Source of the DNA: an uncultured Rhodopila sp.
GTDB lineage: Bacteria; Pseudomonadota; Alphaproteobacteria; Acetobacterales; Acetobacteraceae
Assembly (NCBI GenBank): GCA_903932145.1
Contig: CAIZFE010000004.1
Location: forward strand, 124,001-188,000
Direction of reading: 5' to 3'
DNA: 64,000 nucleotides
A program made the position numbers and the translations under genes. The first letter of the stretch is position 1, and each line of letters starts with the position of its first letter. The notes under the pieces are model-generated. The model searched no databases, had not been told where the DNA came from, and saw nothing but the letters and a program-made list of their open reading frames with translations. Of this stretch, positions 1-64,000 are shown in pieces.

Positions 1-245
1 GAGATGAACCCCGGCCGGTGCGCGATCATAAAGCCGAGCGTCTTGGTGTGCTGGGCGGCATGGGTGGCGACCAGCACGGCATCGGCGTCGGACGAATTAT
101 GCGCGATCAGGACGCGTTCGAATCCGGCGGCTTCATGCGCCTGAGCGAATTTCGCGATGTAATCGGGATCAATCACCGGCCCGCTTGCCGGGTGGATCTC
201 GGATTTCGCTTCCGATGCGATCATGCCAATAAATTCGACAGTCAT
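1..245 (-). CDS. LLM-class flavin-dependent monooxygenase (SsuD-like), N-terminal part only
   Basis: The leftward reading frame starts at the ATG at 245 behind a good AGGAGA ribosome site and stays open to the window edge, so only about the first 81 residues are present. They read MTVEFIGMIASEAKSEIHP, then FAQAHEAAGFERVLIAHNSS and HTKTLGFMIAHRPGF. This is the first beta-alpha unit pattern of bacterial luciferase-like alkanesulfonate monooxygenases (FMNH2-dependent desulfonation or related oxidations). It is the most downstream visible gene of the leftward catabolic operon, about 95 bp after aroQ. The family call is firm; the substrate is unknown because the protein is cut off. Confidence 0.8.
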   Translation of the reverse strand, partial: MTVEFIGMIASEAKSEIHPASGPVIDPDYIAKFAQAHEAAGFERVLIAHNSSDADAVLVATHAAQHTKTLGFMIAHRPGFI

Positions 246-339
246 GGGGGTCTCCTGATGCGCCTGCCCGACAGCTTACGGCGGCCCGTGCTGACGGTCC
301 AATCCGGCGCCCACCGCAGGCGCCGTCTCAGTCACCCCA

Positions 340-789
340 TCATTCCGTCTTGTCGTCAATCAGCTTGGCGACGCGGCGCAGTGCCAGAAGATATCCCTGC
401 GTGCCGAAGCCTGCGATCACCCCATCCGCCCGCTTTGAAACGAATGAGTGGTGGCGGAATTCCTCGCGCTTATGCACGTTGGAAATATGCACCTCGATCA
501 CCGGTGCATCGAACGTGTTCAGGGCATCCAGGATCGCGACGGAGGTGTGGGTGAAGGCCGCCGGATTGATCACGATTCCACCGGCGGTTTCGCGTGCTTC
601 ATGCACCCAGTCGATGATTTCATATTCGCGGTTGCTCTGGAGGAATTTGATTTCCAGACCGAGTTCCACCGCCAGGGCGCGCACGTCGCGTTCCACGTCG
701 GCCATCGTCTCATGGCCGTAGATGTGCGGCTGGCGCTTGCCCAGCAGGTTCAGGTTCGGACCGTTCAAAACATAAACAAGGCGGCTCAT
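340..789 (-). CDS. aroQ: Type II 3-dehydroquinate dehydratase
   Basis: A 149-residue protein of normal length for the dodecameric type II enzyme, which converts 3-dehydroquinate to 3-dehydroshikimate. The N-terminus has the family signature [11 protein letters not shown], followed by the active-site Tyr loop (PHIYG), [10 protein letters not shown], the substrate-binding segment VIEVHISN and RHHSFVS. The ATG at 789 has AAAGGA upstream. It follows an aroE stump and a CoA-transferase in an operon of catabolic look, so it may serve quinate/shikimate-type degradation as an extra copy rather than aromatic amino-acid synthesis. That role is inference; the enzyme identity is clear. Confidence 0.95.
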
Positions 790-863
790 CGTTTTATCCT
801 TTCAGGGTCGGGTCAGGATTTGACCCGGACATCCAGCATCCGCTGATGCGTTGGAATATGGAC

Positions 864-1085
864 TCAAACCGCCGGTTCGGCAGGCGCGACACTCTTGCCA
901 CTGACCACGAAAACCTGTTTTGGGATACCCACAAGAATGCGGAAAGCGCAACCGTTGCCGCGTTGAGTCCGGTCCAACGCGATATAATCGATGTCCTGAC
1001 CGGTCTGGGTAGCATAGGCCAGATGGATCAGCGGCGATTTGCTATGGCCGATCGGATTGCCGATGACCGCATAGACGTCCGTCAT
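864..1085 (-). pseudogene. Shikimate dehydrogenase (aroE) remnant
   Basis: The ATG at 1085 overlaps the stop of the upstream CoA-transferase (ATGA). The first ~37 residues are a perfect AroE amino end: [17 protein letters not shown], then the segment ending in DYIALD. After that the frame reads [15 protein letters not shown], which is not AroE, and stops after 73 codons; the complete enzyme is about 270-280 residues. A neighbouring frame briefly reads [12 protein letters not shown], which resembles the next AroE helix, so a frameshift followed by a large internal deletion is likely. No NADP-binding domain is present, so the product cannot be active. Translation may persist only through coupling. 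Confidence 0.75.
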
Positions 1086-2314
1086 GACAACGCCGCGACG
1101 GCCGGTTCGGCGTACAACACCCCGTCGCGCACCATCGCATCGACCTCGTCAGGTGTGTAACCAAGTGCCTCGGCGATGGCGCGATTATGCTGGCCCATTA
1201 GCGGCGCCGGGCTGCGCGGTGAAGCATCGCAATCGGAGAAGTAGAACGGCAGGTTGGGCAGTTGCACGCGCCCGAGCACCGGATGGTGCTGCTCGATGAT
1301 CATGCCGCGGGCTTTGGTTTGCGGATCGGCAACAACCTCATCGATGCTCTGTAGTGCTGCGCACGGCACTTCTACGCCATCCAGCGCCGCAATACATGCT
1401 GCTCGGGATGGTTGCGCCAGTGCCCATGCCTTGACGTAGGCGAGCGCTTCCAAACGATTTGCATTGCGATTGATCGAGTGCAGGAAGCGTTCGTCCAAGG
1501 CCAATGCCTCACCGCCGATCAGCCGAGCCAACCGTTTCCAGGCATCATCGACCTGCGCCGCGATGACCACATAGCCGTCACGCGCGGTGAACACGCCATA
1601 GATCGTTGATTCCGGCTGATCGTGCCCGGTTTGCACCGGAATGTCGGTGCCACCGCTTAAAGTGTAGCGTTGCACCGCGTAATCGTGCATCGAGATCATG
1701 CAGTCATACAGCGCCATATCGATGTGCTGGCCCTTGCCCGACGCGGCGCGCCCAACCAGCGCGGCACACACGGACGCCACGCCATAAACACCGGTGTACA
1801 TGTCGGCGATCGGCATCCGGAACAAGGGCGGTGCCTCCCCCGGAACACCAAGTTGCGCCATCGCGCCGCTTTTTGCTTCGGCGATCAAACCGAAACCGGG
1901 GCGTGATGAATCGGGACCGGTATGACCGTATGCGGATACCGAACAATAGATCAGTTTCGGATTGATCTTCGATAGCGCCTCGTAGCCAAGACCGAGCCGG
2001 TCCAAAGCGCCGGGGCGGTAATTCTCGATGAAGACATCGGCGGTGGCGACCAGTTTGTGCAGCAGTTCAAGCCCGCGTTTGTCCTTCAGGTCGATACAAA
2101 GTCCCTGCTTGCCCATGTTCTGCTGAAGAAAATAGCCGCTCTGACCATCCTTCACCATCGCATGCATGCGGCCCGCATCGCCGGCTTTCGGCCGCTCGAC
2201 CTTGATGACCTCGGCACCGAGCGCCGCCAGGTTCCGGGACATGAAGGGGCCGGCGAGGAAATGGCTGTAATCGATAACGCGAATGCCGGTGAGCGGCAGC
2301 GGTTGGGTTGCCAT
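1082..2314 (-). CDS. CaiB/BaiF family CoA-transferase
   Basis: A class III CoA-transferase of about 410 residues. The N-terminus [20 protein letters not shown], then [32 protein letters not shown] and the [16 protein letters not shown] block are typical of the intertwined-dimer family, which moves CoA between carboxylic acids through an aspartyl intermediate. I start it at the ATG at 2314, because an earlier in-frame start would overlap maoC and add ten residues the family lacks. It lies 2 bp after the maoC stop and its stop overlaps the aroE stump. Together with the MaoC hydratase it points to activation and hydration of an organic acid; the actual acid cannot be read from sequence. Confidence 0.9.
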
Positions 2315-2316
2315 TA

Positions 2317-2775
2317 TCAGTTCTTCTCCGCAACAGGCCGGCACGGGATCATCAGGCGGTGCTCGCCCAGTTGGACGACCTCACCGTGCTGGTTGATCAG
2401 TTCGGATGGCAGCACCACGATCCCCCAGCCCTGGCGCTTCGTCAGCCGCATGCTGGCGACACGGAATTTCACATGCACGGTGTCGTTCAGCTTGATCGGC
2501 AGCTTGAAATCCCAGGTCCAGCCAAGCGACATGCCCGGCACGAAGCGGAAATCCGAACGGGTCTTGAGGCCGTCGGCCAACGACAGCCCGAACAATCCGT
2601 GAGCCACGCGTGTGCCGAACGGAGTGGTTTTCGCGTATTCCTCATCGACGTGGACAGGGGTGAAATCGCCTGTCAGTTCAGCATAGGCATTGACCATCGC
2701 CTCCGTTACAATAACCGACGGACTGATGCATTCATCGCCAATTTTGGCATCGTCCCAGTACAGATCTTCGGACAT
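2317..2775 (-). CDS. MaoC-family (R)-specific enoyl-CoA hydratase-like protein
   Basis: About 152 residues with a single hot-dog fold. The key block is YAELTGDFTPVHVDEEYAK followed by FGTRVAHGLFGLSLADG, which holds the Asp/His catalytic pair of MaoC-like hydratases. The ATG at 2775 is chosen because AAGGAA lies about 8 bp upstream and the sequence MSEDLYWDD matches family starts; a start at 2814 would add 13 residues. It sits between the ketopantoate-reductase-like gene and the CaiB gene with tight spacing, so the three are probably co-transcribed. Likely role: hydration of a 2-enoyl-CoA made by the neighbouring CoA-transferase (inference). Confidence 0.9.
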   Translation of the reverse strand: MSEDLYWDDAKIGDECISPSVIVTEAMVNAYAELTGDFTPVHVDEEYAKTTPFGTRVAHGLFGLSLADGLKTRSDFRFVPGMSLGWTWDFKLPIKLNDTVHVKFRVASMRLTKRQGWGIVVLPSELINQHGEVVQLGEHRLMIPCRPVAEKN

Positions 2776-2833
2776 GTTTGCTGATTCCTTATGCGCGGAT
2801 GGCAACTTACTCAAAATAGACTTTCATTGCGGA

Positions 2834-3775
2834 TCACGTCTTTCCCGGATAATCAGTCATTGCGTATTCGATGCCCTTGACGCACGCCACCAGCGTGCTG
2901 TTGACCGGCGTCGGCACGCCGCATTGGGCGCCCCGGCGCACCACCGATCCGTGGATGAAATCCACCTCGGTGACCGAACCGTTGCCCAGGCTCTGCAGCA
3001 TGGAGGTCTTGAACTCCGGTGGCAGCCCCGCCCCGGCTTTCACCCACGCCTCACGCGGATCGGTGATCGACAACACGACACCGCTGGCCCGCGCCACCGC
3101 CATGGCCTCGGAAATCGCGGCAAGCGCGCAGGCCTCCATCGCCGGCAGGCTATACAAACCGCCATAGGTCAGCCTGGTGATCGCCGTCAGCGCGCCACCG
3201 GCCACGTTGATCAGCAGCTTGTCCCACATCACGCCCATGATGTTCGGACTGATCTCGGCCGGCAGATCGGAACGGATGAAAGCATCCGCCACCGCGCGTA
3301 CCCGGCCGTTGATGCGCCCGTCCAGCTCGCCGATAATCGTTTCCTTGCCACGCGTGCCGATGCGGACATGACCCGGCCCGAGGAACACGCCGCCAACATA
3401 GGTCTTGGCCGCCAGCACCCGATCACGTCCAACAACATCCGCGATGATCTCTTCGTGGCCGAGACCGTTCTGGATCGACATCACCATCGTATCCGGACCG
3501 ATCAGCGCGGACGCCGATTCGACCGCCTGACGCGTATGGAACGATTTCACCAGAATGATGACCAGATCGGCCGGCCCGATCCCATCCGCGCTCGTCCGGG
3601 CCTGCACCCGAACCGTGCGTTCGGTGTCGCCGTCGAGCATCCGCAGGCCGCCGGCATTCATCGCATCGACATGCGCCTGATACGGATCGATCAACCAGAC
3701 GTCGTTGCCGGCCTCGGTCAACACCCCGCCGATGGTCGAACCTAAAGCCCCCGCGCCGATGAAACAGATCTTCAT
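2834..3775 (-). CDS. 2-dehydropantoate 2-reductase (ApbA/PanE) family protein
   Basis: A 313-residue NAD(P)-dependent reductase. It opens with the Rossmann motif GAGALGSTIGGVL and has the family features VKSFHTRQAVE, SIQNGLGHEE and the C-terminal helical block with NIMGVMWDKLLINVAGGALTA cut by helix N-capping residues. A strong GGGAGG ribosome site precedes the ATG at 3775. True PanE makes pantoate for CoA synthesis. Here the position as the first gene of a CoA-ester catabolic operon suggests reduction of another 2-oxo acid, so I give no symbol. The promoter region holds a perfect palindrome facing a LysR relic. Confidence 0.85.
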   Translation of the reverse strand: MKICFIGAGALGSTIGGVLTEAGNDVWLIDPYQAHVDAMNAGGLRMLDGDTERTVRVQARTSADGIGPADLVIILVKSFHTRQAVESASALIGPDTMVMSIQNGLGHEEIIADVVGRDRVLAAKTYVGGVFLGPGHVRIGTRGKETIIGELDGRINGRVRAVADAFIRSDLPAEISPNIMGVMWDKLLINVAGGALTAITRLTYGGLYSLPAMEACALAAISEAMAVARASGVVLSITDPREAWVKAGAGLPPEFKTSMLQSLGNGSVTEVDFIHGSVVRRGAQCGVPTPVNSTLVACVKGIEYAMTDYPGKT

Positions 3776-3823
3776 CCCGGCCTCCCCTGATGCGGGGGTG
3801 GTTTAGGCGTCGGTTCGCCAGAC

Positions 3824-3840
3824 TGACTATACGATAGTCA
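3824..3840. promoter_or_regulatory. Perfect 17-bp palindrome, likely LysR-type operator
   Basis: TGACTAT-ACG-ATAGTCA is a perfect inverted repeat in the 77-bp gap between the divergent panE-like gene and the LysR relic. LysR regulators usually bind T-N11-A palindromes in such divergons. The site is intact although the regulator is broken. Confidence 0.55.
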
Positions 3841-3852
3841 CAATGTCCGGTA

Positions 3853-4781
3853 TTGCCGCACGCAATGACGAAACCGTCCGAGACCCGAAACCCGGCCTTG
3901 CTCGACGTCCGGCTGCTGCGGCTGTTCGACGTGCTCCACCGCACGCGCAGCGTCACCCGGGCAACCGAGGAACTCGGGCAGGCGCAGCCCACCGTCAGCA
4001 TCTGGCTCAATCGCCTGCGCTGGGCACTGCGCGATCCGCTGTTCGTCCGCACGCCGGCCGGCATGGAACCAACCCCGCGCGCCGACGCCCTGATCGACAC
4101 CGCCCGATCCGCCATCGAAACACTGCTGCGCCTGACCGCAAGCGAGCAGGCATTCGATCCCCGACCACCCGGCGCCGTTTCCGCATCTGCATGACCGACG
4201 CGCGCCTGCTGGCCCGGGTGCGCGAGGATGCGCCGCATATCCAGATCGAGGCCCTGCGCATCGACGCCGAAACCTGACCCTATCTGCGTTCGGGCGAAGC
4301 CGACCTGGCGCTCGGTCTCATTCCGGAGCTCGAGTCCGGCTTCTACCAACAGACGCTGTTTGCCCAGGACTGGATGTGTCTCGCCAACCCGGAGCATCCG
4401 CGTATCCGCGAAACGCTCAGCCTGTCTGACTACGCAAACGAGGCGCATATCGGGATCGTCTCCGGGACCGGCCATCGGCTTCTGGAACACGCCGTCGATC
4501 AGGCCCGCATTGAGCGCCGGATCGTGCTGGAACTGCCCCGCTTCCTTGGCCTGGCCGCCATCCTGCTGACAACCGATCTGATCGCGACCCTGCCACGGCA
4601 GACCGGCGAGACGTTGGCCGCTGCCAGCGGACTGAAGACTCTATCCTGCCCGGTCCCGGTGCCATCGTTCACGGTCAAGCAGCACTGGCACACACGGTTC
4701 CACAATGATGGTGGTAATATCTGGCTGCGGGGTTTGTACGCGAGATTGTTCCAGCAACCGGAAGGAAACGAGTCTGCTTAA
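3853..4781 (+). pseudogene. LysR-type transcriptional regulator, broken by a frameshift and a stop
   Basis: The first 113-codon frame carries a clear winged helix-turn-helix: LLRLFDVLHRTRSVTRATEE, LGQAQPTVSIWLNRLR and DPLFVRTPAGMEPT. Around 4170-4190 homology moves to another frame (FRICMTDARLLARVREDAP). That frame meets an in-frame TGA at 4275-4277 and then resumes as YLRSGEADLALGLIPELE through the effector domain to the TAA at 4779-4781. So one indel plus one nonsense change disrupt a protein of normal length (~305 residues). It is divergent from the catabolic operon it presumably once controlled. Two independent lesions make a sequencing error unlikely. Confidence 0.85.
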
Positions 4782-5283
4782 CCCGGCCTCCTCTCTGGCT
4801 TTATTGCTGAATGCCCCCGTGCGTGCGGGGCAGGTCACCTGGATCGGTGTGCGCCCGGAACGCCGGCAAGCGATGCGGGTGGTGACTGAAGCCGGCCTTG
4901 ATCCCGCATTCGGGCTTGAAGGCGACCATTACCGGGGCCGCGCCAACCCGCAGCGGCAGGTGACGCTGATCCAGGCGGAACACCTGGACGCCATCGCCGC
5001 TTATATCGGTGCGGATCGAATCGAACCCGGCCGATTACGCCGCAATATCGTCGTCTCGGGCATCAACTTGCTGGCGCTGCGCGATCGGCATTTCCGCCTT
5101 GGGTCCGCGGTGCTTTTTGCGACCGGCTTGTGTCACCCCTGCTCCCGCATGGAGGAAATTCTGGGTATCGGCGGCTACAATGCTGTTCGAGGCCACGGCG
5201 GGATCACAGCCAGGGTGATCGAAGGCGGCCAAGTGCGCCTTGGCGACGTTGTCCATCGAATGGATGCCGTCGCGGAGCGCTGA
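4774..5283 (+). CDS. MOSC-domain protein
   Basis: The protein reads VTWIGVRPERRQAMRVV, then GLEGDHYRGRANPQRQVTLI, LRRNIVVSGINLLAL and ATGLCHPCSRMEEILG, ending with GGITARVIEGGQVRLGD. This is the MOSC beta-barrel of molybdenum-cofactor sulfurase C-termini and YiiM-like proteins; the Cys pair in LCHPC is in the expected sulfur-carrying position. The start is uncertain. The frame opens at an ATG at 4705, but that overlaps the LysR relic and adds about 22 unrelated residues. I place it at the CTG at 4774, which has AAGGAA 6 bp upstream; a GTG at 4819 is the alternative. The pathway partner is unknown. Confidence 0.8.
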   Translation: MLNPASSLALLLNAPVRAGQVTWIGVRPERRQAMRVVTEAGLDPAFGLEGDHYRGRANPQRQVTLIQAEHLDAIAAYIGADRIEPGRLRRNIVVSGINLLALRDRHFRLGSAVLFATGLCHPCSRMEEILGIGGYNAVRGHGGITARVIEGGQVRLGDVVHRMDAVAER

Positions 5284-5329
5284 TGCGGCGCCCACCTGCC
5301 GGGTCAGCCCGATCGCAAGCACCCGCGCG

Positions 5330-5872
5330 TCACAGCAATCCCTTCAGCCGCAAGAGTCCGAATGCGGCAATCGTCATGGCTTCCCGTACCGTTCCATCGC
5401 AAATCATCCCCTCGAAATCCGCCAGCGCGACGCTCTCGCAGATCATATCTCGTTCGGTGACCTCGCGTGCATGGTCGCCCTGCGTCAGGCCGGTTGCGAG
5501 AAAAATATGACCCCGCTGATTGCAATAGCCGGGTCCTTGGAAGATCAAACCGACGCGGATCATTTGGGAGGCAACCAATCCGGTTTCCTCCTGGAGTTCG
5601 GCTGCCGCCAATACCGCCGGATCGGTGTCCGGCGCCTGTTCCCACATGCCCATCGGGAATTCCCAGACTCGTTCGCCAACCGGGTACCGATATTGCTCCA
5701 CCAATGTCAGGCGATTGTCCTGCCAGGGGACCACCACGACAAAATCCGGACGTTCCACCACGCCATACAGACCGTCGCTGCCATCCGCATGCCGGAAACG
5801 GTCCTCGCGAACCCGGGTCCACGGATTCTCATAGGCAATCCGACTGGAGAGAGTGAGGTAGGGACTGTTCAT
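5330..5872 (-). CDS. NUDIX hydrolase, ADP-ribose pyrophosphatase-like
   Basis: A 180-residue protein. The NUDIX box lies at about residues 74-100: GMWEQAPD, then LAAAELQEETGLV. It matches GX5EX7REUXEEXGU except that the Arg is replaced by Ala, while the metal-binding EExG glutamates are kept. The N-terminal part has NPWTRVREDRF and VVVPWQDNRLTLVEQYRYPV, a pattern common in ADP-sugar diphosphatases. Such enzymes hydrolyse nucleoside diphosphates linked to another moiety using Mg2+. It is convergent with the MOSC gene and about 90 bp from the next leftward gene. The exact substrate cannot be told, and the Arg change may alter activity. Confidence 0.85.
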   Translation of the reverse strand: MNSPYLTLSSRIAYENPWTRVREDRFRHADGSDGLYGVVERPDFVVVVPWQDNRLTLVEQYRYPVGERVWEFPMGMWEQAPDTDPAVLAAAELQEETGLVASQMIRVGLIFQGPGYCNQRGHIFLATGLTQGDHAREVTERDMICESVALADFEGMICDGTVREAMTIAAFGLLRLKGLL

Positions 5873-5962
5873 CGTGTTGCGTCACCGGTCGCTGCGATAC
5901 GGTGACAGTCTAACACGAAGCGGGTTCCGGAATGGCATGGGATCGAGGACAGCGCCGTCGCG

Positions 5963-6511
5963 TTACATTGCTACCCCCGTGGGATCACCTGTGACACGCA
6001 TTCGGATGGTTCGAACCGGATGATCGAGGCAATCGCGGGAGATCAGTTTTACGGCCGCGATGGAACCAACAAGACTGGTAGCGACGAACAAAAGCAAGTC
6101 GCCACTCCAGTCGCCGGAGAGACCATGCTGTAGATAAAACCAGATCGGGAATACACCCGCGACGCTGCCGGCCACCCGCACGAACCACCGCGAAAGCCAA
6201 CGCGGCGTCACCATGGCTCCGGCGCAAACAGCCAGAAAAGGTGCCAGGGCAAAGGCGGCGCCATAGAGTGCATCGGTCATCGGTTGGCCGTACCGATAGG
6301 TCGTCACCACCACCAACAGTGTGAGGAGATAACTCACAACGGCCATCAGCGATGCGAGCGAAACATAGATGATCGCTTTAATGCAGAATAAGCAGGCCAG
6401 GGTGACACGGTGCTCGAGCACGAACGGACAGAGTTGCCAGAAAACCGCGAGAAAGTGCATCGACGCGCTCCCGCCCGCTCGGCCGAAGTGCCGCTGCGGG
6501 TGAGAGTCCAT
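5963..6511 (-). CDS. Hypothetical membrane protein
   Basis: A 182-residue protein not recognised as a known family. Four to five hydrophobic segments are visible: LACLFCIKAIIYVSLASLMA, SYLLTLLVVVTTY, ALYGAAFALAPFLAVCAGAM, RVAGSVAGVFPIWFYL and LLLFVATSLVGSIAAVKLI. The ATG at 6511 has GAGG upstream; an inner ATG at 6460 behind GGGAG is an equally good start. It sits just downstream of the Tad operon on the same strand, separated by about 107 bp from the TPR lipoprotein gene, but nothing ties it to pilus function. Confidence 0.55.
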   Translation of the reverse strand: MDSHPQRHFGRAGGSASMHFLAVFWQLCPFVLEHRVTLACLFCIKAIIYVSLASLMAVVSYLLTLLVVVTTYRYGQPMTDALYGAAFALAPFLAVCAGAMVTPRWLSRWFVRVAGSVAGVFPIWFYLQHGLSGDWSGDLLLFVATSLVGSIAAVKLISRDCLDHPVRTIRMRVTGDPTGVAM

Positions 6512-6618
6512 TGAACCTCAAAATAATTAACAAACCGTTCACAGCACCGTTAAAGCACTGCCGCTCCGCAATTTGTGCGAAGTTACACGAAGCGAGCGTC
6601 CGTTTCAGACCACTGTGC

Positions 6619-8154
6619 TCAGCGCGGCAGCCCGGGCACAATCGCCGCTCCCGCGGCTTGCTCCTGCAACGGACGCGAAGGCGTTGGCGGCTTTTCGGAT
6701 TGGGTCACGGGTTCACCGGCAGCGGCCGCCTGCTCTTGTAACGGGCGATGTGGCACGGCATTCGCGTCGGCACGAACACCTGTTAAAGCCGGTGGCGGCA
6801 AGGGCTCTTGAACGAGTGATCGCGAAGTGCCCCTCGCGTCAGCCTGGGCCGCGCGCACATTCCGAGGAACCAGACTGTCCTGTAGCGGAGGGCGCGACAC
6901 GGTCGATCCAGTGTGTGGAGCTGACGTATCGCCGCGCGCCACCAACATCGGCGGCGGCGGAACCGGCGACGGCATCCTGGCAGCCATCGGCGCGATTGGT
7001 TTGACATCGACCAAGGATTGACCGGAAGCCACGGGCGGATTGGAAGCCACCGGTTGGCTGAAAGTTACTGGCCTCTCAACATCTGCGACCGCCGGACCAG
7101 CCGCCGAAACCGCACTGCGCGCGGGACCTTGCTCCTGCAGCGGACGCCGTACGACCGCTCGCTGGACGGAAGGCTCAGTCTGCTCCCGCTGTGGCGCCGG
7201 AGGCTGAGCGAGAGGAACATCCTGATGGACTGCCGGCAGTGTGGGAGCCGCCGCCGCTTGGGGCCGGGAACCGGTTGGCGCGGGAAGCACGGCTCGCTGA
7301 GTCGCAGGCGCTTTTGCGACTGGAGCCGATTGCATTCCAACGATAACCGGTTCCGTCAGGATGCCACGCGATACGATCCGCGTGCCGCCATCAGGTTGAA
7401 AGCCGCTGCTTTGCATCGACACCGCCTGGGTGAGACTGGCCAGGTCCGAAGCCCCGATTCGCGACCCGAGGATTTGCCCGGCTTCAACCGGATGACCGGA
7501 TGCCGCATCAAGAATACCCACGTTGGTCTTGATCCGCTCCGACAGGTTCGGGGAGTCGTGAAACGGCAACATCGTCAGCCGGGCCTCGTCTCGATGCCCT
7601 GACAACAAAAGCGATAACGCGAGATCGTTGTTGATCGTCACGTCGTCAGGTGTGTCCCGCAACGCCTTCCGGTACAGATCCTGTGCCTGATCGTGCTTGT
7701 GCAGGATATCGAATGCCACCGCCTTGTTGACCATGGCTTTCGTATCATGCGGATTGATCGCCAGGACTTCGGTCAAGGTCAGTACCGCCCGTGCCGGTTC
7801 CCCCGACATGATCTGAATGGCACCCAACGTCCCTTGCAGATCGGCGTCATGCGGCGTGGCTTTCAATCGGCGCGCCAATATCGCCGAGGCGTCCTCCATG
7901 CTGCCATTGCGCGCCAAACCTTCCGCGCCACGAAGCTGAATCTGCGTGTCGTTCGGCGATTCGTTGGCGGCGGCCGTATACATCGAAATCGCCGTTTGCC
8001 GATCGCCGGAGGCCTCGGCGGCGTCGGCGACGCGAAGGCGCGATTCGGCGGTGAGCGCGTGCTGCTGTCCATCCTGGTGCGGCGAGCATCCGGCCAGCAG
8101 CACGCACCAGACCGCCGAGATCGTCAGGCAAGTCCGCTCCGCCCTACTATTCAT
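6619..8154 (-). CDS. TPR lipoprotein of the Tad locus (TadD-like) with repetitive Pro/Ala-rich tail
   Basis: Starting at the ATG at 8154, the protein has a lipoprotein signal ending in the lipobox LLAGC, so it should be anchored to a membrane. Residues ~40-210 form tetratricopeptide-like helices (TAISMYTAAANESPNDTQIQ, AVLTLTEVLAINPHDTKAMV, YRKALRDTPDDVTINNDLAL), as in TadD/pilotin-like proteins of Flp systems. The C-terminal half is low-complexity Pro/Ala/Gln with a recurring RPLQEQ-type motif. It closes the leftward pilus operon after tadC with a 113-bp gap, which may hold its own promoter. The tail is unusual for TadD, which normally ends after the TPR block. Confidence 0.75.
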   Translation of the reverse strand: MNSRAERTCLTISAVWCVLLAGCSPHQDGQQHALTAESRLRVADAAEASGDRQTAISMYTAAANESPNDTQIQLRGAEGLARNGSMEDASAILARRLKATPHDADLQGTLGAIQIMSGEPARAVLTLTEVLAINPHDTKAMVNKAVAFDILHKHDQAQDLYRKALRDTPDDVTINNDLALSLLLSGHRDEARLTMLPFHDSPNLSERIKTNVGILDAASGHPVEAGQILGSRIGASDLASLTQAVSMQSSGFQPDGGTRIVSRGILTEPVIVGMQSAPVAKAPATQRAVLPAPTGSRPQAAAAPTLPAVHQDVPLAQPPAPQREQTEPSVQRAVVRRPLQEQGPARSAVSAAGPAVADVERPVTFSQPVASNPPVASGQSLVDVKPIAPMAARMPSPVPPPPMLVARGDTSAPHTGSTVSRPPLQDSLVPRNVRAAQADARGTSRSLVQEPLPPPALTGVRADANAVPHRPLQEQAAAAGEPVTQSEKPPTPSRPLQEQAAGAAIVPGLPR

Positions 8155-8267
8155 GACACTCGCTCCAGCCTGCCACGGCATAATCCAGCCACAAAGCGGC
8201 CGAAGGAAAATTTGGGCCGTTAGGCAAACCTTTATACCTTACCCTCTGAAATGTCTCCATAAAGTGA

Positions 8268-9221
8268 CTAATTTTGTATTTTTGCCATGATATCGCCCAA
8301 ATGCAAGATCGCGGGGCCGATCAGCACGATGAACAAAGTCGGCATAATGAAAACGATCAGTGGCAGGGTCAGCATCGCCGGCAGCTTGGCCGCCTTGGCC
8401 TCCAGTGAGATCATCCGTTCACGGCGTAAATCGGTCGCGACCGAGCGGAGTGCCTGACTAAGCGGAGTGCCGTATTTCATCGACTGCGACAGCATCGTGG
8501 CAACGCGGCGAGCACCCTGCACACCGGTACCCTCGGCAAAATTCCGGAAGGCCTCGCGCCGGTCCGGCAGCACCCGCATGTCGTCCAGCAAGCGTCCGAG
8601 CGCCAGTGCCATCGGGACATTGGAATGCCGCATCTCGCGACTGACATGCTCTAATGCACTCTCCAATCCCATGCCCGCCTCGCTACAAACGACGAGCAGA
8701 TCCAACGCATCCGGCACACCCCGGCGCAGCGCTGCCAAAATGGGCCCCCGGAGATATCCTATGATCCAATCAGGTCCCAGCAATCCGAACGGGAGCGCAA
8801 ACAGGCTCAGGATAAAAATCTGCCGGCCCTCCAGGCCGGCCGCCTCACCATAAATAAACGCCGCTAATGGGACCCCGATCACCGCGACAACCTTAATGCC
8901 CAGAAGCACGGGCAGCATCGACCGCGCCTGAAAGCCGGCGCTGGTAATCATACTTTCCAGTGCGGCGACATCTTTGGGAGAGTAAAAACTCGTTCGCTCG
9001 CGAATGGTGGCGCCCACCCAGTGCAGCATCCTGCGCATCGAACCGAGCGTCGATGTATCGAAATCGGGGTCGGCAGGGTTGCGCGACAATGCGATCGCGG
9101 CAACCCGCTGTTCCAGTGTCCGTGCCGTGAAGCTTTGCAAGAGCATCACGACGGCCAGGCCGCCAAGCAGCAGCGCGGCCATTGCCAAAATACCGAACAA
9201 TAAGAAATGGTTCGACTTCAA
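8268..9221 (-). CDS. tadC: Flp pilus inner-membrane protein TadC
   Basis: A GspF/T2SSF-domain protein. After an N-terminal membrane segment (LLFGILAMAALLLGGLAVVM) come further segments and the T2SSF core RRGVPDALDLLVVCSEAGM, with YGTPLSQALRSVATDLR and a hydrophobic end LTLPLIVFIMPTLFIVLIG. I set the start at the TTG at 9221, which overlaps the tadB stop (TTGA), giving translational coupling; the only ATG lies 87 bp further upstream inside tadB. TadC forms the inner-membrane platform with TadB and contacts the TadA ATPase. Length (317 residues) is normal. Confidence 0.9.
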   Translation of the reverse strand: MKSNHFLLFGILAMAALLLGGLAVVMLLQSFTARTLEQRVAAIALSRNPADPDFDTSTLGSMRRMLHWVGATIRERTSFYSPKDVAALESMITSAGFQARSMLPVLLGIKVVAVIGVPLAAFIYGEAAGLEGRQIFILSLFALPFGLLGPDWIIGYLRGPILAALRRGVPDALDLLVVCSEAGMGLESALEHVSREMRHSNVPMALALGRLLDDMRVLPDRREAFRNFAEGTGVQGARRVATMLSQSMKYGTPLSQALRSVATDLRRERMISLEAKAAKLPAMLTLPLIVFIMPTLFIVLIGPAILHLGDIMAKIQN

Positions 9222-10175
9222 TCCTTGGTTGCTCCACTGATCAAATGATTCATCGTTAACACGCCCAGGATAAAGGTGACACTGCCAATCGCGAGCAGTC
9301 TCGTACAACGAGGATCGTTAAACAAAAGTGACATTTGATCTGGATTAGTAACGTACTGGATCCCGCCGGCCACGAAGGGGAGAATGGCCATGATAATGCC
9401 GGACGCCTTCGCCTCACCCGACAGCGCTTTGGCGCGTGCCGTAATCACCAATCGTTCGCGCACGATTTCTGCGAGATTCTGAATGGTCTCGGCGAGCCTG
9501 CCGCCACTGCGCGATTGCACCCCAATGGTGACGGCGAAAATCGCATACTCGGTCACGCCGGTGCGGTGATGCATCGCAAGCAGCGCCGCATCGGGTGTGG
9601 TGCCAAGCGCGATTTCGTTCACCACCCGGATAAATTCCTCGTGGGTGGGGGATGACATTTCGTCCGCCACGGCTCTGAAAGCCTCCGAAACCGGTAATCC
9701 GGCCCGGGTCGCGCTGACCACCAACTGCACCGTATCGGGCAGTTGGTTAACCAGTTTATTTTGATAACGTGTTATTTCCCAAGCAAAAATACCCCGTACC
9801 ATCAACACAGCGGTCACCAGCCCGATAACGACACTGAGGGGTCGCGACAAAAGTTGCCCTGCCAGCAAATAGAAAAGGAACCCTCCGGCGAGGCCGACCA
9901 TAATCACCCGGGGGGGGGGCGAGAACGTTCGCCAGCGGCACGTCTTGCGGAACGTTCAACAGACGTTCGACTGTATCGAACCGCGACTCGTTTGCCGGGC
10001 GCACACGAGGCCCGGCCTCCACCTCCCGGCGGAGGAGTTGCCCGCCAGCGGCCGGCACCACATGCAGTAACCGCTTTTGCAGTTCCTTCCTGGTGCGGGA
10101 GATTCGGGAGACCCAGAAAAAACCAACGATAATTAGAACCAGCAGGAACAGGAGCCACAGCGGGTTCACATGCAT
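9218..10175 (-). pseudogene. tadB: tadB, split by a frameshift in a 10-base homopolymer
   Basis: The N-terminal frame runs from the ATG at 10175 (one membrane helix, LWLLFLLVLIIVGFFWVSRI) to DTVERLLNVPQDVPLANVLA. It then enters a run of ten C (ten G on the + strand, 9910-9919) and is thrown out of frame. The T2SSF-containing remainder (GLAGGFLFYLLAGQLLSRP ... LPDTVQLVVSATRAGLPVSE) continues in another frame to the stop at 9218. Nine or twelve C would restore one open frame of about 318 residues, the normal TadB length. So this is a single-base slip: a real phase-OFF state, a fixed mutation, or a base-calling error. The second part could only be translated alone from a weak GTG at 9907. Confidence 0.85.
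9910..9919. repeat. Homopolymer run of ten G inside tadB
   Basis: Ten consecutive G on the + strand (C on the coding strand) sit at the point where the two tadB frames part. Runs this long are typical slipped-strand mispairing sites and also typical error sites. Confidence 0.9.
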
Positions 10176-10177
10176 CG

Positions 10178-11569
10178 TCAGACTTCGCCGTTAGCCGTCG
10201 TCCAGGAGCGGGCGAGGCCATAATAATCCAGCCGCCCCTGAAAGCTCGGGCGAACATTCGATGCCTTGTAGTGGCCGATAATCCGCTTGTTCGCGTCTTC
10301 ACGTTCGAACTCGAACAGGACGATATCGTTGGTTGTGATGATATCGCCTTCCATCTGGCAGATGTCGGCCACCTGGGTAATCCGACGCTGGCCATCCTGC
10401 ATACGTTCGATGTGGACGATAATGTCAATGGCGCCGACGATCTGCTCGCGAATTGCACGAGTCGGCAACTGGAACGACCCCATCATGACCATGTTTTCGA
10501 CCCGGGTCAGTCCCTCGCGCGCATTATTGGCATGGATGGTGGCCAACGATCCATCGTGGCCGGTGTTCATCGCCTGCAACATGTCGAACGCTTCGGGACC
10601 GCGCACCTCTCCCAGGATAATCCGGTCAGGCCGCATCCGCAGCGCATTGTGCACGAGATCCCGCTGATCGATCTTGCCGGTGCCTTCCAGGTTGGCGGGG
10701 CGGGTTTCCAGCCGGATGACATGCGCTTGCTGAAGCTGGAGTTCGGCGGCATCCTCGATCGTGACGATGCGCTCGCCGTCGTCGATCATGTTGCTCATAG
10801 CGTTCAGCAGCATGGTCTTGCCCGACCCTGTGCCGCCGGCGATCAGAATATTCAGCCGGCAGCGGGCCGCGATACCAAGCATACGGGCGACGCCCCGGGT
10901 CATCGTGCCGTTCTCGACCATTTCGTTCAGACCCAGCCGGCGGCGGGAGAATTTACGAATCGAGATGCACGGGCTGTCCACCGCCAGCGGCGGAAACACG
11001 ACGTTGACGCGGCTGCCGTCCAGCAACCGCGCATCGACCAACGGACTGGATTCGTCGATGCGCCGCCCGACGCGGGCGACGATCTTTTGTGCCAACGCGG
11101 CGATATGGGCATTGTCGCGGAACTGCACGTCCGTCAGTTCCAGCTTGCCGCGCCGTTCGACATAAACCGCTTTCGGCCCGTTCACCATAATATCGGTCAC
11201 TTCGTCGTCACGCAGCAGAGGCTCGATGGGACCATTGCCCAGCATGTCCTGGGCGAGTTCCTCGGCTAGAGCCGCCTGTTCGCGACCGGAGAGCTGATGG
11301 CGGTCTTCGTTGGCAATCTGATGGATAACCTGTTCCAGATACCGTTGTAACGCGGCCACCGGCATATCGGCCACTGTCGTCGGATCGACCTGCTGCAACG
11401 CCTTAACGCGCAGTGCGGCCGTCATCTGTTCGATCTTGGCCGCGGCCGGCGGCCGTGCCGGGACAACCTCGGCCACGACCACGGGAACGACAACCGGGGC
11501 ACCTTCGGCCACGTCGCGCCGGCCGAACCTCTTGACCGGTGCCGCGCCTTCTTGCGTGTGTGTCGTCAC
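10178..11569 (-). CDS. cpaF: Flp pilus assembly ATPase TadA/CpaF
   Basis: A 463-residue secretion ATPase of the VirB11/PulE superfamily. Residues 245-252 are the Walker A motif GGTGSGKT. The Walker B-like segment RIILGEVRG follows at ~316-324 and the His box TGHDGSLATIHANN at ~336. The N-terminal domain has DEVTDIMVNGPKAVYVERRG. It powers both extension and retraction of Flp pili by acting on TadB/TadC. The gene starts 4 bp inside the cpaE stop (ATGA-type overlap) and ends 2 bp before tadB, so it is in the middle of a tight operon. The first ~45 residues are Val/Pro-rich and poorly conserved. Confidence 0.95.
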   Translation of the reverse strand: MTTHTQEGAAPVKRFGRRDVAEGAPVVVPVVVAEVVPARPPAAAKIEQMTAALRVKALQQVDPTTVADMPVAALQRYLEQVIHQIANEDRHQLSGREQAALAEELAQDMLGNGPIEPLLRDDEVTDIMVNGPKAVYVERRGKLELTDVQFRDNAHIAALAQKIVARVGRRIDESSPLVDARLLDGSRVNVVFPPLAVDSPCISIRKFSRRRLGLNEMVENGTMTRGVARMLGIAARCRLNILIAGGTGSGKTMLLNAMSNMIDDGERIVTIEDAAELQLQQAHVIRLETRPANLEGTGKIDQRDLVHNALRMRPDRIILGEVRGPEAFDMLQAMNTGHDGSLATIHANNAREGLTRVENMVMMGSFQLPTRAIREQIVGAIDIIVHIERMQDGQRRITQVADICQMEGDIITTNDIVLFEFEREDANKRIIGHYKASNVRPSFQGRLDYYGLARSWTTANGEV

Positions 11570-12849
11570 ACCCAGGGGTTATCCAGAGCGCTGGACGTCT
11601 CGGTCTTGGTGCGGGTAAACCACGATGTGGTCACCTTTGGCGGCTCGATGCCGCTGATTTCACGGACCAGCGGGGCAAGGTACTTCTTCAGCGCCGGGAC
11701 CCTCCTGATCGCCGGAATGCCCATGTTGATCGCCTCCAGCATGCCCTTGCCGAGTTCCGGGATCAGAACATCCGGCGCACCGCCCAGCGCGCGATCGATC
11801 AATGCGCGCTCGATACCACCCTTCATGTCGAAGCGGTTCAGCACGCTCAGCACGCGATCCGCTCCGGTTACATTCGCGACAAGCTGGCGGACGTTCTGCG
11901 TATCGCGCAGGCTGGCGACATCCGGAGTCAGCACGGTGACGATCTGGCGCGACAGCTTCAAGATCCGCCGCATCGCCAAAGGCAAGGGCATGGGAATATC
12001 GGCGATGATGTAATTGAATTTCTTTTGCAGCAGATCCAGGACCTTCAGCATCCCTGCCTCGGTCACCGTGATCGGGTTATCGAAACTTTCGTCCGACGCG
12101 ATCAACCGCAACCGCGGCTCCAATTCGATCGAGGACCGTTCCAGAAACAGCGCGTCCACCCGGCTGGCGTCTTCCAGCGCGATCCGCAGGCCCGGCCCGG
12201 GATTGGCCGACACCATCAACGCGATCTCACCGTCGTTGACATGCAGGTCGAGCAGCGCGACGTGGCCCTTGACCGTGTCCATAATCTCATAGGCCAGATT
12301 GAGCGCGATGCTGCTGGTGCCCACCCCGCCGCGCGCGCCGCAGATCGACACCAGATGACCGCCGCGCTGTTCGGCCTGTTGTTCACGGCTGCGGCCCGAC
12401 AAATGCGGCAGCAGCAGGCGCATGACCGCGTCGCGGGTGACCGGCTTGGCGAGATATTCCGTGACCCCGAGATCATGCACAAGCAAACGGTAGAAACTGA
12501 TATCGGTGTTCTCGCCAATCACGAACACCTTGACGTCCGGCGGACAAATGCGCGCAAGATCGTCGAGCGCGGCTTGCGGATTGTCCACGCCGCCAATGTC
12601 GATGATCAGGACCTGCGGCGGCTTTTCCTTGTGGAAGGTCTTGATGCCGGTGCCGATATTGCCGTGCTGTAAATCGAAATCGTCCCCCAGCGAGGCCAGG
12701 CCCGATCGCAGCGCCATGGCCGTGACGTCGTCATCGACAATCGCCAATACGCCGCGTCCGATATCGAAGGCCGCTGACGACGTCGGCGCCACGACATTGT
12801 CCAGGAGATTGATACCGCCCCGGGCGGCGTTGCTGCTGTTGTGTGCCAT
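11566..12849 (-). CDS. cpaE: Pilus localisation/assembly protein CpaE/TadZ
   Basis: About 427 residues. The N-terminal third is a receiver-like domain (LAIVDDDVTAMALRSGLASL ... VLIIDIGG). The C-terminal part is a MinD/ParA-type ATPase with the deviant Walker A GARGGVGTSSIALNLA and the switch-like VALLDLHVNDGEIALM, IIADIPMPL. TadZ proteins mark the pole and recruit the Tad machine. The ATG at 12849 has GGAGG upstream and lies 1 bp from the cpaD-like stop; longer starts inside cpaD are unlikely. The gene overlaps cpaF by 4 bp. The receiver-like domain shows no clear phospho-acceptor context, as is usual in CpaE. Confidence 0.9.
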   Translation of the reverse strand: MAHNSSNAARGGINLLDNVVAPTSSAAFDIGRGVLAIVDDDVTAMALRSGLASLGDDFDLQHGNIGTGIKTFHKEKPPQVLIIDIGGVDNPQAALDDLARICPPDVKVFVIGENTDISFYRLLVHDLGVTEYLAKPVTRDAVMRLLLPHLSGRSREQQAEQRGGHLVSICGARGGVGTSSIALNLAYEIMDTVKGHVALLDLHVNDGEIALMVSANPGPGLRIALEDASRVDALFLERSSIELEPRLRLIASDESFDNPITVTEAGMLKVLDLLQKKFNYIIADIPMPLPLAMRRILKLSRQIVTVLTPDVASLRDTQNVRQLVANVTGADRVLSVLNRFDMKGGIERALIDRALGGAPDVLIPELGKGMLEAINMGIPAIRRVPALKKYLAPLVREISGIEPPKVTTSWFTRTKTETSSALDNPWV

Positions 12850-12850
12850 G

Positions 12851-13189
12851 TTACTGCTGCCCTCCGGCGCCCGTGGCGCCGCCGCCCGCATCGCCACCGC
12901 CGGTGCTCCCGATGTTGCTGGCATTGATGGCGGCGGCTTTCTTGCGCTGTCCGGTCATTAACAAATCGACCGGACGCACGGCCTCGGCCGCGGGACTGCC
13001 CGGTTCGCTGGTCCCGACGATCAGATCATGCGGGTCGGCTATCATTGTGCGCAGATTGGCATCGTTCGACCCCTGACCGGTCGGCGGCAGTTTCCAGGAC
13101 CCCGGCTTTTCGAATTGTTCGGACGAGTCGCATCCCGCCAAAGTCAATAGCAACACAATCGGCATCCAAAGAGACATAACAGGGTTCAT
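12851..13189 (-). CDS. cpaD: Short CpaD-like Tad lipoprotein
   Basis: A 112-residue protein with a lipoprotein signal (IVLLLTLAGC). The core GQGSNDANLRTMIADPHDLI matches the CpaD signature in which a conserved N..L..MVADP.DL segment is followed by a Pro/Ala-rich stretch. Typical CpaD proteins are about 200 residues, so this one lacks most of the N-terminal part. It overlaps the cpaC stop by 4 bp (ATGA) and is followed directly by cpaE, the normal cpaD position. CpaD probably helps the CpaC secretin assemble at the outer membrane. The call rests on the short motif plus synteny. Confidence 0.75.
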   Translation of the reverse strand: MNPVMSLWMPIVLLLTLAGCDSSEQFEKPGSWKLPPTGQGSNDANLRTMIADPHDLIVGTSEPGSPAAEAVRPVDLLMTGQRKKAAAINASNIGSTGGGDAGGGATGAGGQQ

Positions 13190-14826
13190 TTCAGTACAAA
13201 ACCGGCATTCAGCGCCGTGCCGTCCGGCCGCGCCAACTGGCGTCCGAGCAAGATCCGGTCGAGATCCGTGGCCGGGCGGAAACCGTCGGTAGGCGATTGC
13301 AACGCGGCCGGATTGGGCGCCGGCTTAACCAGATACGGTGTCACGATAATGACGAGTTCGCTCTCACCGCGTTGAAAGTCACTCGATTTGAACAGCGCCC
13401 CAATGACCGGCAGTTCTCCGGCGCCGGGGACCATCTGCGCGGTGTCGCTGGTGGTTTTTTGCAACAATCCGGCGATGGCGAAACTTTGCCCACTGCCGAG
13501 CTCGACGGTGGTTTCGGCACGCCGCACCGACAGCGCCGGAATGGTCAACGTGCCGCCGCCGGTCGGTATATTGACGGCGCCCGTGGTGGACAGTTGGCTG
13601 ACCTCCGGCCGGATTCGCAGATTCAGGCGTCCGGACGACAACACGGTCGGCACGACCTCCAGGCTGACACCGAATTGCTTGAAGACAACGCTGATCGTCG
13701 GCGCGCCGCCGTTGGCGGAGGTGCTGGACATCGGGATCGGAAATTCACCGCCCGCCAGGAAACTCGCGGGTTCGCCGGACTGCGCGGTCAGATTGGGTTC
13801 GGCCAGGATGGTCACGAGCGAATCGGTTGCCAGCGCGTCAATGACACCGTTCAGGTCCCACCGGCTGGAGGAATAGCCGACGCCGATCTGGTTCAGCCCC
13901 TGGCCCAGCGGCAGACGCGGATCGAGGACAGCGGACGAAATGCCCGCCGCTGACGACGCCAGTCCGCTGCCGGCGAGAAGGGTCGGACCGGTTAGGGTCG
14001 TGTTCGGCACAGCCCCAGCGCCGGTCATGGCGCCGTATTTGAAACCGCCGCCGGAGCCCAGCGCCTGCCAGTTGAAGCCCAACTGACGCTCCACCGAGCG
14101 GCTGATCTCGGCGAACCGCACGCGCACATTAACCTGGATGCTGCTCAGGACGATGAACTCGGACAGGATTGTCGTTTTGTCGGGAGCAAACCCGCGCGCG
14201 ATCGCCTCGGCCTGTTGCCCGGCCGCCGCGGTCGGCACCGTTCCCGACAGGACGATCCGGTTCCCGGCCTGGGCGGCGGTGACGTTGCCCGCGCCGGTCA
14301 CCATACGATGAATGGCTTTTTCGATGTCCGCCATCGTGGCCGCCGTGACGGGACCACCCTCCGACGCCGCTGGCGGGGGCGGCGTCGGACCTGGCGCGAA
14401 AATCGGTCCGGCATGCCCCCCCGCGGCGACCACCGTCACGTCGAACTGGGCGATCGCGGCGCCATGTTCGGAGGTCGCGATGATCGTGGTGTGACCGGGT
14501 GTCACCCCCATCAGGAACAAGCTGGTTGGTGAGGCCGGCTGCACCCGGGCGATCGTTGGTTCGGCGGACAGCACGGTGGTGGCCGCCTGCGGCAACGGCA
14601 ACAGCAGGCCGGTGCCTGCCTCCAGCGTGATCGGCTGGCCATGCACGGCATCGGGAATGGCATCTGGCGAGGACAGTACCGCCTGATCCTGCGTCAGAAA
14701 CGGCTTTGCGCCGGCGGAGTCGATAGACCCCCCGGCCATGGCAAATACAAAAGCGGCAAGCGGCGGCAGCATGCGAAGCGTCGGGGCCCGAAGCGTCGGA
14801 TGAAGCGGCCGTCTGACAGTTTTCAT
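13186..14826 (-). CDS. cpaC: Outer-membrane secretin CpaC/RcpA
   Basis: A 546-residue secretin subunit that forms the outer-membrane pore for Flp pili. A signal peptide leads to a pilus-specific N-terminal domain (ITLEAGTGLLLPLPQAATTV, then SLFLMGVTPGHTTIIATSEH), a BON-like part (AGNRIVLSGTVPTAAAGQQA), IQVNVRVRFAEISRSVERQL, and the secretin core LVTILAEPNLTAQSGEPASF, with FKQFGVSLEVVPTV, LSVRRAETTVELGSGQSFAI and SELVIIVTPYLVKP. A Pro-rich linker PGPTPPPPAASEGG separates the domains. The start overlaps the cpaB stop by one base. Nothing is missing. Confidence 0.95.
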   Translation of the reverse strand: MKTVRRPLHPTLRAPTLRMLPPLAAFVFAMAGGSIDSAGAKPFLTQDQAVLSSPDAIPDAVHGQPITLEAGTGLLLPLPQAATTVLSAEPTIARVQPASPTSLFLMGVTPGHTTIIATSEHGAAIAQFDVTVVAAGGHAGPIFAPGPTPPPPAASEGGPVTAATMADIEKAIHRMVTGAGNVTAAQAGNRIVLSGTVPTAAAGQQAEAIARGFAPDKTTILSEFIVLSSIQVNVRVRFAEISRSVERQLGFNWQALGSGGGFKYGAMTGAGAVPNTTLTGPTLLAGSGLASSAAGISSAVLDPRLPLGQGLNQIGVGYSSSRWDLNGVIDALATDSLVTILAEPNLTAQSGEPASFLAGGEFPIPMSSTSANGGAPTISVVFKQFGVSLEVVPTVLSSGRLNLRIRPEVSQLSTTGAVNIPTGGGTLTIPALSVRRAETTVELGSGQSFAIAGLLQKTTSDTAQMVPGAGELPVIGALFKSSDFQRGESELVIIVTPYLVKPAPNPAALQSPTDGFRPATDLDRILLGRQLARPDGTALNAGFVLK

Positions 14827-15662
14827 TAAAATTTCACCTCGCTCCGCTCAGCCCCTTGTATAAGTTGCATGCGCGCCGGCACGCCGACGCTGGCTTTCGA
14901 CAGCGCCTGCGATACATCTGCCCCAGAAACGGCAGCGCCCTTTGAATCGTTTGTTGCCAGCCCATTTTCCGAAGCCCTGACCGCCAGACTAAGATGACCG
15001 AGTTGCCCTGCCACCGCAAGCCTTTCCGCTTGATCAACGGTCGTCTGAAGTGTAACCGTGGTTCCGACATGTCCGGCGGCCGTGCTGTTCGCCCTGGCCC
15101 CCTGGGCAATATCCTGATCCACAGCGATAATACGGACGTTGGCCAACACGGTTTCACTGGTGATCACCGGGCGGGTCTGCTCGGCGCTTTGGTTAAGTTC
15201 CTGGGTTAAGATCACATCGACATGGTCGCCCGGCCAAATCAGCCCGGCCACGCCGGTTTCCGCCGTGACACCGATCGACACCGCCCGGGTGCCGGGTGCC
15301 AGCACGGCGGCCAGAAAACCGCGATCCCGCGGACGCATGAAATCGGAAGCCAGCAGCGGCTTGCCGGATTCGACGAAGCGGCGGATCAGGGCGCCACGGA
15401 CATCGTTGCGCGATTCCACGGTATCCAGAATGGCACCCGGCGGCAGCTCTTCCGCGACCGCCGACTTCGTAATGAAATCCTCGTTTCTGACCAGCGTGCC
15501 GGGCGGCACCGGCCGCGCCGCGACGAGATAGGCCATCAGCACCGGCGGCGCCACGGCAACCTGCGCGATTTCGTCCCCCGGACGGGTCAATTGATAGGCG
15601 AACAACCCCAGGATCAGCGCGGTCGCAAAGACCAATCCGATGACGACGACGCGCAGCGACAT
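14826..15662 (-). CDS. cpaB: Flp pilus assembly protein CpaB/RcpC
   Basis: A 278-residue protein with an N-terminal membrane anchor (VVVIGLVFATALILGLFAYQ). A SAF-like domain follows (VLMAYLVAARPVPPGTLVRN, FITKSAVAEELPPGAILDT), with GTRAVSIGVTAETGVAGLIW, GDHVDVILTQ and ANVRIIAVDQD. This is the standard CpaB/RcpC pattern; the protein lies in the periplasm and may tether the secretin to peptidoglycan or modulate pilin export. It is 3 bp after cpaA and its last base is shared with the cpaC start codon, so the order cpaA-cpaB-cpaC is maintained. Confidence 0.93.
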   Translation of the reverse strand: MSLRVVVIGLVFATALILGLFAYQLTRPGDEIAQVAVAPPVLMAYLVAARPVPPGTLVRNEDFITKSAVAEELPPGAILDTVESRNDVRGALIRRFVESGKPLLASDFMRPRDRGFLAAVLAPGTRAVSIGVTAETGVAGLIWPGDHVDVILTQELNQSAEQTRPVITSETVLANVRIIAVDQDIAQGARANSTAAGHVGTTVTLQTTVDQAERLAVAGQLGHLSLAVRASENGLATNDSKGAAVSGADVSQALSKASVGVPARMQLIQGAERSEVKF

Positions 15663-15665
15663 GGC

Positions 15666-16193
15666 CTAATTCCGCGAACCCGCGAGGATCACCCAGATCC
15701 CTCCACAGGCTATCGCGACACCATAGGGCAACGACCCATGCCTCGCCAATCGCCAAATTTCAATTGAGACGATCCGCCGCAATAATGAGGAGCCTCGTGG
15801 CGGTGGCGCCCGGGGTGGACGATTCCGCACAAGACGGCGCCCCACGAGGTGAATCAGCGCCAGCACCCCGCCAGCCATGGCCGTGACGAAAATGAACCGA
15901 TTGGCCGCCGCCGGGGCAAACCCAAGGCAGGTCGCCGCGAGCAGCTTGACATCGCCGCCGCCGAACACACCGCGCGCATGCAACAGCACCATGCCGGCGA
16001 AAACGGCGAGAGCGATGCAAAGGGAGATCAGCAGCGCATAGGGACCTGCTGGTAGGCGCAACGCCATACCCAGCAGCGCGAGCGCGACGGCGATCCAATT
16101 GGGAATGATCCGGTATGCGATGTCTGCTGACGCCGCGACGGCCAGCAGACAGATCATCAGCGCGGATAAGGCAGCGCCTGGCTCAACCATCAC
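15666..16193 (-). CDS. cpaA: Prepilin peptidase CpaA/TadV
   Basis: A 175-residue type IV prepilin peptidase of the short (A24A) class. The catalytic Asp motifs are visible: the first Asp in ASADIAYRIIPN and the second in the GxGD motif FGGGDVKLLA. The late LPYGVAIACGG motif is also typical. Membrane helices alternate along the chain (LMICLLAVAASA, LLISLCIALAVFAGMVLL, FIFVTAMAGGVLALIHLV). It cleaves the Flp pilin leader after Gly, and perhaps the TadE-like pseudopilins at 21.9-22.9 kb. It is separated from flp by a 122-bp gap with a long inverted repeat. Two ATG codons at 16193 and 16190 are equally possible starts. Confidence 0.93.
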   Translation of the reverse strand: MMVEPGAALSALMICLLAVAASADIAYRIIPNWIAVALALLGMALRLPAGPYALLISLCIALAVFAGMVLLHARGVFGGGDVKLLAATCLGFAPAAANRFIFVTAMAGGVLALIHLVGRRLVRNRPPRAPPPRGSSLLRRIVSIEIWRLARHGSLPYGVAIACGGIWVILAGSRN

Positions 16194-16239
16194 CGTATGC
16201 CCGCAGCGACGGTAACAGACCGAAATCGCACTGCTTCGC

Positions 16240-16291
16240 CGGACAGCCGCTCAACCACAGGTTATAGACCCATAGCGGCAACGGCTGTCCG
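16240..16291 (-). terminator. Long inverted repeat between flp and cpaA
   Basis: A perfect 10-bp inverted repeat (CGGACAGCCG ... CGGCTGTCCG) flanks a 32-base loop in the gap just downstream of flp. There is no U-run, so it is more likely an mRNA stabiliser or attenuator that raises pilin over the rest of the operon than a full terminator. Confidence 0.45.
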
Positions 16292-16315
16292 CGCGAGCCC
16301 GGTCAAGCCGCGGAC

Positions 16316-16489
16316 TTAGAGGTCGTTAGAGATCTTGACGAATGTGCTGGACAGATTGCCGCTGAGCGTGGTGGCGGCGACGGAGATGGCGCCGAGAATG
16401 GCCACGGCCAGAACGCCGTATTCCAAAGCCGTCACGCCCTTACGATCGCGCAGCGCAACAGCAAGAATGGTCATTGCATACTGAAACAT
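16316..16489 (-). CDS. flp: Flp-type IVb major pilin
   Basis: A 57-residue prepilin. The leader MFQYAMTILAVALRDRKG ends in the Gly that prepilin peptidase cleaves after, followed by VTALEYGVLAVAILGAISV. This is the Flp/Fap signature with the conserved Glu-Tyr pair at mature positions 5-6 and a hydrophobic helix. AAGGAAA lies 6 bp upstream of the ATG at 16489. It is the first gene of the leftward cpa/tad operon and the likely shaft subunit of the adhesive pilus. The leader is hydrophobic in its first half, a little unusual for Flp leaders, which are normally polar. Confidence 0.93.
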   Translation of the reverse strand: MFQYAMTILAVALRDRKGVTALEYGVLAVAILGAISVAATTLSGNLSSTFVKISNDL

Positions 16490-17999
16490 TTTGATTTCCT
16501 TCTACCCGACAAACCCGAACAAATTTCACCTGCCGGTTGGCAGTGTCAACTGATTGCAACCCCCGAAGCCATCCGCTGACATGTTGCATAGCATTACGTA
16601 ACAGGCGCGATGTCAATACTAAAATGATTTCAGAACCAATCGACTTACCAATGTCATCATGTCGGTTCGGATACGGCGAACCCGGACGGAGCGCCGGTTC
16701 GCGGCCACGCGCCGCACCCCGGGCAAGGCAAGCCGCGGTGGTGATGGCATCGCCGCGGCAGTGTCGCGGGGGGCGCTGGCGCCCGCTGGGGCGCCGGCCG
16801 TTTGGTGTCGCAGTCCGGTCATTCACGGCCGCTTCGGGTCATGCCGCGGCGCCGGCGAACGCATACGGCGATCCGCGGGCAAAGAGATACCGCCGGTTGA
16901 GCGGCCGCCGCGAGCTCATCATTCAAGGCACTTATGCCACGCCCCCGGCGGCAACGCCCGACGGGTCCGGATGTGTCACGACAATCGTCGTTGACCCGGA
17001 CACGCCGACTGCCGTCGGGACAAGGAAGCATGGCGTACGGACTGGCAATGTCAGCGCCGCCCTGTGCCAGGGCAGCAGTCGCGCTTTGGGGCAGCGGCCG
17101 CCTGGAACGACGCCTTGATGACGGGCGAAGCAGACTGCGTGACAACCCCGGCAGCCTCTTTCAACAAAGTAGTTCGGCGTCCCGAGCGGCCGAACGTGAG
17201 TGCGGTTGCGTATTATCCACCGATGATCGGTTGGCCATTTGCCGCGGTCAGGGACAGTACCATCGCTCAACCCTCGGTCGCACCGCACCGGCTGAGTCAC
17301 CCGATCGACCTGCAACCCGCACTATTCCCTTCCTCTCATCGTCGATGGGAACAGGGCGGAGACAAGCCATCTCTATCCGCCGGTTTGGGTGGCGGTTTCA
17401 CTCCGCCTGAAAGACCCGCCATTACGATGGCGGCGTCCTGCTCCGAACACCAAATCGGAAACGGCTGCGCCAGAAAACCCAGCAGGCATTGCCGGCGGCG
17501 GCCTCAATCCATACCGGCTCGGGCCGATCCAGGGAGCGCGTCGCAATGGTCTCCGGTCGCGGTGGAACGCTCTGGCGCGTGTCCGCTCGCGGGTCAGCGG
17601 GAGGCGGTTCCGTCAACCTGTCCGGCGCAACCCCGAATCGCGGCGGGCCTCCAGGCTCGCCTGGCTTTGACCCGGGGCGCGCCCTCCGTCATCCGGTAGT
17701 TGCCATTTTCGAGGCTGGTGCATCCGCTGCCGACCGGTCCGACGGGTCAGGCGGGATCCTGGCGGATCGAGGCATTCCCCGGCCAGGGCAGTAATCGTTC
17801 CAATTATGAGAAATCCCGGTGAGATTAGCACGACACGAGATTCGGCGATTTTCCGATACACACCGCGCCGTTCAGCCGCAGAATTTATCGAAATAATGCG
17901 AAATATCGATCAAAAGTGGTTGATCTTCCGGAACCATTAAAGATAGTTAACGGCAACGAGGGCCGCGTTGGTCGAGTCTAACAAAAGGTTGGATCAAAA
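16490..17999. other. 1.5-kb region without a convincing gene
   Basis: It holds the flp promoter side and the upstream region of the PEP-CTERM gene. Several overlapping frames are open because of high GC, but none has a ribosome site, known motif or consistent codon use. Short stretches in the + frames around 16860-17010 (RRELIIQGTYATPP) and 17140-17260 read somewhat like protein in different frames, so a decayed gene is possible. The last 180 bp before 18000 are AT-richer and probably contain a promoter. Confidence 0.5.
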
Positions 18000-18716
18000 A
18001 TGAGAATTTCTACCGTAATTCGGTCGGCCGCGCTGGCAGTCGCGCTGGCAATGGGTGCGACCGCGGCTCAGGCACAGGACATTCAGCCTGGCGTGACGGC
18101 TTTCTTCGGCACCGGCGTGACAATCAACGCGGAAACCGGGGCCGAGCTATCCGGCGGATATAACTTTGGCGGTGGCGTTTGCACCCTCGACAGCACCGGC
18201 TGCGCCAGGGACAACTTCAATCCAGTGACGAACACGACGGCAACGATTGGTGGGATTGGTGGATTGATGTCAATCACCCTGGCATCGGCTGGCACGTTGA
18301 CCTTGACACTCAACGACGTCAGCAACGTCATCTCTGGTTCGGTCTATGATCTGACGACCGGCGCGGGCGTCGATCTGGGTTTCACCACTGTGAACGACTT
18401 CTCCATGCCGACCACCGGAACCTATACCATCACGATCAGCAGCGCTGGCACATACACATTCGGCGTCACCGACCTGACCGAACAATACTATGGCCAGACC
18501 GATACGTTACCCGGTTATCTCGCGGGCACCGGTTATCTCGACAACGCAGGCACTGTCCCTGACGCGGCCAATAACGGCCCGGTCCTCAGTGTCTCGACGA
18601 GTATTTTCAGTGTGGACGCTTCGTTCGTAACAGCAGTACCCGAGCCAGCCAGTCTCACACTGCTCGCTGGCGGTTTGGCGATCACGGGTGCGCTGCGCCG
18701 CCGCCGCGCGCTGTAA
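18000..18716 (+). CDS. Secreted PEP-CTERM-sorted protein
   Basis: A 238-residue exported protein. The signal peptide (RSAALAVALAMGATAAQAQ) is cleaved near AQA-QD. The body is Gly/Thr/Ser-rich beta sequence without a known catalytic motif. The C-terminus has the tripartite sorting signal: AVPEPASLTLLAGGLAI, a short hydrophobic helix and the basic end LRRRRAL. Such proteins are processed by an exosortase and often go to the surface or the exopolysaccharide matrix. No exosortase is in this window. It stands alone, downstream of the AT-rich gap; the two Cys in GVCTLDSTGCAR may form a disulfide. Function unknown. Confidence 0.85.
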   Translation: MRISTVIRSAALAVALAMGATAAQAQDIQPGVTAFFGTGVTINAETGAELSGGYNFGGGVCTLDSTGCARDNFNPVTNTTATIGGIGGLMSITLASAGTLTLTLNDVSNVISGSVYDLTTGAGVDLGFTTVNDFSMPTTGTYTITISSAGTYTFGVTDLTEQYYGQTDTLPGYLAGTGYLDNAGTVPDAANNGPVLSVSTSIFSVDASFVTAVPEPASLTLLAGGLAITGALRRRRAL

Positions 18717-19609
18717 GCGGCGAACTCGGACGCTCACCAAACCCGGACGCCGCTTGGACGGCGCCCGGGTTGCTGCATTGCCGTCCCTCGTCAGGGCCGA
18801 ACAGCGCGGGAGGCCCAGTTCAGGTCGTCCGGACAAATCCGGTTCAGACGGATAACCGTCCGCGTTGATGCCGACGGTCGCCTCTATCGTATGGCCTCCT
18901 CCGATCAGGTCGGCGAGAGCCATGGCTGAAGCGGAATCGCCGACGTCGGTTTCGACGCTGGCTGGCTTGATGGTTATTGACTTAATTCCTATTATAATCT
19001 ATGATTTCGGAAATGCAAACCTCAAAGCCGCCACATCCGGCCAGCGATCCTCCACGCATCGGCATTACCATCTCGTCCGGCACAACAGAAACCGTGCCGC
19101 CGCTGCCGTCGCCCAAATGACGGTGCTACCGCCGGCTAATGCCAATAGGACCGATCTCGCCGCCCATGCATTGCCGCCCGGGTCCCGGCCGAGGAGACGC
19201 TGCGGCTGATCCCTGAGAATGCTGGTGATATCGAGTTGTTGATTCGGCTGAACGCAACGGATCGCTGGTCCGGGCCTCTGCCGCGAATGCAGGCATTGCG
19301 CCAAAAACGGGAGGCGATCGAGACCGCGGCGAACCAGAATTCGTGGGTTGTGCAAGCGGCCGAGCGGCCGATGCTGGGAGTGGCTGTTCCGCCTGCGGGA
19401 CGGCTGGCGGCCGCGCTGACTGAACCCCGAACACGAAATCGGGAACCTTGGGACGCGGGGGCTTGGCTGGAGCACTGGATTGAAGCGGCCGTCTCAAATA
19501 ACGGGACGAATTCTCATGGTGCGGCTTTTGAGACGCAGGTGAGCGCGCACCGCTGGAATCCGGGGTCCAAAGAATCGGATAAAGCGGTTCCGCGCGCAGC
19601 GATGACAGA

Positions 19610-19669
19610 CTGGCGTTTGAACGGCTGGCGTTTGAACGGCTGGCGTTTGAACGGCTGGCGTTTGAACGG
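19610..19669. repeat. Four tandem copies of a 15-bp unit
   Basis: CTGGCGTTTGAACGG repeats four times without mismatch. In the + frame it gives WRLNG repeats. The unit length is a multiple of three, so copy-number change would not shift any frame. Not a CRISPR: there are no spacers. Confidence 0.9.
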
Positions 19670-19857
19670 CCGGGGGTTGCACGCGAACGGTTGCGAAAGC
19701 TCCGGGAGGATGCATTCATACTAACCGCCGCTGAGGCCGACTCTCCCCCTGTTGATCGTGAGCCTCCCCCGACCAGGCCGGGCGATCATCTGCCCGTGCG
19801 CTTTGGCGGTCCGCCAACGGTGGCCCGGACAGGCCGCATAGGCGTCAACTTAAGCGA

Positions 19858-20012
19858 TGGACGGGGAGGATTTGCTCATCCGTCATGGCCGGGCTTGGCC
19901 CCATTGGCATCAGGATAAGCGAACGGTGGAGAAAATTCGTTCCCGGGACGGCGGTTTATTTTCTCCGTCTTGGCCGGGCTTGGCCCGGCCAAGACGGAGA
20001 GTGGAAAGCCAC
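19858..20012. repeat. REP-like palindromic repeats, intergenic
   Basis: Two elements built around ATGGCCGGGCTTGGCC: one at about 19880-19900 and one at 19971-19998, where the sequence folds on itself as CTTGGCCGGGC...GCCCGGCCAAG. The first shares a longer flank (GGGGAGGATTTGC, catccg, and the CATCAGG end) with the element inside dnaE2 at 49.6 kb. Confidence 0.75.
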
Positions 20013-20171
20013 GTCCGGGACAAAAATATTCTGCCGCCAAAATAAGTTGACACCTATGCGGACAGGCCGGGCCGTGGCGAAAGCGGAATGCCAGCACATC
20101 GATGTCAGTACATCGATGTCAACACATGTCGGTATCATACCGCATTGACAGCGAAGGTGGCAATTCGTAGC

Positions 20172-21938
20172 ATGAACGAGGTTATTTCCGTTACATGCCA
20201 TTCAATGGAACTTTTCAGACATATTCTTAAGGTATGGTCAACGGTGCGGCGAATGGCGGGATCCCCGCTGAAGCTGGTTGTCCCGAGCCGGCGTGGCGTA
20301 ACCGCGATGGTTTTCGCAATGATGGCCACGGGCATCGTCGGCTCGGTTGGCTTGGCCACCGAGGTCGGCGTCTGGTATCTGCAACGCGGGCGGGCGCAGC
20401 AGGTCGCCGATCTGGCGGCAATCGCCGGGGCGTTGGCCGGCACAAGCTATTCCACCGCGGCGATTGCTGTGGCGACCAGCAATGGCTTCACCGCGGGAAA
20501 CGGATCGGTCGCCAGCGTGACCGTCCACAGCCCGCCGTCCAGCGGCAGTCACACCGCTTCTACCAATGCGACGGAAGTCATCATTAAAATCAATATCGTC
20601 CCAACCATCGCTGGTCTTTTCAACATCAAGAATTTTACGATATCAATGCGGTCCGTGGCCGCCCTGATGCCGCTCGGGTCGGCCTGCGCGCTGTCGATGA
20701 CCGGCGATCTGACGATCAGCGCGTCGCAGTATCAATGGGGTAACAATGCCTGCTTCACCGCCTCGAACGCGACGGATTCCACGGCGGTGACTTTCACGGC
20801 GGCTGGAACCTCAGCCGCATCGACCAGACTGATACAGATCGTAACCTCGGGCGATTGTCCGACCTGCCCGCCCATCCTCAATAGCTCAACGAATTCGCTC
20901 CTGTCCGGTGGCCCCGACAGTGCCGGCGGCGTTTTCAAGCGCCCCACCGCCGCCTACCAGCCGGCGACAACCCTGGCGTCCGCCTTCACGTCGATCGATT
21001 CGATGACATTGCCGTCCAGCGTCCAGTGCCCCACTGTTTCCAGTAGCGCTGCCACCGGACTGCATTACACCGGATACGCCGTCGGGGCGGGGCCGGCTGT
21101 GGATGTTAACCATTGCCCCTTGACAGCGAACACCGCCGTGACTGTCAACGGAACCCTGGTTCCCAGTATTGGTGATGGAACGTCCTGTACCGCAACGCTG
21201 CAACCCTATTGCGGCTATTACAACATGGCGGTGACGGTTGGCGGCACCACGACGCAGAACCTCCCTCTGATGCTGCTGCCGCAATCCGCGGTTCAGGCGG
21301 CCGCCGGTGATGTTGGTGGGCCGGGGGACGCCACCTATCTGTTCGTGAACTCTTCACTGACCGTGGCGGCCACCGCCTATGTTGAATGTTTGATCTCGTA
21401 CAATAAATACTACATCGGATGCCTGCAAACGAAAACGCCGCTTCCCACCACGGCATACGGAACCGGGACACTGGGCCAGACGGTCGTGCAGGGAATCTAT
21501 GGGGTGACGCTGGTCTTTACCGGCAGCCGGGCCGGCACATTGACCATCGCGGCGGGGGCCCATGTGAGCCTGAGCGCCCCCGGCCACAACACTTTCAGTA
21601 GCGGCTTGCTTAACGGCATCGTGCTCTATCGCCGCCTTCCCGCCGGGACCAGCGACAGCACGACCGGGGTCGCCATCGCCGACACCTCCCCCGGGAACAT
21701 CTATCTCCTCGGCGGTTCGTATTTCCCCACGTCCATCGTGACGTACAACGCCAACACGAGCACTCTCACTCCACTGTGCGCAACCGTCATTGCCGGTACC
21801 CTGACACTCGGCCCGAGCAGCGGCAGCAGCGAGGGTACCACCAAATTGGGGGTTTACAGTTGCAACATAGCCTATGCCAAAGGAGCCGCTTTCAACACCC
21901 CGATGGCGACGGTCCGGGCGGCGCAGGTGGTCGAATAG
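20172..21938 (+). CDS. TadG-like pilus assembly protein
   Basis: A 588-residue protein from the ATG at 20172 (a frame-internal choice supported by GAAGGTGG upstream; an ATG at 20205 is an alternative). It has the TadE/G-like N-terminal helix RRGVTAMVFAMMATGIVGSV followed by VWYLQRGRAQQVADLAAIAG, the hallmark in which a membrane helix leads to a region of A-Q-x-A-D-x-A-A-L-A-G type. The rest is a long Ser/Thr/Gly-rich extracytoplasmic domain with scattered Cys and no VWA MIDAS motif visible. It forms a likely operon with two TadE-like genes (1 bp and 39 bp gaps) and should work with the cpa/tad machine encoded about 4 kb upstream on the other strand. Confidence 0.8.
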   Translation: MNEVISVTCHSMELFRHILKVWSTVRRMAGSPLKLVVPSRRGVTAMVFAMMATGIVGSVGLATEVGVWYLQRGRAQQVADLAAIAGALAGTSYSTAAIAVATSNGFTAGNGSVASVTVHSPPSSGSHTASTNATEVIIKINIVPTIAGLFNIKNFTISMRSVAALMPLGSACALSMTGDLTISASQYQWGNNACFTASNATDSTAVTFTAAGTSAASTRLIQIVTSGDCPTCPPILNSSTNSLLSGGPDSAGGVFKRPTAAYQPATTLASAFTSIDSMTLPSSVQCPTVSSSAATGLHYTGYAVGAGPAVDVNHCPLTANTAVTVNGTLVPSIGDGTSCTATLQPYCGYYNMAVTVGGTTTQNLPLMLLPQSAVQAAAGDVGGPGDATYLFVNSSLTVAATAYVECLISYNKYYIGCLQTKTPLPTTAYGTGTLGQTVVQGIYGVTLVFTGSRAGTLTIAAGAHVSLSAPGHNTFSSGLLNGIVLYRRLPAGTSDSTTGVAIADTSPGNIYLLGGSYFPTSIVTYNANTSTLTPLCATVIAGTLTLGPSSGSSEGTTKLGVYSCNIAYAKGAAFNTPMATVRAAQVVE

Positions 21939-21939
21939 G

Positions 21940-22368
21940 ATGGCAGACACAGGGCCGATTCGCGCGTGCCGGGCGGTCTGGCGGGACCGCCAGGGGATTG
22001 CCACGGTCGAATTCGCCCTGGTTGGATCGGTACTGGTGACCCTGATGCTGGGCGCCTACCAAATCGGCAACGGCATTCAGGAAATCACGCAGATGCAGCA
22101 GGCCCTGTTCGCGGGCGCCGTGTACGCGGTTTCATATCCCACGCAGACCGGCGCCGCCGGTTCGGCAAACGACGGTATCGTGCTGGCGATTGCGGCGGCG
22201 TTGCCGGCCAGCATGGTTTACCCTGTCACCATCGTCACGCCATCTGTCCTGTCGGTTTCGTCGCCCCGAACAATCCAACTGCAAGCCACGATCCAGGACC
22301 CATGGCTTGTAGCCCTGACCGCGCCGGCGACCACCTATACGGTCACCTATGTCGTTCGGGTCCAATAA
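21940..22368 (+). CDS. tadE: TadE-like pseudopilin
   Basis: A 142-residue protein. The N-terminus RDRQGIATVEFALVGSVLVT is the TadE pattern: a basic stretch, a Gly before a segment with the Glu-Phe pair, then a hydrophobic helix. TadE and TadF are processed by the prepilin peptidase and act as minor pilins. The ATG at 21940 lies 1 bp past the tadG stop and has AGG just before it. The mature part (QMQQALFAGAVYAVSYPTQT) is Ala/Thr-rich as usual. Confidence 0.85.
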   Translation: MADTGPIRACRAVWRDRQGIATVEFALVGSVLVTLMLGAYQIGNGIQEITQMQQALFAGAVYAVSYPTQTGAAGSANDGIVLAIAAALPASMVYPVTIVTPSVLSVSSPRTIQLQATIQDPWLVALTAPATTYTVTYVVRVQ

Positions 22369-22369
22369 C

Positions 22370-22402
22370 ATGCCCCTCCGGACAGGCCGGGCCATGACGG
22401 AG
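22370..22402. repeat. REP-like palindrome between the two TadE-like genes
   Basis: CCTCCGGACAGGCCGGGCC followed by ATGACGGAGG forms a short imperfect hairpin of the same family as the other ggccgggccatgac elements. Its end supplies the GGAGG ribosome site of the next gene. Confidence 0.5.
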
Positions 22403-22407
22403 GTATA

Positions 22408-22893
22408 ATGGCAGTGCGTCAACGCCAATTGAGGTTACGCGGCCGCGCCGGCGTGACCAGCCTGGAACTGGCACTGGTGATGGTTCCATTCATGTACATG
22501 TTGATGGCGGTGACGGATTTGGCCCGATATTTCTTTACCATTCAGGCGATGACAACACTGATGAACGATTCGATCCGTTATGACTGGATCACCGGGATGG
22601 CCAGGGATGACGCGGCCCACGTCACCACCGGTGGTGGTCCCCTTGGCAGTTCTTGCGTGACGTTCTCCCAGGCGCAAGCCACGTCAGGGGTAGCCGTGTC
22701 ACCAGTGCTGTGGGACGATTCAGCGAGCAATATCTGTTTCGACTTTAATCCGGTCACGCTCCTTAGCACCGACCCGAATGGCGGCGGCGTTAGCCAGGCC
22801 CAGATCTACATGCAATATCCGTTTAGCGCGATCACACCCGGGCTACAGGTCCTCAACGGAACGCTGACAATGCAATCCGGCCTCTCCTATTGA
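22408..22893 (+). CDS. TadE/TadF-like pseudopilin
   Basis: A 161-residue protein with the TadE-like start LRGRAGVTSLELALVMVPFM and YMLMAVTDLARYFFTIQAMT; the Glu in the hydrophobic segment is kept. A GGAGG lies 7 bp before the ATG at 22408. The C-terminal part has two Cys (GSSCVTFSQ, NICFDFNP) and ends in ITPGLQVLNGTLTMQSG, typical of TadF-like minor pilins. It is the third gene of the rightward tadG-tadE set. A REP-like palindrome separates it from tadE, so expression may be partly uncoupled. Confidence 0.8.
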   Translation: MAVRQRQLRLRGRAGVTSLELALVMVPFMYMLMAVTDLARYFFTIQAMTTLMNDSIRYDWITGMARDDAAHVTTGGGPLGSSCVTFSQAQATSGVAVSPVLWDDSASNICFDFNPVTLLSTDPNGGGVSQAQIYMQYPFSAITPGLQVLNGTLTMQSGLSY

Positions 22894-23021
22894 CACTTTA
22901 TCGGGCGGAACCTGCCGGTTGGCTGCATACGCAGCGGGCCGGGATCGCATCACCTGTCATACCACCCGCTTCGGGGACCGGTTCGCGCGTCCCGCGTCAT
23001 GGCGCGGCTCCGTTGCGTCCC

Positions 23022-23060
23022 CGGTAGCCCGGACACGCCGGGCCATGACGGATGGGGCTG
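23022..23060. repeat. REP-like palindrome
   Basis: GTAGCCCGGACACGCCGGGC followed by CATGACGGATGG, same family as the other elements, in the 273-bp gap between the TadE-like gene and tRNA-Ser. Nothing else is seen in that gap. Confidence 0.5.
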
Positions 23061-23166
23061 ATACGTCGCTGCCGGAACGAGATGTGAGACTCCTTCCGGG
23101 ACCAGCATATCATTGCGAATTGGTAATATAAATATATCTGTGTCATCGCCGATCGATAACAGGGAC

Positions 23167-23256
23167 TGGCGGAGAGACAGGGATTCGAACCCTGGGTACG
23201 CTTTCACGCACACACGCTTTCCAAGCGTGCGCCTTAAGCCGCTCGGCCATCTCTCC
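23167..23256 (-). tRNA. tRNA-Ser (GGA anticodon)
   Basis: Read leftward it is a 90-nt class II tRNA. The acceptor arms GGAGAGA and TCTCTCC pair, GGCCGAGCGGCTTAAGGC makes the D arm, the anticodon loop is CTTGGAAAG with GGA, a long variable arm follows, and the T arm holds GGTTCGAATCC. The CCA end is encoded. GGA reads UCC/UCU serine codons. Confidence 0.97.
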
Positions 23257-23306
23257 CGCAGCAGGGGCCGGTCAATACCACTCCGGACGCCGGATGCAAA
23301 CCCTAA

Positions 23307-25115
<1,809 letters not shown>

Positions 25116-25179
25116 GTGCCTGTGCTGTCAGCCGGCCAGCGGAACGAGGACCGGGTTTGCCGCTGAGATAGAGTGTCCG

Positions 25180-25818
25180 TCAGCCCGTGTCACCCATTCG
25201 GTGTTGCGGCAAGCGTGGTAGCCTGGCCAGCAGGCCATCGAGGCGCCCTCGCAACTTGCCGATCCGCCCGACCCCGGCCAGCCGGCGGTCCAGGAACGCC
25301 AACGTGTCGGCGTCGTCGTCGGAGGAGTCGCGTAGCCAATACAGCAGGGTCGCACCGTAAACCGCCGTCAGGATCGCGCGTTTGGTGTACCAACTGAAGT
25401 CGGCGGAGCGGTCTCCGGCCGCGTGCCAGATGGCATCGACGGTGCGGGCGGTGCAGACCGCTGCCGCCCGGGCGTTGTGCGGCAGCGCCAGCACGGCGAG
25501 GGCGCGCCTGATGGCTTCCCTGTGGGGCCGGTTCTGCTTCAGCCGCAGCGCGATCACCGCCCGCACCCGCGCGGTCAGCCTGGTCTGGGGAAGGGCGGCG
25601 GCGGCTTCTTCCATGTGCCGGTCGGCGAGGTCGCAGAATGTCACGATCATATCGACGGTTCCGAGGGGGAACAGGTGTTCGGCGTCCTCCGCCGGCAGAC
25701 CGGCGTCCAGCAGGCCGGCCCGCACGGCGCGCTTCGTCCAGCCGTCGAACGGGACGTGCGGCAGCATCCCCTGGATCGCGGCATCGCGTTCCGGCAGGCG
25801 TTCGGGATGCCGGATCAT
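25180..25818 (-). CDS. coq9: COQ9-family ubiquinone biosynthesis protein
   Basis: A 212-residue alpha-helical protein related to the TetR fold. Features include MLPHVPFDGWTKRAVRAGLL near the N-terminus, the FCDLADRHMEEA region and DFSWYTKRAILTAVYGATLL, which is the lipid-binding segment that ends COQ9 proteins, followed by LRDSSDDDADTLAFLDRRL. COQ9 presents ubiquinone intermediates to COQ7. It overlaps the def stop by 4 bp (ATGA), so the two are coupled. This gene is largely restricted to Alphaproteobacteria and mitochondria, which supports the taxonomic guess. Confidence 0.92.
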   Translation of the reverse strand: MIRHPERLPERDAAIQGMLPHVPFDGWTKRAVRAGLLDAGLPAEDAEHLFPLGTVDMIVTFCDLADRHMEEAAAALPQTRLTARVRAVIALRLKQNRPHREAIRRALAVLALPHNARAAAVCTARTVDAIWHAAGDRSADFSWYTKRAILTAVYGATLLYWLRDSSDDDADTLAFLDRRLAGVGRIGKLRGRLDGLLARLPRLPQHRMGDTG

Positions 25819-26336
25819 GATTTGGCTCGGTCGAGTTCGTCGGTGAAGCCGAAGAAGCGGAAGTCGGTCATGCGCATGGGGTAGAGGATCCCGTTCAGGT
25901 GGTCGAACTCGTGCTGGACGATCCGGGCGTGGAAACCGGTGACCTCGCGTTCAGTGAGGTTGCCGTCGCAATCGACGCCTGTGTAGCGGATGCGGGTGGC
26001 ACGGGGGACGGCCGCGCGCAGGTCCGGGATCGACAGGCAGCCCTCCCAGGCCAGGGCGCGCTCGTCGCCGATGAGCTCCACCGTCGGGTTGATCATGACG
26101 GTGTTGCCCAGCGGCGGGTCTTCCGGGTCCTCCCGCCCGCCGGGGACGCGGAACACGAAGATCCGCAGCGGCTGGTACACCTGCGGGGCGGCGAGGCCGA
26201 CTCCGGGCGCGTCCTCCATGGTTTCGATCATGTCGGCGACGAGTCGGCGGATCTCCGGCGCACCGGGATCGGGCACCTCGTCGCATTTTTTTAGCAGGAC
26301 CGGGTGGCCCATCCTGGCGATTTTCAGCAAACCCAT
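25815..26336 (-). CDS. def: Peptide deformylase
   Basis: A 173-residue metalloenzyme removing the formyl group from nascent chains. All three motifs are present: motif 1 GVGLAAPQV at ~45-53, motif 2 [11 protein letters not shown] with the metal-binding Cys, and motif 3 [12 protein letters not shown] with the two His and catalytic Glu. GAGG lies upstream of the ATG at 26336. It is divergent from rpsU across a 146-bp gap that probably holds both promoters. The sequence [20 protein letters not shown] includes a small acidic insert, within normal variation. Confidence 0.97.
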
Positions 26337-26482
26337 GTGCGTGTCGAGCCTCTGGTGGCGGAAATTGGACTTGTAAGTATCCAGGACCGTGTTATAGCGC
26401 CAGCCCCCGTGCCGGAATCCCTGGCGACGGACGAATTTGCGTACCCGATAACGGTACGCCCTGGATAGGAGCAGGCGGCCAA

Positions 26483-26686
26483 GTGCAAGTCCTCGTGCGT
26501 GACAACAACGTCGATCAGGCGCTCAAGGCGCTAAAAAAGAAGATGCAGCGGGAGGGAATCTTCCGTGAAATGAAGCTGCGGCGGCATTACGAAAAGCCGT
26601 CCGAGCGCCGGGCGCGTGAGGCGGCGGAAGCCGTGCGCCGCGCCAGGAAGCTGGAGCGGAAGCGGCTGGAGCGCGAGGGCTTCTAA
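26483..26686 (+). CDS. rpsU: Ribosomal protein bS21
   Basis: A 67-residue basic protein: [20 protein letters not shown], then [19 protein letters not shown] and a long basic helix ending in [10 protein letters not shown]. This is standard alphaproteobacterial S21, part of the 30S platform near the anti-Shine-Dalgarno region. The start is a GTG at 26483 preceded by AGGAG about 12 bases away. Single gene, divergent from def. Confidence 0.97.
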
Positions 26687-26862
26687 CAGCCTCACCGGCC
26701 AAGGATTGCGAATGGAGCGCGGCTCGGATTTTTCCGGGCCGCGCCGTTGGCATGTACTTGGATCATCGCCGAGCGTTCGTCTCCAACGTCATGGCCGGTT
26801 GGGAGCGAGATGACCCGCCGCCGTCTTCCCTTGAAGACGCGACGCCGCCGGGTCTAGGGTCC

Positions 26863-26885
26863 GTCCATTGGACTGATCGATGGAC
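26863..26885. promoter_or_regulatory. Inverted repeat upstream of the MocR gene
   Basis: GTCCAT and ATGGAC flank an 11-base centre, ending 11 bp before the chosen ATG of the MocR gene; the same bases contain the direct repeat TGGAC N7 TGGAC. MocR/PdxR proteins often bind short direct or inverted repeats at their own promoter, so this may be an autoregulatory site. Confidence 0.35.
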
Positions 26886-26895
26886 GTCACATCCC

Positions 26896-28341
26896 ATGCT
26901 CGCACCGGACCAAACCCGGCAGACCGCCGTGTTCGACCACCTCCGTCACAGCATTTTGACCGGCGCCCTGCCCGGCGGCGGACGCCTGCCGCCCAGCCGC
27001 TCCCTCGCTCAGGAACTCGGAGTCGCTCGGCAAACCGTTGTGCTGGCCTATGAGCGTCTGGCGGCCGAGGGGTACGTGCGCGGCCGCACCGGCAGCGGCA
27101 CCTATGTCGCCGCCGACCTGCCGGATCAGGCCCCTGCCCCAACCGCGACTCCGGTCACCGCCGCCGCCGTCCTGTCCGCTCGCGGCGCCCGGTTGGCCGA
27201 AATTCCCGCGACCGCCTTCGCCCGCGATCCCGCGCAGGGTTTGCTGCTGGCGGGCGGGCTGCCGGCGCCCGATCTGTTTCCGGTCAAGGCGTGGGCGCGT
27301 TGTGCCTCGCGGGTGATGAAACCGCTGGTGGGCGAACTGGCCAGCTACCCGCCGCCGCAGGGCCTGTTACTACTGCGCGAGCAAATCGCCGCCCATCTGG
27401 CCTCCACCCGCGGCCTGGTCGCCGATCCCGGCTGCATCGTTGTAACCGCCGGCACCCAGCAGGCCCTCCGCACCGCCGCCGATCTGCTGCTGGACCCCGG
27501 CGACCCGGTCTGGGTCGAGGACCCCGGCTACATCGCCGGCCGCGGCGCCTTGCTCGCCTCCGGGGCGGTGGTCGTGCCGATACCAAGCGACGCCGAGGGC
27601 ATCGACGTCGCAGCCGGCGTGCGGATTGCTCCGAACGCAAGGTTGGCGCTGGTCGCTCCGTCGCATGCCACGCCTTTGGGCGGCGCACTGCCGATCGGCC
27701 GCCGGCTGGCGCTGCTGGAGTGGGCAAGGCGGGCGAACGCCTGGGTTGTGGAGGACGATTGCGACTCCGAATTCCGCTGGGAGGGCAAGCCGCTGCCGCC
27801 CCTGGCGACGTTGGATAAGGCCGGCCAGGTGATCTACTGCGGCACATTCAGCAAGACGCTGGCCCCGGCGCTGCGGATCGGTTTCGCGATCGTCCCCGCC
27901 CCCCTGGTGCCCGCGTTCGTGCGGCTGCGCACGTTGGCCGATCGCGGGACGGACGCGTTCACCCAGGCGACCCTGGCCGAGTTCATGCGCCAGGGCCTGC
28001 TGTCCCCGCACATCCGCAAGATGCGCACCGAGTATGCTCGGCGGCGCGAGGCCTTGCTCGCGGCAATGGCGCGGTTCGCTCCGTCGGCCGTCGCGCTGGC
28101 GGCGCCCGGCGGGTTGCACATGGTCGCGCGCCTGCCGGACGATATGGATGAGGCGGCGGCGGTGCGAGCATGCCGGATGCGGGACCTCGCGGTGGCGCCG
28201 TTGCGCGCGTATTATCCGGGGGCGCCACGCATGAAGGGACTGGTGGTGGGGTTCGCCGCCACACCCGTTCCGATGGCGAATGAGGTGGCGAAGCGGTTGG
28301 AGGCAGCGCTCGCGATCGCGGCGCGCATTGCCACAGCCTGA
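26896..28341 (+). CDS. MocR/PdxR-type regulator (GntR helix-turn-helix fused to aminotransferase fold)
   Basis: A 481-residue chimera. Residues ~10-80 are a GntR winged helix: AVFDHLRHSILTGALPGG, LPPSRSLAQELGVARQTVVL, and GYVRGRTGSGTYVA. The rest is a fold-type I aminotransferase domain with VTAGTQQALRTAADLLLDPG, VEDPGYIAGRGALLASGA, EDDCDSEFRW and the PLP lysine in YCGTFSKTLAPALRIGF. Such proteins sense PLP or an amino-acid-PLP adduct and control vitamin B6, GABA or taurine genes, often from divergent promoters. No such target lies beside it here. I start at the ATG at 26896, since the upstream frame overlaps a probable promoter palindrome. Confidence 0.9.
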   Translation: MLAPDQTRQTAVFDHLRHSILTGALPGGGRLPPSRSLAQELGVARQTVVLAYERLAAEGYVRGRTGSGTYVAADLPDQAPAPTATPVTAAAVLSARGARLAEIPATAFARDPAQGLLLAGGLPAPDLFPVKAWARCASRVMKPLVGELASYPPPQGLLLLREQIAAHLASTRGLVADPGCIVVTAGTQQALRTAADLLLDPGDPVWVEDPGYIAGRGALLASGAVVVPIPSDAEGIDVAAGVRIAPNARLALVAPSHATPLGGALPIGRRLALLEWARRANAWVVEDDCDSEFRWEGKPLPPLATLDKAGQVIYCGTFSKTLAPALRIGFAIVPAPLVPAFVRLRTLADRGTDAFTQATLAEFMRQGLLSPHIRKMRTEYARRREALLAAMARFAPSAVALAAPGGLHMVARLPDDMDEAAAVRACRMRDLAVAPLRAYYPGAPRMKGLVVGFAATPVPMANEVAKRLEAALAIAARIATA

Positions 28342-28565
28342 GGTTGGTTTCGATCGGTGCCGTAGAGCCTGACGCGGTGCTCCGGGATTTTGTCACCAGA
28401 TTTCCATTCGGATGGGCCCGCGGGGCCGGGGCAATCGGGTGAAACCGCGCGTCCCAAAACGGTCTGCCCATCACCGCTACAGCGCCCGATCCCGATGATG
28501 CCATGGGCGCACGCGAAAGCGCCCCCGGACCCAGAGGGTGCGACGCCTATCCGGGAAGACGGGAC

Positions 28566-29417
28566 TCAGGGAGGAGCAGTTGCCAGCAGCGGATCGAACG
28601 GATCCGAAATGGGCAGCTCGCCGATCATGTACCCCAGCACCTCGCGAACCGTCTCGGGTGGCGGGAACTTCCACGCAAAGCTCCAGGTGTCCGGACGCTT
28701 GTCCCGTTCCTTCTGAAACGTTGTCTCGCGGTATTCTCGCATTTTAAACAGCGTCGGAAAGCTGCCGCCGTAGTTCATGAGCGTGTCAGATATCTGGTTC
28801 CAAAACACGCCGGTGCAGAAACTGGGGATGACCGCGAGATCCATGCAGATCGCGAGTACTGTGCGGCCGAGAGGCCGGCGGCGCACTTCGGCGTCGAGTT
28901 CCTCGGGAGTCGGGATGCGGAGATCGTCCGGATCGAACGCGGGTCGCCGGGGCGCCCTTTCGTCAGGGCCGGGTTCGGACGCCTTTTCATTATGACCGGG
29001 CTTGGGCCGGCCACCCGGAACTTCGCTTGCCGCCTCTTCAGAAGCCGCCTCCCCCTCCGGCGGTTCGGCTGGCGGCTTGGCCGGCGTGCGCTCGCGCGGG
29101 TACACGAATCCGATCTCGCGGCCTTTTGCGGCCCGGGACAGCAGATAACGCTCCAACGCCATGGCGCGCAGAATACCGCGCTGAAGCCGGGCCAGGATGG
29201 TCGGCAGCGTGTAAGTGCCGCAAACGCCGGCCAGGGCCGCGAATTCCACGTTGGCGGCGCGCTCCGGCACGGTCTCAACGAGGCGGCGGCCATGGCCGAG
29301 CAGGACTCGGACGACATGCAGCAGGGCGGCCAGGCGCTCTGGCACGCTGCGGCCGGCCCGGTCCTGTGCGGGATCGGGCGTGGCAGGCCGGGTCATGGTT
29401 GGCGCCGTATGCTCCAT
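28566..29417 (-). CDS. Hypothetical protein with an in-frame palindromic-repeat insert
   Basis: About 283 residues from the ATG at 29417; not recognised. The N-terminal third is helical (SVPERLAALLHVVRVLLGHG, LPTILARLQRGILRAMALER), followed by a hydrophilic linker. It then has RRPLGRTVLAICMDLAVIPS and YGGSFPTLFKMREYRETTF. In the linker, GGRPKPGHNEKASEPGPDE is the translation of a REP-like repeat (28990-29020), so the gene tolerates that insertion there. No membrane segment or catalytic motif is obvious. The upstream gap is AT-rich with a TTGACA-like element. It lies between the MocR gene and a secreted hydrolase-like gene with no clear partner. Confidence 0.65.
   Translation of the reverse strand: MEHTAPTMTRPATPDPAQDRAGRSVPERLAALLHVVRVLLGHGRRLVETVPERAANVEFAALAGVCGTYTLPTILARLQRGILRAMALERYLLSRAAKGREIGFVYPRERTPAKPPAEPPEGEAASEEAASEVPGGRPKPGHNEKASEPGPDERAPRRPAFDPDDLRIPTPEELDAEVRRRPLGRTVLAICMDLAVIPSFCTGVFWNQISDTLMNYGGSFPTLFKMREYRETTFQKERDKRPDTWSFAWKFPPPETVREVLGYMIGELPISDPFDPLLATAPP
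28988..29022. repeat. REP-like element inside the hypothetical gene
   Basis: TTATGACCGGGCTTGGGCCG followed by GCCACCCGGAACTTCGCT aligns with the dnaE2 repeat (tcatggccgggcttggcccggccaccca), with a few mismatches, and is read in frame. Confidence 0.6.
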
Positions 29418-29741
29418 GTCTTTATAACTAACATTATAGTTTTTTGTTGTCAACCCTGACGTGCATGCCCGGCAGGGCGATCGTCCTGAAAAATTTGACG
29501 GACCCGCCAGGCGGTGAAGCGTCCGAAGGAAGCGTTTTCCACGGCAGATGAACCCGGATAAGCAAGGATGAACGCGGATCAGCCGCGAAGCTGATGGGAA
29601 CCCTATCCAAGGGCGCGCTTTGGGGCGACTTTGCGGAGGCCGCTCGCTCACCCGATTGCCCTGCACGCTTGTATGATGACCTTGCAGCCGAGATCGTCCA
29701 CCACAAACCATCGGCGGCCTATGAAAAAAGGGGACAGAAGC
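29418..29741. other. Divergent intergenic region with AT-rich promoter-like block
   Basis: Close to the leftward gene is a TTGACA (29448-29453, read leftward) followed by an AT-rich block with direct repeats ACTATAATG and AGTTATAAAG, unusual in this GC-rich setting. The spacing to TATAAT is only 9 bases, so the exact -10 box is uncertain. The remainder contains a degenerate short repeat (GAACCCGGATAAGC, GATGAACGCGGATC) and no gene. Confidence 0.35.
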
Positions 29742-30968
29742 ATGTGGCTCAATAAATGGCGTATTGTCGCTTTATGCGGTCTCGGAACCGGCGCCCTCCT
29801 CGCCGCTGCGGCCGCGGTTGTCGTTGGCACCCGGCCCTACGACCGTCCGGTGATCGCGGCCGAACCTGGCGGCCAGGATGCCTCGTTCGACGGGATCAGC
29901 CAGCACATCGCCAGCGCCCGGCAGAAGGGCACGACCCTGCATGTGCTGTGGGTCCACGGCATGTGCACCCATGAACCGAGCTGGGCCGCCGATCGCGCCT
30001 CGCGCATCGCGACGGCGCTCGGCGGCAGCGCGACACAGACGGGCACCACCACGGACCCGGGTGGACTGACCCGGATCTTATACCATATCGACACCGGCGG
30101 CGGCGATTTCGACGCGACCTTCGTGCTGTGGTCGGCGATGACCCGAGCCTTCAAGCGCACGCTTGACTTCGATTCACCCGGCCAGGATCGCAAGACGGCT
30201 TTCCCTTACACGCGCGCAACGTTGAACGGGTCGCTGAAGACCGCGCTGGTGAACGATTGCCTGTCCGACGCCGTGGTCTATTCCGGCCGGCATGGCGACC
30301 CCATCCGGGCGGCGATGAAGCAAGCGGTCTGCCGCGAACTCGGCGGCAAACCGCTCGCCGGAGAACCCTGCGATCTGACCGATGCGCCGCCGGCTCGCCC
30401 GCTGGTGGTGATCACCGAGAGCCTTGGCAGCAAGGTCCTGTTCGATGCCGCCCGCGCGGTTTACCACGATCCGGGTCCGAATCCGGGTGCCCGGCGGGCG
30501 ATGAACGAGCGGTTTGCCTCCGTGAGGTCGATATTCCTGATGGCCAATCAGATCCCTCTGTTGGACATCGCCAGTCCGATGGGACTGCCGGACACCGATC
30601 CCGGAACCGACGCCGCGCCGGAGGCGTCAAGCCTCGGCGACATGATCGGGATGGTGCATGCGGGGCAAATGGCGATGTTTGCGAACAACCCGGCTTCCAT
30701 GGCGCCACCGACCGTGGTGGCATTCACCGATCCCAACGATCTGCTGAGCTACCGGCTTTTGCCACCCGTGGTTGACCTCGCCCGGGCTCGGCTGATCAAC
30801 GTGATCGGGTCGAATGCGGCGACGTGGCTGGGGTTCCTGGAGCGGCCGGACATCGCCCATTGCGGATATACATTGAACCGGACGGTGATCGGGCTGATCG
30901 CGCGAGGTCACACGGTTGGCGAGACGTTGCCGGAGGCGCCGATCGTTGAGTCGGGTCAGTGTCTTTAG
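29742..30968 (+). CDS. Secreted or membrane-anchored alpha/beta-hydrolase-like protein, function unknown
   Basis: About 408 residues from the ATG at 29742, which has AGGGGA 8 bases upstream; an ATG at 29721 is possible. An uncleaved anchor or signal peptide (IVALCGLGTGALLAAAAAVV) leads the protein outside. The block TLHVLWVHGMCTHEPSWA resembles the oxyanion strand of alpha/beta hydrolases and PLVVITESLGSKVLFDAAR resembles the nucleophile elbow, with Ser in ESLGS in place of GxSxG. A later IGSNAATWLGFLERPDIAHC could supply the His. Four Cys are present. It stands alone, downstream of a divergent promoter. Lipase/esterase-like activity is a guess; the family is not one I can name. Confidence 0.65.
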   Translation: MWLNKWRIVALCGLGTGALLAAAAAVVVGTRPYDRPVIAAEPGGQDASFDGISQHIASARQKGTTLHVLWVHGMCTHEPSWAADRASRIATALGGSATQTGTTTDPGGLTRILYHIDTGGGDFDATFVLWSAMTRAFKRTLDFDSPGQDRKTAFPYTRATLNGSLKTALVNDCLSDAVVYSGRHGDPIRAAMKQAVCRELGGKPLAGEPCDLTDAPPARPLVVITESLGSKVLFDAARAVYHDPGPNPGARRAMNERFASVRSIFLMANQIPLLDIASPMGLPDTDPGTDAAPEASSLGDMIGMVHAGQMAMFANNPASMAPPTVVAFTDPNDLLSYRLLPPVVDLARARLINVIGSNAATWLGFLERPDIAHCGYTLNRTVIGLIARGHTVGETLPEAPIVESGQCL

Positions 30969-31291
30969 AGTGTGCGGGTTAGCGTCGAGGGGTTACTACC
31001 AAGGCTGCGGCGATGGCGTCCGGATCTTCGGGTCGCGGCCCGGCGACCGGCCAATATTCATTCCGGCTGGTCTGCCTATTGCCCCGGCGCATGGTAGATC
31101 GGGACGTCCCCCGGAGGCCGGCCACTCACTTCATGGTCGTGCTGGTGGATTGCTAAATGTTTCTTGATCGGGTTTATTCCAGATCGTCCATAAATAGGAG
31201 CCGCCCATGCGGCCGGCCGCCCTCGATTTTGGCGTTTGCATTGTTGCCATCCCGCCGTCGCCGACTACCTGCTTCTCAGGCGGCTGAAATA
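30969..31291. other. Intergenic gap, nothing recognised
   Basis: About 320 bp between two secreted-protein genes. A few short GC-rich inverted repeats occur (for example around 31035-31050, GGTCGCGGCCCGGCGACC), but no gene, terminator with a U-run or RNA is evident. Confidence 0.4.
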
Positions 31292-32296
31292 ATGAAGACC
31301 CTGGTTTTCAGTGTTCTGCTTTGTCTCTCCATCCCGGCTTATGCCGCCACCACGACCGAGTCCTATCTGGCCGAGCGCGACCAGTCGATCGCCTCGCTGC
31401 GCCCGCTGGCGGACAAGGCGAACTCGGCCGATGCTTCGATGCTCGCGGCGCAGAAGCTCGCCGAGCGCGAGACGCAGGATCCCACCGAGCGCGAGGCGCG
31501 GGCGTTGGCCAAGCGTGAGGCGGAGGCGGTAGTTGGGCCCGCGGACCAGGAACTGAACAAGCGCGACACGCAGGAACTGGCCAAGCTACAGACGATGATC
31601 CAAAGCCTGGTTGGCCCGCTTCGAATGCCGGGGTTCCCGCCCAATGGCGAAATCTCGTTCGATAACCTCTTCGTCGGGGGAAATACGGGTTGGGGGCATC
31701 TGGACGGCCTGACCGTGAAGTCGCTCGACGGTAAGACCACAGGGCTGGTGACGACCGAACCGCTGCTACGGGACTGGCTGCTGCATTCAGAAACCTGGCA
31801 TTACGGGCATACCCGTCCGACCGAGCCAGAGGCCGCATTCCATGATGAATGGTTCTACACAGAAGCGATCGGCGGGAATGCCGCCGCCTATATCTACGCG
31901 GACCTGCCCATCGTCGTGGAGCATGGCACCGCTCGGGCGATCCTGCTGCGGTTCGCGCAGGACCTGGTTTCCCCCGCTTTGCCCGACCAGATCGCCGTTG
32001 CAGTAGCCGTGAATGGGCATGTGGCACTTCTGTTGGAAAACATTGCCACGTTGATCGGCCAGATGCCCGCTTGCAAGGCGCACAATGAACGGGACAACGA
32101 AGCAGCCGAGGCGGTTTTCGACCAATACCGTGCCTCGAATCGCGATCAGGTGGCGTTCGACAGATACGATGCGCTTTTGACAGCGGCCGATACGAACTTC
32201 CGGCATTGCTTCGGCGCCGCTATCGTCTCCCGGCCGGAGTATCTGGCGCTGGTCAAGCAGGCTCAGGCGCTCGCCGGGCGGGCGGCCTCGTGGTGA
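31292..32296 (+). CDS. Hypothetical exported protein
   Basis: About 334 residues. A clean signal peptide MKTLVFSVLLCLSIPAYA is cleaved before ATTTESYL. A charged helical region follows (LADKANSADASMLAAQKLAE, REARALAKREAEAVVGPAD), possibly coiled coil, and then a globular part with FDNLFVGGNTGWGHLDGLTV, HSETWHYGHTRPTEPEAAFH and EHGTARAILLRFAQDL. Two Cys lie in the C-terminal half (MPACKAHNE, NFRHCFGAA). The start at 31292 is dictated by the signal peptide; the upstream open frame is not coding. I do not recognise the family. It lies 323 bp after the hydrolase-like gene on the same strand. Confidence 0.7.
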   Translation: MKTLVFSVLLCLSIPAYAATTTESYLAERDQSIASLRPLADKANSADASMLAAQKLAERETQDPTEREARALAKREAEAVVGPADQELNKRDTQELAKLQTMIQSLVGPLRMPGFPPNGEISFDNLFVGGNTGWGHLDGLTVKSLDGKTTGLVTTEPLLRDWLLHSETWHYGHTRPTEPEAAFHDEWFYTEAIGGNAAAYIYADLPIVVEHGTARAILLRFAQDLVSPALPDQIAVAVAVNGHVALLLENIATLIGQMPACKAHNERDNEAAEAVFDQYRASNRDQVAFDRYDALLTAADTNFRHCFGAAIVSRPEYLALVKQAQALAGRAASW

Positions 32297-32439
32297 GACC
32301 TGTTCATCTGGATCGGCTTCTACCATTTTCGGCAGGTGGTTTTGTGTTTGATATGGAATGGATTGACGAGATGCCATCCGCCCGCCGCAACACGATAAGC
32401 GGCAAAGCGAGTACGACGTGATCATGCATCACCGTTGGC

Positions 32440-32787
32440 GTGATGCGGCCCCAGGGCCGCGTTCGAGGCGGACCAGGCCATAGCCCCGATCTCGGCGGCG
32501 GCGTGGTCAAACAGCGGATCGCACGCCGGGGCGGCGGCAAGTCGGGCGGCTTTCGCACGATCATCCTCTTCCGCATCGGCGAGCGGGCGTTTTTCGTCCA
32601 CGGCTTCGCGAAGAACGAGCGGGACAACATCCGCGACGACGAACTGGCCGCCTTCAAGATGCGCGCGGCCGAGATGCTGGCTTACGACGACGCGGCCCTG
32701 GCAGGGGCGATCGGAAACGGAACGTTGACAGAGGTGATGTGCAATGACGAAGCAATATCGCAGTCCGGTCATGGCCTCGATCCATGA
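32440..32787 (+). pseudogene. RelE/HigB-type toxin lacking its N-terminus
   Basis: From DLGGGVVKQRIARRGGGKSG onward the protein is a textbook member of the RelE-like family (FRTIILFRIGERAFFVHGFA, KNERDNIRDDELAAFKMRA). The usual first ~40 residues (a strand-helix-helix unit) are replaced by MMRPQGRVRGGPGHSP, which is unrelated. A neighbouring frame gives CGPRAAFEADQAIA, vaguely like the missing helix, so a frameshift or a truncation is likely. It overlaps an intact antitoxin gene by 44 bp, the normal toxin-first order. Whether the shortened product is toxic is unclear; it may instead be inactive with only the antitoxin retained. Confidence 0.6.
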
Positions 32788-33061
32788 GACCGCCGAGGGG
32801 TTGCACGCGGCCGGCGCAATGGACAAACAAACCATGCGGAAATTCGACGACGCATGCCTGACGCCGGTGCGGCCGCTGGCCCCGAAAGAAATCCGTGCGC
32901 TGCGGGAGAGGGAGGGGGCCAGCCAGGCGGTGTTCGCCCGTTACCTCAATGTCACCACGGGCCTGATCAGCCAGTGGGAGCGCGGCGAGAAACACCCGGA
33001 AGGCGCATCCCTCAAACTGTTGTCGCTGGTGGCCAAACACGGCCTCGAAACGGTCGCGTAG
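32744..33061 (+). CDS. HigA-type helix-turn-helix antitoxin
   Basis: A 105-residue protein. An N-terminal segment that would bind toxin (MASIHETAEGLHAAGAMDKQ) precedes the Xre helix-turn-helix: PKEIRALREREGASQAVFAR, then YLNVTTGLISQWERGEKHPE and GASLKLLSLVAKHGLETV. This is the standard two-gene HigBA-like partner, transcribed with the toxin and overlapping it. It should repress its own promoter with toxin as co-repressor. The toxin ahead of it appears damaged, so this could now be a free regulator. Confidence 0.85.
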   Translation: MTKQYRSPVMASIHETAEGLHAAGAMDKQTMRKFDDACLTPVRPLAPKEIRALREREGASQAVFARYLNVTTGLISQWERGEKHPEGASLKLLSLVAKHGLETVA

Positions 33062-33188
33062 GGTCGTGACGTGCGGCGCGTGGCCAAGCCGGAGGCTTGA
33101 GTCATGCAGATCCTGGTCCTCGGCCTTCCGTCTCTGGCCCGCCTTCGATCCTGATCCTGGCTGCGCCTCGGGGGAAGCCATTGACCGC

Positions 33189-33617
33189 TTAAGCCGCTGC
33201 CTCGGACTCCACAACCAGGGTGCGCCCGAGCGCGCGCAACGCGGCTTCGACCTGGTTCATCCGGCTGTTGTGGGTGACGTCCAGTATGCGGCGCACTTCC
33301 CGCTCGCCGATGCCAAGGCGGCGGCCGATCTCGGTATTCGTCAGGTGCAAGGCGAACTTTGCTTCGTGCAAGGCCAACTTTGCCGCCGCCAGAACCGGGA
33401 CCGCGACGACGGGGCGCCCGCCGGCGTCCCCGGGCAGCGGCAGAGGTTGCCCTTGATCGACCCGGTCGCTCAAAGCCAAGGCCAGCGCGTCGCGAGCGGC
33501 GTCCAGGCTGGAAGCTAAATCCGGCCATCCGCCAGTTATCATGCCGGGAACGTCCGCGCAGGTGATGGTCATGCCGTCCGGTTCGGCCAGCACGTCCACG
33601 GGATAGGCGAAGCGCAT
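33189..33617 (-). CDS. HicB-like antitoxin, no HicA beside it
   Basis: A 142-residue protein. The N-terminal half is a HicB-type ferredoxin-like fold (RFAYPVDVLAEPDGMTITCA, DVPGMITGGWPDLASSLDAA, RDALALALSDRV). The C-terminal half is a helix-turn-helix (ALHLTNTEIGRRLGIGEREV, RRILDVTHNSRMNQVEAALR). HicB neutralises the mRNA interferase HicA and represses the operon. No HicA-like double-stranded-RNA-binding protein is encoded on either side: the next leftward-strand gene upstream is NnrU and downstream is the higBA-like pair on the opposite strand. It is therefore an orphan, perhaps a transcription factor or the survivor of a lost pair. Confidence 0.8.
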   Translation of the reverse strand: MRFAYPVDVLAEPDGMTITCADVPGMITGGWPDLASSLDAARDALALALSDRVDQGQPLPLPGDAGGRPVVAVPVLAAAKLALHEAKFALHLTNTEIGRRLGIGEREVRRILDVTHNSRMNQVEAALRALGRTLVVESEAAA

Positions 33618-33639
33618 GGTTCAATCCGCCAAAATGACG

Positions 33640-34302
33640 TTAAAACACCGACACCCCGAACATCCGGGGATGCAGCACCAACACCACCAGCCAGGCCACC
33701 GCTCCAACCGCTACCGTCTTCCACCCGATCTCCCGCCACACGAACGCGTTCCGCCCGGCAGCAATCGCCCCGAACGGCAGGATCGACGTCGCCCCCGACA
33801 GCGCCGCCCATTCCGCCTTGTCCCGTCGAGCCAGCTTGGCGTCGATGGACGGCATCCCCGCCAGCGCGGTCACCAGAAACGACCCGAAGAATACCAAAGA
33901 CGCCGTGTCGCCGTTGCCCAGCATGTGCACCAACGCCCAGATCGCGAACGACCACAGCATCGGATGCCGCGTCACCCGGATCATCCCCCGGGGCGCCTCC
34001 GCGGGCACCCCAACCATGGTCGGGTTGGGCACCATCACCGACCCGGCGAACAGCACGAACGCCGGCAGCATCACGGCGGCCAGCACAAAGCGCAGCCAGC
34101 CCGGCGCCACCCACAGCAACGCAGTGGAGGCCGAACCCCAACTCCGCACCAGGAACACGATCGCCACGACCGACAGCAGACTGAACACGCCACGGAACGC
34201 CAAGTCGCCCATCCGCCGCACCACCGCATCCCGCAACGTCGTCCCCGCCAGCCCGAGATGAATCCCGATCCAAATCGATGCGGCAAGCAGAAGCATCGTC
34301 AT
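33640..34302 (-). CDS. NnrU-family membrane protein
   Basis: About 220 residues with six or seven hydrophobic helices (MTMLLLAASIWIGIHLGLAG, LAFRGVFSLLSVVAIVFLVR, WLRFVLAAVMLPAFVLFAGS). It has the conserved block VTRHPMLWSFAIWALVHMLG found in NnrU and related phospholipid-methyltransferase-like membrane proteins. I use the ATG at 34302, behind GGAGG, instead of one 42 bp upstream without a ribosome site. NnrU is linked to nitrite/nitric-oxide reduction in denitrifiers, but no denitrification genes are near, so the role here is open. Confidence 0.88.
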   Translation of the reverse strand: MTMLLLAASIWIGIHLGLAGTTLRDAVVRRMGDLAFRGVFSLLSVVAIVFLVRSWGSASTALLWVAPGWLRFVLAAVMLPAFVLFAGSVMVPNPTMVGVPAEAPRGMIRVTRHPMLWSFAIWALVHMLGNGDTASLVFFGSFLVTALAGMPSIDAKLARRDKAEWAALSGATSILPFGAIAAGRNAFVWREIGWKTVAVGAVAWLVVLVLHPRMFGVSVF

Positions 34303-34467
34303 GGTGATCCCTCCGACACCGCCAACGGCCAGCGTCCGCGTCATTCAGCCATAGGGCGAGCCTGGGGACAAATAACCGGATCGCGTATTCAGGCGGCGGC
34401 CATACCGAACCCCACACCGGCCCCATCGCCGATTGACTGGCCCTGTTCCGCGGTCAGCGGTCAGCCG

Positions 34468-34767
34468 TCAGGCCGCTCGGTTGTCCACCACATCGGTCCG
34501 GCCCGGTGCGTCCCCGGGATTGGCCTCAAACCACAGCGCATCCGCGCAGAAATCCAGTTCCCCGGGCCAGTCGAGACTGCGGCCATGATCTCCAACGCGC
34601 ACGCGGCTGAAGAATGCGGGATCGCGGAAGGCCGCGAATACCCCCTTGCCGGCGACGGGCCGCATGGTGTGCGTGGTCGTCGCTCCGTTCGCCCAGGTTA
34701 TTGACACGCTCATCGCCTCGGGATCGGGCACAACGCTGACGATGACATTCTCCAACATGGATGGCAT
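34468..34767 (-). CDS. DUF2442 protein
   Basis: A 99-residue protein with the DUF2442 pattern: ITWANGATTTHTMRPVAGKG, FAAFRDPAFFSRVRVGDHGR and LDWPGELDFCADALWFEANP. It begins 2 bp after the DUF4160 stop, with GAAAGGA overlapping that gene's end. DUF4160-DUF2442 pairs are common in bacteria and have been suspected to be toxin-antitoxin-like modules, but the activity is not established. No helix-turn-helix is visible. Confidence 0.8.
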   Translation of the reverse strand: MPSMLENVIVSVVPDPEAMSVSITWANGATTTHTMRPVAGKGVFAAFRDPAFFSRVRVGDHGRSLDWPGELDFCADALWFEANPGDAPGRTDVVDNRAA

Positions 34768-34769
34768 TG

Positions 34770-34991
34770 CTATATCCTTTCGGGCGCCTGGTTATCCTGG
34801 CACTTGATCCAGTTCAAAGCCAACTCAGCCTGATGTTGTCGAGCCCATGCCCGTACGCGCCTCAGCTTTGCCGGGGGCAACGATCCTTGGATAACACTGA
34901 GATCGCTGATCGCCAGCAGCATCTCATCATCGCCCAGCCGAGCATGCACATGCGGCGGATTGTGATCATTGAAGAACATCAGGATGCGCAC
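34770..34991 (-). CDS. DUF4160 protein, start codon doubtful
   Basis: The 73-residue frame from the GTG at 34991 reads VRILMFFNDHNPPHVHARLG, then LLAISDLSVIQGSLPPAKLR and LALNWIKCQDNQ, which is DUF4160. The family normally begins MPTIAIVDGVRI. The bases upstream still encode PTIAIVDG in frame, but the expected ATG is ATT at 35016-35018, preceded directly by a TGA. So either the gene uses an ATT or internal GTG start, or it has lost its start. It is paired with the DUF2442 gene (2-bp gap). Confidence 0.75.
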   Translation of the reverse strand: MRILMFFNDHNPPHVHARLGDDEMLLAISDLSVIQGSLPPAKLRRVRAWARQHQAELALNWIKCQDNQAPERI

Positions 34992-35347
34992 CCCGTCAAC
35001 AATGGCGATGGTTGGAATTCAGCATGCTCCGGTAGTTGTTCATGGAGGATAACACAACCAAACTCTGCCATAAACCCGTAACGTCAAGACCGCGCATTTC
35101 GCGGGTATCGCTGCACGCCTGGAAGCCGAACGAGCAGTCCCCGCGTCGTGCTGCGGGAAAAGGGGCGGACAAGCCCGCGGCCCCTGACCGATCAGCGTAC
35201 CCATGCCGATGATCTGTGGACGGCTGAATTCCGCCAGCCCTTCCTTGCCGAACCCGGTGCCAAGGCCCGCCAACTTGACGCCGCCCCGGTTTCAGGCACC
35301 GTCCTCCCCAACAACCCGGACCAAGCCGGGACGGGGAGAATCGCGCA
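34992..35347. other. Intergenic gap upstream of the MFS gene
   Basis: About 355 bp between the divergent DUF4160 and MFS genes. A leftward frame (35040-35273) is open but has no family signature. A GC-rich block near 35135-35185 could fold. No convincing gene or RNA. Confidence 0.4.
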
Positions 35348-36736
35348 ATGTTCCGACGCCTGGATAACGCCAAGACACTGACCACCAATCAGATCAAGAT
35401 CATTTCGGCCGCGATCATCGGCGACATGCTGGAATTCTTCGACTATTACCTGATCGGCTTCGTCCTCGCCTTCATCATCAAGCCCTGGCACCTGACCTTC
35501 GGCCAGTCCTCCATCATCCTGCTGTCATCCGGAGTCGGCGCCATCCTCGGCTCCGTCATCTGGGGCCGCCTCGCCGACGTATACGGCCGCCGCGTGGTGT
35601 TCATCGCCACGATCGTCAACTTCTCCCTCGCCAGCGGCGCGCTGGCCTTCACGCCCGACAACGGCTGGTGGTACCTGTCGTTCTTTCGTTTCTTTGTCGG
35701 CTTCGGAGTCGGCGGCCTCTACTGCGTCGATCTGCCGTTGGTGCAGGAATTCGTTCCCGCCCGCATGCGTGGTTTCATCGGCGGCCTCGTCACCGTGTTC
35801 ATTCCGCTCGGTGTCATGATCGCGTCGTCGTTCGCCGCCTTCACCACCGATACGATCGGCTGGCGTGGCCTGTTCCTGGTCGGCGTTGTCCCCGCCGCGT
35901 TCACGTTGCTGGTGCGCGCCTGGGTCCCCGAATCCCCGCATTGGCTGATCGCCCAAGGCCGAGCGGAGGACGCCCGCAAATCGCTCGCCTGGGCGCTGCA
36001 ATTAAAGCCGTCAGACCTGCCGCTGCAAACCCACGCCCCGAAACAGAACGTCGCCCCCTGGAGCGACCTGTTTCTCTACCCCAAAAGCCTCGCCGTCTCG
36101 TTCATGGCCAGCATCGGCGCCCAAACCGCGTCCTATGGCATCGGCCTGTGGGCACCGACGCTGTTCGTGCTGCAACTGGGCGTCACACCGGCCTATGCCG
36201 CCTACCTGTTCCTGTATGTGAAACTGGCCGGCATAGCAGGCCGCATCACCTTCGCGTGGCTGTCCGACGCCATCGGCCGCCGCAACGCCGGTATGCTGGC
36301 CGGCTTCGGAGGCGCCGTCACCATCGCCGCCGCCGGTTACCTGCATGACACCTACGCCAACGGTATTTCCCTATTCTGGCTCAGTATCGTCGTCGCCGAC
36401 TTCTTCTACGACGGCGGGTTTGCGATCATTGGCCCCTACCTCGCCGAGGTCTGGCCGACCCGCCTGCGCACCACCGGCATGGGCGCGTCCTACGGCTTCG
36501 GCGGTCTCGGCAAGATCATCGGCCCGCTCGGTCTCGCCCTGATGGTCGGATCGTCCGACATCGTCACGCCGAAAGCCACGATCGACGCGATCGGCCCGTC
36601 CTTCACCTTCTTCGCCGGCTGGATGCTGCTGTGCGGCTGCGCTTTCCTGTTCTTCGGTTTCGAAACCGGCAAGAAATCCATTTCGGCCGTGGACCGGGAA
36701 CTGGAACGCCCAACCACCGCGCCGGTCGCCGAATAG
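35348..36736 (+). CDS. MFS transporter, metabolite:H+ symporter family
   Basis: A 462-residue, 12-helix permease. It has AAIIGDMLEFFDYYLIGFVL in helix 1, the family A-motif GRLADVYGRRVVFI between helices 2 and 3, RFFVGFGVGGLYCVDLPLVQ in helix 4, ESPHWLIAQGRAEDARKSLA before the central loop, and a second A-motif-like WLSDAIGRRNAGML. This resembles sugar/aromatic-acid porters. GGGGAGA precedes the ATG. The next metabolic genes, about 0.9-3 kb downstream, form an acyl-CoA-dehydrogenase-fold/VOC/CMD group, so it may import an aromatic or organic acid, though a toxin-antitoxin pair lies between. Confidence 0.9.
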   Translation: MFRRLDNAKTLTTNQIKIISAAIIGDMLEFFDYYLIGFVLAFIIKPWHLTFGQSSIILLSSGVGAILGSVIWGRLADVYGRRVVFIATIVNFSLASGALAFTPDNGWWYLSFFRFFVGFGVGGLYCVDLPLVQEFVPARMRGFIGGLVTVFIPLGVMIASSFAAFTTDTIGWRGLFLVGVVPAAFTLLVRAWVPESPHWLIAQGRAEDARKSLAWALQLKPSDLPLQTHAPKQNVAPWSDLFLYPKSLAVSFMASIGAQTASYGIGLWAPTLFVLQLGVTPAYAAYLFLYVKLAGIAGRITFAWLSDAIGRRNAGMLAGFGGAVTIAAAGYLHDTYANGISLFWLSIVVADFFYDGGFAIIGPYLAEVWPTRLRTTGMGASYGFGGLGKIIGPLGLALMVGSSDIVTPKATIDAIGPSFTFFAGWMLLCGCAFLFFGFETGKKSISAVDRELERPTTAPVAE

Positions 36737-36810
36737 CCGCGCCCGTCGCTAAGGCAGTGCGTGGTTGCCTTGGGCTAAACATCTTGTAAACATACCTTCG
36801 GGTGCATACT

Positions 36811-37185
36811 ATGCCTCCTATGGCATGGCCGATCGAATACACGGATGAGTTCGGGGCATGGTGGGACACCCTCACAAGCACTGAGCACGTCAGCGTGGAT
36901 GCTCACGTCCAAAAACTCGAGGAACGTGGCCCCAATCTGCCGTTCCCCTCTTCGAGCGGCATCAAAGGATCAAGGCATCCACATATGCGGGAGCTTCGTA
37001 TCCAAAGCGGCGGCAAACCATTGCGAATCTTCTACGCCTTCGATCCCCGCCGTATGGCGATCCTGTTGATCGGCGGGGATAAGACCGGCGACAAACGCTT
37101 CTACGACCGCATGATCCCAATTGCGGATGACCTCTACGACGAGCATTTGACTGAGTTAAAGAAGGAGAAAGACCATGACCGGTAG
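36811..37185 (+). CDS. RelE/Gp49-type toxin
   Basis: About 124 residues: IEYTDEFGAWWDTLTSTEHV, HVQKLEERGPNLPFPSSSGI, KGSRHPHMRELRIQSGGKPL, then RIFYAFDPRRMAILLIGGDK and a basic helix TGDKRFYDRMIPIADDLY. This is the phage-derived Gp49-like HigB/RelE branch; the strands with REL.R and the Arg/Lys cluster would bind ribosome and mRNA. The ATG at 36811 is preferred over 36802. The upstream region contains a short inverted repeat flanking the start. It overlaps its antitoxin by 11 bp. Complete in length. Confidence 0.85.
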   Translation: MPPMAWPIEYTDEFGAWWDTLTSTEHVSVDAHVQKLEERGPNLPFPSSSGIKGSRHPHMRELRIQSGGKPLRIFYAFDPRRMAILLIGGDKTGDKRFYDRMIPIADDLYDEHLTELKKEKDHDR

Positions 37186-37507
37186 GCACTCATTCGCGGA
37201 TTTGCGTGCCCGCATGTCACCCGACGCAAGGTCCGAAGCCAAAATCGAAGCGCAGCGTTTGGGCGAACAGATGGACCTCGCTGAAGTGCGGCGCGCCATG
37301 AAACTGTCGCAGGAAGAACTTGGGCAGACCCTCCAGATTGGCCAAGGGTCAGTGGCAAAGATCGAAAAACGTACTGACATGTACGTCAGTACGTTGCGCC
37401 GCTTCATCGAGGCGATGGGCGGAGAGTTGGAAATCGTTGCCCGTTTCCCGGATCACACCGTCAAAATCAGGAATTTTGCCGATCTGTCCGAACGTGAACA
37501 CACCTGA
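37175..37507 (+). CDS. Xre-family antitoxin
   Basis: A 110-residue protein. The helix-turn-helix is at about 40-85: LAEVRRAMKLSQEELGQTLQ, then IGQGSVAKIEKRTDMYVSTL and RRFIEAMGGELEIVARFPD. An N-terminal arm (FADLRARMSPDARSEAKIEA) probably binds the toxin. This is the normal second gene of a Gp49-type HigBA pair and overlaps the toxin by 11 bp. Unlike the pair at 32.4-33.1 kb, both genes here are intact. Confidence 0.88.
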   Translation: MTGRHSFADLRARMSPDARSEAKIEAQRLGEQMDLAEVRRAMKLSQEELGQTLQIGQGSVAKIEKRTDMYVSTLRRFIEAMGGELEIVARFPDHTVKIRNFADLSEREHT

Positions 37508-37612
37508 CCGGCTATTGACGCCCCGCCGAATAGCCGCCTGACTTTGCATCCGGCGGGAAATGCGTCATCGTTCCGTCCAACGGCGATCACGCCATGATGC
37601 GGAGGCTTACGG

Positions 37613-38746
37613 ATGTCTGAGGTCCACCCCCAGGTGGCACGCGCCCTCGCGCTGCACCCTTTGATCAAGCAAGAGGGCGACGCGTTCAACAAACAGCGGC
37701 AACTTACCCCGCCTATCGTTAACGCGCTCAAGGAGAGCACCTTCTTCCGTATGCTCCAGCCCCGTTCAATCGGCGGCATGGAGATGAAACCGTCGGACTT
37801 CGCCCGCGTGACAGAGGCGTTGGCCAGCGCCGACGGCTCCGTCGCCTGGGTGGTCTGCCAGGGCAACGGCTGTTCGATGTCCGCCGCCTACCTGGAACCG
37901 AACGTTGCGAAGGAAATTTTCGGCCCGATCGATGGCATCCTGGCCTGGGGACCGCCCGGCGCACCGTTCGAAGCGGAACGGGTTGAAGGCGGCTACTGCA
38001 TCTCCGGCACCTGGCGCTTCGCCAGCGGCAGCCAGAACGCCACCTGGCTCGGTGCCCACATGAAGGTCGCCGGGACCAGGGAAACCCGCACGATGCTGTT
38101 TCCGAAGTCCAGCGTGACCATGGTCGATATCTGGCACACGCTGGGCCTGCGTGGCACCGCCAGTAATGAATATGTAGTGAAAGACCTGTTCGTCCCGGCC
38201 GACCACACCATGCTGCGCGACCAGGCGGTCGATCGCCGCGAGCAAGGACCGCTGTATCGTTTCGGCAGCAGCCAGCTTTACTCCGCCGGTTTCGCCGGTG
38301 TCGGACTGGGCCTCGCACGCGGCATGATCGATGCGTTCCTGTCCCTGCCCGCCACCAAAGTCTCCCGCGGCGCCGCCAAGCCAATGCGCGAAAACAACGT
38401 CGTCCAGTCGCAACTGGCGCAGTGCGAGGCGAAATGGCACTCGGCCCGCGCCTTTCACCACAACACGCTGGACGAGATTTGGGACTACGTCGTCAGGAAC
38501 GGCGAGATGACCGAACACCACGCGGCGATGATGCGCCTGACCTCGACCTGGGCGATCAACCAGTCACGCGAAATCGCCAGCACGATGTTCCATTGCGCCG
38601 GTTCAGTCGCGGTGTTCGAGGATCAACCGTTTGAGCGGCGGCTCCGCGATATCAACACTGTCTCGCAACAGTCCCAGGGCCGCCAACTCCACTACGAATC
38701 AGTCGGGCAAATCATGCTCGGTCTGCCACCCGAAAACCAGTTCTAG
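37613..38746 (+). CDS. Acyl-CoA-dehydrogenase-fold flavin monooxygenase
   Basis: A 377-residue protein of the HsaA/HpaB-like branch. N-terminal helices (LTPPIVNALKESTFFRMLQP, RSIGGMEMKPSDFARVTEAL) are followed by ADGSVAWVVCQGNGCSMSAA, the beta domain GYCISGTWRFASGSQNATWL, LGLRGTASNEYVVKDLFVPA, and C-terminal helices with FHCAGSVAVFEDQPFERRLR. This is the two-component FMNH2-dependent hydroxylase pattern rather than a true acyl-CoA dehydrogenase. A GGAGG site precedes the ATG. It is followed 13 bp later by a VOC-fold gene and then a CMD protein, consistent with oxidation of an aromatic or cyclic compound. The flavin reductase partner is not here. Confidence 0.85.
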   Translation: MSEVHPQVARALALHPLIKQEGDAFNKQRQLTPPIVNALKESTFFRMLQPRSIGGMEMKPSDFARVTEALASADGSVAWVVCQGNGCSMSAAYLEPNVAKEIFGPIDGILAWGPPGAPFEAERVEGGYCISGTWRFASGSQNATWLGAHMKVAGTRETRTMLFPKSSVTMVDIWHTLGLRGTASNEYVVKDLFVPADHTMLRDQAVDRREQGPLYRFGSSQLYSAGFAGVGLGLARGMIDAFLSLPATKVSRGAAKPMRENNVVQSQLAQCEAKWHSARAFHHNTLDEIWDYVVRNGEMTEHHAAMMRLTSTWAINQSREIASTMFHCAGSVAVFEDQPFERRLRDINTVSQQSQGRQLHYESVGQIMLGLPPENQF

Positions 38747-38759
38747 AGGGAGACGAAAG

Positions 38760-39185
38760 ATGCCGGCACAATCGCTGAATCACTACACGATCAAGGTCCG
38801 TGACCTGGAGCGCACAAAGGACTTCTACCAGGATATCGTCGGCCTGAAAGCCGGCGACCGCCCGCCGTTGAACTTCCCGGGATACTGGCTGTACTGCGGC
38901 GACGTCCCGACAGTGCATCTGATCGGCTATCGCCCGGAAGATCCGCAGATCCCCGACGGCCCGTCTTACCCCGCCCCGACCGGCCGCCTGGACCACATCG
39001 CGTTCTCCTGCGACGGTTTGAAAGAGATGCGCGCCAACCTGCAAGCACACGGCATCAAATTCGACGAACGCGTATTGCCACGCCTCAACATGACGCAGTT
39101 GTTTTATCTGGACCCGGACGGGATTTCGGTCGAGTGCAATTTCGACGCGTCCGAAACCGAAACAACCGGCATGAAGGGCTACTAA
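38760..39185 (+). CDS. VOC-family (glyoxalase/dioxygenase-like) metalloprotein
   Basis: A 141-residue protein. LNHYTIKVRDLERTKDFYQD opens the first beta-alpha-beta-beta-beta unit; the second begins at PTGRLDHIAFSCDG and ends with FYLDPDGISVECNF. Candidate metal ligands are His in NHYTIKV, His in LDHIAF and Glu in VECNF. The start at 38760 has GAGGGAGA upstream and lies 13 bp after the monooxygenase stop. Its enzymatic role in the neighbouring pathway (isomerase, lyase or ring-cleavage) is undetermined. Confidence 0.85.
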   Translation: MPAQSLNHYTIKVRDLERTKDFYQDIVGLKAGDRPPLNFPGYWLYCGDVPTVHLIGYRPEDPQIPDGPSYPAPTGRLDHIAFSCDGLKEMRANLQAHGIKFDERVLPRLNMTQLFYLDPDGISVECNFDASETETTGMKGY

Positions 39186-39299
39186 CGGCCCCCCGCAGGG
39201 TTTTTACACGGATCTACTTGGCATGTCGTGGCTCTATGGCGTTGGAGGGCCAGTCCCGGCGAGCATCGGATCAAGACGACGCGGGAGGCTTAATCGGGC

Positions 39300-39395
39300 C
39301 GCCCGATTATTCTCTGATCGTCATGGCCCGGCTCGTCCGCGCCACCGTTGCCTTGACGGTGCCGCGGCAGGTGGCGGGACAAGCTGAGCCATGAC
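39300..39395. repeat. Palindromic repeat region
   Basis: CGTCATGGCCCGGCTCGTCC at ~39319 and AGCTGAGCCATGACGGATTG at ~39384 form inverted ends of a ~75-bp element resembling the ATGGCCGGGC repeats. It lies in the 255-bp gap between the VOC and CMD genes. Confidence 0.5.
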
Positions 39396-39440
39396 GGATT
39401 GGGCCAGAACTCGCCACAAAGAAACGACAGGAAACGAACC

Positions 39441-39770
39441 ATGACCAAACCACCCGTCAGCGGCCGCGACGCCGTTCGTGCCACTGTTCCGAAAATGATC
39501 GAAGTCACCGAGACCGTCATCTACGGCGATATCTGGGAACGCCCCGGCCTCAGCAAGCGTGATCGCAGCTTGGTCGTCCTCGCCACCCTGATCGCCACGT
39601 ACCGTCCCGAACAGCTTCGCGGCCACCTTGCCCGGGCACTGGACAATGGCGTCACCAAAGACGAAATCGCCGAGGTGATTACCCATCTCGCATTCTACTC
39701 CGGTTGGCCGGGATCGATGACGGCCGCGCGGATTGCCAAGGAAGTCTATGAGGAGCGTGGCCTGACCTGA
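39441..39770 (+). CDS. Carboxymuconolactone-decarboxylase-family protein
   Basis: A 109-residue AhpD-like helical protein: DIWERPGLSKRDRSLVVLAT, LIATYRPEQLRGHLARALDN, GVTKDEIAEVITHLAFYSGW and PGSMTAARIAKEVYEERGL. The HLAFYSGWPG segment is the CMD signature. It lacks the Cys-x-x-Cys of peroxidatic AhpD, so a carboxymuconolactone decarboxylase-like lyase role is more likely than peroxide defence. The ATG at 39441 has AGGAAA upstream. It follows the oxygenase and VOC genes, after a palindrome-containing gap. Confidence 0.88.
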   Translation: MTKPPVSGRDAVRATVPKMIEVTETVIYGDIWERPGLSKRDRSLVVLATLIATYRPEQLRGHLARALDNGVTKDEIAEVITHLAFYSGWPGSMTAARIAKEVYEERGLT

Positions 39771-40053
39771 CATCGACCGTCGGTCGATGCTGGCAATGCC
39801 GTCCGAGAGGGGGGCCTAAGCAACCTCCCGGTCAGACCTTCGCTCTGGCCATCATCCCCATGTCCGGGCGTTTGCGCGGGCATGGGGTTAGCTTGCCCGT
39901 CGCGGTCGTGATCCGGTTCACCCCGAACCCGTTCAAAAATACGCCGGTCCGATGTGGTTTGGGCGAACCGTTTAATCCCGGCATTGAATGACAGCCCGAT
40001 CAGCGCCACATTCCGCCCGTTCGGGTCGATTCCTGACCTAGAGGGGGTACCCC

Positions 40054-40938
40054 ATGACGAACGAAGAACGCGACATTATCGGCAAGTTCATCGCCCGGGT
40101 TGGCGGCGCAACGCAGTCTTCGGGCTTTGCCGGCGGATCGGTGCCGACAACCCAGCCCGCTCTGCCGCCCATCGACCGGGACGCCGATGCCTTCATCGGT
40201 CAGGCCTTCGCGCAATACCCGGAGGCGCGCTACCGCATAACGCAACTCGCGTTCGTGCAGGAGCATGCGCTGGTCGAAGCGCAAAACCGCATTCAGCGAC
40301 TGGAATGGGAGCTTCAGCAGGCGCAGCAAGCTGTGCAACAAGCCCAGCAAGCCGGCCAGAAGTCAGGCGGCGGCTTTTTAGGCGGTCTGTTCGGCGGCGG
40401 GCGGCAACAGTCGGCTCCGCCCCCGGGTGGCGATCCCCGTTGGGGTGGCCAAGGGGGCGCTGGCCAGGGCGGCGCACCGCAGCAGCCGTATTATCAACAA
40501 TCCGCGCCACCGCCGCCGCAGTATCCGCCGAACTACCAGCAGGGCATGTTCCAGCAGCGCGGCGGCTCCGGCTTCCTGGGGTCGGCATTGACCACGGCAG
40601 CCGGTGTGGCCGGCGGAATGGTGGCCGGCAATGCGCTCATGAGCCTGTTCTCTCCCCACCAGGGCTTTGGCGGCGGTGGCGGGTTTGGCGGGGGTGGATT
40701 TGGCGGGGCGCCAATGGGCGGTAGCCCTTGGGCAACGCCCCCGTCGCAGGACTATGTCGATACCGGCACCTGGGACCAAGGCGGCGCGGCGCCGGCGGGC
40801 AATCAGGATTACGTCGATAACGGCACCTGGGATCAACCGGCCAGCACCGATTCCACTTGGACCGACACCAGCGGTGGCAGCGATAGCGGTGGTGGTTGGG
40901 ACAGCGGTGGCGGCGGTAGCTCCGACGATACCTTTTAG
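40054..40938 (+). CDS. DUF2076 protein with Gly/Gln-rich tail
   Basis: A 294-residue protein. The first ~95 residues are the DUF2076 domain: MTNEERDIIGKFIARVGGA, IDRDADAFIGQAFAQYPEA, RYRITQLAFVQEHALVEAQN and a coiled-coil-like RIQRLEWELQQAQQAVQQAQ. Beyond it the chain is Gly/Pro/Gln-rich, with the one more ordered part FLGSALTTAAGVAGGMVAGN, which could be a membrane-associated helix. There are repeats of the YVDTGTWDQ / YVDNGTWDQ type near the C-terminus. A GAGGGGG site precedes the ATG. DUF2076 proteins are periplasmic-ligand-binding-like in annotation, but a function is not known. Confidence 0.85.
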   Translation: MTNEERDIIGKFIARVGGATQSSGFAGGSVPTTQPALPPIDRDADAFIGQAFAQYPEARYRITQLAFVQEHALVEAQNRIQRLEWELQQAQQAVQQAQQAGQKSGGGFLGGLFGGGRQQSAPPPGGDPRWGGQGGAGQGGAPQQPYYQQSAPPPPQYPPNYQQGMFQQRGGSGFLGSALTTAAGVAGGMVAGNALMSLFSPHQGFGGGGGFGGGGFGGAPMGGSPWATPPSQDYVDTGTWDQGGAAPAGNQDYVDNGTWDQPASTDSTWTDTSGGSDSGGGWDSGGGGSSDDTF

Positions 40939-41032
40939 ACACTTTTCCGTGATGGCCCGGCGCTGAGCCGGGCCACGATGGCGGGTTTCCGCCGAATCGG
41001 AGGCTCCGTAGCGCTGCCGCCGAGTGGCGGAC

Positions 41033-41113
41033 AAAAAAACGGCGGTGCTTTTGGCACCGCCGAAGTTTAGGGAGGAAACGTCCAAGAAAGCAGCGCGCCT
41101 AAGCGCCTCTGCG
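41033..41113 (-). ncRNA. Tandem small-RNA candidate, copy 1
   Basis: Read leftward: a stem GCAG-AGGCGC-TTAG-GCGCG-CTGC, then a single-stranded pyrimidine-rich stretch with TTTCCTCCC, then the intrinsic terminator GGCGGTGCC-AAAA-GGCACCGCC-like hairpin (41041-41061) and seven T. From the first stem to the terminator, this copy is identical to copies 2 and 3 except for a base change in the terminator loop. The exposed CCTCCC is complementary to Shine-Dalgarno sequences. Boundaries are inferred. Confidence 0.6.
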
Positions 41114-41173
41114 AGTTAAAGAATGCGCTTCGTGGGTGCGGCATGCAAGAGGATTCTTGCTGCGGTGCAGCAT
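41099..41173 (-). CDS. 24-codon ORF leading into RNA copy 1
   Basis: ATG at 41173 reads MLHRSKNPLACRTHEAHSLT then RRGA and stops with TAG inside the loop of the first RNA stem. Compared with copy 2 it has two amino-acid changes (R for C, H for C) and two synonymous changes (in the His and Leu codons), which hints at coding constraint. No strong ribosome site is visible. Confidence 0.35.
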   Translation of the reverse strand: MLHRSKNPLACRTHEAHSLTRRGA

Positions 41174-41278
41174 TATTTTGCGGTCTTCGTGATGACGCGC
41201 GACCGGGTCCGAGAGCGGTTTCCCTCGCCAATCAAAAGACCGTTCGATCGTGGGATTTCCAACCCCGGGCGTCCGGAC

Positions 41279-41360
41279 AAAAAAAACGGCGGTGCTTGTG
41301 GCACCGCCGAAGTTTAGGGAGGAAACGTCCAAGAAAGCAGCGCGCCTAAGCGCCTCTGCG
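41279..41360 (-). ncRNA. Tandem small-RNA candidate, copy 2
   Basis: Same layout as copy 1: GCAG...CTGC stem-loop, TTTCCTCCC linker, terminator hairpin GGCGGTGCCACAAGCACCGC at 41288-41308 and eight T. It begins about 246 bp upstream (in transcript sense) of copy 1; the spacer also shows similarity (TTGGAAAT block near 41250-41262 and 41519-41531), so the whole unit was duplicated. Confidence 0.6.
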
Positions 41361-41420
41361 AGTGAGAGAGTGCGCTTCGCAGGTGCAGCATGCAAGAGGA
41401 TTCTTGCTGCGGTGCAGCAT
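41346..41420 (-). CDS. 24-codon ORF leading into RNA copy 2
   Basis: ATG at 41420 reads MLHRSKNPLACCTCEAHSLT then RRGA, ending with TAG in the first RNA stem, like copy 1. The bases before the ATG are a run of A without a clear ribosome site. It could be a real micro-peptide or a regulatory leader ORF. Confidence 0.35.
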   Translation of the reverse strand: MLHRSKNPLACCTCEAHSLTRRGA

Positions 41421-41547
41421 TTTTTTTGCGATCATCGGTAGGGACGTCAAACAAGGTCGCGCCCGGTCTGCGGACAGTGTCCACCCCGGCCAATAGGCCG
41501 TCCGTTCTGGTTCAATCGCGAAATTTCCAATTCCGGGGCGCTCGGAC

Positions 41548-41629
41548 AAAAAAAACGGCGGTGCTTGTGGCACCGCCGAAGTTTAGGGAGGAAACGTCCA
41601 AGAAAGCAGCGCGCCTAAGCGCCTCTGCG
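41548..41629 (-). ncRNA. Tandem small-RNA candidate, copy 3
   Basis: Identical to copy 2 from the first stem through the terminator (stem 41557-41577, eight T). It is the first unit in the direction of transcription; the sequence before it (41690-41765) differs from the spacers of copies 1 and 2. Confidence 0.6.
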
Positions 41630-41688
41630 ACCCAGAGAATGGGCTTCGCAGGCGCAGCATGCAAGGGCTATTTGCTGCGCCGCAACAT
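41615..41688 (-). pseudogene. Leader ORF of RNA copy 3, out of frame
   Basis: The ATG at 41688 gives MLRRSK and then TAG. The unit is one base shorter than in copies 1 and 2, and the later part (LACCACEAHSLGRRGA) is in another frame. So the peptide is not conserved in this copy while the RNA part is unchanged. Confidence 0.35.
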
Positions 41689-41770
41689 GCTGGAGTCGCT
41701 TCGTTCATCGTGTTGCATAAACGCCACATATTTAGGCAGACCCTAACACGACCCGCCGACCGCCTTCGTA

Positions 41771-42544
41771 TTAGGCAGAATTCGCCTGTAATGCCTGGGT
41801 TATGCCCACCACGGTTCCGAGGCTGTTCGCCATATCGGTCGGGATCAACACCGTCGTCCCGCGTTCCTTGTTCATCTCGTATAGCAAATTCATTTGCCGC
41901 AGCTTCAATGCGTTGGGATCACTGCCATACAGTTTGGCGGCTTCCAGGATCTGTTCGGCGATCGCCTTCTCGGCCGAGGCCAGCGTCACCCGAGCATCCT
42001 TTTCGCGCTCGGCCTGGGCCTGCCGGCTCATGGCGTCCTGAAGTTCACGCGGAATCGACACGTCCTTGATCTCGACGCTGCTGGCGGTCACACCCCAGGT
42101 AGCGGTTTTCGTGGAAATGGTGACGCGAAGCTGCTCGTCCGCCGTTTTTCGGTCTGACAGCAGCTTGGACAGATCGGTGGCGCCAATCATTTCCCGCAGA
42201 CTGGTCTGGGCGACGCGTTCGATGGCCTCACGGTAGTTGGCGATGCGGACGGCGGCAGCCTCGGCGTCAGCCACCTGCCAGAAGACGATCGCATCGACGC
42301 CCACTGCCACTGTGTCGCGGGTCAGCGCCTGTTCGGCGGTGATCATAGTGGTCTGAATGCGCAGGTCGATCACCTGGGCGACCGCGTCGATCAGCGGAAA
42401 CACCAGGTAGATGCCTGGCCCTTTCACTTTGTGGAAACGCCCCAGCCGCAAAATCACTGCCCGCTGCCATTCAGACGCGATGCGCACCGACCGGACCAGG
42501 ATCAGCACGACGATGACCGCGACGACCAGAAAACCAATACTCAT
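41771..42544 (-). CDS. Slipin (stomatin/SPFH-domain protein)
   Basis: A 257-residue membrane protein: one N-terminal helix (GFLVVAVIVVLILVRSVRIA), then SEWQRAVILRLGRFHKVKGP, the SPFH domain with VIDLRIQTTMITAEQALTRD and VGVDAIVFWQVADAEAAAVR, ATDLSKLLSDRKTADEQLRV, and a C-terminal coiled coil (AMSRQAQAEREKDARVTLAS, AEKAIAEQILEAAKLYG). Slipins make oligomeric rings in membrane microdomains and are often paired with an NfeD-type protease, which is not found beside it. The gene is just upstream of the tandem RNA array, same strand, with 82 bp between its stop and copy 3's ORF; read-through into the array is possible. Confidence 0.92.
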   Translation of the reverse strand: MSIGFLVVAVIVVLILVRSVRIASEWQRAVILRLGRFHKVKGPGIYLVFPLIDAVAQVIDLRIQTTMITAEQALTRDTVAVGVDAIVFWQVADAEAAAVRIANYREAIERVAQTSLREMIGATDLSKLLSDRKTADEQLRVTISTKTATWGVTASSVEIKDVSIPRELQDAMSRQAQAEREKDARVTLASAEKAIAEQILEAAKLYGSDPNALKLRQMNLLYEMNKERGTTVLIPTDMANSLGTVVGITQALQANSA

Positions 42545-42643
42545 GTTCCGTCTCCAACCAATGTTCGGCCCTTATAAGTGGGGATCGGACATTGTTTATA
42601 CGAATCGGCTGGAGACCCTTACACAAGACATGGAGGTCCAGAC

Positions 42644-43744
42644 TCAGGCTGCGGCGCGCGTCCCGATCGCGGCATTGACCCTCGGCATCACTTGCTCCGC
42701 CGCCAGAATCATCGACCGGCGGCCGAGGTCTGGATCGGCCCAATCCTTGCCCGCATACAGCAGGGTGCCGAAGTCGCCGACCTCCTCACGGAACGCCAGG
42801 ATATCGTCGGCAACCTTATCGGGCGTGCCCCACAGGATCAGCTTCTCACACACATAATCCAGCGTGATTTCGTCGTCCGGCTGTTCGGCGTGTGTCTTGA
42901 ACAGGATCAACCGCCCGTTCTTCTTCAGCTTGGTGAACAGTGAGTTGTAATACTGGCGATACGGGCTATCCGGGTCGGTCGCATACCGCCGGGCGGTGGC
43001 GAGATCGTCGGCCACGCACAGGCTTTTGGCGACACGCCAGCTCGCCGGATCGGCAACTCGTCCCGTGGCTGCGCACCCTTCCACGAATTTCGGCCAATGC
43101 GTCTTAACCCATTGCGGCAGCAGGAAGTTTGCCGAGATTGCATCCCAGCCCCGTGCTCCCGCTTGTGAGACACTGCTGGAATGCGGTGACACGGCGGTGA
43201 CGACGATCGGAGGATGCGGCCGCTGCAACGGCTTGGCGATCAGCCCCTGGCCGATCTCCCGCATGATCGTTTTTTCGGTGGAAACCTTCCAGTATTTGCC
43301 TTCCAGGTTGTAGGGCGCCTCGCCTGCCCAGATGGCCAAAACCATCTCAATGCCCTCAAGGAACATCTCGGGACGATTCTGGCCGAGGGTGCCGAACACC
43401 TCGGCGTCGGACAGCAGGCCGCCGGGGCTGATGCCGAACAGGAACCGGCCGTCCAGCAGGTGGTCCAGCATGGCAATCTGGCCGGCCACCGCCGCGGGAT
43501 GGATGTTCGGCATGTTCACCGTGCCGGTGCCCAATACGATAGTCTTGGTCGCACTCGCCAGGGTGGCGATGAACATCGCGCACGACGTAATGTTTTCCGC
43601 CTGATCGGTCACATGCTCGCCGCACAGGCCTTCGACATAACCCGCTTCGTCGGCCAGGATGAACGCCTCGCGGTCTTCCCTCAGGCTTTGACGCCAGTCC
43701 TTGCCAAGCGGATGGATCGGCATGGTGAAGAAGCCGAGTTTCAT
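42644..43744 (-). CDS. LLM-class flavin-dependent oxidoreductase
   Basis: A 366-residue TIM-barrel oxidoreductase of the bacterial luciferase family: MKLGFFTMPIHPLGKDWRQS, GLCGEHVTDQAENITSCAMF, TKTIVLGTGTVNMPNIHPAA, LLDGRFLFGISPGGLLSDAE and WGTPDKVADDILAFREEVGD. It needs FMNH2 or F420H2. A second such enzyme lies at 45.8 kb with a LysR regulator and a CoA-transferase fragment between, all leftward, suggesting one catabolic cluster. The substrate is not deducible. Confidence 0.9.
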   Translation of the reverse strand: MKLGFFTMPIHPLGKDWRQSLREDREAFILADEAGYVEGLCGEHVTDQAENITSCAMFIATLASATKTIVLGTGTVNMPNIHPAAVAGQIAMLDHLLDGRFLFGISPGGLLSDAEVFGTLGQNRPEMFLEGIEMVLAIWAGEAPYNLEGKYWKVSTEKTIMREIGQGLIAKPLQRPHPPIVVTAVSPHSSSVSQAGARGWDAISANFLLPQWVKTHWPKFVEGCAATGRVADPASWRVAKSLCVADDLATARRYATDPDSPYRQYYNSLFTKLKKNGRLILFKTHAEQPDDEITLDYVCEKLILWGTPDKVADDILAFREEVGDFGTLLYAGKDWADPDLGRRSMILAAEQVMPRVNAAIGTRAAA

Positions 43745-43879
43745 GTGTGTCCCCTGAGATTTCGCACGAACGGCCCCGGCGCGACGCAGCGAAACGCCGT
43801 CAACGGAACTGATTTTTTTGACACACTCTTATACGGACGGCTCAAACCCATCGAGAATCATAAGATTGGCCGGATGGCA

Positions 43880-44806
43880 TCAGCTTTCCTGATGCATTCC
43901 CTCCCACACGGCCGAGATACGCCGAGCCTCTTGCTCCAGCATCTCCAGAAACAGCGCCGCCGCCGGGGTCAGGGTTCGGCGTGCCGGCTCAATCAGCACG
44001 AGATCAAGCGTCAACGCCGGGTCGGTGATCGGATGCACATCGAACCCCTGCGTTGCCCCCCGATCCATCATCAAAGCCGGCAGAATGGTCACCCAGCCGC
44101 CCCGCGCCACGAAATCCAGCGTGCCGAACATGGTGTCCAACTCGATGACCCGGGTGATCTCGGCCCCCACCGTGGCGCAGTAGGTTTCCAATGTGCCTCG
44201 GCGTGTATTGGTCCGCCCTGGCAAAACCAGCTTCAGTGGACCCTGGTCTGCCAGCCGCACCGGCTTGGAGTCGGTGACCGGCCCTCTGGCCGCCGCCACC
44301 AGCAACTCCGGCGTGCGCAGGAACAATCGGCTTTTCAGCCCGGCCGGATCGGAGAAAGCCGGAACGATCGCGAAATCGACGTCGCCCGCGCGAACCATTT
44401 GCGTCAGCGCCGCGCTGTAGCCCTCGGTGACATGCACCTTGACGTTCGGATGCGCTTCCACGAAGCGTGCCAGGGCGGGCGCCAGTGTGCATCGGGTCAT
44501 GGTCGGCATCAGACCGACCACGATCTGTCCATCCAGACCGTTGACATACGCCTGCACCGCACGCCCCGCGGCATCGTGCGCCCGCAAGACATCGATTGCC
44601 CGACGATAATACGCGTCCCCGGCGGGAGTCGGCGAAATGCGGCCCTTATCGCGAATGAACAACGGAACCCCGAAGCCGAGTTCCAGATTGCGCACATGTT
44701 GCGACACGCCCGATTGCGTCGCGTTCTCCCGCTCCGCCGCGAGGGTGAACGAACGCTCCTCATAGACGGACACGAAAAGCCTGATGTCGCGCAGCGAGCC
44801 GTACAC
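43880..44806 (-). CDS. LysR-type transcriptional regulator
   Basis: A 308-residue intact regulator. Residues 1-65 are the winged helix: LRDIRLFVSVYEERSFTLAA, ERENATQSGVSQHVRNLELG and GVPLFIRDKGRISPTPAGDA. The effector domain follows (GQIVVGLMPTMTRCTLAPAL, VKVHVTEGYSAALTQMVRAG, DVDFAIVPAFSDPAG, GWVTILPALMMDRG). It lies between the LLM gene and the CoA-transferase fragment and is transcribed in the same direction, so it is probably part of or regulates this cluster. Confidence 0.92.
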   Translation of the reverse strand: MYGSLRDIRLFVSVYEERSFTLAAERENATQSGVSQHVRNLELGFGVPLFIRDKGRISPTPAGDAYYRRAIDVLRAHDAAGRAVQAYVNGLDGQIVVGLMPTMTRCTLAPALARFVEAHPNVKVHVTEGYSAALTQMVRAGDVDFAIVPAFSDPAGLKSRLFLRTPELLVAAARGPVTDSKPVRLADQGPLKLVLPGRTNTRRGTLETYCATVGAEITRVIELDTMFGTLDFVARGGWVTILPALMMDRGATQGFDVHPITDPALTLDLVLIEPARRTLTPAAALFLEMLEQEARRISAVWEGMHQES

Positions 44807-44884
44807 GCACCCATCCGTTTTTCTGATGGATACAACAGATCACATCAAACCAGACGATGGCAAGATGCCGATGACCGATGGCAT

Positions 44885-45703
44885 CTAATGTATCAGTTCG
44901 CGCTGACCGGTGCTGAGAGCCCTGACCGAGGCAAACGTTTCTCCCATCCTGTCCCGCAGGTCGGTCGCGATCAGGATATCGACCAGCGAATCCGCTACGA
45001 TCACCTTCCCCGGCGGAACTTTTTCCAGGGTGCCGATCCGATCCGGTTGGGCGATCACGATGCCACCACTTTGGCGCACCGCCCGAGCCATGGTGCTGCA
45101 TTCGCGGGTCATGGCGATGGCGCCGGTGCCTTCCATGAAGCAGACCCCGATCAATGCCACGTCGATCGGGAAGCCACGGAACAACAAGGCCTCATCACCG
45201 GCCGGGCGCACCAGGCGCACCAATTGTTCCTGGGTGCGCCGGTTCAGCCTGCCGCCGCCGTTGCGCGGATCGGTGAACGTGCCGAGGCCGCTGCGGCTGA
45301 CATGGCCGGGCGCCCGCCCGGCGATGTCGCGAAAAAGCCGGTTGATAACACCGACGGGCAGGCTATAGGCCTCGATCAGGTTCGCCGCGGCCAATGCCTG
45401 CAAGCGGGGCACCGGATGCCACTGACCACCGACCACGCGGCGCACCAATCCTTCATGGGCCAGCAGATTCAGCCCGTGCGTGCGGCCTTCCCCCTTTGTG
45501 GTTCCATAGACGATTGTCAGCCCATCCGGCCCGGTGCCGCTGATGAACTCATCGGCCAATGCCGTCGCCATGGCATCGCTGATCCAGCCCACGGCGATGG
45601 TGGTGCCGGACTGGATCAAACGCGCGGCCTCTGCCGCCGAGGTGGTCTTCCAGTGCCGCAGCGGCCGGATGTCCGAACCTGCGTGAGACGACAATAACGC
45701 CAT
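44885..45703 (-). CDS. Acyl-CoA:acetate CoA-transferase, N-terminal half only
   Basis: A 272-residue protein aligning with the first half of YdiF/PCT-type (class I) CoA-transferases: SAAEAARLIQSGTTIAVGWI, EGRTHGLNLLAHEGLVRRVV, VINRLFRDIAGRAPGHVSRS, GLGTFTDPRNGGGRLNRRTQ and FPIDVALIGVCFMEGTGAIA. The family is about 520-530 residues; the second half, with the catalytic Glu in its ExG motif and the GNVGxGI block, is absent. The frame ends cleanly at STGQRELIH and then LysR begins 79 bp later. Probably a truncated, inactive gene, unless a separate beta subunit exists elsewhere. Confidence 0.75.
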   Translation of the reverse strand: MALLSSHAGSDIRPLRHWKTTSAAEAARLIQSGTTIAVGWISDAMATALADEFISGTGPDGLTIVYGTTKGEGRTHGLNLLAHEGLVRRVVGGQWHPVPRLQALAAANLIEAYSLPVGVINRLFRDIAGRAPGHVSRSGLGTFTDPRNGGGRLNRRTQEQLVRLVRPAGDEALLFRGFPIDVALIGVCFMEGTGAIAMTRECSTMARAVRQSGGIVIAQPDRIGTLEKVPPGKVIVADSLVDILIATDLRDRMGETFASVRALSTGQRELIH

Positions 45704-45804
45704 GACGAAACGCTCCGCAGTACCAGACCGGTATCAGCCCGCGATAGTAACGCATGCAGGGCAAGGCGGTGTTGACATCACCGGGAACGCGAACAATCGC
45801 GGGA

Positions 45805-46857
45805 TCAATCACGAAAATGTGGCATCACCTCGTTGCACATCAATTGCAGCGAATTCGCGACCTGCCCGTGCGAAATGCGCATACCACAGTTCATCTCGGC
45901 CAGGATCCCGGACAGACCAAGCGTCTGTTTGAGCGAGGCGAGGCGATCGACGACCATGCCGGGGGTTCCCACGACGATCTTGCTTTTCAGCACGTCCTCG
46001 TAATCGATGGTCTGTAGCCGCTGACCACGTTCGGCGCGGTTTTCGATGGCTCGGGCGCCTTCCATGGCGGCGGAGGCCTCAATGCGTTCACCCAGGTATT
46101 TGTAAAAGAACATCACACTTTCGTGCGGTTCTTCACGGGCTTGTTTCTCTGTCTCGGCCAGATAGACCGGAACGCGGAGATAGATCTTGCCCTGGCCGGG
46201 ATGACCGGCGGCGGCCCAGGCTTCCCGATAAACGCGCAGATTGGGCACAAGTTCATTCAAATCGCCGAGGCGGGTGGCAACAAAGATCGGCATGCCTTGC
46301 TCGCCGGATTGCTGGAACGTGTCGGGACTATTCACCGCGATGCGCAGTTCGGGGTACGGCGCCTGGTAGGGCTTCGGCACCAGACAGACGTCCTCGAAGT
46401 CATAGAACTGGCCGTGGAATGAGAATCGTTCCTGCGTCCAGGCCCGCTTCAGGATTTCCAGCACCTCGGCGAAGCGTTCGCGGCTTTCGGCATAGGAAAT
46501 GCCATAGGCTTGATACGTGCGCGGAAAACCGCTGCGGCCGACGCCGAAGATCAGCCGGCCGTGGCTGATGTGATCGACGGTGGCGGCTTCCTCGGCGATG
46601 CGCAGCGGGTGACACAGCGGCAGCACCTGGACGGCGATGCCAACTTTCATGCGTTTGGTGCGCGTCGCGATGGCGCTGGCGATGGTCAGCGGTGCGGCCA
46701 GAACAGATCGTTCGGGCGCGGTGTGCAGTTCGGCCAGCCACATGACGTCGAGGCCGCCGGCCTCAGCCGCATCGACCAATTCGAAGGATTCGGTGAAGGC
46801 GTCAGCCTCGGTTTGACCGGGGCGGCGCTGAAATTCGTGAAACATGCCGAATTCCAT
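45805..46857 (-). CDS. LLM-class flavin-dependent oxidoreductase
   Basis: About 350 residues from the ATG at 46857 (upstream codons would overlap the HAD gene's promoter). MEFGMFHEFQRRPGQTEADA, EAGGLDVMWLAELHTAPERS, TKRMKVGIAVQVLPLCHPLR, AEEAATVDHISHGRLIFGVG and RSGFPRTYQAYGISYAESRE are typical of luciferase-like monooxygenases; GTPGMVVDRLASLKQTLGLS is the usual C-terminal helix-strand. Together with the enzyme at 42.6 kb and the partial one at 1 bp, it makes three LLM proteins in 64 kb. Divergent from the HAD phosphatase gene. Confidence 0.9.
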   Translation of the reverse strand: MEFGMFHEFQRRPGQTEADAFTESFELVDAAEAGGLDVMWLAELHTAPERSVLAAPLTIASAIATRTKRMKVGIAVQVLPLCHPLRIAEEAATVDHISHGRLIFGVGRSGFPRTYQAYGISYAESRERFAEVLEILKRAWTQERFSFHGQFYDFEDVCLVPKPYQAPYPELRIAVNSPDTFQQSGEQGMPIFVATRLGDLNELVPNLRVYREAWAAAGHPGQGKIYLRVPVYLAETEKQAREEPHESVMFFYKYLGERIEASAAMEGARAIENRAERGQRLQTIDYEDVLKSKIVVGTPGMVVDRLASLKQTLGLSGILAEMNCGMRISHGQVANSLQLMCNEVMPHFRD

Positions 46858-46927
46858 AGTTCGTTGTCTCCCTGTTTGCAGACAGCGTCCTCCGGTTCGG
46901 TGCATCCTGCAAGTCTTGGGGGTAGCG

Positions 46928-47599
46928 ATGCGTGGACTGATCTTCGATTTCGACGGCGTGATCGCCGATAGTGAGGCGTTGGCCAACACCGTCCTGGCGG
47001 AGGCGGTCACCGCGTTGGGGTTGCCAACCACGCTGGATGATTCATTGACCCGCTATGTCGGCAAACGCGCGGCGGAGGTCATCGCGGCGATCGAAAGCGG
47101 TGTCGGGCGACCGGTGCCCGATGGTTTCGCCGAAGCTTTGCTAGCCGCGACGCTGGAGCGGTTTCGTATCGACCTGCGCGAGGTCGATGGTGCCCGGGCG
47201 TTCATTGTTCGGTATGCCAGCCTGCCGCGCGGCATCGCGTCGTCCAGTTCGATGGAGCGGCTGCGGCTGTGCCTGGACGTGCTGGGGCTGGCCGAGATAT
47301 TCGGTGACAATGTGTTCAGCGCCGATATGGTTCCTCGCGGCAAGCCGGCGCCCGATATTTTTCTGCTGGCGGCGGAACGAATGAGGGTGGCGCCCGCGTT
47401 ATGTCTGGTGATCGAGGACAGCCCCGGCGGCGTGCGGGCCGGCGCCGCGGCCGGGATGACGGTGATCGGACTGTGCGCCGGATCGCATGTGCGGGACGGC
47501 CATGCGGAACGGTTGCTTGAGGCTGGGGCGGCCTATGCCGTGGCGAGCTGGGATGAAGTGGCGGCTATCGTTACGCCGTTGATCGCGATGCCGGCGTGA
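46928..47599 (+). CDS. HAD-superfamily phosphatase, beta-phosphoglucomutase-like
   Basis: A 223-residue HAD enzyme. Motif I is FDFDGVIADSE (nucleophile Asp and general acid Asp), motif II SSSSMERL, motif III lysine in RGKPAPDIFLLAAERM, and motif IV LVIEDSPGGVRAGAAAGMTV. The cap helices (TLDDSLTRYVGKRAAEVIAA) are of the small C1 type. It acts in the cytoplasm on a sugar phosphate or similar. The ATG at 46928 follows GGGGGTAGCG; the next gene, aldose 1-epimerase, begins 31 bp later, supporting a sugar-related role for both. Confidence 0.92.
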   Translation: MRGLIFDFDGVIADSEALANTVLAEAVTALGLPTTLDDSLTRYVGKRAAEVIAAIESGVGRPVPDGFAEALLAATLERFRIDLREVDGARAFIVRYASLPRGIASSSSMERLRLCLDVLGLAEIFGDNVFSADMVPRGKPAPDIFLLAAERMRVAPALCLVIEDSPGGVRAGAAAGMTVIGLCAGSHVRDGHAERLLEAGAAYAVASWDEVAAIVTPLIAMPA

Positions 47600-47630
47600 T
47601 ACAAAACATTTAGCTCAAAGAGGAAGACCG

Positions 47631-48677
47631 ATGACGACATCTTTGCCATCCGAACCATTCGGACAAACGCCAGCCGGACACGAAGCGGCGCTGTTCACAC
47701 TGGAGAACGACCGTCTGCGCGTTCGCATCGCCGATTTCGGCGGCCGTATGGTCAGCGTCGAAGCCCCTGACCGCCAAGGTCAGCGCGCCCACGTGCTGCT
47801 CGGTTTTGACTCCGTCAGCGACTATCTCGCCAAAAGCGCGTCGTTCGGAACGTTGCTCGGGCGTTTTGCCAATCGTATCGCGGGGGGGAGTTTTGCATTG
47901 GACGGCCAAACCTGGAATCTATCCAGGAATAGCGGCGACAACACGCTGCATGGTGGTGCGGTTGGGTTCGATAAATCGGTCTGGACCGTTGTTTCGGCGA
48001 TTGCCGAACCGGTTCCGCGGCTGGTGCTGAGCCATCTCAGCCCCGACGGCGATCAAGGCTTTCCAGGCGAGTTGACTGTCCAGGCAACCTACGAATTGGA
48101 CGCCGATACACTGTCGCTGACGTTTGAGGCACGAACAACCAAACCGACCGTTGTGAACCTGAGTGTGCATCCGTATTTCAACCTCGGCGGCCCCGGCGAG
48201 GTGCTGGGACATGAAGTCACGATCGCAGCCGATGCCTTCCTGCCGACCGATGCGGTCCAAATTCCCACCGGAGACATCCGTTCCGTCACCGGCACACCGT
48301 TCGACTTCCGCCAGCCAACGTTACTGGGCGCGAGAATTCGGCAACCCGATCCGCAGTTGTTTCACGGCCTGGGATACGATCATTGCTTTGTGCTCGGTAC
48401 GGATGCGTCCGAACCGGCGGTGCGCGTTCATGATCCAATGAGCGGACGGGTGCTGGAGGTTTTTACGAACCAACCGGGCGTTCAGGTGTACACGGCCAAC
48501 AAACTGACCGGAGCGTTTGCCGGACATGACGGGGTCGTTTACCGGCAGTCCGCCGGGTTGGCGCTGGAGCCTCAGGATTTTCCGGATGCGCCGCACCATG
48601 CGAATTTTCCGTCCACCGTGCTGCGGCCGGGGGAGGTGTATCGGCGGTTCATGCGATATCGTTTCGGGGTGATGTGA
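47631..48677 (+). CDS. galM: Aldose 1-epimerase
   Basis: A 348-residue mutarotase. It has GTLLGRFANRIAGGSFALDG, LHGGAVGFDKSVWTVVSAI, and the catalytic His in VNLSVHPYFNLGGPGEVLGH; near the end GYDHCFVLG and LALEPQDFPDAPHHANFPST hold the His and the catalytic Glu. It interconverts alpha and beta anomers of hexoses. AGAGGAAG precedes the ATG. It is transcribed with the HAD gene and convergent with dnaE2, with only 3 bp between stops, so their terminators must overlap. Confidence 0.95.
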   Translation: MTTSLPSEPFGQTPAGHEAALFTLENDRLRVRIADFGGRMVSVEAPDRQGQRAHVLLGFDSVSDYLAKSASFGTLLGRFANRIAGGSFALDGQTWNLSRNSGDNTLHGGAVGFDKSVWTVVSAIAEPVPRLVLSHLSPDGDQGFPGELTVQATYELDADTLSLTFEARTTKPTVVNLSVHPYFNLGGPGEVLGHEVTIAADAFLPTDAVQIPTGDIRSVTGTPFDFRQPTLLGARIRQPDPQLFHGLGYDHCFVLGTDASEPAVRVHDPMSGRVLEVFTNQPGVQVYTANKLTGAFAGHDGVVYRQSAGLALEPQDFPDAPHHANFPSTVLRPGEVYRRFMRYRFGVM

Positions 48678-48680
48678 GTC

Positions 48681-51600
48681 CTACCGGAAATCCCTGGTTG
48701 GCACTTTGATGCCCCGCTTGATGGTCAAATCCCGCACATAGATATCACGGCTGCTGATCATGTGTTTTTCCCTCGGGTCCGGCGTGGTCCCGTGCCTGGC
48801 CTCGTCACCTCTTCCATGCGGCAGGGGAAACGGTTGGTCATCGCGTTCGCCCACGCCGCGCAGCAGGTCGGACAGATCCGTCAAATGTTCGGCGATGACA
48901 TGCAGCACCTCGCCCTCACGTTGCAGCTTGCCTCGACAGGCGATCATGCTGGCGGACAGGACCAGGCGGCGGTGAGCCTCAAACACTGACGGCCACAGGA
49001 TCAGATTGGCGTGGCCGGTTTCGTCCTCGACGGTAACGAACAGCACGCCGCGCGCGCTGCCAGGACGTTGCCTGACCAGGATGATACCGGCGACCTCCAG
49101 CCGTTTGCCGTCGCGGATCGTCAACAGATCGGCGCAGCGGACGATCCGGCGGGCCGACAGGTCCTGGCGGAGGAAACTGACGGGATGGCGGCGGAGACTC
49201 AGACCGACACTGCGATAATCCTCCACCACCTGCCGTCCGGCGGTCATGGCTGTCAGTTCTACTGCCGGTTCGGCATCCGGTTCGGTTGGCACCGTATCGA
49301 ACAGTGGCAGCCGCGTGTCGGACAGCCCGCGGATAGCCCACAATGCCTGACGCCGGTCCAGGCCCAGGGTTTGGAACGCATCAGCTTCGGCCAGACGTTC
49401 CAGGGCGGCAACCGGTATGCGAAGGCGGCGCCACATGTCTTCGACCGAGCGATAGCCGGTGCGGCGGTGGGATATTGTTTCTTCGCCGTGGGTGGCGGAG
49501 AGACCTTTCACCATACGTAATCCGAGGCGAACGGCGTATTGCCCCTTTGTATCATGGCCGGACTTAGCCCCATAGGCATCAGGAGAGGGCGTTTGCCGGG
49601 GAGGATTTGCCCATCCGTCATGGCCGGGCTTGGCCCGGCCACCCACGACTTTGGGGTCCACGGTAAGCGAAGTCCCGGGTGGCCGGGCCAAGCCCGGCCA
49701 TGACACATTGGGAAAAGCCGCGTCTGATTGAACTAAGTTAGACACCGGAACAGCCAAAACCTCCAACGTGCAGTCCCACGCTGACTCGTTCACCGAGACC
49801 GGCCGCACCTCCACCCCGTGCAACACCGCATCGCGCACGATCTGTGCCGTGGCATAGAATCCCATCGGCTGCGCATTCAGCAGCGCACAGCAGAAAACAT
49901 CGGGATGGTGGCATTTCATCCAGGCCGAGGCGTAGGCGATCAGCGCGAAACTGGCCGCATGGCTCTCGGGAAATCCGTAACTGCCGAAACCTTCGATTTG
50001 GGAAAAGGTCCTTTCGGCAAACTCGGCCGTGTAGCCACGTTCGACCATACCGTCGATCAACTTGGCCTTGAAATGCGAGACTCCACCGGTGAACTTGAAG
50101 GTCGCCATGCTGCGGCGGAGGGCATCGGCCTCGGACGGCGTGAATCCGGCACAGGCAATCGCCACCTGCATCGCCTGCTCCTGGAACAGCGGCACACCCA
50201 GGGTTTTCTCCAGCACACGCCGTAATTCCGGCGTTGGGTACTCGACTTTCTCCAACCCCTCGCGCCGGCGCAGGTAGGGATGCACCATGTCGCCCTGGAT
50301 CGGCCCCGGTCTTACGATCGCCACCTGAATAACGATATCGTAAAATGTACGAGGCTTCAGTCTGGGCAGCATCGACATCTGCGCCCGCGATTCAATCTGG
50401 AACGTTCCTAGTGTGTCCGCTTTGCGGATCATGGCATAGGTTTCGTCGTCCTCGGCCGGGATCGTAGCCAGATCCAGTCGTTCGCCCTTGTGTTCCGCCA
50501 ACAGATCGAACGCGCGCCGCATGCAGCCCAGCATGCCAAGACCGAGCACATCGACTTTCATGAAGCGCAGCGCGTCGATGTCGTCTTTGTCCCACTCGAC
50601 CACCTGGCGGTTGGCCATGCTGGCGGGTTCGATCGGCACCAGATCGTCCAGCCGGTCTTCGGTCAGAACGAAGCCGCCGGGGTGTTGCGACATATGGCGC
50701 GGGAAGCCCATCAACTCCCGAGCCAAGTCCAGTGTCAGGCGCAGACGGCGGTCTTGCATGTTGAAGTTCAGCGCGGCGGCGTGTTCTTCGGCGACGCCTT
50801 CCTCACTCCAGCTCCAGACCTGGGAGGCGAGGGCGCCCGTTACGTCTTCGGTCAGACCCAGCGCCTTGCCGACATCGCGCACCGCGCCGCGGCCGCGATA
50901 CCGGATGATGGTGGAGCATAACGCCGCGCGATGCCGGCCATAGGTGTTGTAGATCCACTGGATGACCTCCTCGCGTCGCTCATGTTCGAAGTCCACGTCG
51001 ATGTCGGGGGGTTCCTTACGGGCTTCACTGATGAAACGTTCGAACAGCAACCCGGTGCGGGTCGGATCGATCGAGGTGACGCCCAGCACGAAACACACCG
51101 CCGAATTGGCCGCCGAACCGCGTCCCTGACACAGGATTCCCTGGCTTCGGGCAAACCGCACGATGCAATCCACCGTCAGGAAATACGGGGCGTAGTCCAG
51201 GCTGTCGATCAACCGCAGTTCGTGAAGCAGTTGCGTGCGGACCGTATCGGGAAGACCATCCGGATAGCGCCGCTCAGCGCCTTCCCGGGTCAGTTTCTCC
51301 AGGGTTTGTTGCGCCGTCAGGCCGGTGATGCGGACCTCGTGCGGGTACTGGTAGCGCAACTCGTCCAGGGAAAACCGGCAACGATCCGCGATGTCTTGCG
51401 TGCGGGCGATGGCGTCCGGGTGGCGCGAAAACAGACGAACCATCTCCGCCGGTTCCTGCAAGTGCCGCACGACGGACCGTTCCCGCCGGTGCCCGAGTTC
51501 GTCGATGGTGCAGCCTTCGCGAATGCAGGTCAGCACATCTTGCAGGATACGCCGCCCGGGGGCGTGATACAGCACGTCGTTTGTCGCAACGACCGGCACG

Positions 51601-52127
51601 CCCTGTGCGCGAGCGATGTCCGTGATTGTCCGCAGCCGCACTGCGTCGTTGGGGCGATGCATCAATGTCAGTGCGACGTAGGCTCGATCAGCAAAGGACA
51701 CTTTCAGGCGGCGAATATTTGCTTCGGTCGGATCGGAACAAAGCACCGCGATCAGGCCCTCGGATGCCTCGGCAAGATCCGGCCAACGCAGCTCGCATTT
51801 GCCCTTTCCGGCGCGGCCTTTCCCCACTGTCAGCAGCCGTGTCAGCCGTGAATACCCGGCGCGATTCATTGGATAGACCAGCACCGACGGCCCATCTGTC
51901 AAATCCAGCCGGCAGCCGACGATCAGCCGAATGCCGGCATCCTTGGCACGTTGATGCGCCCGAACGATACCGGCCAGGGTGTTCCGGTCAGTGATTGCCA
52001 GCGCCTTCATGTGCAAAACCGCTGCCCGGGTCATCAGTTCCTCGATCTGCGAGGCGCCGCGCAAGAAGCTGTAGTTCGTGGTGACCTGCAGTTCAGTGTA
52101 GGTCTCATCACCCCGCGTCATCGGCAT
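48681..52127 (-). CDS. dnaE2: Error-prone DNA polymerase III alpha subunit, DnaE2
   Basis: About 1148 residues from the ATG at 52127 (the ATG at 52121 is close by). The PHP domain comes first ([40 protein letters not shown]), then the C-family catalytic core ([58 protein letters not shown]) with the catalytic Asp pair, [20 protein letters not shown], and the C-terminal OB fold. DnaE2 works with ImuA/ImuB in SOS mutagenesis. An extra ~70 residues around 49545-49755 are translated palindromic-repeat DNA, inserted between [13 protein letters not shown] and [14 protein letters not shown]. The frame remains open. Confidence 0.95.
49545..49745. repeat. REP-like repeat cluster inserted in frame in dnaE2
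   Basis: Inverted copies of TCATGGCCGGGCTTGGCCCG (near 49617) and CCGGGCCAAGCCCGGCCATG (near 49684), with an extra copy at ~49552, fill about 200 bp. The flank GGGGAGGATTTGC...CATCCG matches the intergenic element at 19.87 kb. On the coding strand it gives [13 protein letters not shown] ... [11 protein letters not shown] without a stop. Confidence 0.85.
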
Positions 52128-52192
52128 ACCCACCCGGGATTGACACCCCGCCGCCGCCGGACAAACACAGACCCCGCAACGGAGTCCCCACA

Positions 52193-53002
52193 ATGTCCAC
52201 CTCCCCCCTGAAGGGCACAGTCGCCCTGGTGACCGGCGCCGGCCGCGGCCTCGGCCGCGCCTTCGCCGAAACGCTGGCCAGCCTGGGCTGCGACATCGCC
52301 GTGCATGGCATGCGGGAAAACGGCCCGGCGGAGTATGGCGAGGGCACCACCCTGACCGATACCGCCCGGCAGATCGCCGAAACCTTCGGCGTGCGTGCCA
52401 TCCCGGTGCTGGGCGACCTCACCCGCATGGACCATATCGAGCGGGTCGTCGCCACCGCCGAAACCCTCGGTCCCCTGAATGTACTGGTGCATAACGCCGG
52501 CGGCGACATCGGTGCGGCGGGCGGCAAGCCCGACCCGAACGATGCCATCATGGTTCAGCCGGACGACGTCCGTTCGGTATTGGAGCGCAACCTTCTCAGC
52601 ACCATCTTCGTCTGCCAGGTGGTGGCGCGCGGCATGATGCAACGCCGCGCCGGACGGATCGTGACGATCAGTTCCACCGCCGCCTATGGCGGTCGCACCA
52701 ACGGAGCGATCTACGCCACCGCGAAGGCGGGGGCGATCCATTACACGCGCTGCCTCGCCGCGCAGTTGCGGCCGTTCAACGTCACCGCCAACAGCATCGC
52801 ACCCGGCGACACTCGTACCGGACGGTTCCTTAATACCCGCGCGGTCGATCCCGGGCGGCTGGTCGAGAGCGACACGCTGGAGCGGATCGCGCTGGTCGAT
52901 GAGGTCGCCCGAGCGGTGGCCCTGTTCGCCGGCCCGATGGGCGAGTTCGTGACCGGCCAGGTTCTGCGCGTGGATGGCGGCGCTCAAGCGATGCCGGCGT
53001 AG
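52193..53002 (+). CDS. SDR-family oxidoreductase
   Basis: A 269-residue short-chain dehydrogenase. The NAD(P)-binding motif is [20 protein letters not shown], then NVLVHNAGG, and the active site [13 protein letters not shown] with Ser and [13 protein letters not shown] with Tyr-x-x-x-Lys; [15 protein letters not shown] and [16 protein letters not shown] close the fold. Most similar in pattern to FabG-like reductases. It lies on the opposite strand between dnaE2 and imuB, an unusual break inside the mutasome group. CGGAG precedes the ATG. Substrate unknown. Confidence 0.92.
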
Positions 53003-53008
53003 CATCGG

Positions 53009-54661
53009 TCAGAAAAACCCGTGCAGGAACCAGCGCATGTCGCCGGTATCCGCGTCGCTGCCATTGCCTCGCCGGAACAGCCAGAAACGGCGGCCGTCCT
53101 CGTCCTCCACCCGGAAGTAATCGCGCACCGAGATCCATTCGCGGTCGCGCTTCCACCACTCCCCGGCGATGCGTTCCGGGCCGTCCGCATGACGCACCCG
53201 ATGCCGCACCCGCCGCCAGGTGAACGCGATCGGAGGGTGATCGGGCAGCAGCGCCATCGCCTCCACCGGCTGCGGCGGGTCCAACAGTCGCACGGGCCTC
53301 GGCAGATCGGCCGGCCAGCCGCCGATCACCGGCGACATCGCCGGTATCAGGCGCACCGAGCGTTCGGGGACATCGCTTTCCAGCGGAGCGATGCGGTAGA
53401 TGCGTGCCTCGCCCAGCCGGTTCGCCAGCCGGTCCACCAGCGGCGCGATGTCGGGCGCCGCCGGCTCCACCAGGGACACCTGTTCCAGCTTCACCGGATC
53501 GGCGGCGGCGACGATCAGGCGCATGGCCTCGACACCCAGTCCGGGATCGACCCGCTCCAGCCGCTCATTCAGCATCCGCCCGAGATGCCGAGCATTGCGC
53601 CCCGGGCGGGCGGTTCCGATCCGGATGGCCTGCACCGTCCCGTCCACCCGCTCGAACAACAAATCCAGCCGGCGGGCGCCCAGGCCGGCCCGTTCCAGCT
53701 CACCGCACACGATTTCGACAAGCCGGCCGATGACAGTGGAGAACGCCTCCGCCGTCAGCAGCGGTTCGACAAACGCCAATCTGGCCTGGATCAACGCAGG
53801 CGGCACGATCGGCATGATCGGCTCGAACAGCCGCCCCGCCGCCTGATCCAATCGCGCCGCCAGCAATGGTCCGAACCGCCGGACCAACGGAGCCCGGGCG
53901 GCCTTGGCCAGCGGGCCAACTCGCTCAAACCCCATCAGCCGCAGATCCGCCAGCATGCCGGCCGGCAGCCGCAAAGCATCAATCGGAAAATCGGCCATGA
54001 CGGCCGCTCCGGACGGCACCACACCGCCACCGCCAAACCGGGCAACCGCGTGCGCGACGGCCGGCGTATCGGCAACGGCCGCCCGCACGGCCAAACCTCG
54101 CGCATCCAGACGACGCAGCAGGTCACGCAGTAACCGCGTCTCCCCACCATGCAGATGCGTGCTGCCGGTGACGTCGATCCACAAACCATCCGGCGGATCG
54201 TCCGCAACCAGCGGCGCATACCGCACACACCATTCCGCCAGACGCCGCAATGCCGCCGCATCACCGGCCGGGTCGGCCTCATGCACCACCAACCCGGCCA
54301 CCAGGGACTGAGCCTGAGCCAGCTTCATGCCAGCGCGCAGACCCAGGCTCGCCGCGGCTGTGTTTACCGAGGTTACCAATCGGCCGGTTACGGTGATCTC
54401 AGGAAGATCGGGGCGCTGCCCCGAACCCCGCCAAGGGGCAGGCCCCTTGGAACCACTTATTAAGGGGTTTGGGAGGGAGGGGGGCATCACGGACGTTACA
54501 ACCGACTGAGATGCCCCCCTCCCCCCCAAACCCCTTAAAGTAATGGGATCAAAGGGGGCCTGCCCCCTTTGCGGGTCCAGGGCAGAGCCCTGGCCTTTCT
54601 CAGGCCGCCCGCACCGATCGGTTGGAAACGTCGGGAACCAGACCGAGACGACCCGTCGCAT
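53009..54661 (-). CDS. imuB: ImuB, Y-family polymerase-like mutasome protein
   Basis: A 550-residue protein. The first 16 residues MRRVVSVWFPTFPTDR are the canonical ImuB start. Then comes an unusual insert of ~70 residues that is translated palindromic-repeat DNA (from GRPEKGQGSALDP to GSGQRPDLPE). The family continues with LVTSVNTAAASLGLRAGMKL, WIDVTGSTHLHGGETRLLRD, and the C-terminal clamp-binding part. ImuB lacks the catalytic acidic residues of true Y polymerases and bridges DnaE2, ImuA and the beta clamp. Its start overlaps imuA by 62 bp, so translation is coupled. The SOS box upstream of imuA should control it. Confidence 0.93.
   Translation of the reverse strand: MRRVVSVWFPTFPTDRCGRPEKGQGSALDPQRGQAPFDPITLRGLGGRGASQSVVTSVMPPSLPNPLISGSKGPAPWRGSGQRPDLPEITVTGRLVTSVNTAAASLGLRAGMKLAQAQSLVAGLVVHEADPAGDAAALRRLAEWCVRYAPLVADDPPDGLWIDVTGSTHLHGGETRLLRDLLRRLDARGLAVRAAVADTPAVAHAVARFGGGGVVPSGAAVMADFPIDALRLPAGMLADLRLMGFERVGPLAKAARAPLVRRFGPLLAARLDQAAGRLFEPIMPIVPPALIQARLAFVEPLLTAEAFSTVIGRLVEIVCGELERAGLGARRLDLLFERVDGTVQAIRIGTARPGRNARHLGRMLNERLERVDPGLGVEAMRLIVAAADPVKLEQVSLVEPAAPDIAPLVDRLANRLGEARIYRIAPLESDVPERSVRLIPAMSPVIGGWPADLPRPVRLLDPPQPVEAMALLPDHPPIAFTWRRVRHRVRHADGPERIAGEWWKRDREWISVRDYFRVEDEDGRRFWLFRRGNGSDADTGDMRWFLHGFF
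54395..54605. repeat. Large palindromic repeat inside imuB
   Basis: Arms 54461-54487 and 54511-54537 (TAAGGGGTTTGGGAGGGAGG..., ATGCCCCCCTCCCCCCCAAA...) are complementary with one mismatch around a 23-base centre. Outer GC-rich hairpins flank them (GGGGCGCTGCCCC at 54408; AAGGGGCAGGCCCCTT at 54433; AAAGGGGGCCTGCCCCCTTT at 54552; CCAGGGCAGAGCCCTGG at 54577). No stop occurs in the imuB frame. Confidence 0.9.
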
Positions 54662-55445
54662 CGCAAGCCTCCACCATCCAGGACCCCGGTTCGCCGCCGC
54701 GGCATCGCGTCAAATCCACTTGCCAGCGGGCCCGCCCCAGTCCCGGCGTATCGGGTGCGTGCGCCAGGGCAGGTGGCGAAGGCAGTGCCGCGATCCGCCA
54801 GCGCGTGGCGGCGGCGGTGGGTTCGTTCAGGGCCGGATCGTCGAAACTGGGACTGCGGCGGATCAGGATGGCCAGGATGCCCGATTGTTCCGCCGCCAGT
54901 TGCAGCCGGCGCGAAGCCACCAGGCTCAGCCGCCCGGTGTGTTCGGCTACGACGGCAGCGAGGCCGGGATGGCGCAGGCCTTCCTCCATGACCGGGAGAA
55001 TATCCTTGCCGGCTTCGGCGAAGATCACCCGGTTCGGCTGCAACCCGGCGGCGGCCAGCCCGGGGGCGAACAGATCGGCTTGTCGCAGCACCCACAACAC
55101 CGGCCCTTCGAGTCGCGCCAGAATGCCGGCGATAAACAGCGTGGCGGCGGCGGCGTGCTCCGTATCGGGGCCGGCCGAGGCCGCTTCATGCAGCGCGCCC
55201 AGCCGAATGCCGCCGGTTGGCAGCGCCTGATCGATCGCCTCGATACCCAGTGGCAGAGATCGGTCCGCGGCGCCGGGTGCATGGATACGTTCAATGCGGG
55301 CGATGCGTTCCCGTAGCAGGGCGATGGCCGGCGATGCAGGTTTCCCGGCAGAGACGCTGGCAACAACAGGTCTCGCCAGGGACGGCCCGTTGAAGGATAA
55401 TGCCCCCGCGGCCGGCATCTCAGGAATAGTGAGGGCTGTGAACAT
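54600..55445 (-). CDS. imuA: ImuA, RecA-like mutasome protein
   Basis: About 281 residues. A RecA/SulA-like domain is visible: LRERIARIERIHAPGAADRS, LPLGIEAIDQALPTGGIRLG, ALHEAASAGPDTEHAAAATL, GPVLWVLRQADLFAPGLAAA, GLQPNRVIFAEAGKDILPVM, and RHPGLAAVVAEHTGRLSLVA. The P-loop is degenerate, as usual for ImuA. Start choice: ATG at 55445 is the first plausible one but lies inside the SOS box; the in-frame ATG at 55418 gives MPAAGALSFNG and may be the true start. It is the first gene of imuA-imuB and required for SOS mutagenesis. Confidence 0.9.
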   Translation of the reverse strand: MFTALTIPEMPAAGALSFNGPSLARPVVASVSAGKPASPAIALLRERIARIERIHAPGAADRSLPLGIEAIDQALPTGGIRLGALHEAASAGPDTEHAAAATLFIAGILARLEGPVLWVLRQADLFAPGLAAAGLQPNRVIFAEAGKDILPVMEEGLRHPGLAAVVAEHTGRLSLVASRRLQLAAEQSGILAILIRRSPSFDDPALNEPTAAATRWRIAALPSPPALAHAPDTPGLGRARWQVDLTRCRGGEPGSWMVEACDATGRLGLVPDVSNRSVRAA

Positions 55446-55454
55446 AATAAGAAC
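55440..55454. promoter_or_regulatory. LexA (SOS) box, GAAC-N7-GAAC
   Basis: GAACATAATAAGAAC matches the alphaproteobacterial LexA site exactly. It sits at the imuA start, 110 bp upstream of the divergent EamA gene. The ATG at 55445 lies within it. Confidence 0.85.
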
Positions 55455-55564
55455 ATAACCCCGGACCGATCCCCGAGTCGAGTCCCAAAATGCCCTTCCC
55501 ACACGCCGGCGGTTGACAGACCTCCCCCTCGCCGATTGGATCGGCTGGTCACAGGAGCCGCGCG

Positions 55565-56470
55565 ATGGTCGCATGGATACCCATCACCATCGCCGGAGCA
55601 TTGTTACAGTGCTGGCGCACGGCCTTGCAGCAGAAGCTGCGTCATCGGCTGTCGGTCAACGCCGCCGGATTCGTTCGTTTTCTGTATGGCGCACCGACGG
55701 CCCTGTTGATTTTCCTGGCCGGACTGGCGGTTACCGGCGCGCCCATGCCGGTGCCGAACGCGCCTTTCCTGCTTTACTGCGTCGCCGCCGGATTGTTGCA
55801 GATACTAGCTACCAATTTACTGATCATGTCCTTCGGCTATCGCAATTTCGCCGTCGGCACCGCCTATGCGAAAACCGAGGCGGCCCAAAGCGCGGTGATC
55901 GCACTGATTGTCTTGCATGAGGTCCTGCAACCAGTCGCCTGGGCCGGTATAGCGTTGGGGTTGAGCGGGGTCATGACGCTCTCACTCGCCGGCCGCGGCC
56001 TGAAACCGCGCGACCTGCTGGCCGCCACGGTGCAGCCGGCGGCGTTGTGCGGGCTTGGGGCCGGGTTCCTGTTCGCCATCACCACGGTGCTGATCAAGCT
56101 GGCCAATCAGTCGATTCCCGGCCCGAGTCTGGTGGTCAAGGCGCTGTTCGCGGTGGTGCTGACCAATACGTTGCAGACCCTGATGCAAGGCGGCTGGCTG
56201 CTGTGGCGGGAGCCGGCGGAGCTGCGCAAAACCTTCACCACATGGAGAAGCTCGATGTGGGCCGGCACCTTGTCCGGTTGTGGATCGGCCTGCTGGTTCA
56301 CCGCCTTCGCATTGACCGACGTGGCCCTGGTCCGCTCGGTCGGGCAGATCGAGATCGTCTTTACGCTGCTGTTCAGCCGGTTCTACCTGCATGAACAGTT
56401 AAAACGCAATGATATCACGGGCTTGGTGCTCGTTGTGGGTGGCGTTCTGTTGATCGTCCTGAGGCAGTGA
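55565..56470 (+). CDS. EamA/DMT-family transporter
   Basis: A 301-residue protein with about ten hydrophobic helices in two EamA repeats. Examples are ALLIFLAGLAVTGAPMPVPN, LLYCVAAGLLQILATNLLIM and VIALIVLHEVLQPVAWAGIA in the first half, then LCGLGAGFLFAITTVLIKLA and VGQIEIVFTLLFSRFYLHEQ in the second. The YAKTEAAQSAVIA and SVGQIEIVF segments are the conserved helix-4-like repeats. AGGAG lies upstream of the ATG. It is a small-metabolite exporter or importer in the inner membrane. It is divergent from imuA and may be influenced by the SOS box only if its promoter overlaps. Confidence 0.9.
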   Translation: MVAWIPITIAGALLQCWRTALQQKLRHRLSVNAAGFVRFLYGAPTALLIFLAGLAVTGAPMPVPNAPFLLYCVAAGLLQILATNLLIMSFGYRNFAVGTAYAKTEAAQSAVIALIVLHEVLQPVAWAGIALGLSGVMTLSLAGRGLKPRDLLAATVQPAALCGLGAGFLFAITTVLIKLANQSIPGPSLVVKALFAVVLTNTLQTLMQGGWLLWREPAELRKTFTTWRSSMWAGTLSGCGSACWFTAFALTDVALVRSVGQIEIVFTLLFSRFYLHEQLKRNDITGLVLVVGGVLLIVLRQ

Positions 56471-56681
56471 TCGGGTTGGAAACCGAGCTCGGTCAAGACC
56501 TACCGTTGGCTCCGGGCCGGCTTCGTCTCGATAATCTGCCCTTGATTCCATAAACCTTCACTGTCTTATATTTTAGTGCAACTTGGGGACGTTTCGGCGC
56601 AAATACCTCTTGTTGGCCAACAAATTCGATGTCACAATATTATTAACGTCAAATTCGCCTCTTAAAGTGCCAGGAAACCAG

Positions 56682-58467
56682 ATGTCCCGCTCCGACGGAA
56701 CCACAGTCGCCACGCGCACGGCTCGCGCCTCGGTTGGCCACCTGATCGTCGCTGCCACCTTGCTATGTGGCGCGGCGGGCGTCCTCCCGGCACACGCGGA
56801 CAACATGGTGCAAGATTGGAACAACGAGTTCCTGCTGATCACACAACAGACCTCCGGCAGCCTGGTCGCCGGGCCGCCGGACGTGGCGCGTGAAATCGCC
56901 CAGGTCGGTGCCGCCATGTCGGATGCTGTCAACGCCTCGACCGGCAATACGATCGCCTCGTTCTCCGGCTATACCGCCACCGGCAATTCGTCGGCGAACA
57001 CCAACGCCAGCGTTGCCGCCGCCTACGCGGCGTATACCACCCTGAACAGTATCTTTAACTGATCAGGTGTGGACGCAGTCGATTGCCTCGATCACAGGCA
57101 GCGGCACCACAACATCGAACGTTACCCTGGGCAGCCTCGTCACCGGGGAACTCTCCACCTTCCTGTCTTCGGAACTGAGTTCGCTTTGCTCCACCGACAC
57201 CACGGGGTGCTCGGGCAGCGGCACCTATACCAATGGCCTGGCCATCGGGACCGCCGCAGCCACCGCGGTGGACAGTTCCTCTACCTTCAGCCCGACCGGT
57301 TCGGGCGCCATCGCGTCGATCATCAACGGGTTGACGTCCCACACACCGTCCGGCTCTGGCACCACGGCCGGCGTGTATGTGCCGCCGGCCACCCGGCCGG
57401 AGATGTTCCCGACCTGGGGCACCACCACACCGACCGGCATCACCAGCGGCCAACTCACGGCCGCTTTAGGCACAATCAGTGGCCCGCCGCCCCTCACCAG
57501 CCAGGCGTACGCCACCGGCCTGCTCCAGACCGAGTGCGAGGGCGCCAGCGGCGGCTTCAACAGCCTGCCGTCGAACGTGCAGTCCGCCTGCACCGCCGCG
57601 GGCTTCGTCCAAACCAGTACGCAGGCACAGGCGTCCGCTAACGCGGCGCTGTTCTGGAACGATCCGGGCACGACCGTTCAACCGCCGGGCCACTGGTTGC
57701 AGATCGCCGACACCGCGATGACCAGCCAAAACAGCAGCCTGCTGCAAAGCGCCCAACTGACCGGACTGGTGGGCGAGTCGATGAACGACGCGGGCATTGC
57801 CGCCTGGACCGTCAAATACCAGAACAACCTGTGGCGTCCGACCACCGCGATCAGGGATTGCGCCAACTGGAGCGGCGACTTCACCACCTGCGACACGTCC
57901 TGGAGTTCGCTGATCGCGACGCCGCCGCATCCCGACTATGTCGCCGGTCACCCGGCCTTCAGTGGCGCCGCGGCAACCGTGCTGGCCGACTTCTTCGGCA
58001 CCGACAACGTCAGCTTCTCCTCGACCTCCGACTACTATTGCAACGGCGCGACCTCTTCGCAGTTCGGCACAAACGGCTTGCTGGTATCCTGCACGATGGG
58101 CACCGGCTCCGCCGCGGTCGTTTACAACGTCAGTGATCCAACCGCCTGCGCCTCCATTGTTAATGGGGCGAACACCAACAACAGCCCGCTGATCTGCCCG
58201 ATCACTGAGACCTTCAGCAGCTTCTCGGCCGCTTCCAGCGGAACGAACGGGTCGGAATTCAGCCGGGTGGTCGGTGGCATTCACACCCCGGCCGCGGTTG
58301 AAGATGCCCTGACGCTCGGCAACGCCATCGGCCAAACTCTCGCCGCTAACGCTGGCTTGCCGGAAGTCGTTGCCGAACCGTCCAGCCTGGCGATCTGCGC
58401 TGTTTCCCTCGTTGGCCTGACCGGCTTGCGCCGCCGGCGCCAGACGGGTCAGGCGACGCGGGCATAA
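56682..58467 (+). pseudogene. Vanadium-haloperoxidase-like PAP2 protein with PEP-CTERM tail, frameshifted
   Basis: The first frame (56682-57062) has a signal peptide (VAATLLCGAAGVLPAHA) and MVQDWNNEFLLITQQTSGSL, typical of vanadium-dependent haloperoxidases, and ends in TGA after TLNSIFN. Removing one base around 57059 joins it to the second frame (DQVWTQSIASITGSG...). That frame carries the active-site motifs KYQNNLWRPTTAIRDC, PPHPDYVAGHPAFSGA and FSRVVGGIHTPAAVEDALTL, and ends in AEPSSLAICAVSLVGLTGL and a basic tail, a PEP-CTERM-like sorting signal. So the gene is whole except for a single-base insertion. It would be a secreted, surface-linked halide oxidase if read through. Confidence 0.75.
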
Positions 58468-58548
58468 CGTTCAGACGTATCGCCCGGGGTCGTATCCTCG
58501 GGCGAAATACGCCTTGCCGCTATGCGGCACTCCAGAAGAACATCAAAC

Positions 58549-59529
58549 ATGAAACAGTTTTGGTTCGCGCTTTCGGGTGCAATGCTCTGTCTCGCCTCTG
58601 GCGCGATCCATGCCCAACAGCCGGCCGTGCCGCTTGCAGCCCGGGCCGACGCGCTGGCCAAAAGCCTCGCAGCGTCTTGCCCGATCGCGGCTTATAACGA
58701 TGAAACCGCGTTCGAAACCTGCACCCGAGCGCTGCACGCACTGACGCTGCCGATCGAACCCGCCATCGCCTGGGGCGGCGATCAGCCGGACAAGCAGATC
58801 AAGAAGAAGGGGCTGACGCATTTCAACAGCCAGGTCTTCCAGACCATGTACCTGCCGCTGTACGCCTTCACCGGACACTGGTCGTTGGACGAGGACAAGC
58901 GCTCTCATGCGCCGATCATCCGGATGGAGGCCTATTTCCGCAACGCTCTGCCACCCGGCGATTATCCGTATCCGTTCTGGCACAGTGCCGACAAATGGAA
59001 CGCCTATGAGGCCTCTAATGAAGTTCGGCTGTATCTCGATCCCAAGGGGCTGATCTTTGTCGCGACCCGGGATGCCGCCGGGAGCGACGAACACCGCGGG
59101 ACCTATGGCCATGTGACGACGCCGGCGTTTGACGGCCAGTGGCAATGGCAGGACGCCAATGGCGTCACTCAACCGCATGTCTCTTTGTTTGGCGCCCGGT
59201 ACAGCCAGGCCAATCCCAACCTGGCGGCCCTGGACCAAAGCTACCGGTCGTTCGCATTGCGCATTCGTGACGAGTCCTGTCTGAATTGCCACACCCCCGC
59301 CAACAAGGCGGAGGCCGAGCGACTCGTGCTGCTGCAGACTCCCCGGCATGCCGCCGGGGAGATCGAGAACGTCATCAAGGCGGTCAAGACCGGTGAAATG
59401 CCGCAGGACGATATCGGCCTGCGCAAGGATATCCCGGACGATCACCGGGCAGCCGTGTTGAAATCCGCCGTGGCATTCCGCGATGAACTCGCCCGCGCGG
59501 ACAAATGGGAAGCCGGCCATCCAAGGTGA
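58549..59529 (+). CDS. Exported haem-binding (CxxCH) protein, function unknown
   Basis: About 326 residues. The signal peptide FWFALSGAMLCLASGAIHAQ is cleaved near AQQ. A single c-type haem motif CLNCH lies near residue 245 (RDESCLNCHTPANKAEAERL); the region before it holds aromatic-rich DYPYPFWHSADKWNAYEASN and VRLYLDPKGLIFVATRDAAG. It should be a periplasmic monohaem protein matured by the Ccm system. I do not recognise the rest. It is separated by 97 bp from a hybrid sensor kinase on the same strand, which raises the possibility of a shared redox or oxygen-related role (inference). Confidence 0.8.
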   Translation: MKQFWFALSGAMLCLASGAIHAQQPAVPLAARADALAKSLAASCPIAAYNDETAFETCTRALHALTLPIEPAIAWGGDQPDKQIKKKGLTHFNSQVFQTMYLPLYAFTGHWSLDEDKRSHAPIIRMEAYFRNALPPGDYPYPFWHSADKWNAYEASNEVRLYLDPKGLIFVATRDAAGSDEHRGTYGHVTTPAFDGQWQWQDANGVTQPHVSLFGARYSQANPNLAALDQSYRSFALRIRDESCLNCHTPANKAEAERLVLLQTPRHAAGEIENVIKAVKTGEMPQDDIGLRKDIPDDHRAAVLKSAVAFRDELARADKWEAGHPR

Positions 59530-59626
59530 TCGATCAGTCCGAAGGCAAATTTATTCCTCCCGGGTTTGCCATCCGCCGCGTGCTTAGAGCATACTCTCGG
59601 ACGACACCCATGACAGAGAACGTATC

Positions 59627-62062
<2,436 letters not shown>

Positions 62063-62182
62063 GTCAATCGCGGTCACGGTTCACGGCTGGATCGCGGCTG
62101 AACCCTGACATGCCGACATGACGGTTGCCTGCCCCGACCGCCTGTGGCATCGGCAGGGCTTCCTGCAAAGTGGTCTGACCCA

Positions 62183-64000
62183 GTGACTGTTTCGAACCTT
62201 GGCTTCGGCTTCAGCTTTGACGATCTCGCCGACCGCGACGGGCTGGTCCGTTTGGACCGGCGGTTCCTCGACGGGCTGGCCGCGGATGACGCCGACCTGC
62301 ATCGCCGCCTGCTGACCGCCCGTTCCATGCCCGACGATCTCGCGTCGCGCGATGAATCCGATCTTGTTGTGGCGCTGGGTCCGCATTTGGATGCATTCGT
62401 GGCGGCGCTGTTCGGGGTCGAGGCGGAAACCGCGGCATTGATGCAACAGACGCTGACCCTGGACCCGATCCATGCGTGCAAGCGGTTGTTCGTGCAGCGC
62501 CAGGCCGTGAAGAAATACGCCGATCCGTCCGGGTTCGATGGACCGGCCTTGCGCGCCGAGTTGGAAAGCCGGATGGGCGCGACGCTGACCGAACAGGCTT
62601 TTGCCAATTATGTCGCCACCCGCGAAGGCGATGCCGAGGCATTGGACCCGGCGTTGCGTTATGCCGCCTGGGCCACGCTGACCGCTGACGGTCGCGCCCG
62701 CCACTACGGCGGGACGTTGTTCCGGGTGCCGCACCGGGTCGATCCGCAGCATTTGGTGCCTGTCGAAACGATCGAGCGCGACGGCGTCACCATGCTGCGC
62801 CTGCCGGAACACGAGTGGCGGCATCGCGAGGGTTTTGCGCTGACTGACCTCGGCATGAATACTCAGCAGGCGCTGGATCAGGTCAATTACTGCATCTGGT
62901 GCCACACCCAGGGCAAGGACTCCTGTAGTTCGGGACTGAAAGACCGCAAGACCGGCGCGTTCCAGAAGTCGGTGTTCGGGGTCACCCTGGCCGGCTGTCC
63001 GCTGGACGAGAAAATCTCCGAAATGCACACGCTGCGTGCCGCCGGGCATGTGCTGGGGGCGTTCGCGACGATCGCCATCGACAATCCGATGATGGCGGCG
63101 ACCGGACATCGCATCTGTAACGACTGCATGAAGGCCTGCATCTATCAGAAGCAGGAAGCCGTCGATATTCCCCAGGCCGAGACGTCGGTTCTGAAAGACG
63201 TGCTCGCATTGCCCTGGGGCTTCGAGATCTACGCCCTGCTGACCCGCTGGAACCCGCTGGATATTCGCCGCCCCCTGCCCCGCCCAAACAGCGGCCGCAA
63301 GGTGTTGATCGTCGGGTTGGGGCCAGCCGGCTTCACCCTGGCGCATCACCTGATGAACGACGGCCATACCATCGTCGCGGTGGACGGGTTGAAGATCGAG
63401 CCTTTACAGATCGATGTATCCGCGCCGGTGCGTGACGTGGAAACGCTGTTTGAGAACCTGGATGATCGCGTGATGGCCGGGTTCGGCGGCGTCGCCGAGT
63501 ACGGCATCACCGTACGCTGGAACAAGAATTACCTGAAGTTGATCCGCCTGTTGCTGGAGCGGCGCACCGGACAGTTCGCGCATTTCGGCGGCATCCGTTT
63601 TGGCGGCGGCGCCACGCTGTCGATGGACGACGCCTGGGCGATGGGCTTCGACCATATCGCGTTGTGCATGGGCGCCGGCAAGCCGACGGTGCTGGATATT
63701 CCGAACGGATTGGCGCGTGGCGTGCGCCAGGCATCCGACTTCCTGATGGCGCTGCAACTGACCGGCGCGGCCAAGCAATCCTCCATTGCCAACCTACAGC
63801 TTCGGTTGCCCGTGGTGGTGATCGGCGGCGGGCTGACCGCGATCGATACGGCGACGGAGAGCCTTGCCTATTACGTCCGTCAGGTCGAGAAATTCGCCCT
63901 GCGCTATCGGGTGATGGTGGCGGAAAAAGGCGTGGATCCCGTTCGCGCCCGCTGGACTGCGGAAGAAGCCGAAACGGCCGATGAATTTCTGGCGCATGCA
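62183..64000 (+). CDS. Large FAD/Fe-S oxidoreductase (glutamate-synthase small-subunit-like), C-terminus cut off
   Basis: 606 codons are visible from a GTG at 62183 to the edge. The first ~230 residues are helical and unassigned (LALADRDG-type N-terminus reads TVSNLGFGFSFDDLADRDG). A Cys-rich part follows: QVNYCIWCHTQGKDSCSSGL, VTLAGCPLDEKISEMH, and TGHRICNDCMKACIYQKQE, which looks like an alpha-helical ferredoxin domain for two 4Fe-4S clusters. After that comes a Rossmann FAD-binding motif KVLIVGLGPAGFTLAHHLMN and a second dinucleotide motif LPVVVIGGGLTAIDTATESL. This layout equals GltD-type amidotransferase subunits. It probably passes electrons between NAD(P)H and an unknown acceptor. Start codon uncertain. 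Confidence 0.8.
   Translation, partial: MTVSNLGFGFSFDDLADRDGLVRLDRRFLDGLAADDADLHRRLLTARSMPDDLASRDESDLVVALGPHLDAFVAALFGVEAETAALMQQTLTLDPIHACKRLFVQRQAVKKYADPSGFDGPALRAELESRMGATLTEQAFANYVATREGDAEALDPALRYAAWATLTADGRARHYGGTLFRVPHRVDPQHLVPVETIERDGVTMLRLPEHEWRHREGFALTDLGMNTQQALDQVNYCIWCHTQGKDSCSSGLKDRKTGAFQKSVFGVTLAGCPLDEKISEMHTLRAAGHVLGAFATIAIDNPMMAATGHRICNDCMKACIYQKQEAVDIPQAETSVLKDVLALPWGFEIYALLTRWNPLDIRRPLPRPNSGRKVLIVGLGPAGFTLAHHLMNDGHTIVAVDGLKIEPLQIDVSAPVRDVETLFENLDDRVMAGFGGVAEYGITVRWNKNYLKLIRLLLERRTGQFAHFGGIRFGGGATLSMDDAWAMGFDHIALCMGAGKPTVLDIPNGLARGVRQASDFLMALQLTGAAKQSSIANLQLRLPVVVIGGGLTAIDTATESLAYYVRQVEKFALRYRVMVAEKGVDPVRARWTAEEAETADEFLAHA

Follow-up and report, generated by a model that had tools for sequence, protein, structure and literature searches.

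The window (the whole stretch of DNA that was analysed, 64,000 nucleotides in length) carries three tandem copies of a 147-nt direct repeat on its minus strand, at positions 41033-41179, 41280-41426 and 41549-41695. Three tandem minus-strand RNA units had been proposed in an earlier note made from the sequence, with intervals of ~246 and ~269 bp, and the start-to-start distances of the repeats were indeed 247 and 269 bp. Each repeat contains a predicted small RNA (sRNA) gene, and the array lies between a DUF2076 gene and a Band 7/SPFH gene. The features of the locus are as follows.

40054..40938, plus strand: DUF2076 gene, conserved downstream neighbour, convergent with the array (PF09849, E = 3.5e-40)
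41033..41113, minus strand: alpha-R8 sRNA gene nearest DUF2076, predicted RNA of ~81 nt with a putative 5' end
41033..41062, minus strand: intrinsic terminator of the copy nearest DUF2076 (terminator scan)
41069..41078, minus strand: UUUCCUCCCU 10-mer of the copy nearest DUF2076
41090..41112, minus strand: 5' hairpin of the copy nearest DUF2076 (fold)
41120..41149, minus strand: putative promoter of the copy nearest DUF2076, -35 CTTGCA at 41144-41149, -10 CATTCT at 41120-41125
41279..41360, minus strand: alpha-R8 sRNA gene, middle copy, predicted RNA of ~82 nt with a putative 5' end
41279..41309, minus strand: intrinsic terminator of the middle copy (terminator scan)
41316..41325, minus strand: UUUCCUCCCU 10-mer of the middle copy
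41337..41359, minus strand: 5' hairpin of the middle copy (fold)
41367..41396, minus strand: putative promoter of the middle copy, -35 CTTGCA at 41391-41396, -10 CACTCT at 41367-41372
41548..41629, minus strand: alpha-R8 (MmgR/suhB) sRNA gene nearest the Band 7 gene, predicted RNA of ~82 nt with a putative 5' end
41548..41578, minus strand: intrinsic terminator of the copy nearest Band 7 (terminator scan)
41585..41594, minus strand: UUUCCUCCCU 10-mer (anti-Shine-Dalgarno core) of the copy nearest Band 7
41606..41628, minus strand: 5' hairpin of the copy nearest Band 7, GCAG-AG-GCGC-UUAG-GCGC-G-CUGC (fold)
41636..41665, minus strand: putative promoter of the copy nearest Band 7, -35 CTTGCA at 41660-41665, 18-nt spacer, -10 CATTCT at 41636-41641
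41771..42544, minus strand: Band 7/SPFH (slipin-like) gene, conserved upstream neighbour of the array (PF01145, E = 8.2e-39)

The order of elements was the same in every unit, namely a palindrome, CTTGCA, 18 nt, CATTCT or CACTCT, the 5' hairpin, the UUUCCUCCCU linker, the terminator stem and a run of seven or eight T residues. As previously claimed, each copy has its own intrinsic terminator, with a 9-bp stem (8 G-C pairs) ahead of the T-run. Eight terminator-like sites were counted on both strands of 40900-41800, compared with a mean of 1.4 in shuffled sequences, and the fold stability of the three copies relative to shuffles corresponded to z = -3.24, -3.79 and -2.95. Relative to the first repeat copy, the second was 95% identical and the third 76%. 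The earlier description of a ~80-bp core, identical except in the terminator loop of one copy, was accurate as far as it went: the copies are identical from TCGCAGAGGCGC through the T-run save for one loop base (A for C in the terminator at 41033-41062), and this terminator also has a T-run of 7, compared with 8 in the others. The DNA between the copies, which had been described as diverged, is so only in part, as approximately 65 bp ahead of each hairpin, containing the promoter-like elements and the palindrome, are conserved to a lesser degree. The putative -35 and -10 elements of all three copies were assigned from conservation, judged by eye, and a sigma-70 consensus scan of 40900-41800 called no promoter.

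All three copies matched the covariance model of Rfam family RF00519 (suhB/MmgR) over its full length (model positions 1-77) and well above its cut-off of 41 bits, with scores of 63.6 bits for the copy nearest the Band 7 gene (41541-41614), 64.1 bits for the middle copy (41272-41345) and 55.7 bits for the copy nearest DUF2076 (41025-41098). A permissive Rfam search of 40900-41800 (up to E = 1) gave no family better than RF00519. The UUUCCUCCCU sequence, exact in all three copies, is the core 10-mer common to alpha-R8 RNAs (PMC12559287). By these matches, the array is three genes of the known RF00519/alpha-R8 family, and the RNA itself is not new; the earlier attribution to a multi-copy alphaproteobacterial sRNA type was upheld, and the suggestion of a new sRNA family was not. 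The alpha-R8 family and its tandem habit were already known, because several alpha-R8 copies, some of them adjacent, are described for many genera (PMC12559287).

The exposed anti-Shine-Dalgarno motif of the earlier reading was confirmed, the 10-mer being largely unpaired, with a mean unpaired probability of 0.73 over 70 genus genes that were selected for having it. The weak hairpin ahead of the 10-mer and the Rho-independent terminator, both expected for RF00519, were present. The Rfam consensus has a 4-bp stem that pairs poorly here, and the 5' hairpin of these copies is a different, longer structure. The RNAalifold consensus of the 70 genus sequences contained the terminator and lacked the 5' hairpin, because the hairpins vary in length and misalign. 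In single-sequence folds, at least five pair openings, counted whether or not they close locally, were present in the first 30 nt of all 70 genus genes. An N-formylglutamate amidohydrolase gene, reported as a neighbour in most species (PMC12559287) and no requirement for an alpha-R8 gene, is not an immediate neighbour of the array, whereas Band 7 and DUF2076 are. Two further RF00519-like matches in the source genome (G000) fell below the cut-off, at G000:C109:1396-1471 (36.4 bits, altered core GUUUCCCCCCC) and G000:C33:27155-27231 (34.3 bits, altered core GCCUCCCUG); these may be diverged or decaying alpha-R8 copies, or chance matches. Elsewhere in the window, a tRNA gene with a long variable arm was located at 23170-23256 on the minus strand (Rfam tRNA, 57.4 bits).

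The RNA was conserved outside its source genome, in samples of the genus, family, order and class. RF00519 was matched in all 33 genomes of the window's genus (32 above cut-off), in 98 of the 120 family genomes (96 above cut-off), in 202 of 299 genomes of the order sample (197 above cut-off) and in 115 of 192 genomes of the class sample (93 above cut-off). An identical 33-nt hairpin-core sequence occurs in seven database records, all of them Acetobacteraceae MAGs, which makes Acetobacteraceae the probable family of the window. The idea that the tandem array is unique to the source genome was rejected, as tandem arrays were found in other genus and class genomes. Copies starting within 300 bp of each other were present in 10 of the 33 genus genomes, with three copies in the window's genome and two observed in G353, G362, G359, G344, G364, G361, G332, G099 and G352, some of them at contig ends. 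Triple tandem alpha-R8 arrays were also observed in another family of the class (L266 in G392 and L268 in G501).

Within the genus, alpha-R8 has two recurrent neighbourhoods, both of which include tandem copies, and further copies sit elsewhere. The Band 7 - DUF2076 locus has three copies in the window's genome, two in G353, G362, G359, G364 and G344 (only DUF2076 was detected in G344), and one in G347, G350, G349, G354, G355, G192 and G356. At the second locus, alpha-R8 lies between genes for a mutY-like protein and a zinc alcohol dehydrogenase; both genes are on one contig in G099, G352, G360 and G265, and the contigs of G361, G332 and G363 each carry one of them. The three window copies have in common a set of differences from both G353 copies (L212), for example GCGCGCTGC in the window for GCGCACTGC. 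This suggests that gene conversion, or a separate duplication, may have taken place.

The earlier note overlooked PhaR-like palindromes upstream of each copy. A palindrome of the form TGCTGC-NNN-GCAGCA is present directly upstream of each -35-like hexamer, perfect in two copies and with one mismatch in the other:

41158..41172, no strand assigned: PhaR-like operator TGCTGC-ACC-GCAGCA (perfect; one of 6 perfect genome sites)
41405..41419, no strand assigned: PhaR-like operator TGCTGC-ACC-GCAGCA (perfect; one of 6 perfect genome sites)
41673..41687, no strand assigned: PhaR-like operator TGTTGC-GGC-GCAGCA (1 mismatch; conserved position)

Sites of PhaR (also called AniA), a repressor that senses PHB, have been described as CTGCNNNGCAG (R. 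sphaeroides) and as YGCRNYGCR with A/T-rich arms (PMC12542648). Two of the window palindromes fit CTGCNNNGCAG and TGCTGCNNNGCAGCA exactly and one fits with one mismatch; YGCRNYGCR also fits, and two of the three copies have A-rich flanks. In S. meliloti, PhaR represses mmgR, and the mmgR site CAATTGTGCACCGCAGCATTA was bound efficiently (PMC12542648). The mmgR site and two of the window boxes have TGCACCGCAGCA in common, with an equal ACC spacer. In the whole 6.66-Mb genome, only six perfect TGCTGCNNNGCAGCA sites were found, two of them in the window array; with one mismatch allowed there were 90 sites, compared with 24 for the reversed pattern.

Promoter regions from related genomes were examined for the same motif. 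The family promoter set was taken from the best-scoring listed matches and a few chosen regions, not from all matches. Loci that did not have both an exact 10-mer and a T-run (L008, L036, L037, L084, L100 and L102), the duplicate L121 and one extra mismatched core were dropped to give 94 genes, and 88 family genes remained once the window's own three copies, two copies from L035 and a record containing Ns had been taken out. Dropped from the genus set were duplicates (L210, L212, L217 and L218), genes with incomplete flanks (e.g. the second copies of L201 and L219, and L227) and genes with no exact 10-mer (e.g. L208, L246-L248 and L251); this set comprised 70 genes, including the three window copies, with several genes per genome. 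The class set consisted of 29 loci from the best-scoring matches, among them L273 without an exact 10-mer, and contained 32 promoters.

Treating genes as unrelated, as all of these promoter-motif counts do, CTGCNNNGCAG was present with at most one mismatch at -200 to -15 of the 10-mer in 74 of the 94 alpha-R8 genes (three of them the window's), compared with 18 of 94 or fewer for nine control palindromes in the same test. The TGCRNYGC core was located at -106 to -81 from the 10-mer in 58 of 70 genus genes (window copies included) and in 60 of the 88 other family genes. Random windows had this core in 221 of 12,200 cases for the genus (1.8%) and 408 of 17,200 for the family (2.4%), and the reversed-pattern controls at -106 to -81 gave 0/70 and 1/88, respectively. 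The spacers of TGCNNNGCA in this interval were RNY in 48/48 genus and 50/50 family cases. A second box near the predicted start was observed in 43 of the 88 family genes and in none of the window copies. At least one box was present in the two tested windows for 69 of the 88 family genes, and 78 had a core anywhere from -125 to -31. No core was found at -106 to -81 in 12 of the 70 genus genes, and none in either of the two tested windows in 19 of the 88 family genes. In the class set, 27 of 32 promoters from other families had a core at -125 to -31, mostly at -80 to -41; random windows had a core in 547 of 5,600 cases (9.8%), and the reversed pattern occurred in 5 of the 32 promoters. The spacers in this set were RNY in 22 of 23. 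In the triple arrays L266 and L268, each of the 6 copies has its own TGCRNYGC core.

At the Band 7 - DUF2076 locus of G362 (L213) and G359 (L214), the first tandem copy has no TGCRNYGC and the second keeps the core, while in G364 (L216) the first copy retains the core with decayed arms. These losses suggest that tandem copies may split between PhaR-controlled and free expression. A second alpha-R8 type, with a linker ending in TGACTGGCG and a different 5' region, was seen at L068, L078, L107, L109, L116 and L117; the PhaR-like core was present in 0 of these 6 genes in the two tested windows, and L116 has one at -78.

The source genome has a phaR gene (one PF07879 match, G000:C98:226112-226294, E = 2.0e-29) and five phasin matches, two of which have TGCRNYGCA within 130 nt of the start. 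Among the 120 family genomes, both alpha-R8 and PhaR were found in 91, neither in 21, only alpha-R8 in 7 and only PhaR in 1, with genomes that had no listed match assigned by elimination (Fisher test, 1.7e-16, with genomes treated as independent, which they are not). The genomes in which neither was found are small (1.9-3.7 Mb for those listed) and could come from one or a few clades. The seven alpha-R8 genomes without a PF07879 match are drafts of 77-96% completeness, and six of these keep TGCRNYGC upstream of at least one readable gene (G034, G039, G065, G075, G094 and G113, with completeness of 82, 87, 96, 77, 96 and 88%, respectively). Examples are the alpha-R8 promoters L281-L283 and L285 (from G065, G094 and G075), which have PhaR-like cores. 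Of the seven, only G009 (94% complete) lacks a box. The boxes in genomes without a phaR match count against PhaR control, as loss of the box did not go with loss of phaR; they could reflect its absence from draft assemblies, or they could need no PhaR or be used by another regulator.

We consider it probable that the array consists of three tandem alpha-R8 units, each with a PhaR-like operator, a promoter and a terminator, which would provide PhaR-controlled doses of an RNA linking PHB to translation. In relatives, PhaR acts as a repressor of mmgR (PMC12542648), and PHB titrates PhaR. With low stored PHB, PhaR would occupy the palindromes and alpha-R8 transcription would be held down; as PHB accumulates, granules would sequester PhaR and all three ~82-nt RNAs would be made. 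With Hfq, their mostly single-stranded CCUCCCU would pair with purine-rich Shine-Dalgarno regions and lower the translation of uptake and metabolic mRNAs, so that intake would be matched to storage, and the triplication would give a higher sRNA dosage. The position given for the S. meliloti mmgR site, with respect to the start site, is 13 (PMC12542648), whereas the window boxes are upstream of the -35 and not near +1; activation, or no effect, is therefore possible.

This location bears on the alternative that the units are alpha-R8 genes in which the palindrome is bound by another regulator or is an activator site, with no PHB-controlled switch. We regard this as rather unlikely. Upstream of the -35 is a usual place for an activator, PhaR binding to the boxes is predicted, and both the box kept by six of the seven family genomes without a PF07879 match and the box lost from the first of two tandem copies in G362 and G359 would agree with such a reading. 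However, the half-sites and the RNY spacer fit the measured PhaR motif, two of the three copies have A-rich flanks, two have the ACC spacer of the S. meliloti mmgR site, and phaR and two boxed phasin genes are present in the same genome.

It is improbable that two of the three copies are non-functional duplicates from recent unequal crossing-over. In favour of it, genomes of the genus have anywhere from 1 to 3 copies at the Band 7 - DUF2076 locus, but all three window copies retain the box, the -35-like and -10-like hexamers, the hairpin, the core and the terminator, and the DNA between them has diverged. It is very improbable that the palindromes are not operators and instead act as intrinsic terminators for plus-strand read-through from DUF2076. 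The scan called 41158-41172 and 41405-41419 terminator-like on the plus strand, and DUF2076 is convergent with the array, but the third box (41673-41687) is absent from the plus-strand terminator-like sites, and the distance from box to 10-mer is near-fixed with other neighbours and in other families, with a spacer that is nearly always RNY.

A new or cuckoo/alpha-r14-type tandem sRNA family, to which the CCUCC-type motif and the tandem copies had earlier been taken to point, is hardly tenable beside the RF00519 scores of all three copies, as CcsR1, the sole cuckoo-type row up to E = 1 in 40900-41800, lay on the other strand and scored 17.7 bits where its cut-off is 65.3. No row appeared in that search for alpha-r14, for which Rfam may have a model. 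Cuckoo/CcsR RNAs resemble the window units in having a CCUCC-type motif and multiple copies. The cuckoo motif CCUCCUCCC sits in hairpin loops, whereas the window units have one UUUCCUCCCU, in the linker, and fall short of the CcsR1 model.

The preferred reading, of PhaR-controlled alpha-R8 units, can be compared with other known systems. MmgR of Sinorhizobium meliloti (RF00519, alpha-R8) resembles the window units in its covariance-model match, terminator, CCUCCC core of the model and PhaR site with TGCACCGCAGCA. It differs in being the sole alpha-R8 RNA of S. meliloti (PMC12559287), compared with three tandem copies in the window. The SisA-D RNAs of Caulobacter crescentus (alpha-R8) have the same single-stranded 10-mer and several copies per genome, but these are dispersed and reportedly have no common upstream motif (PMC12559287), whereas the window copies share the promoter-like region and the palindrome. 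Aided by Hfq, the SisA 10-mer pairs with the sponge CrfA and also with the leader of an mRNA, immediately ahead of its start codon (PMC12559287). AbcR1/AbcR2 (alpha-r15) are also tandem sRNAs with CU-rich anti-Shine-Dalgarno motifs, and partial homology to SuhB RF00519 has been reported for them; they differ in having lengths of 120 and 114 nt, three stem-loops and two anti-Shine-Dalgarno motifs (PMC7143759). AbcR1/AbcR2 were not reported by Rfam in the present search, in which the best-of-clan rule would mask any match from the same clan.

We lean slightly towards a broader proposal, in which alpha-R8 would be a class-wide arm of the PhaR carbon-storage regulon, with PhaR operators at a small number of favoured promoter positions across Alphaproteobacteria. 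Lineages would tune output by amplifying the complete operator-promoter-RNA unit in tandem, a copy would sometimes be freed from PhaR by decay of its box, and the window would be a three-dose version. A limited search found no earlier mention of a class-wide PhaR signature at alpha-R8 promoters, and the 2016 phylogenetic and 2018 mmgR promoter papers may contain one. Should the operators be functional, a link demonstrated for a single rhizobial RNA would become general across a bacterial class, and a storage-polymer sensor would drive an anti-Shine-Dalgarno sRNA class-wide. This would also account for increases in alpha-R8 copy number without loss of control, and it gives the simple prediction, testable in culturable relatives, that the sRNA level tracks PHB.

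Predicted pairing was calculated for the phasin mRNAs, which were not outstanding targets, with dG values of -11.5 to -15.6 compared with -10.8 +/- 2.9 for a background of 50 mechanical ORF starts from the window (>220 aa, six frames, some surely not genes). Phasin mRNAs were dropped as direct targets, as no strong pairing was observed. A scan of the genome for the Shine-Dalgarno complement as AGGGAGGA-N2-14-ATG gave 37 matches (two pairs of which overlap), compared with 10 for the reversed pattern, an excess that may reflect only purine-rich Shine-Dalgarno sequences. The 30 matches listed with loci were inspected, and some of their ORFs resembled ABC-transporter components, as judged by eye; no target is claimed from these.

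Of the four perfect boxes outside the array, two are inside an ORF and two are near likely gene starts, as judged by eye among the matches listed. One of the latter (G000:C65:6175-6189) is near outer-membrane-protein-like and DedA-like ORFs, and the other (G000:C64:21535-21549) is near ndk-like and cysH-like ORFs, all named by eye. From their position, these two boxes might mark possible further PhaR targets.
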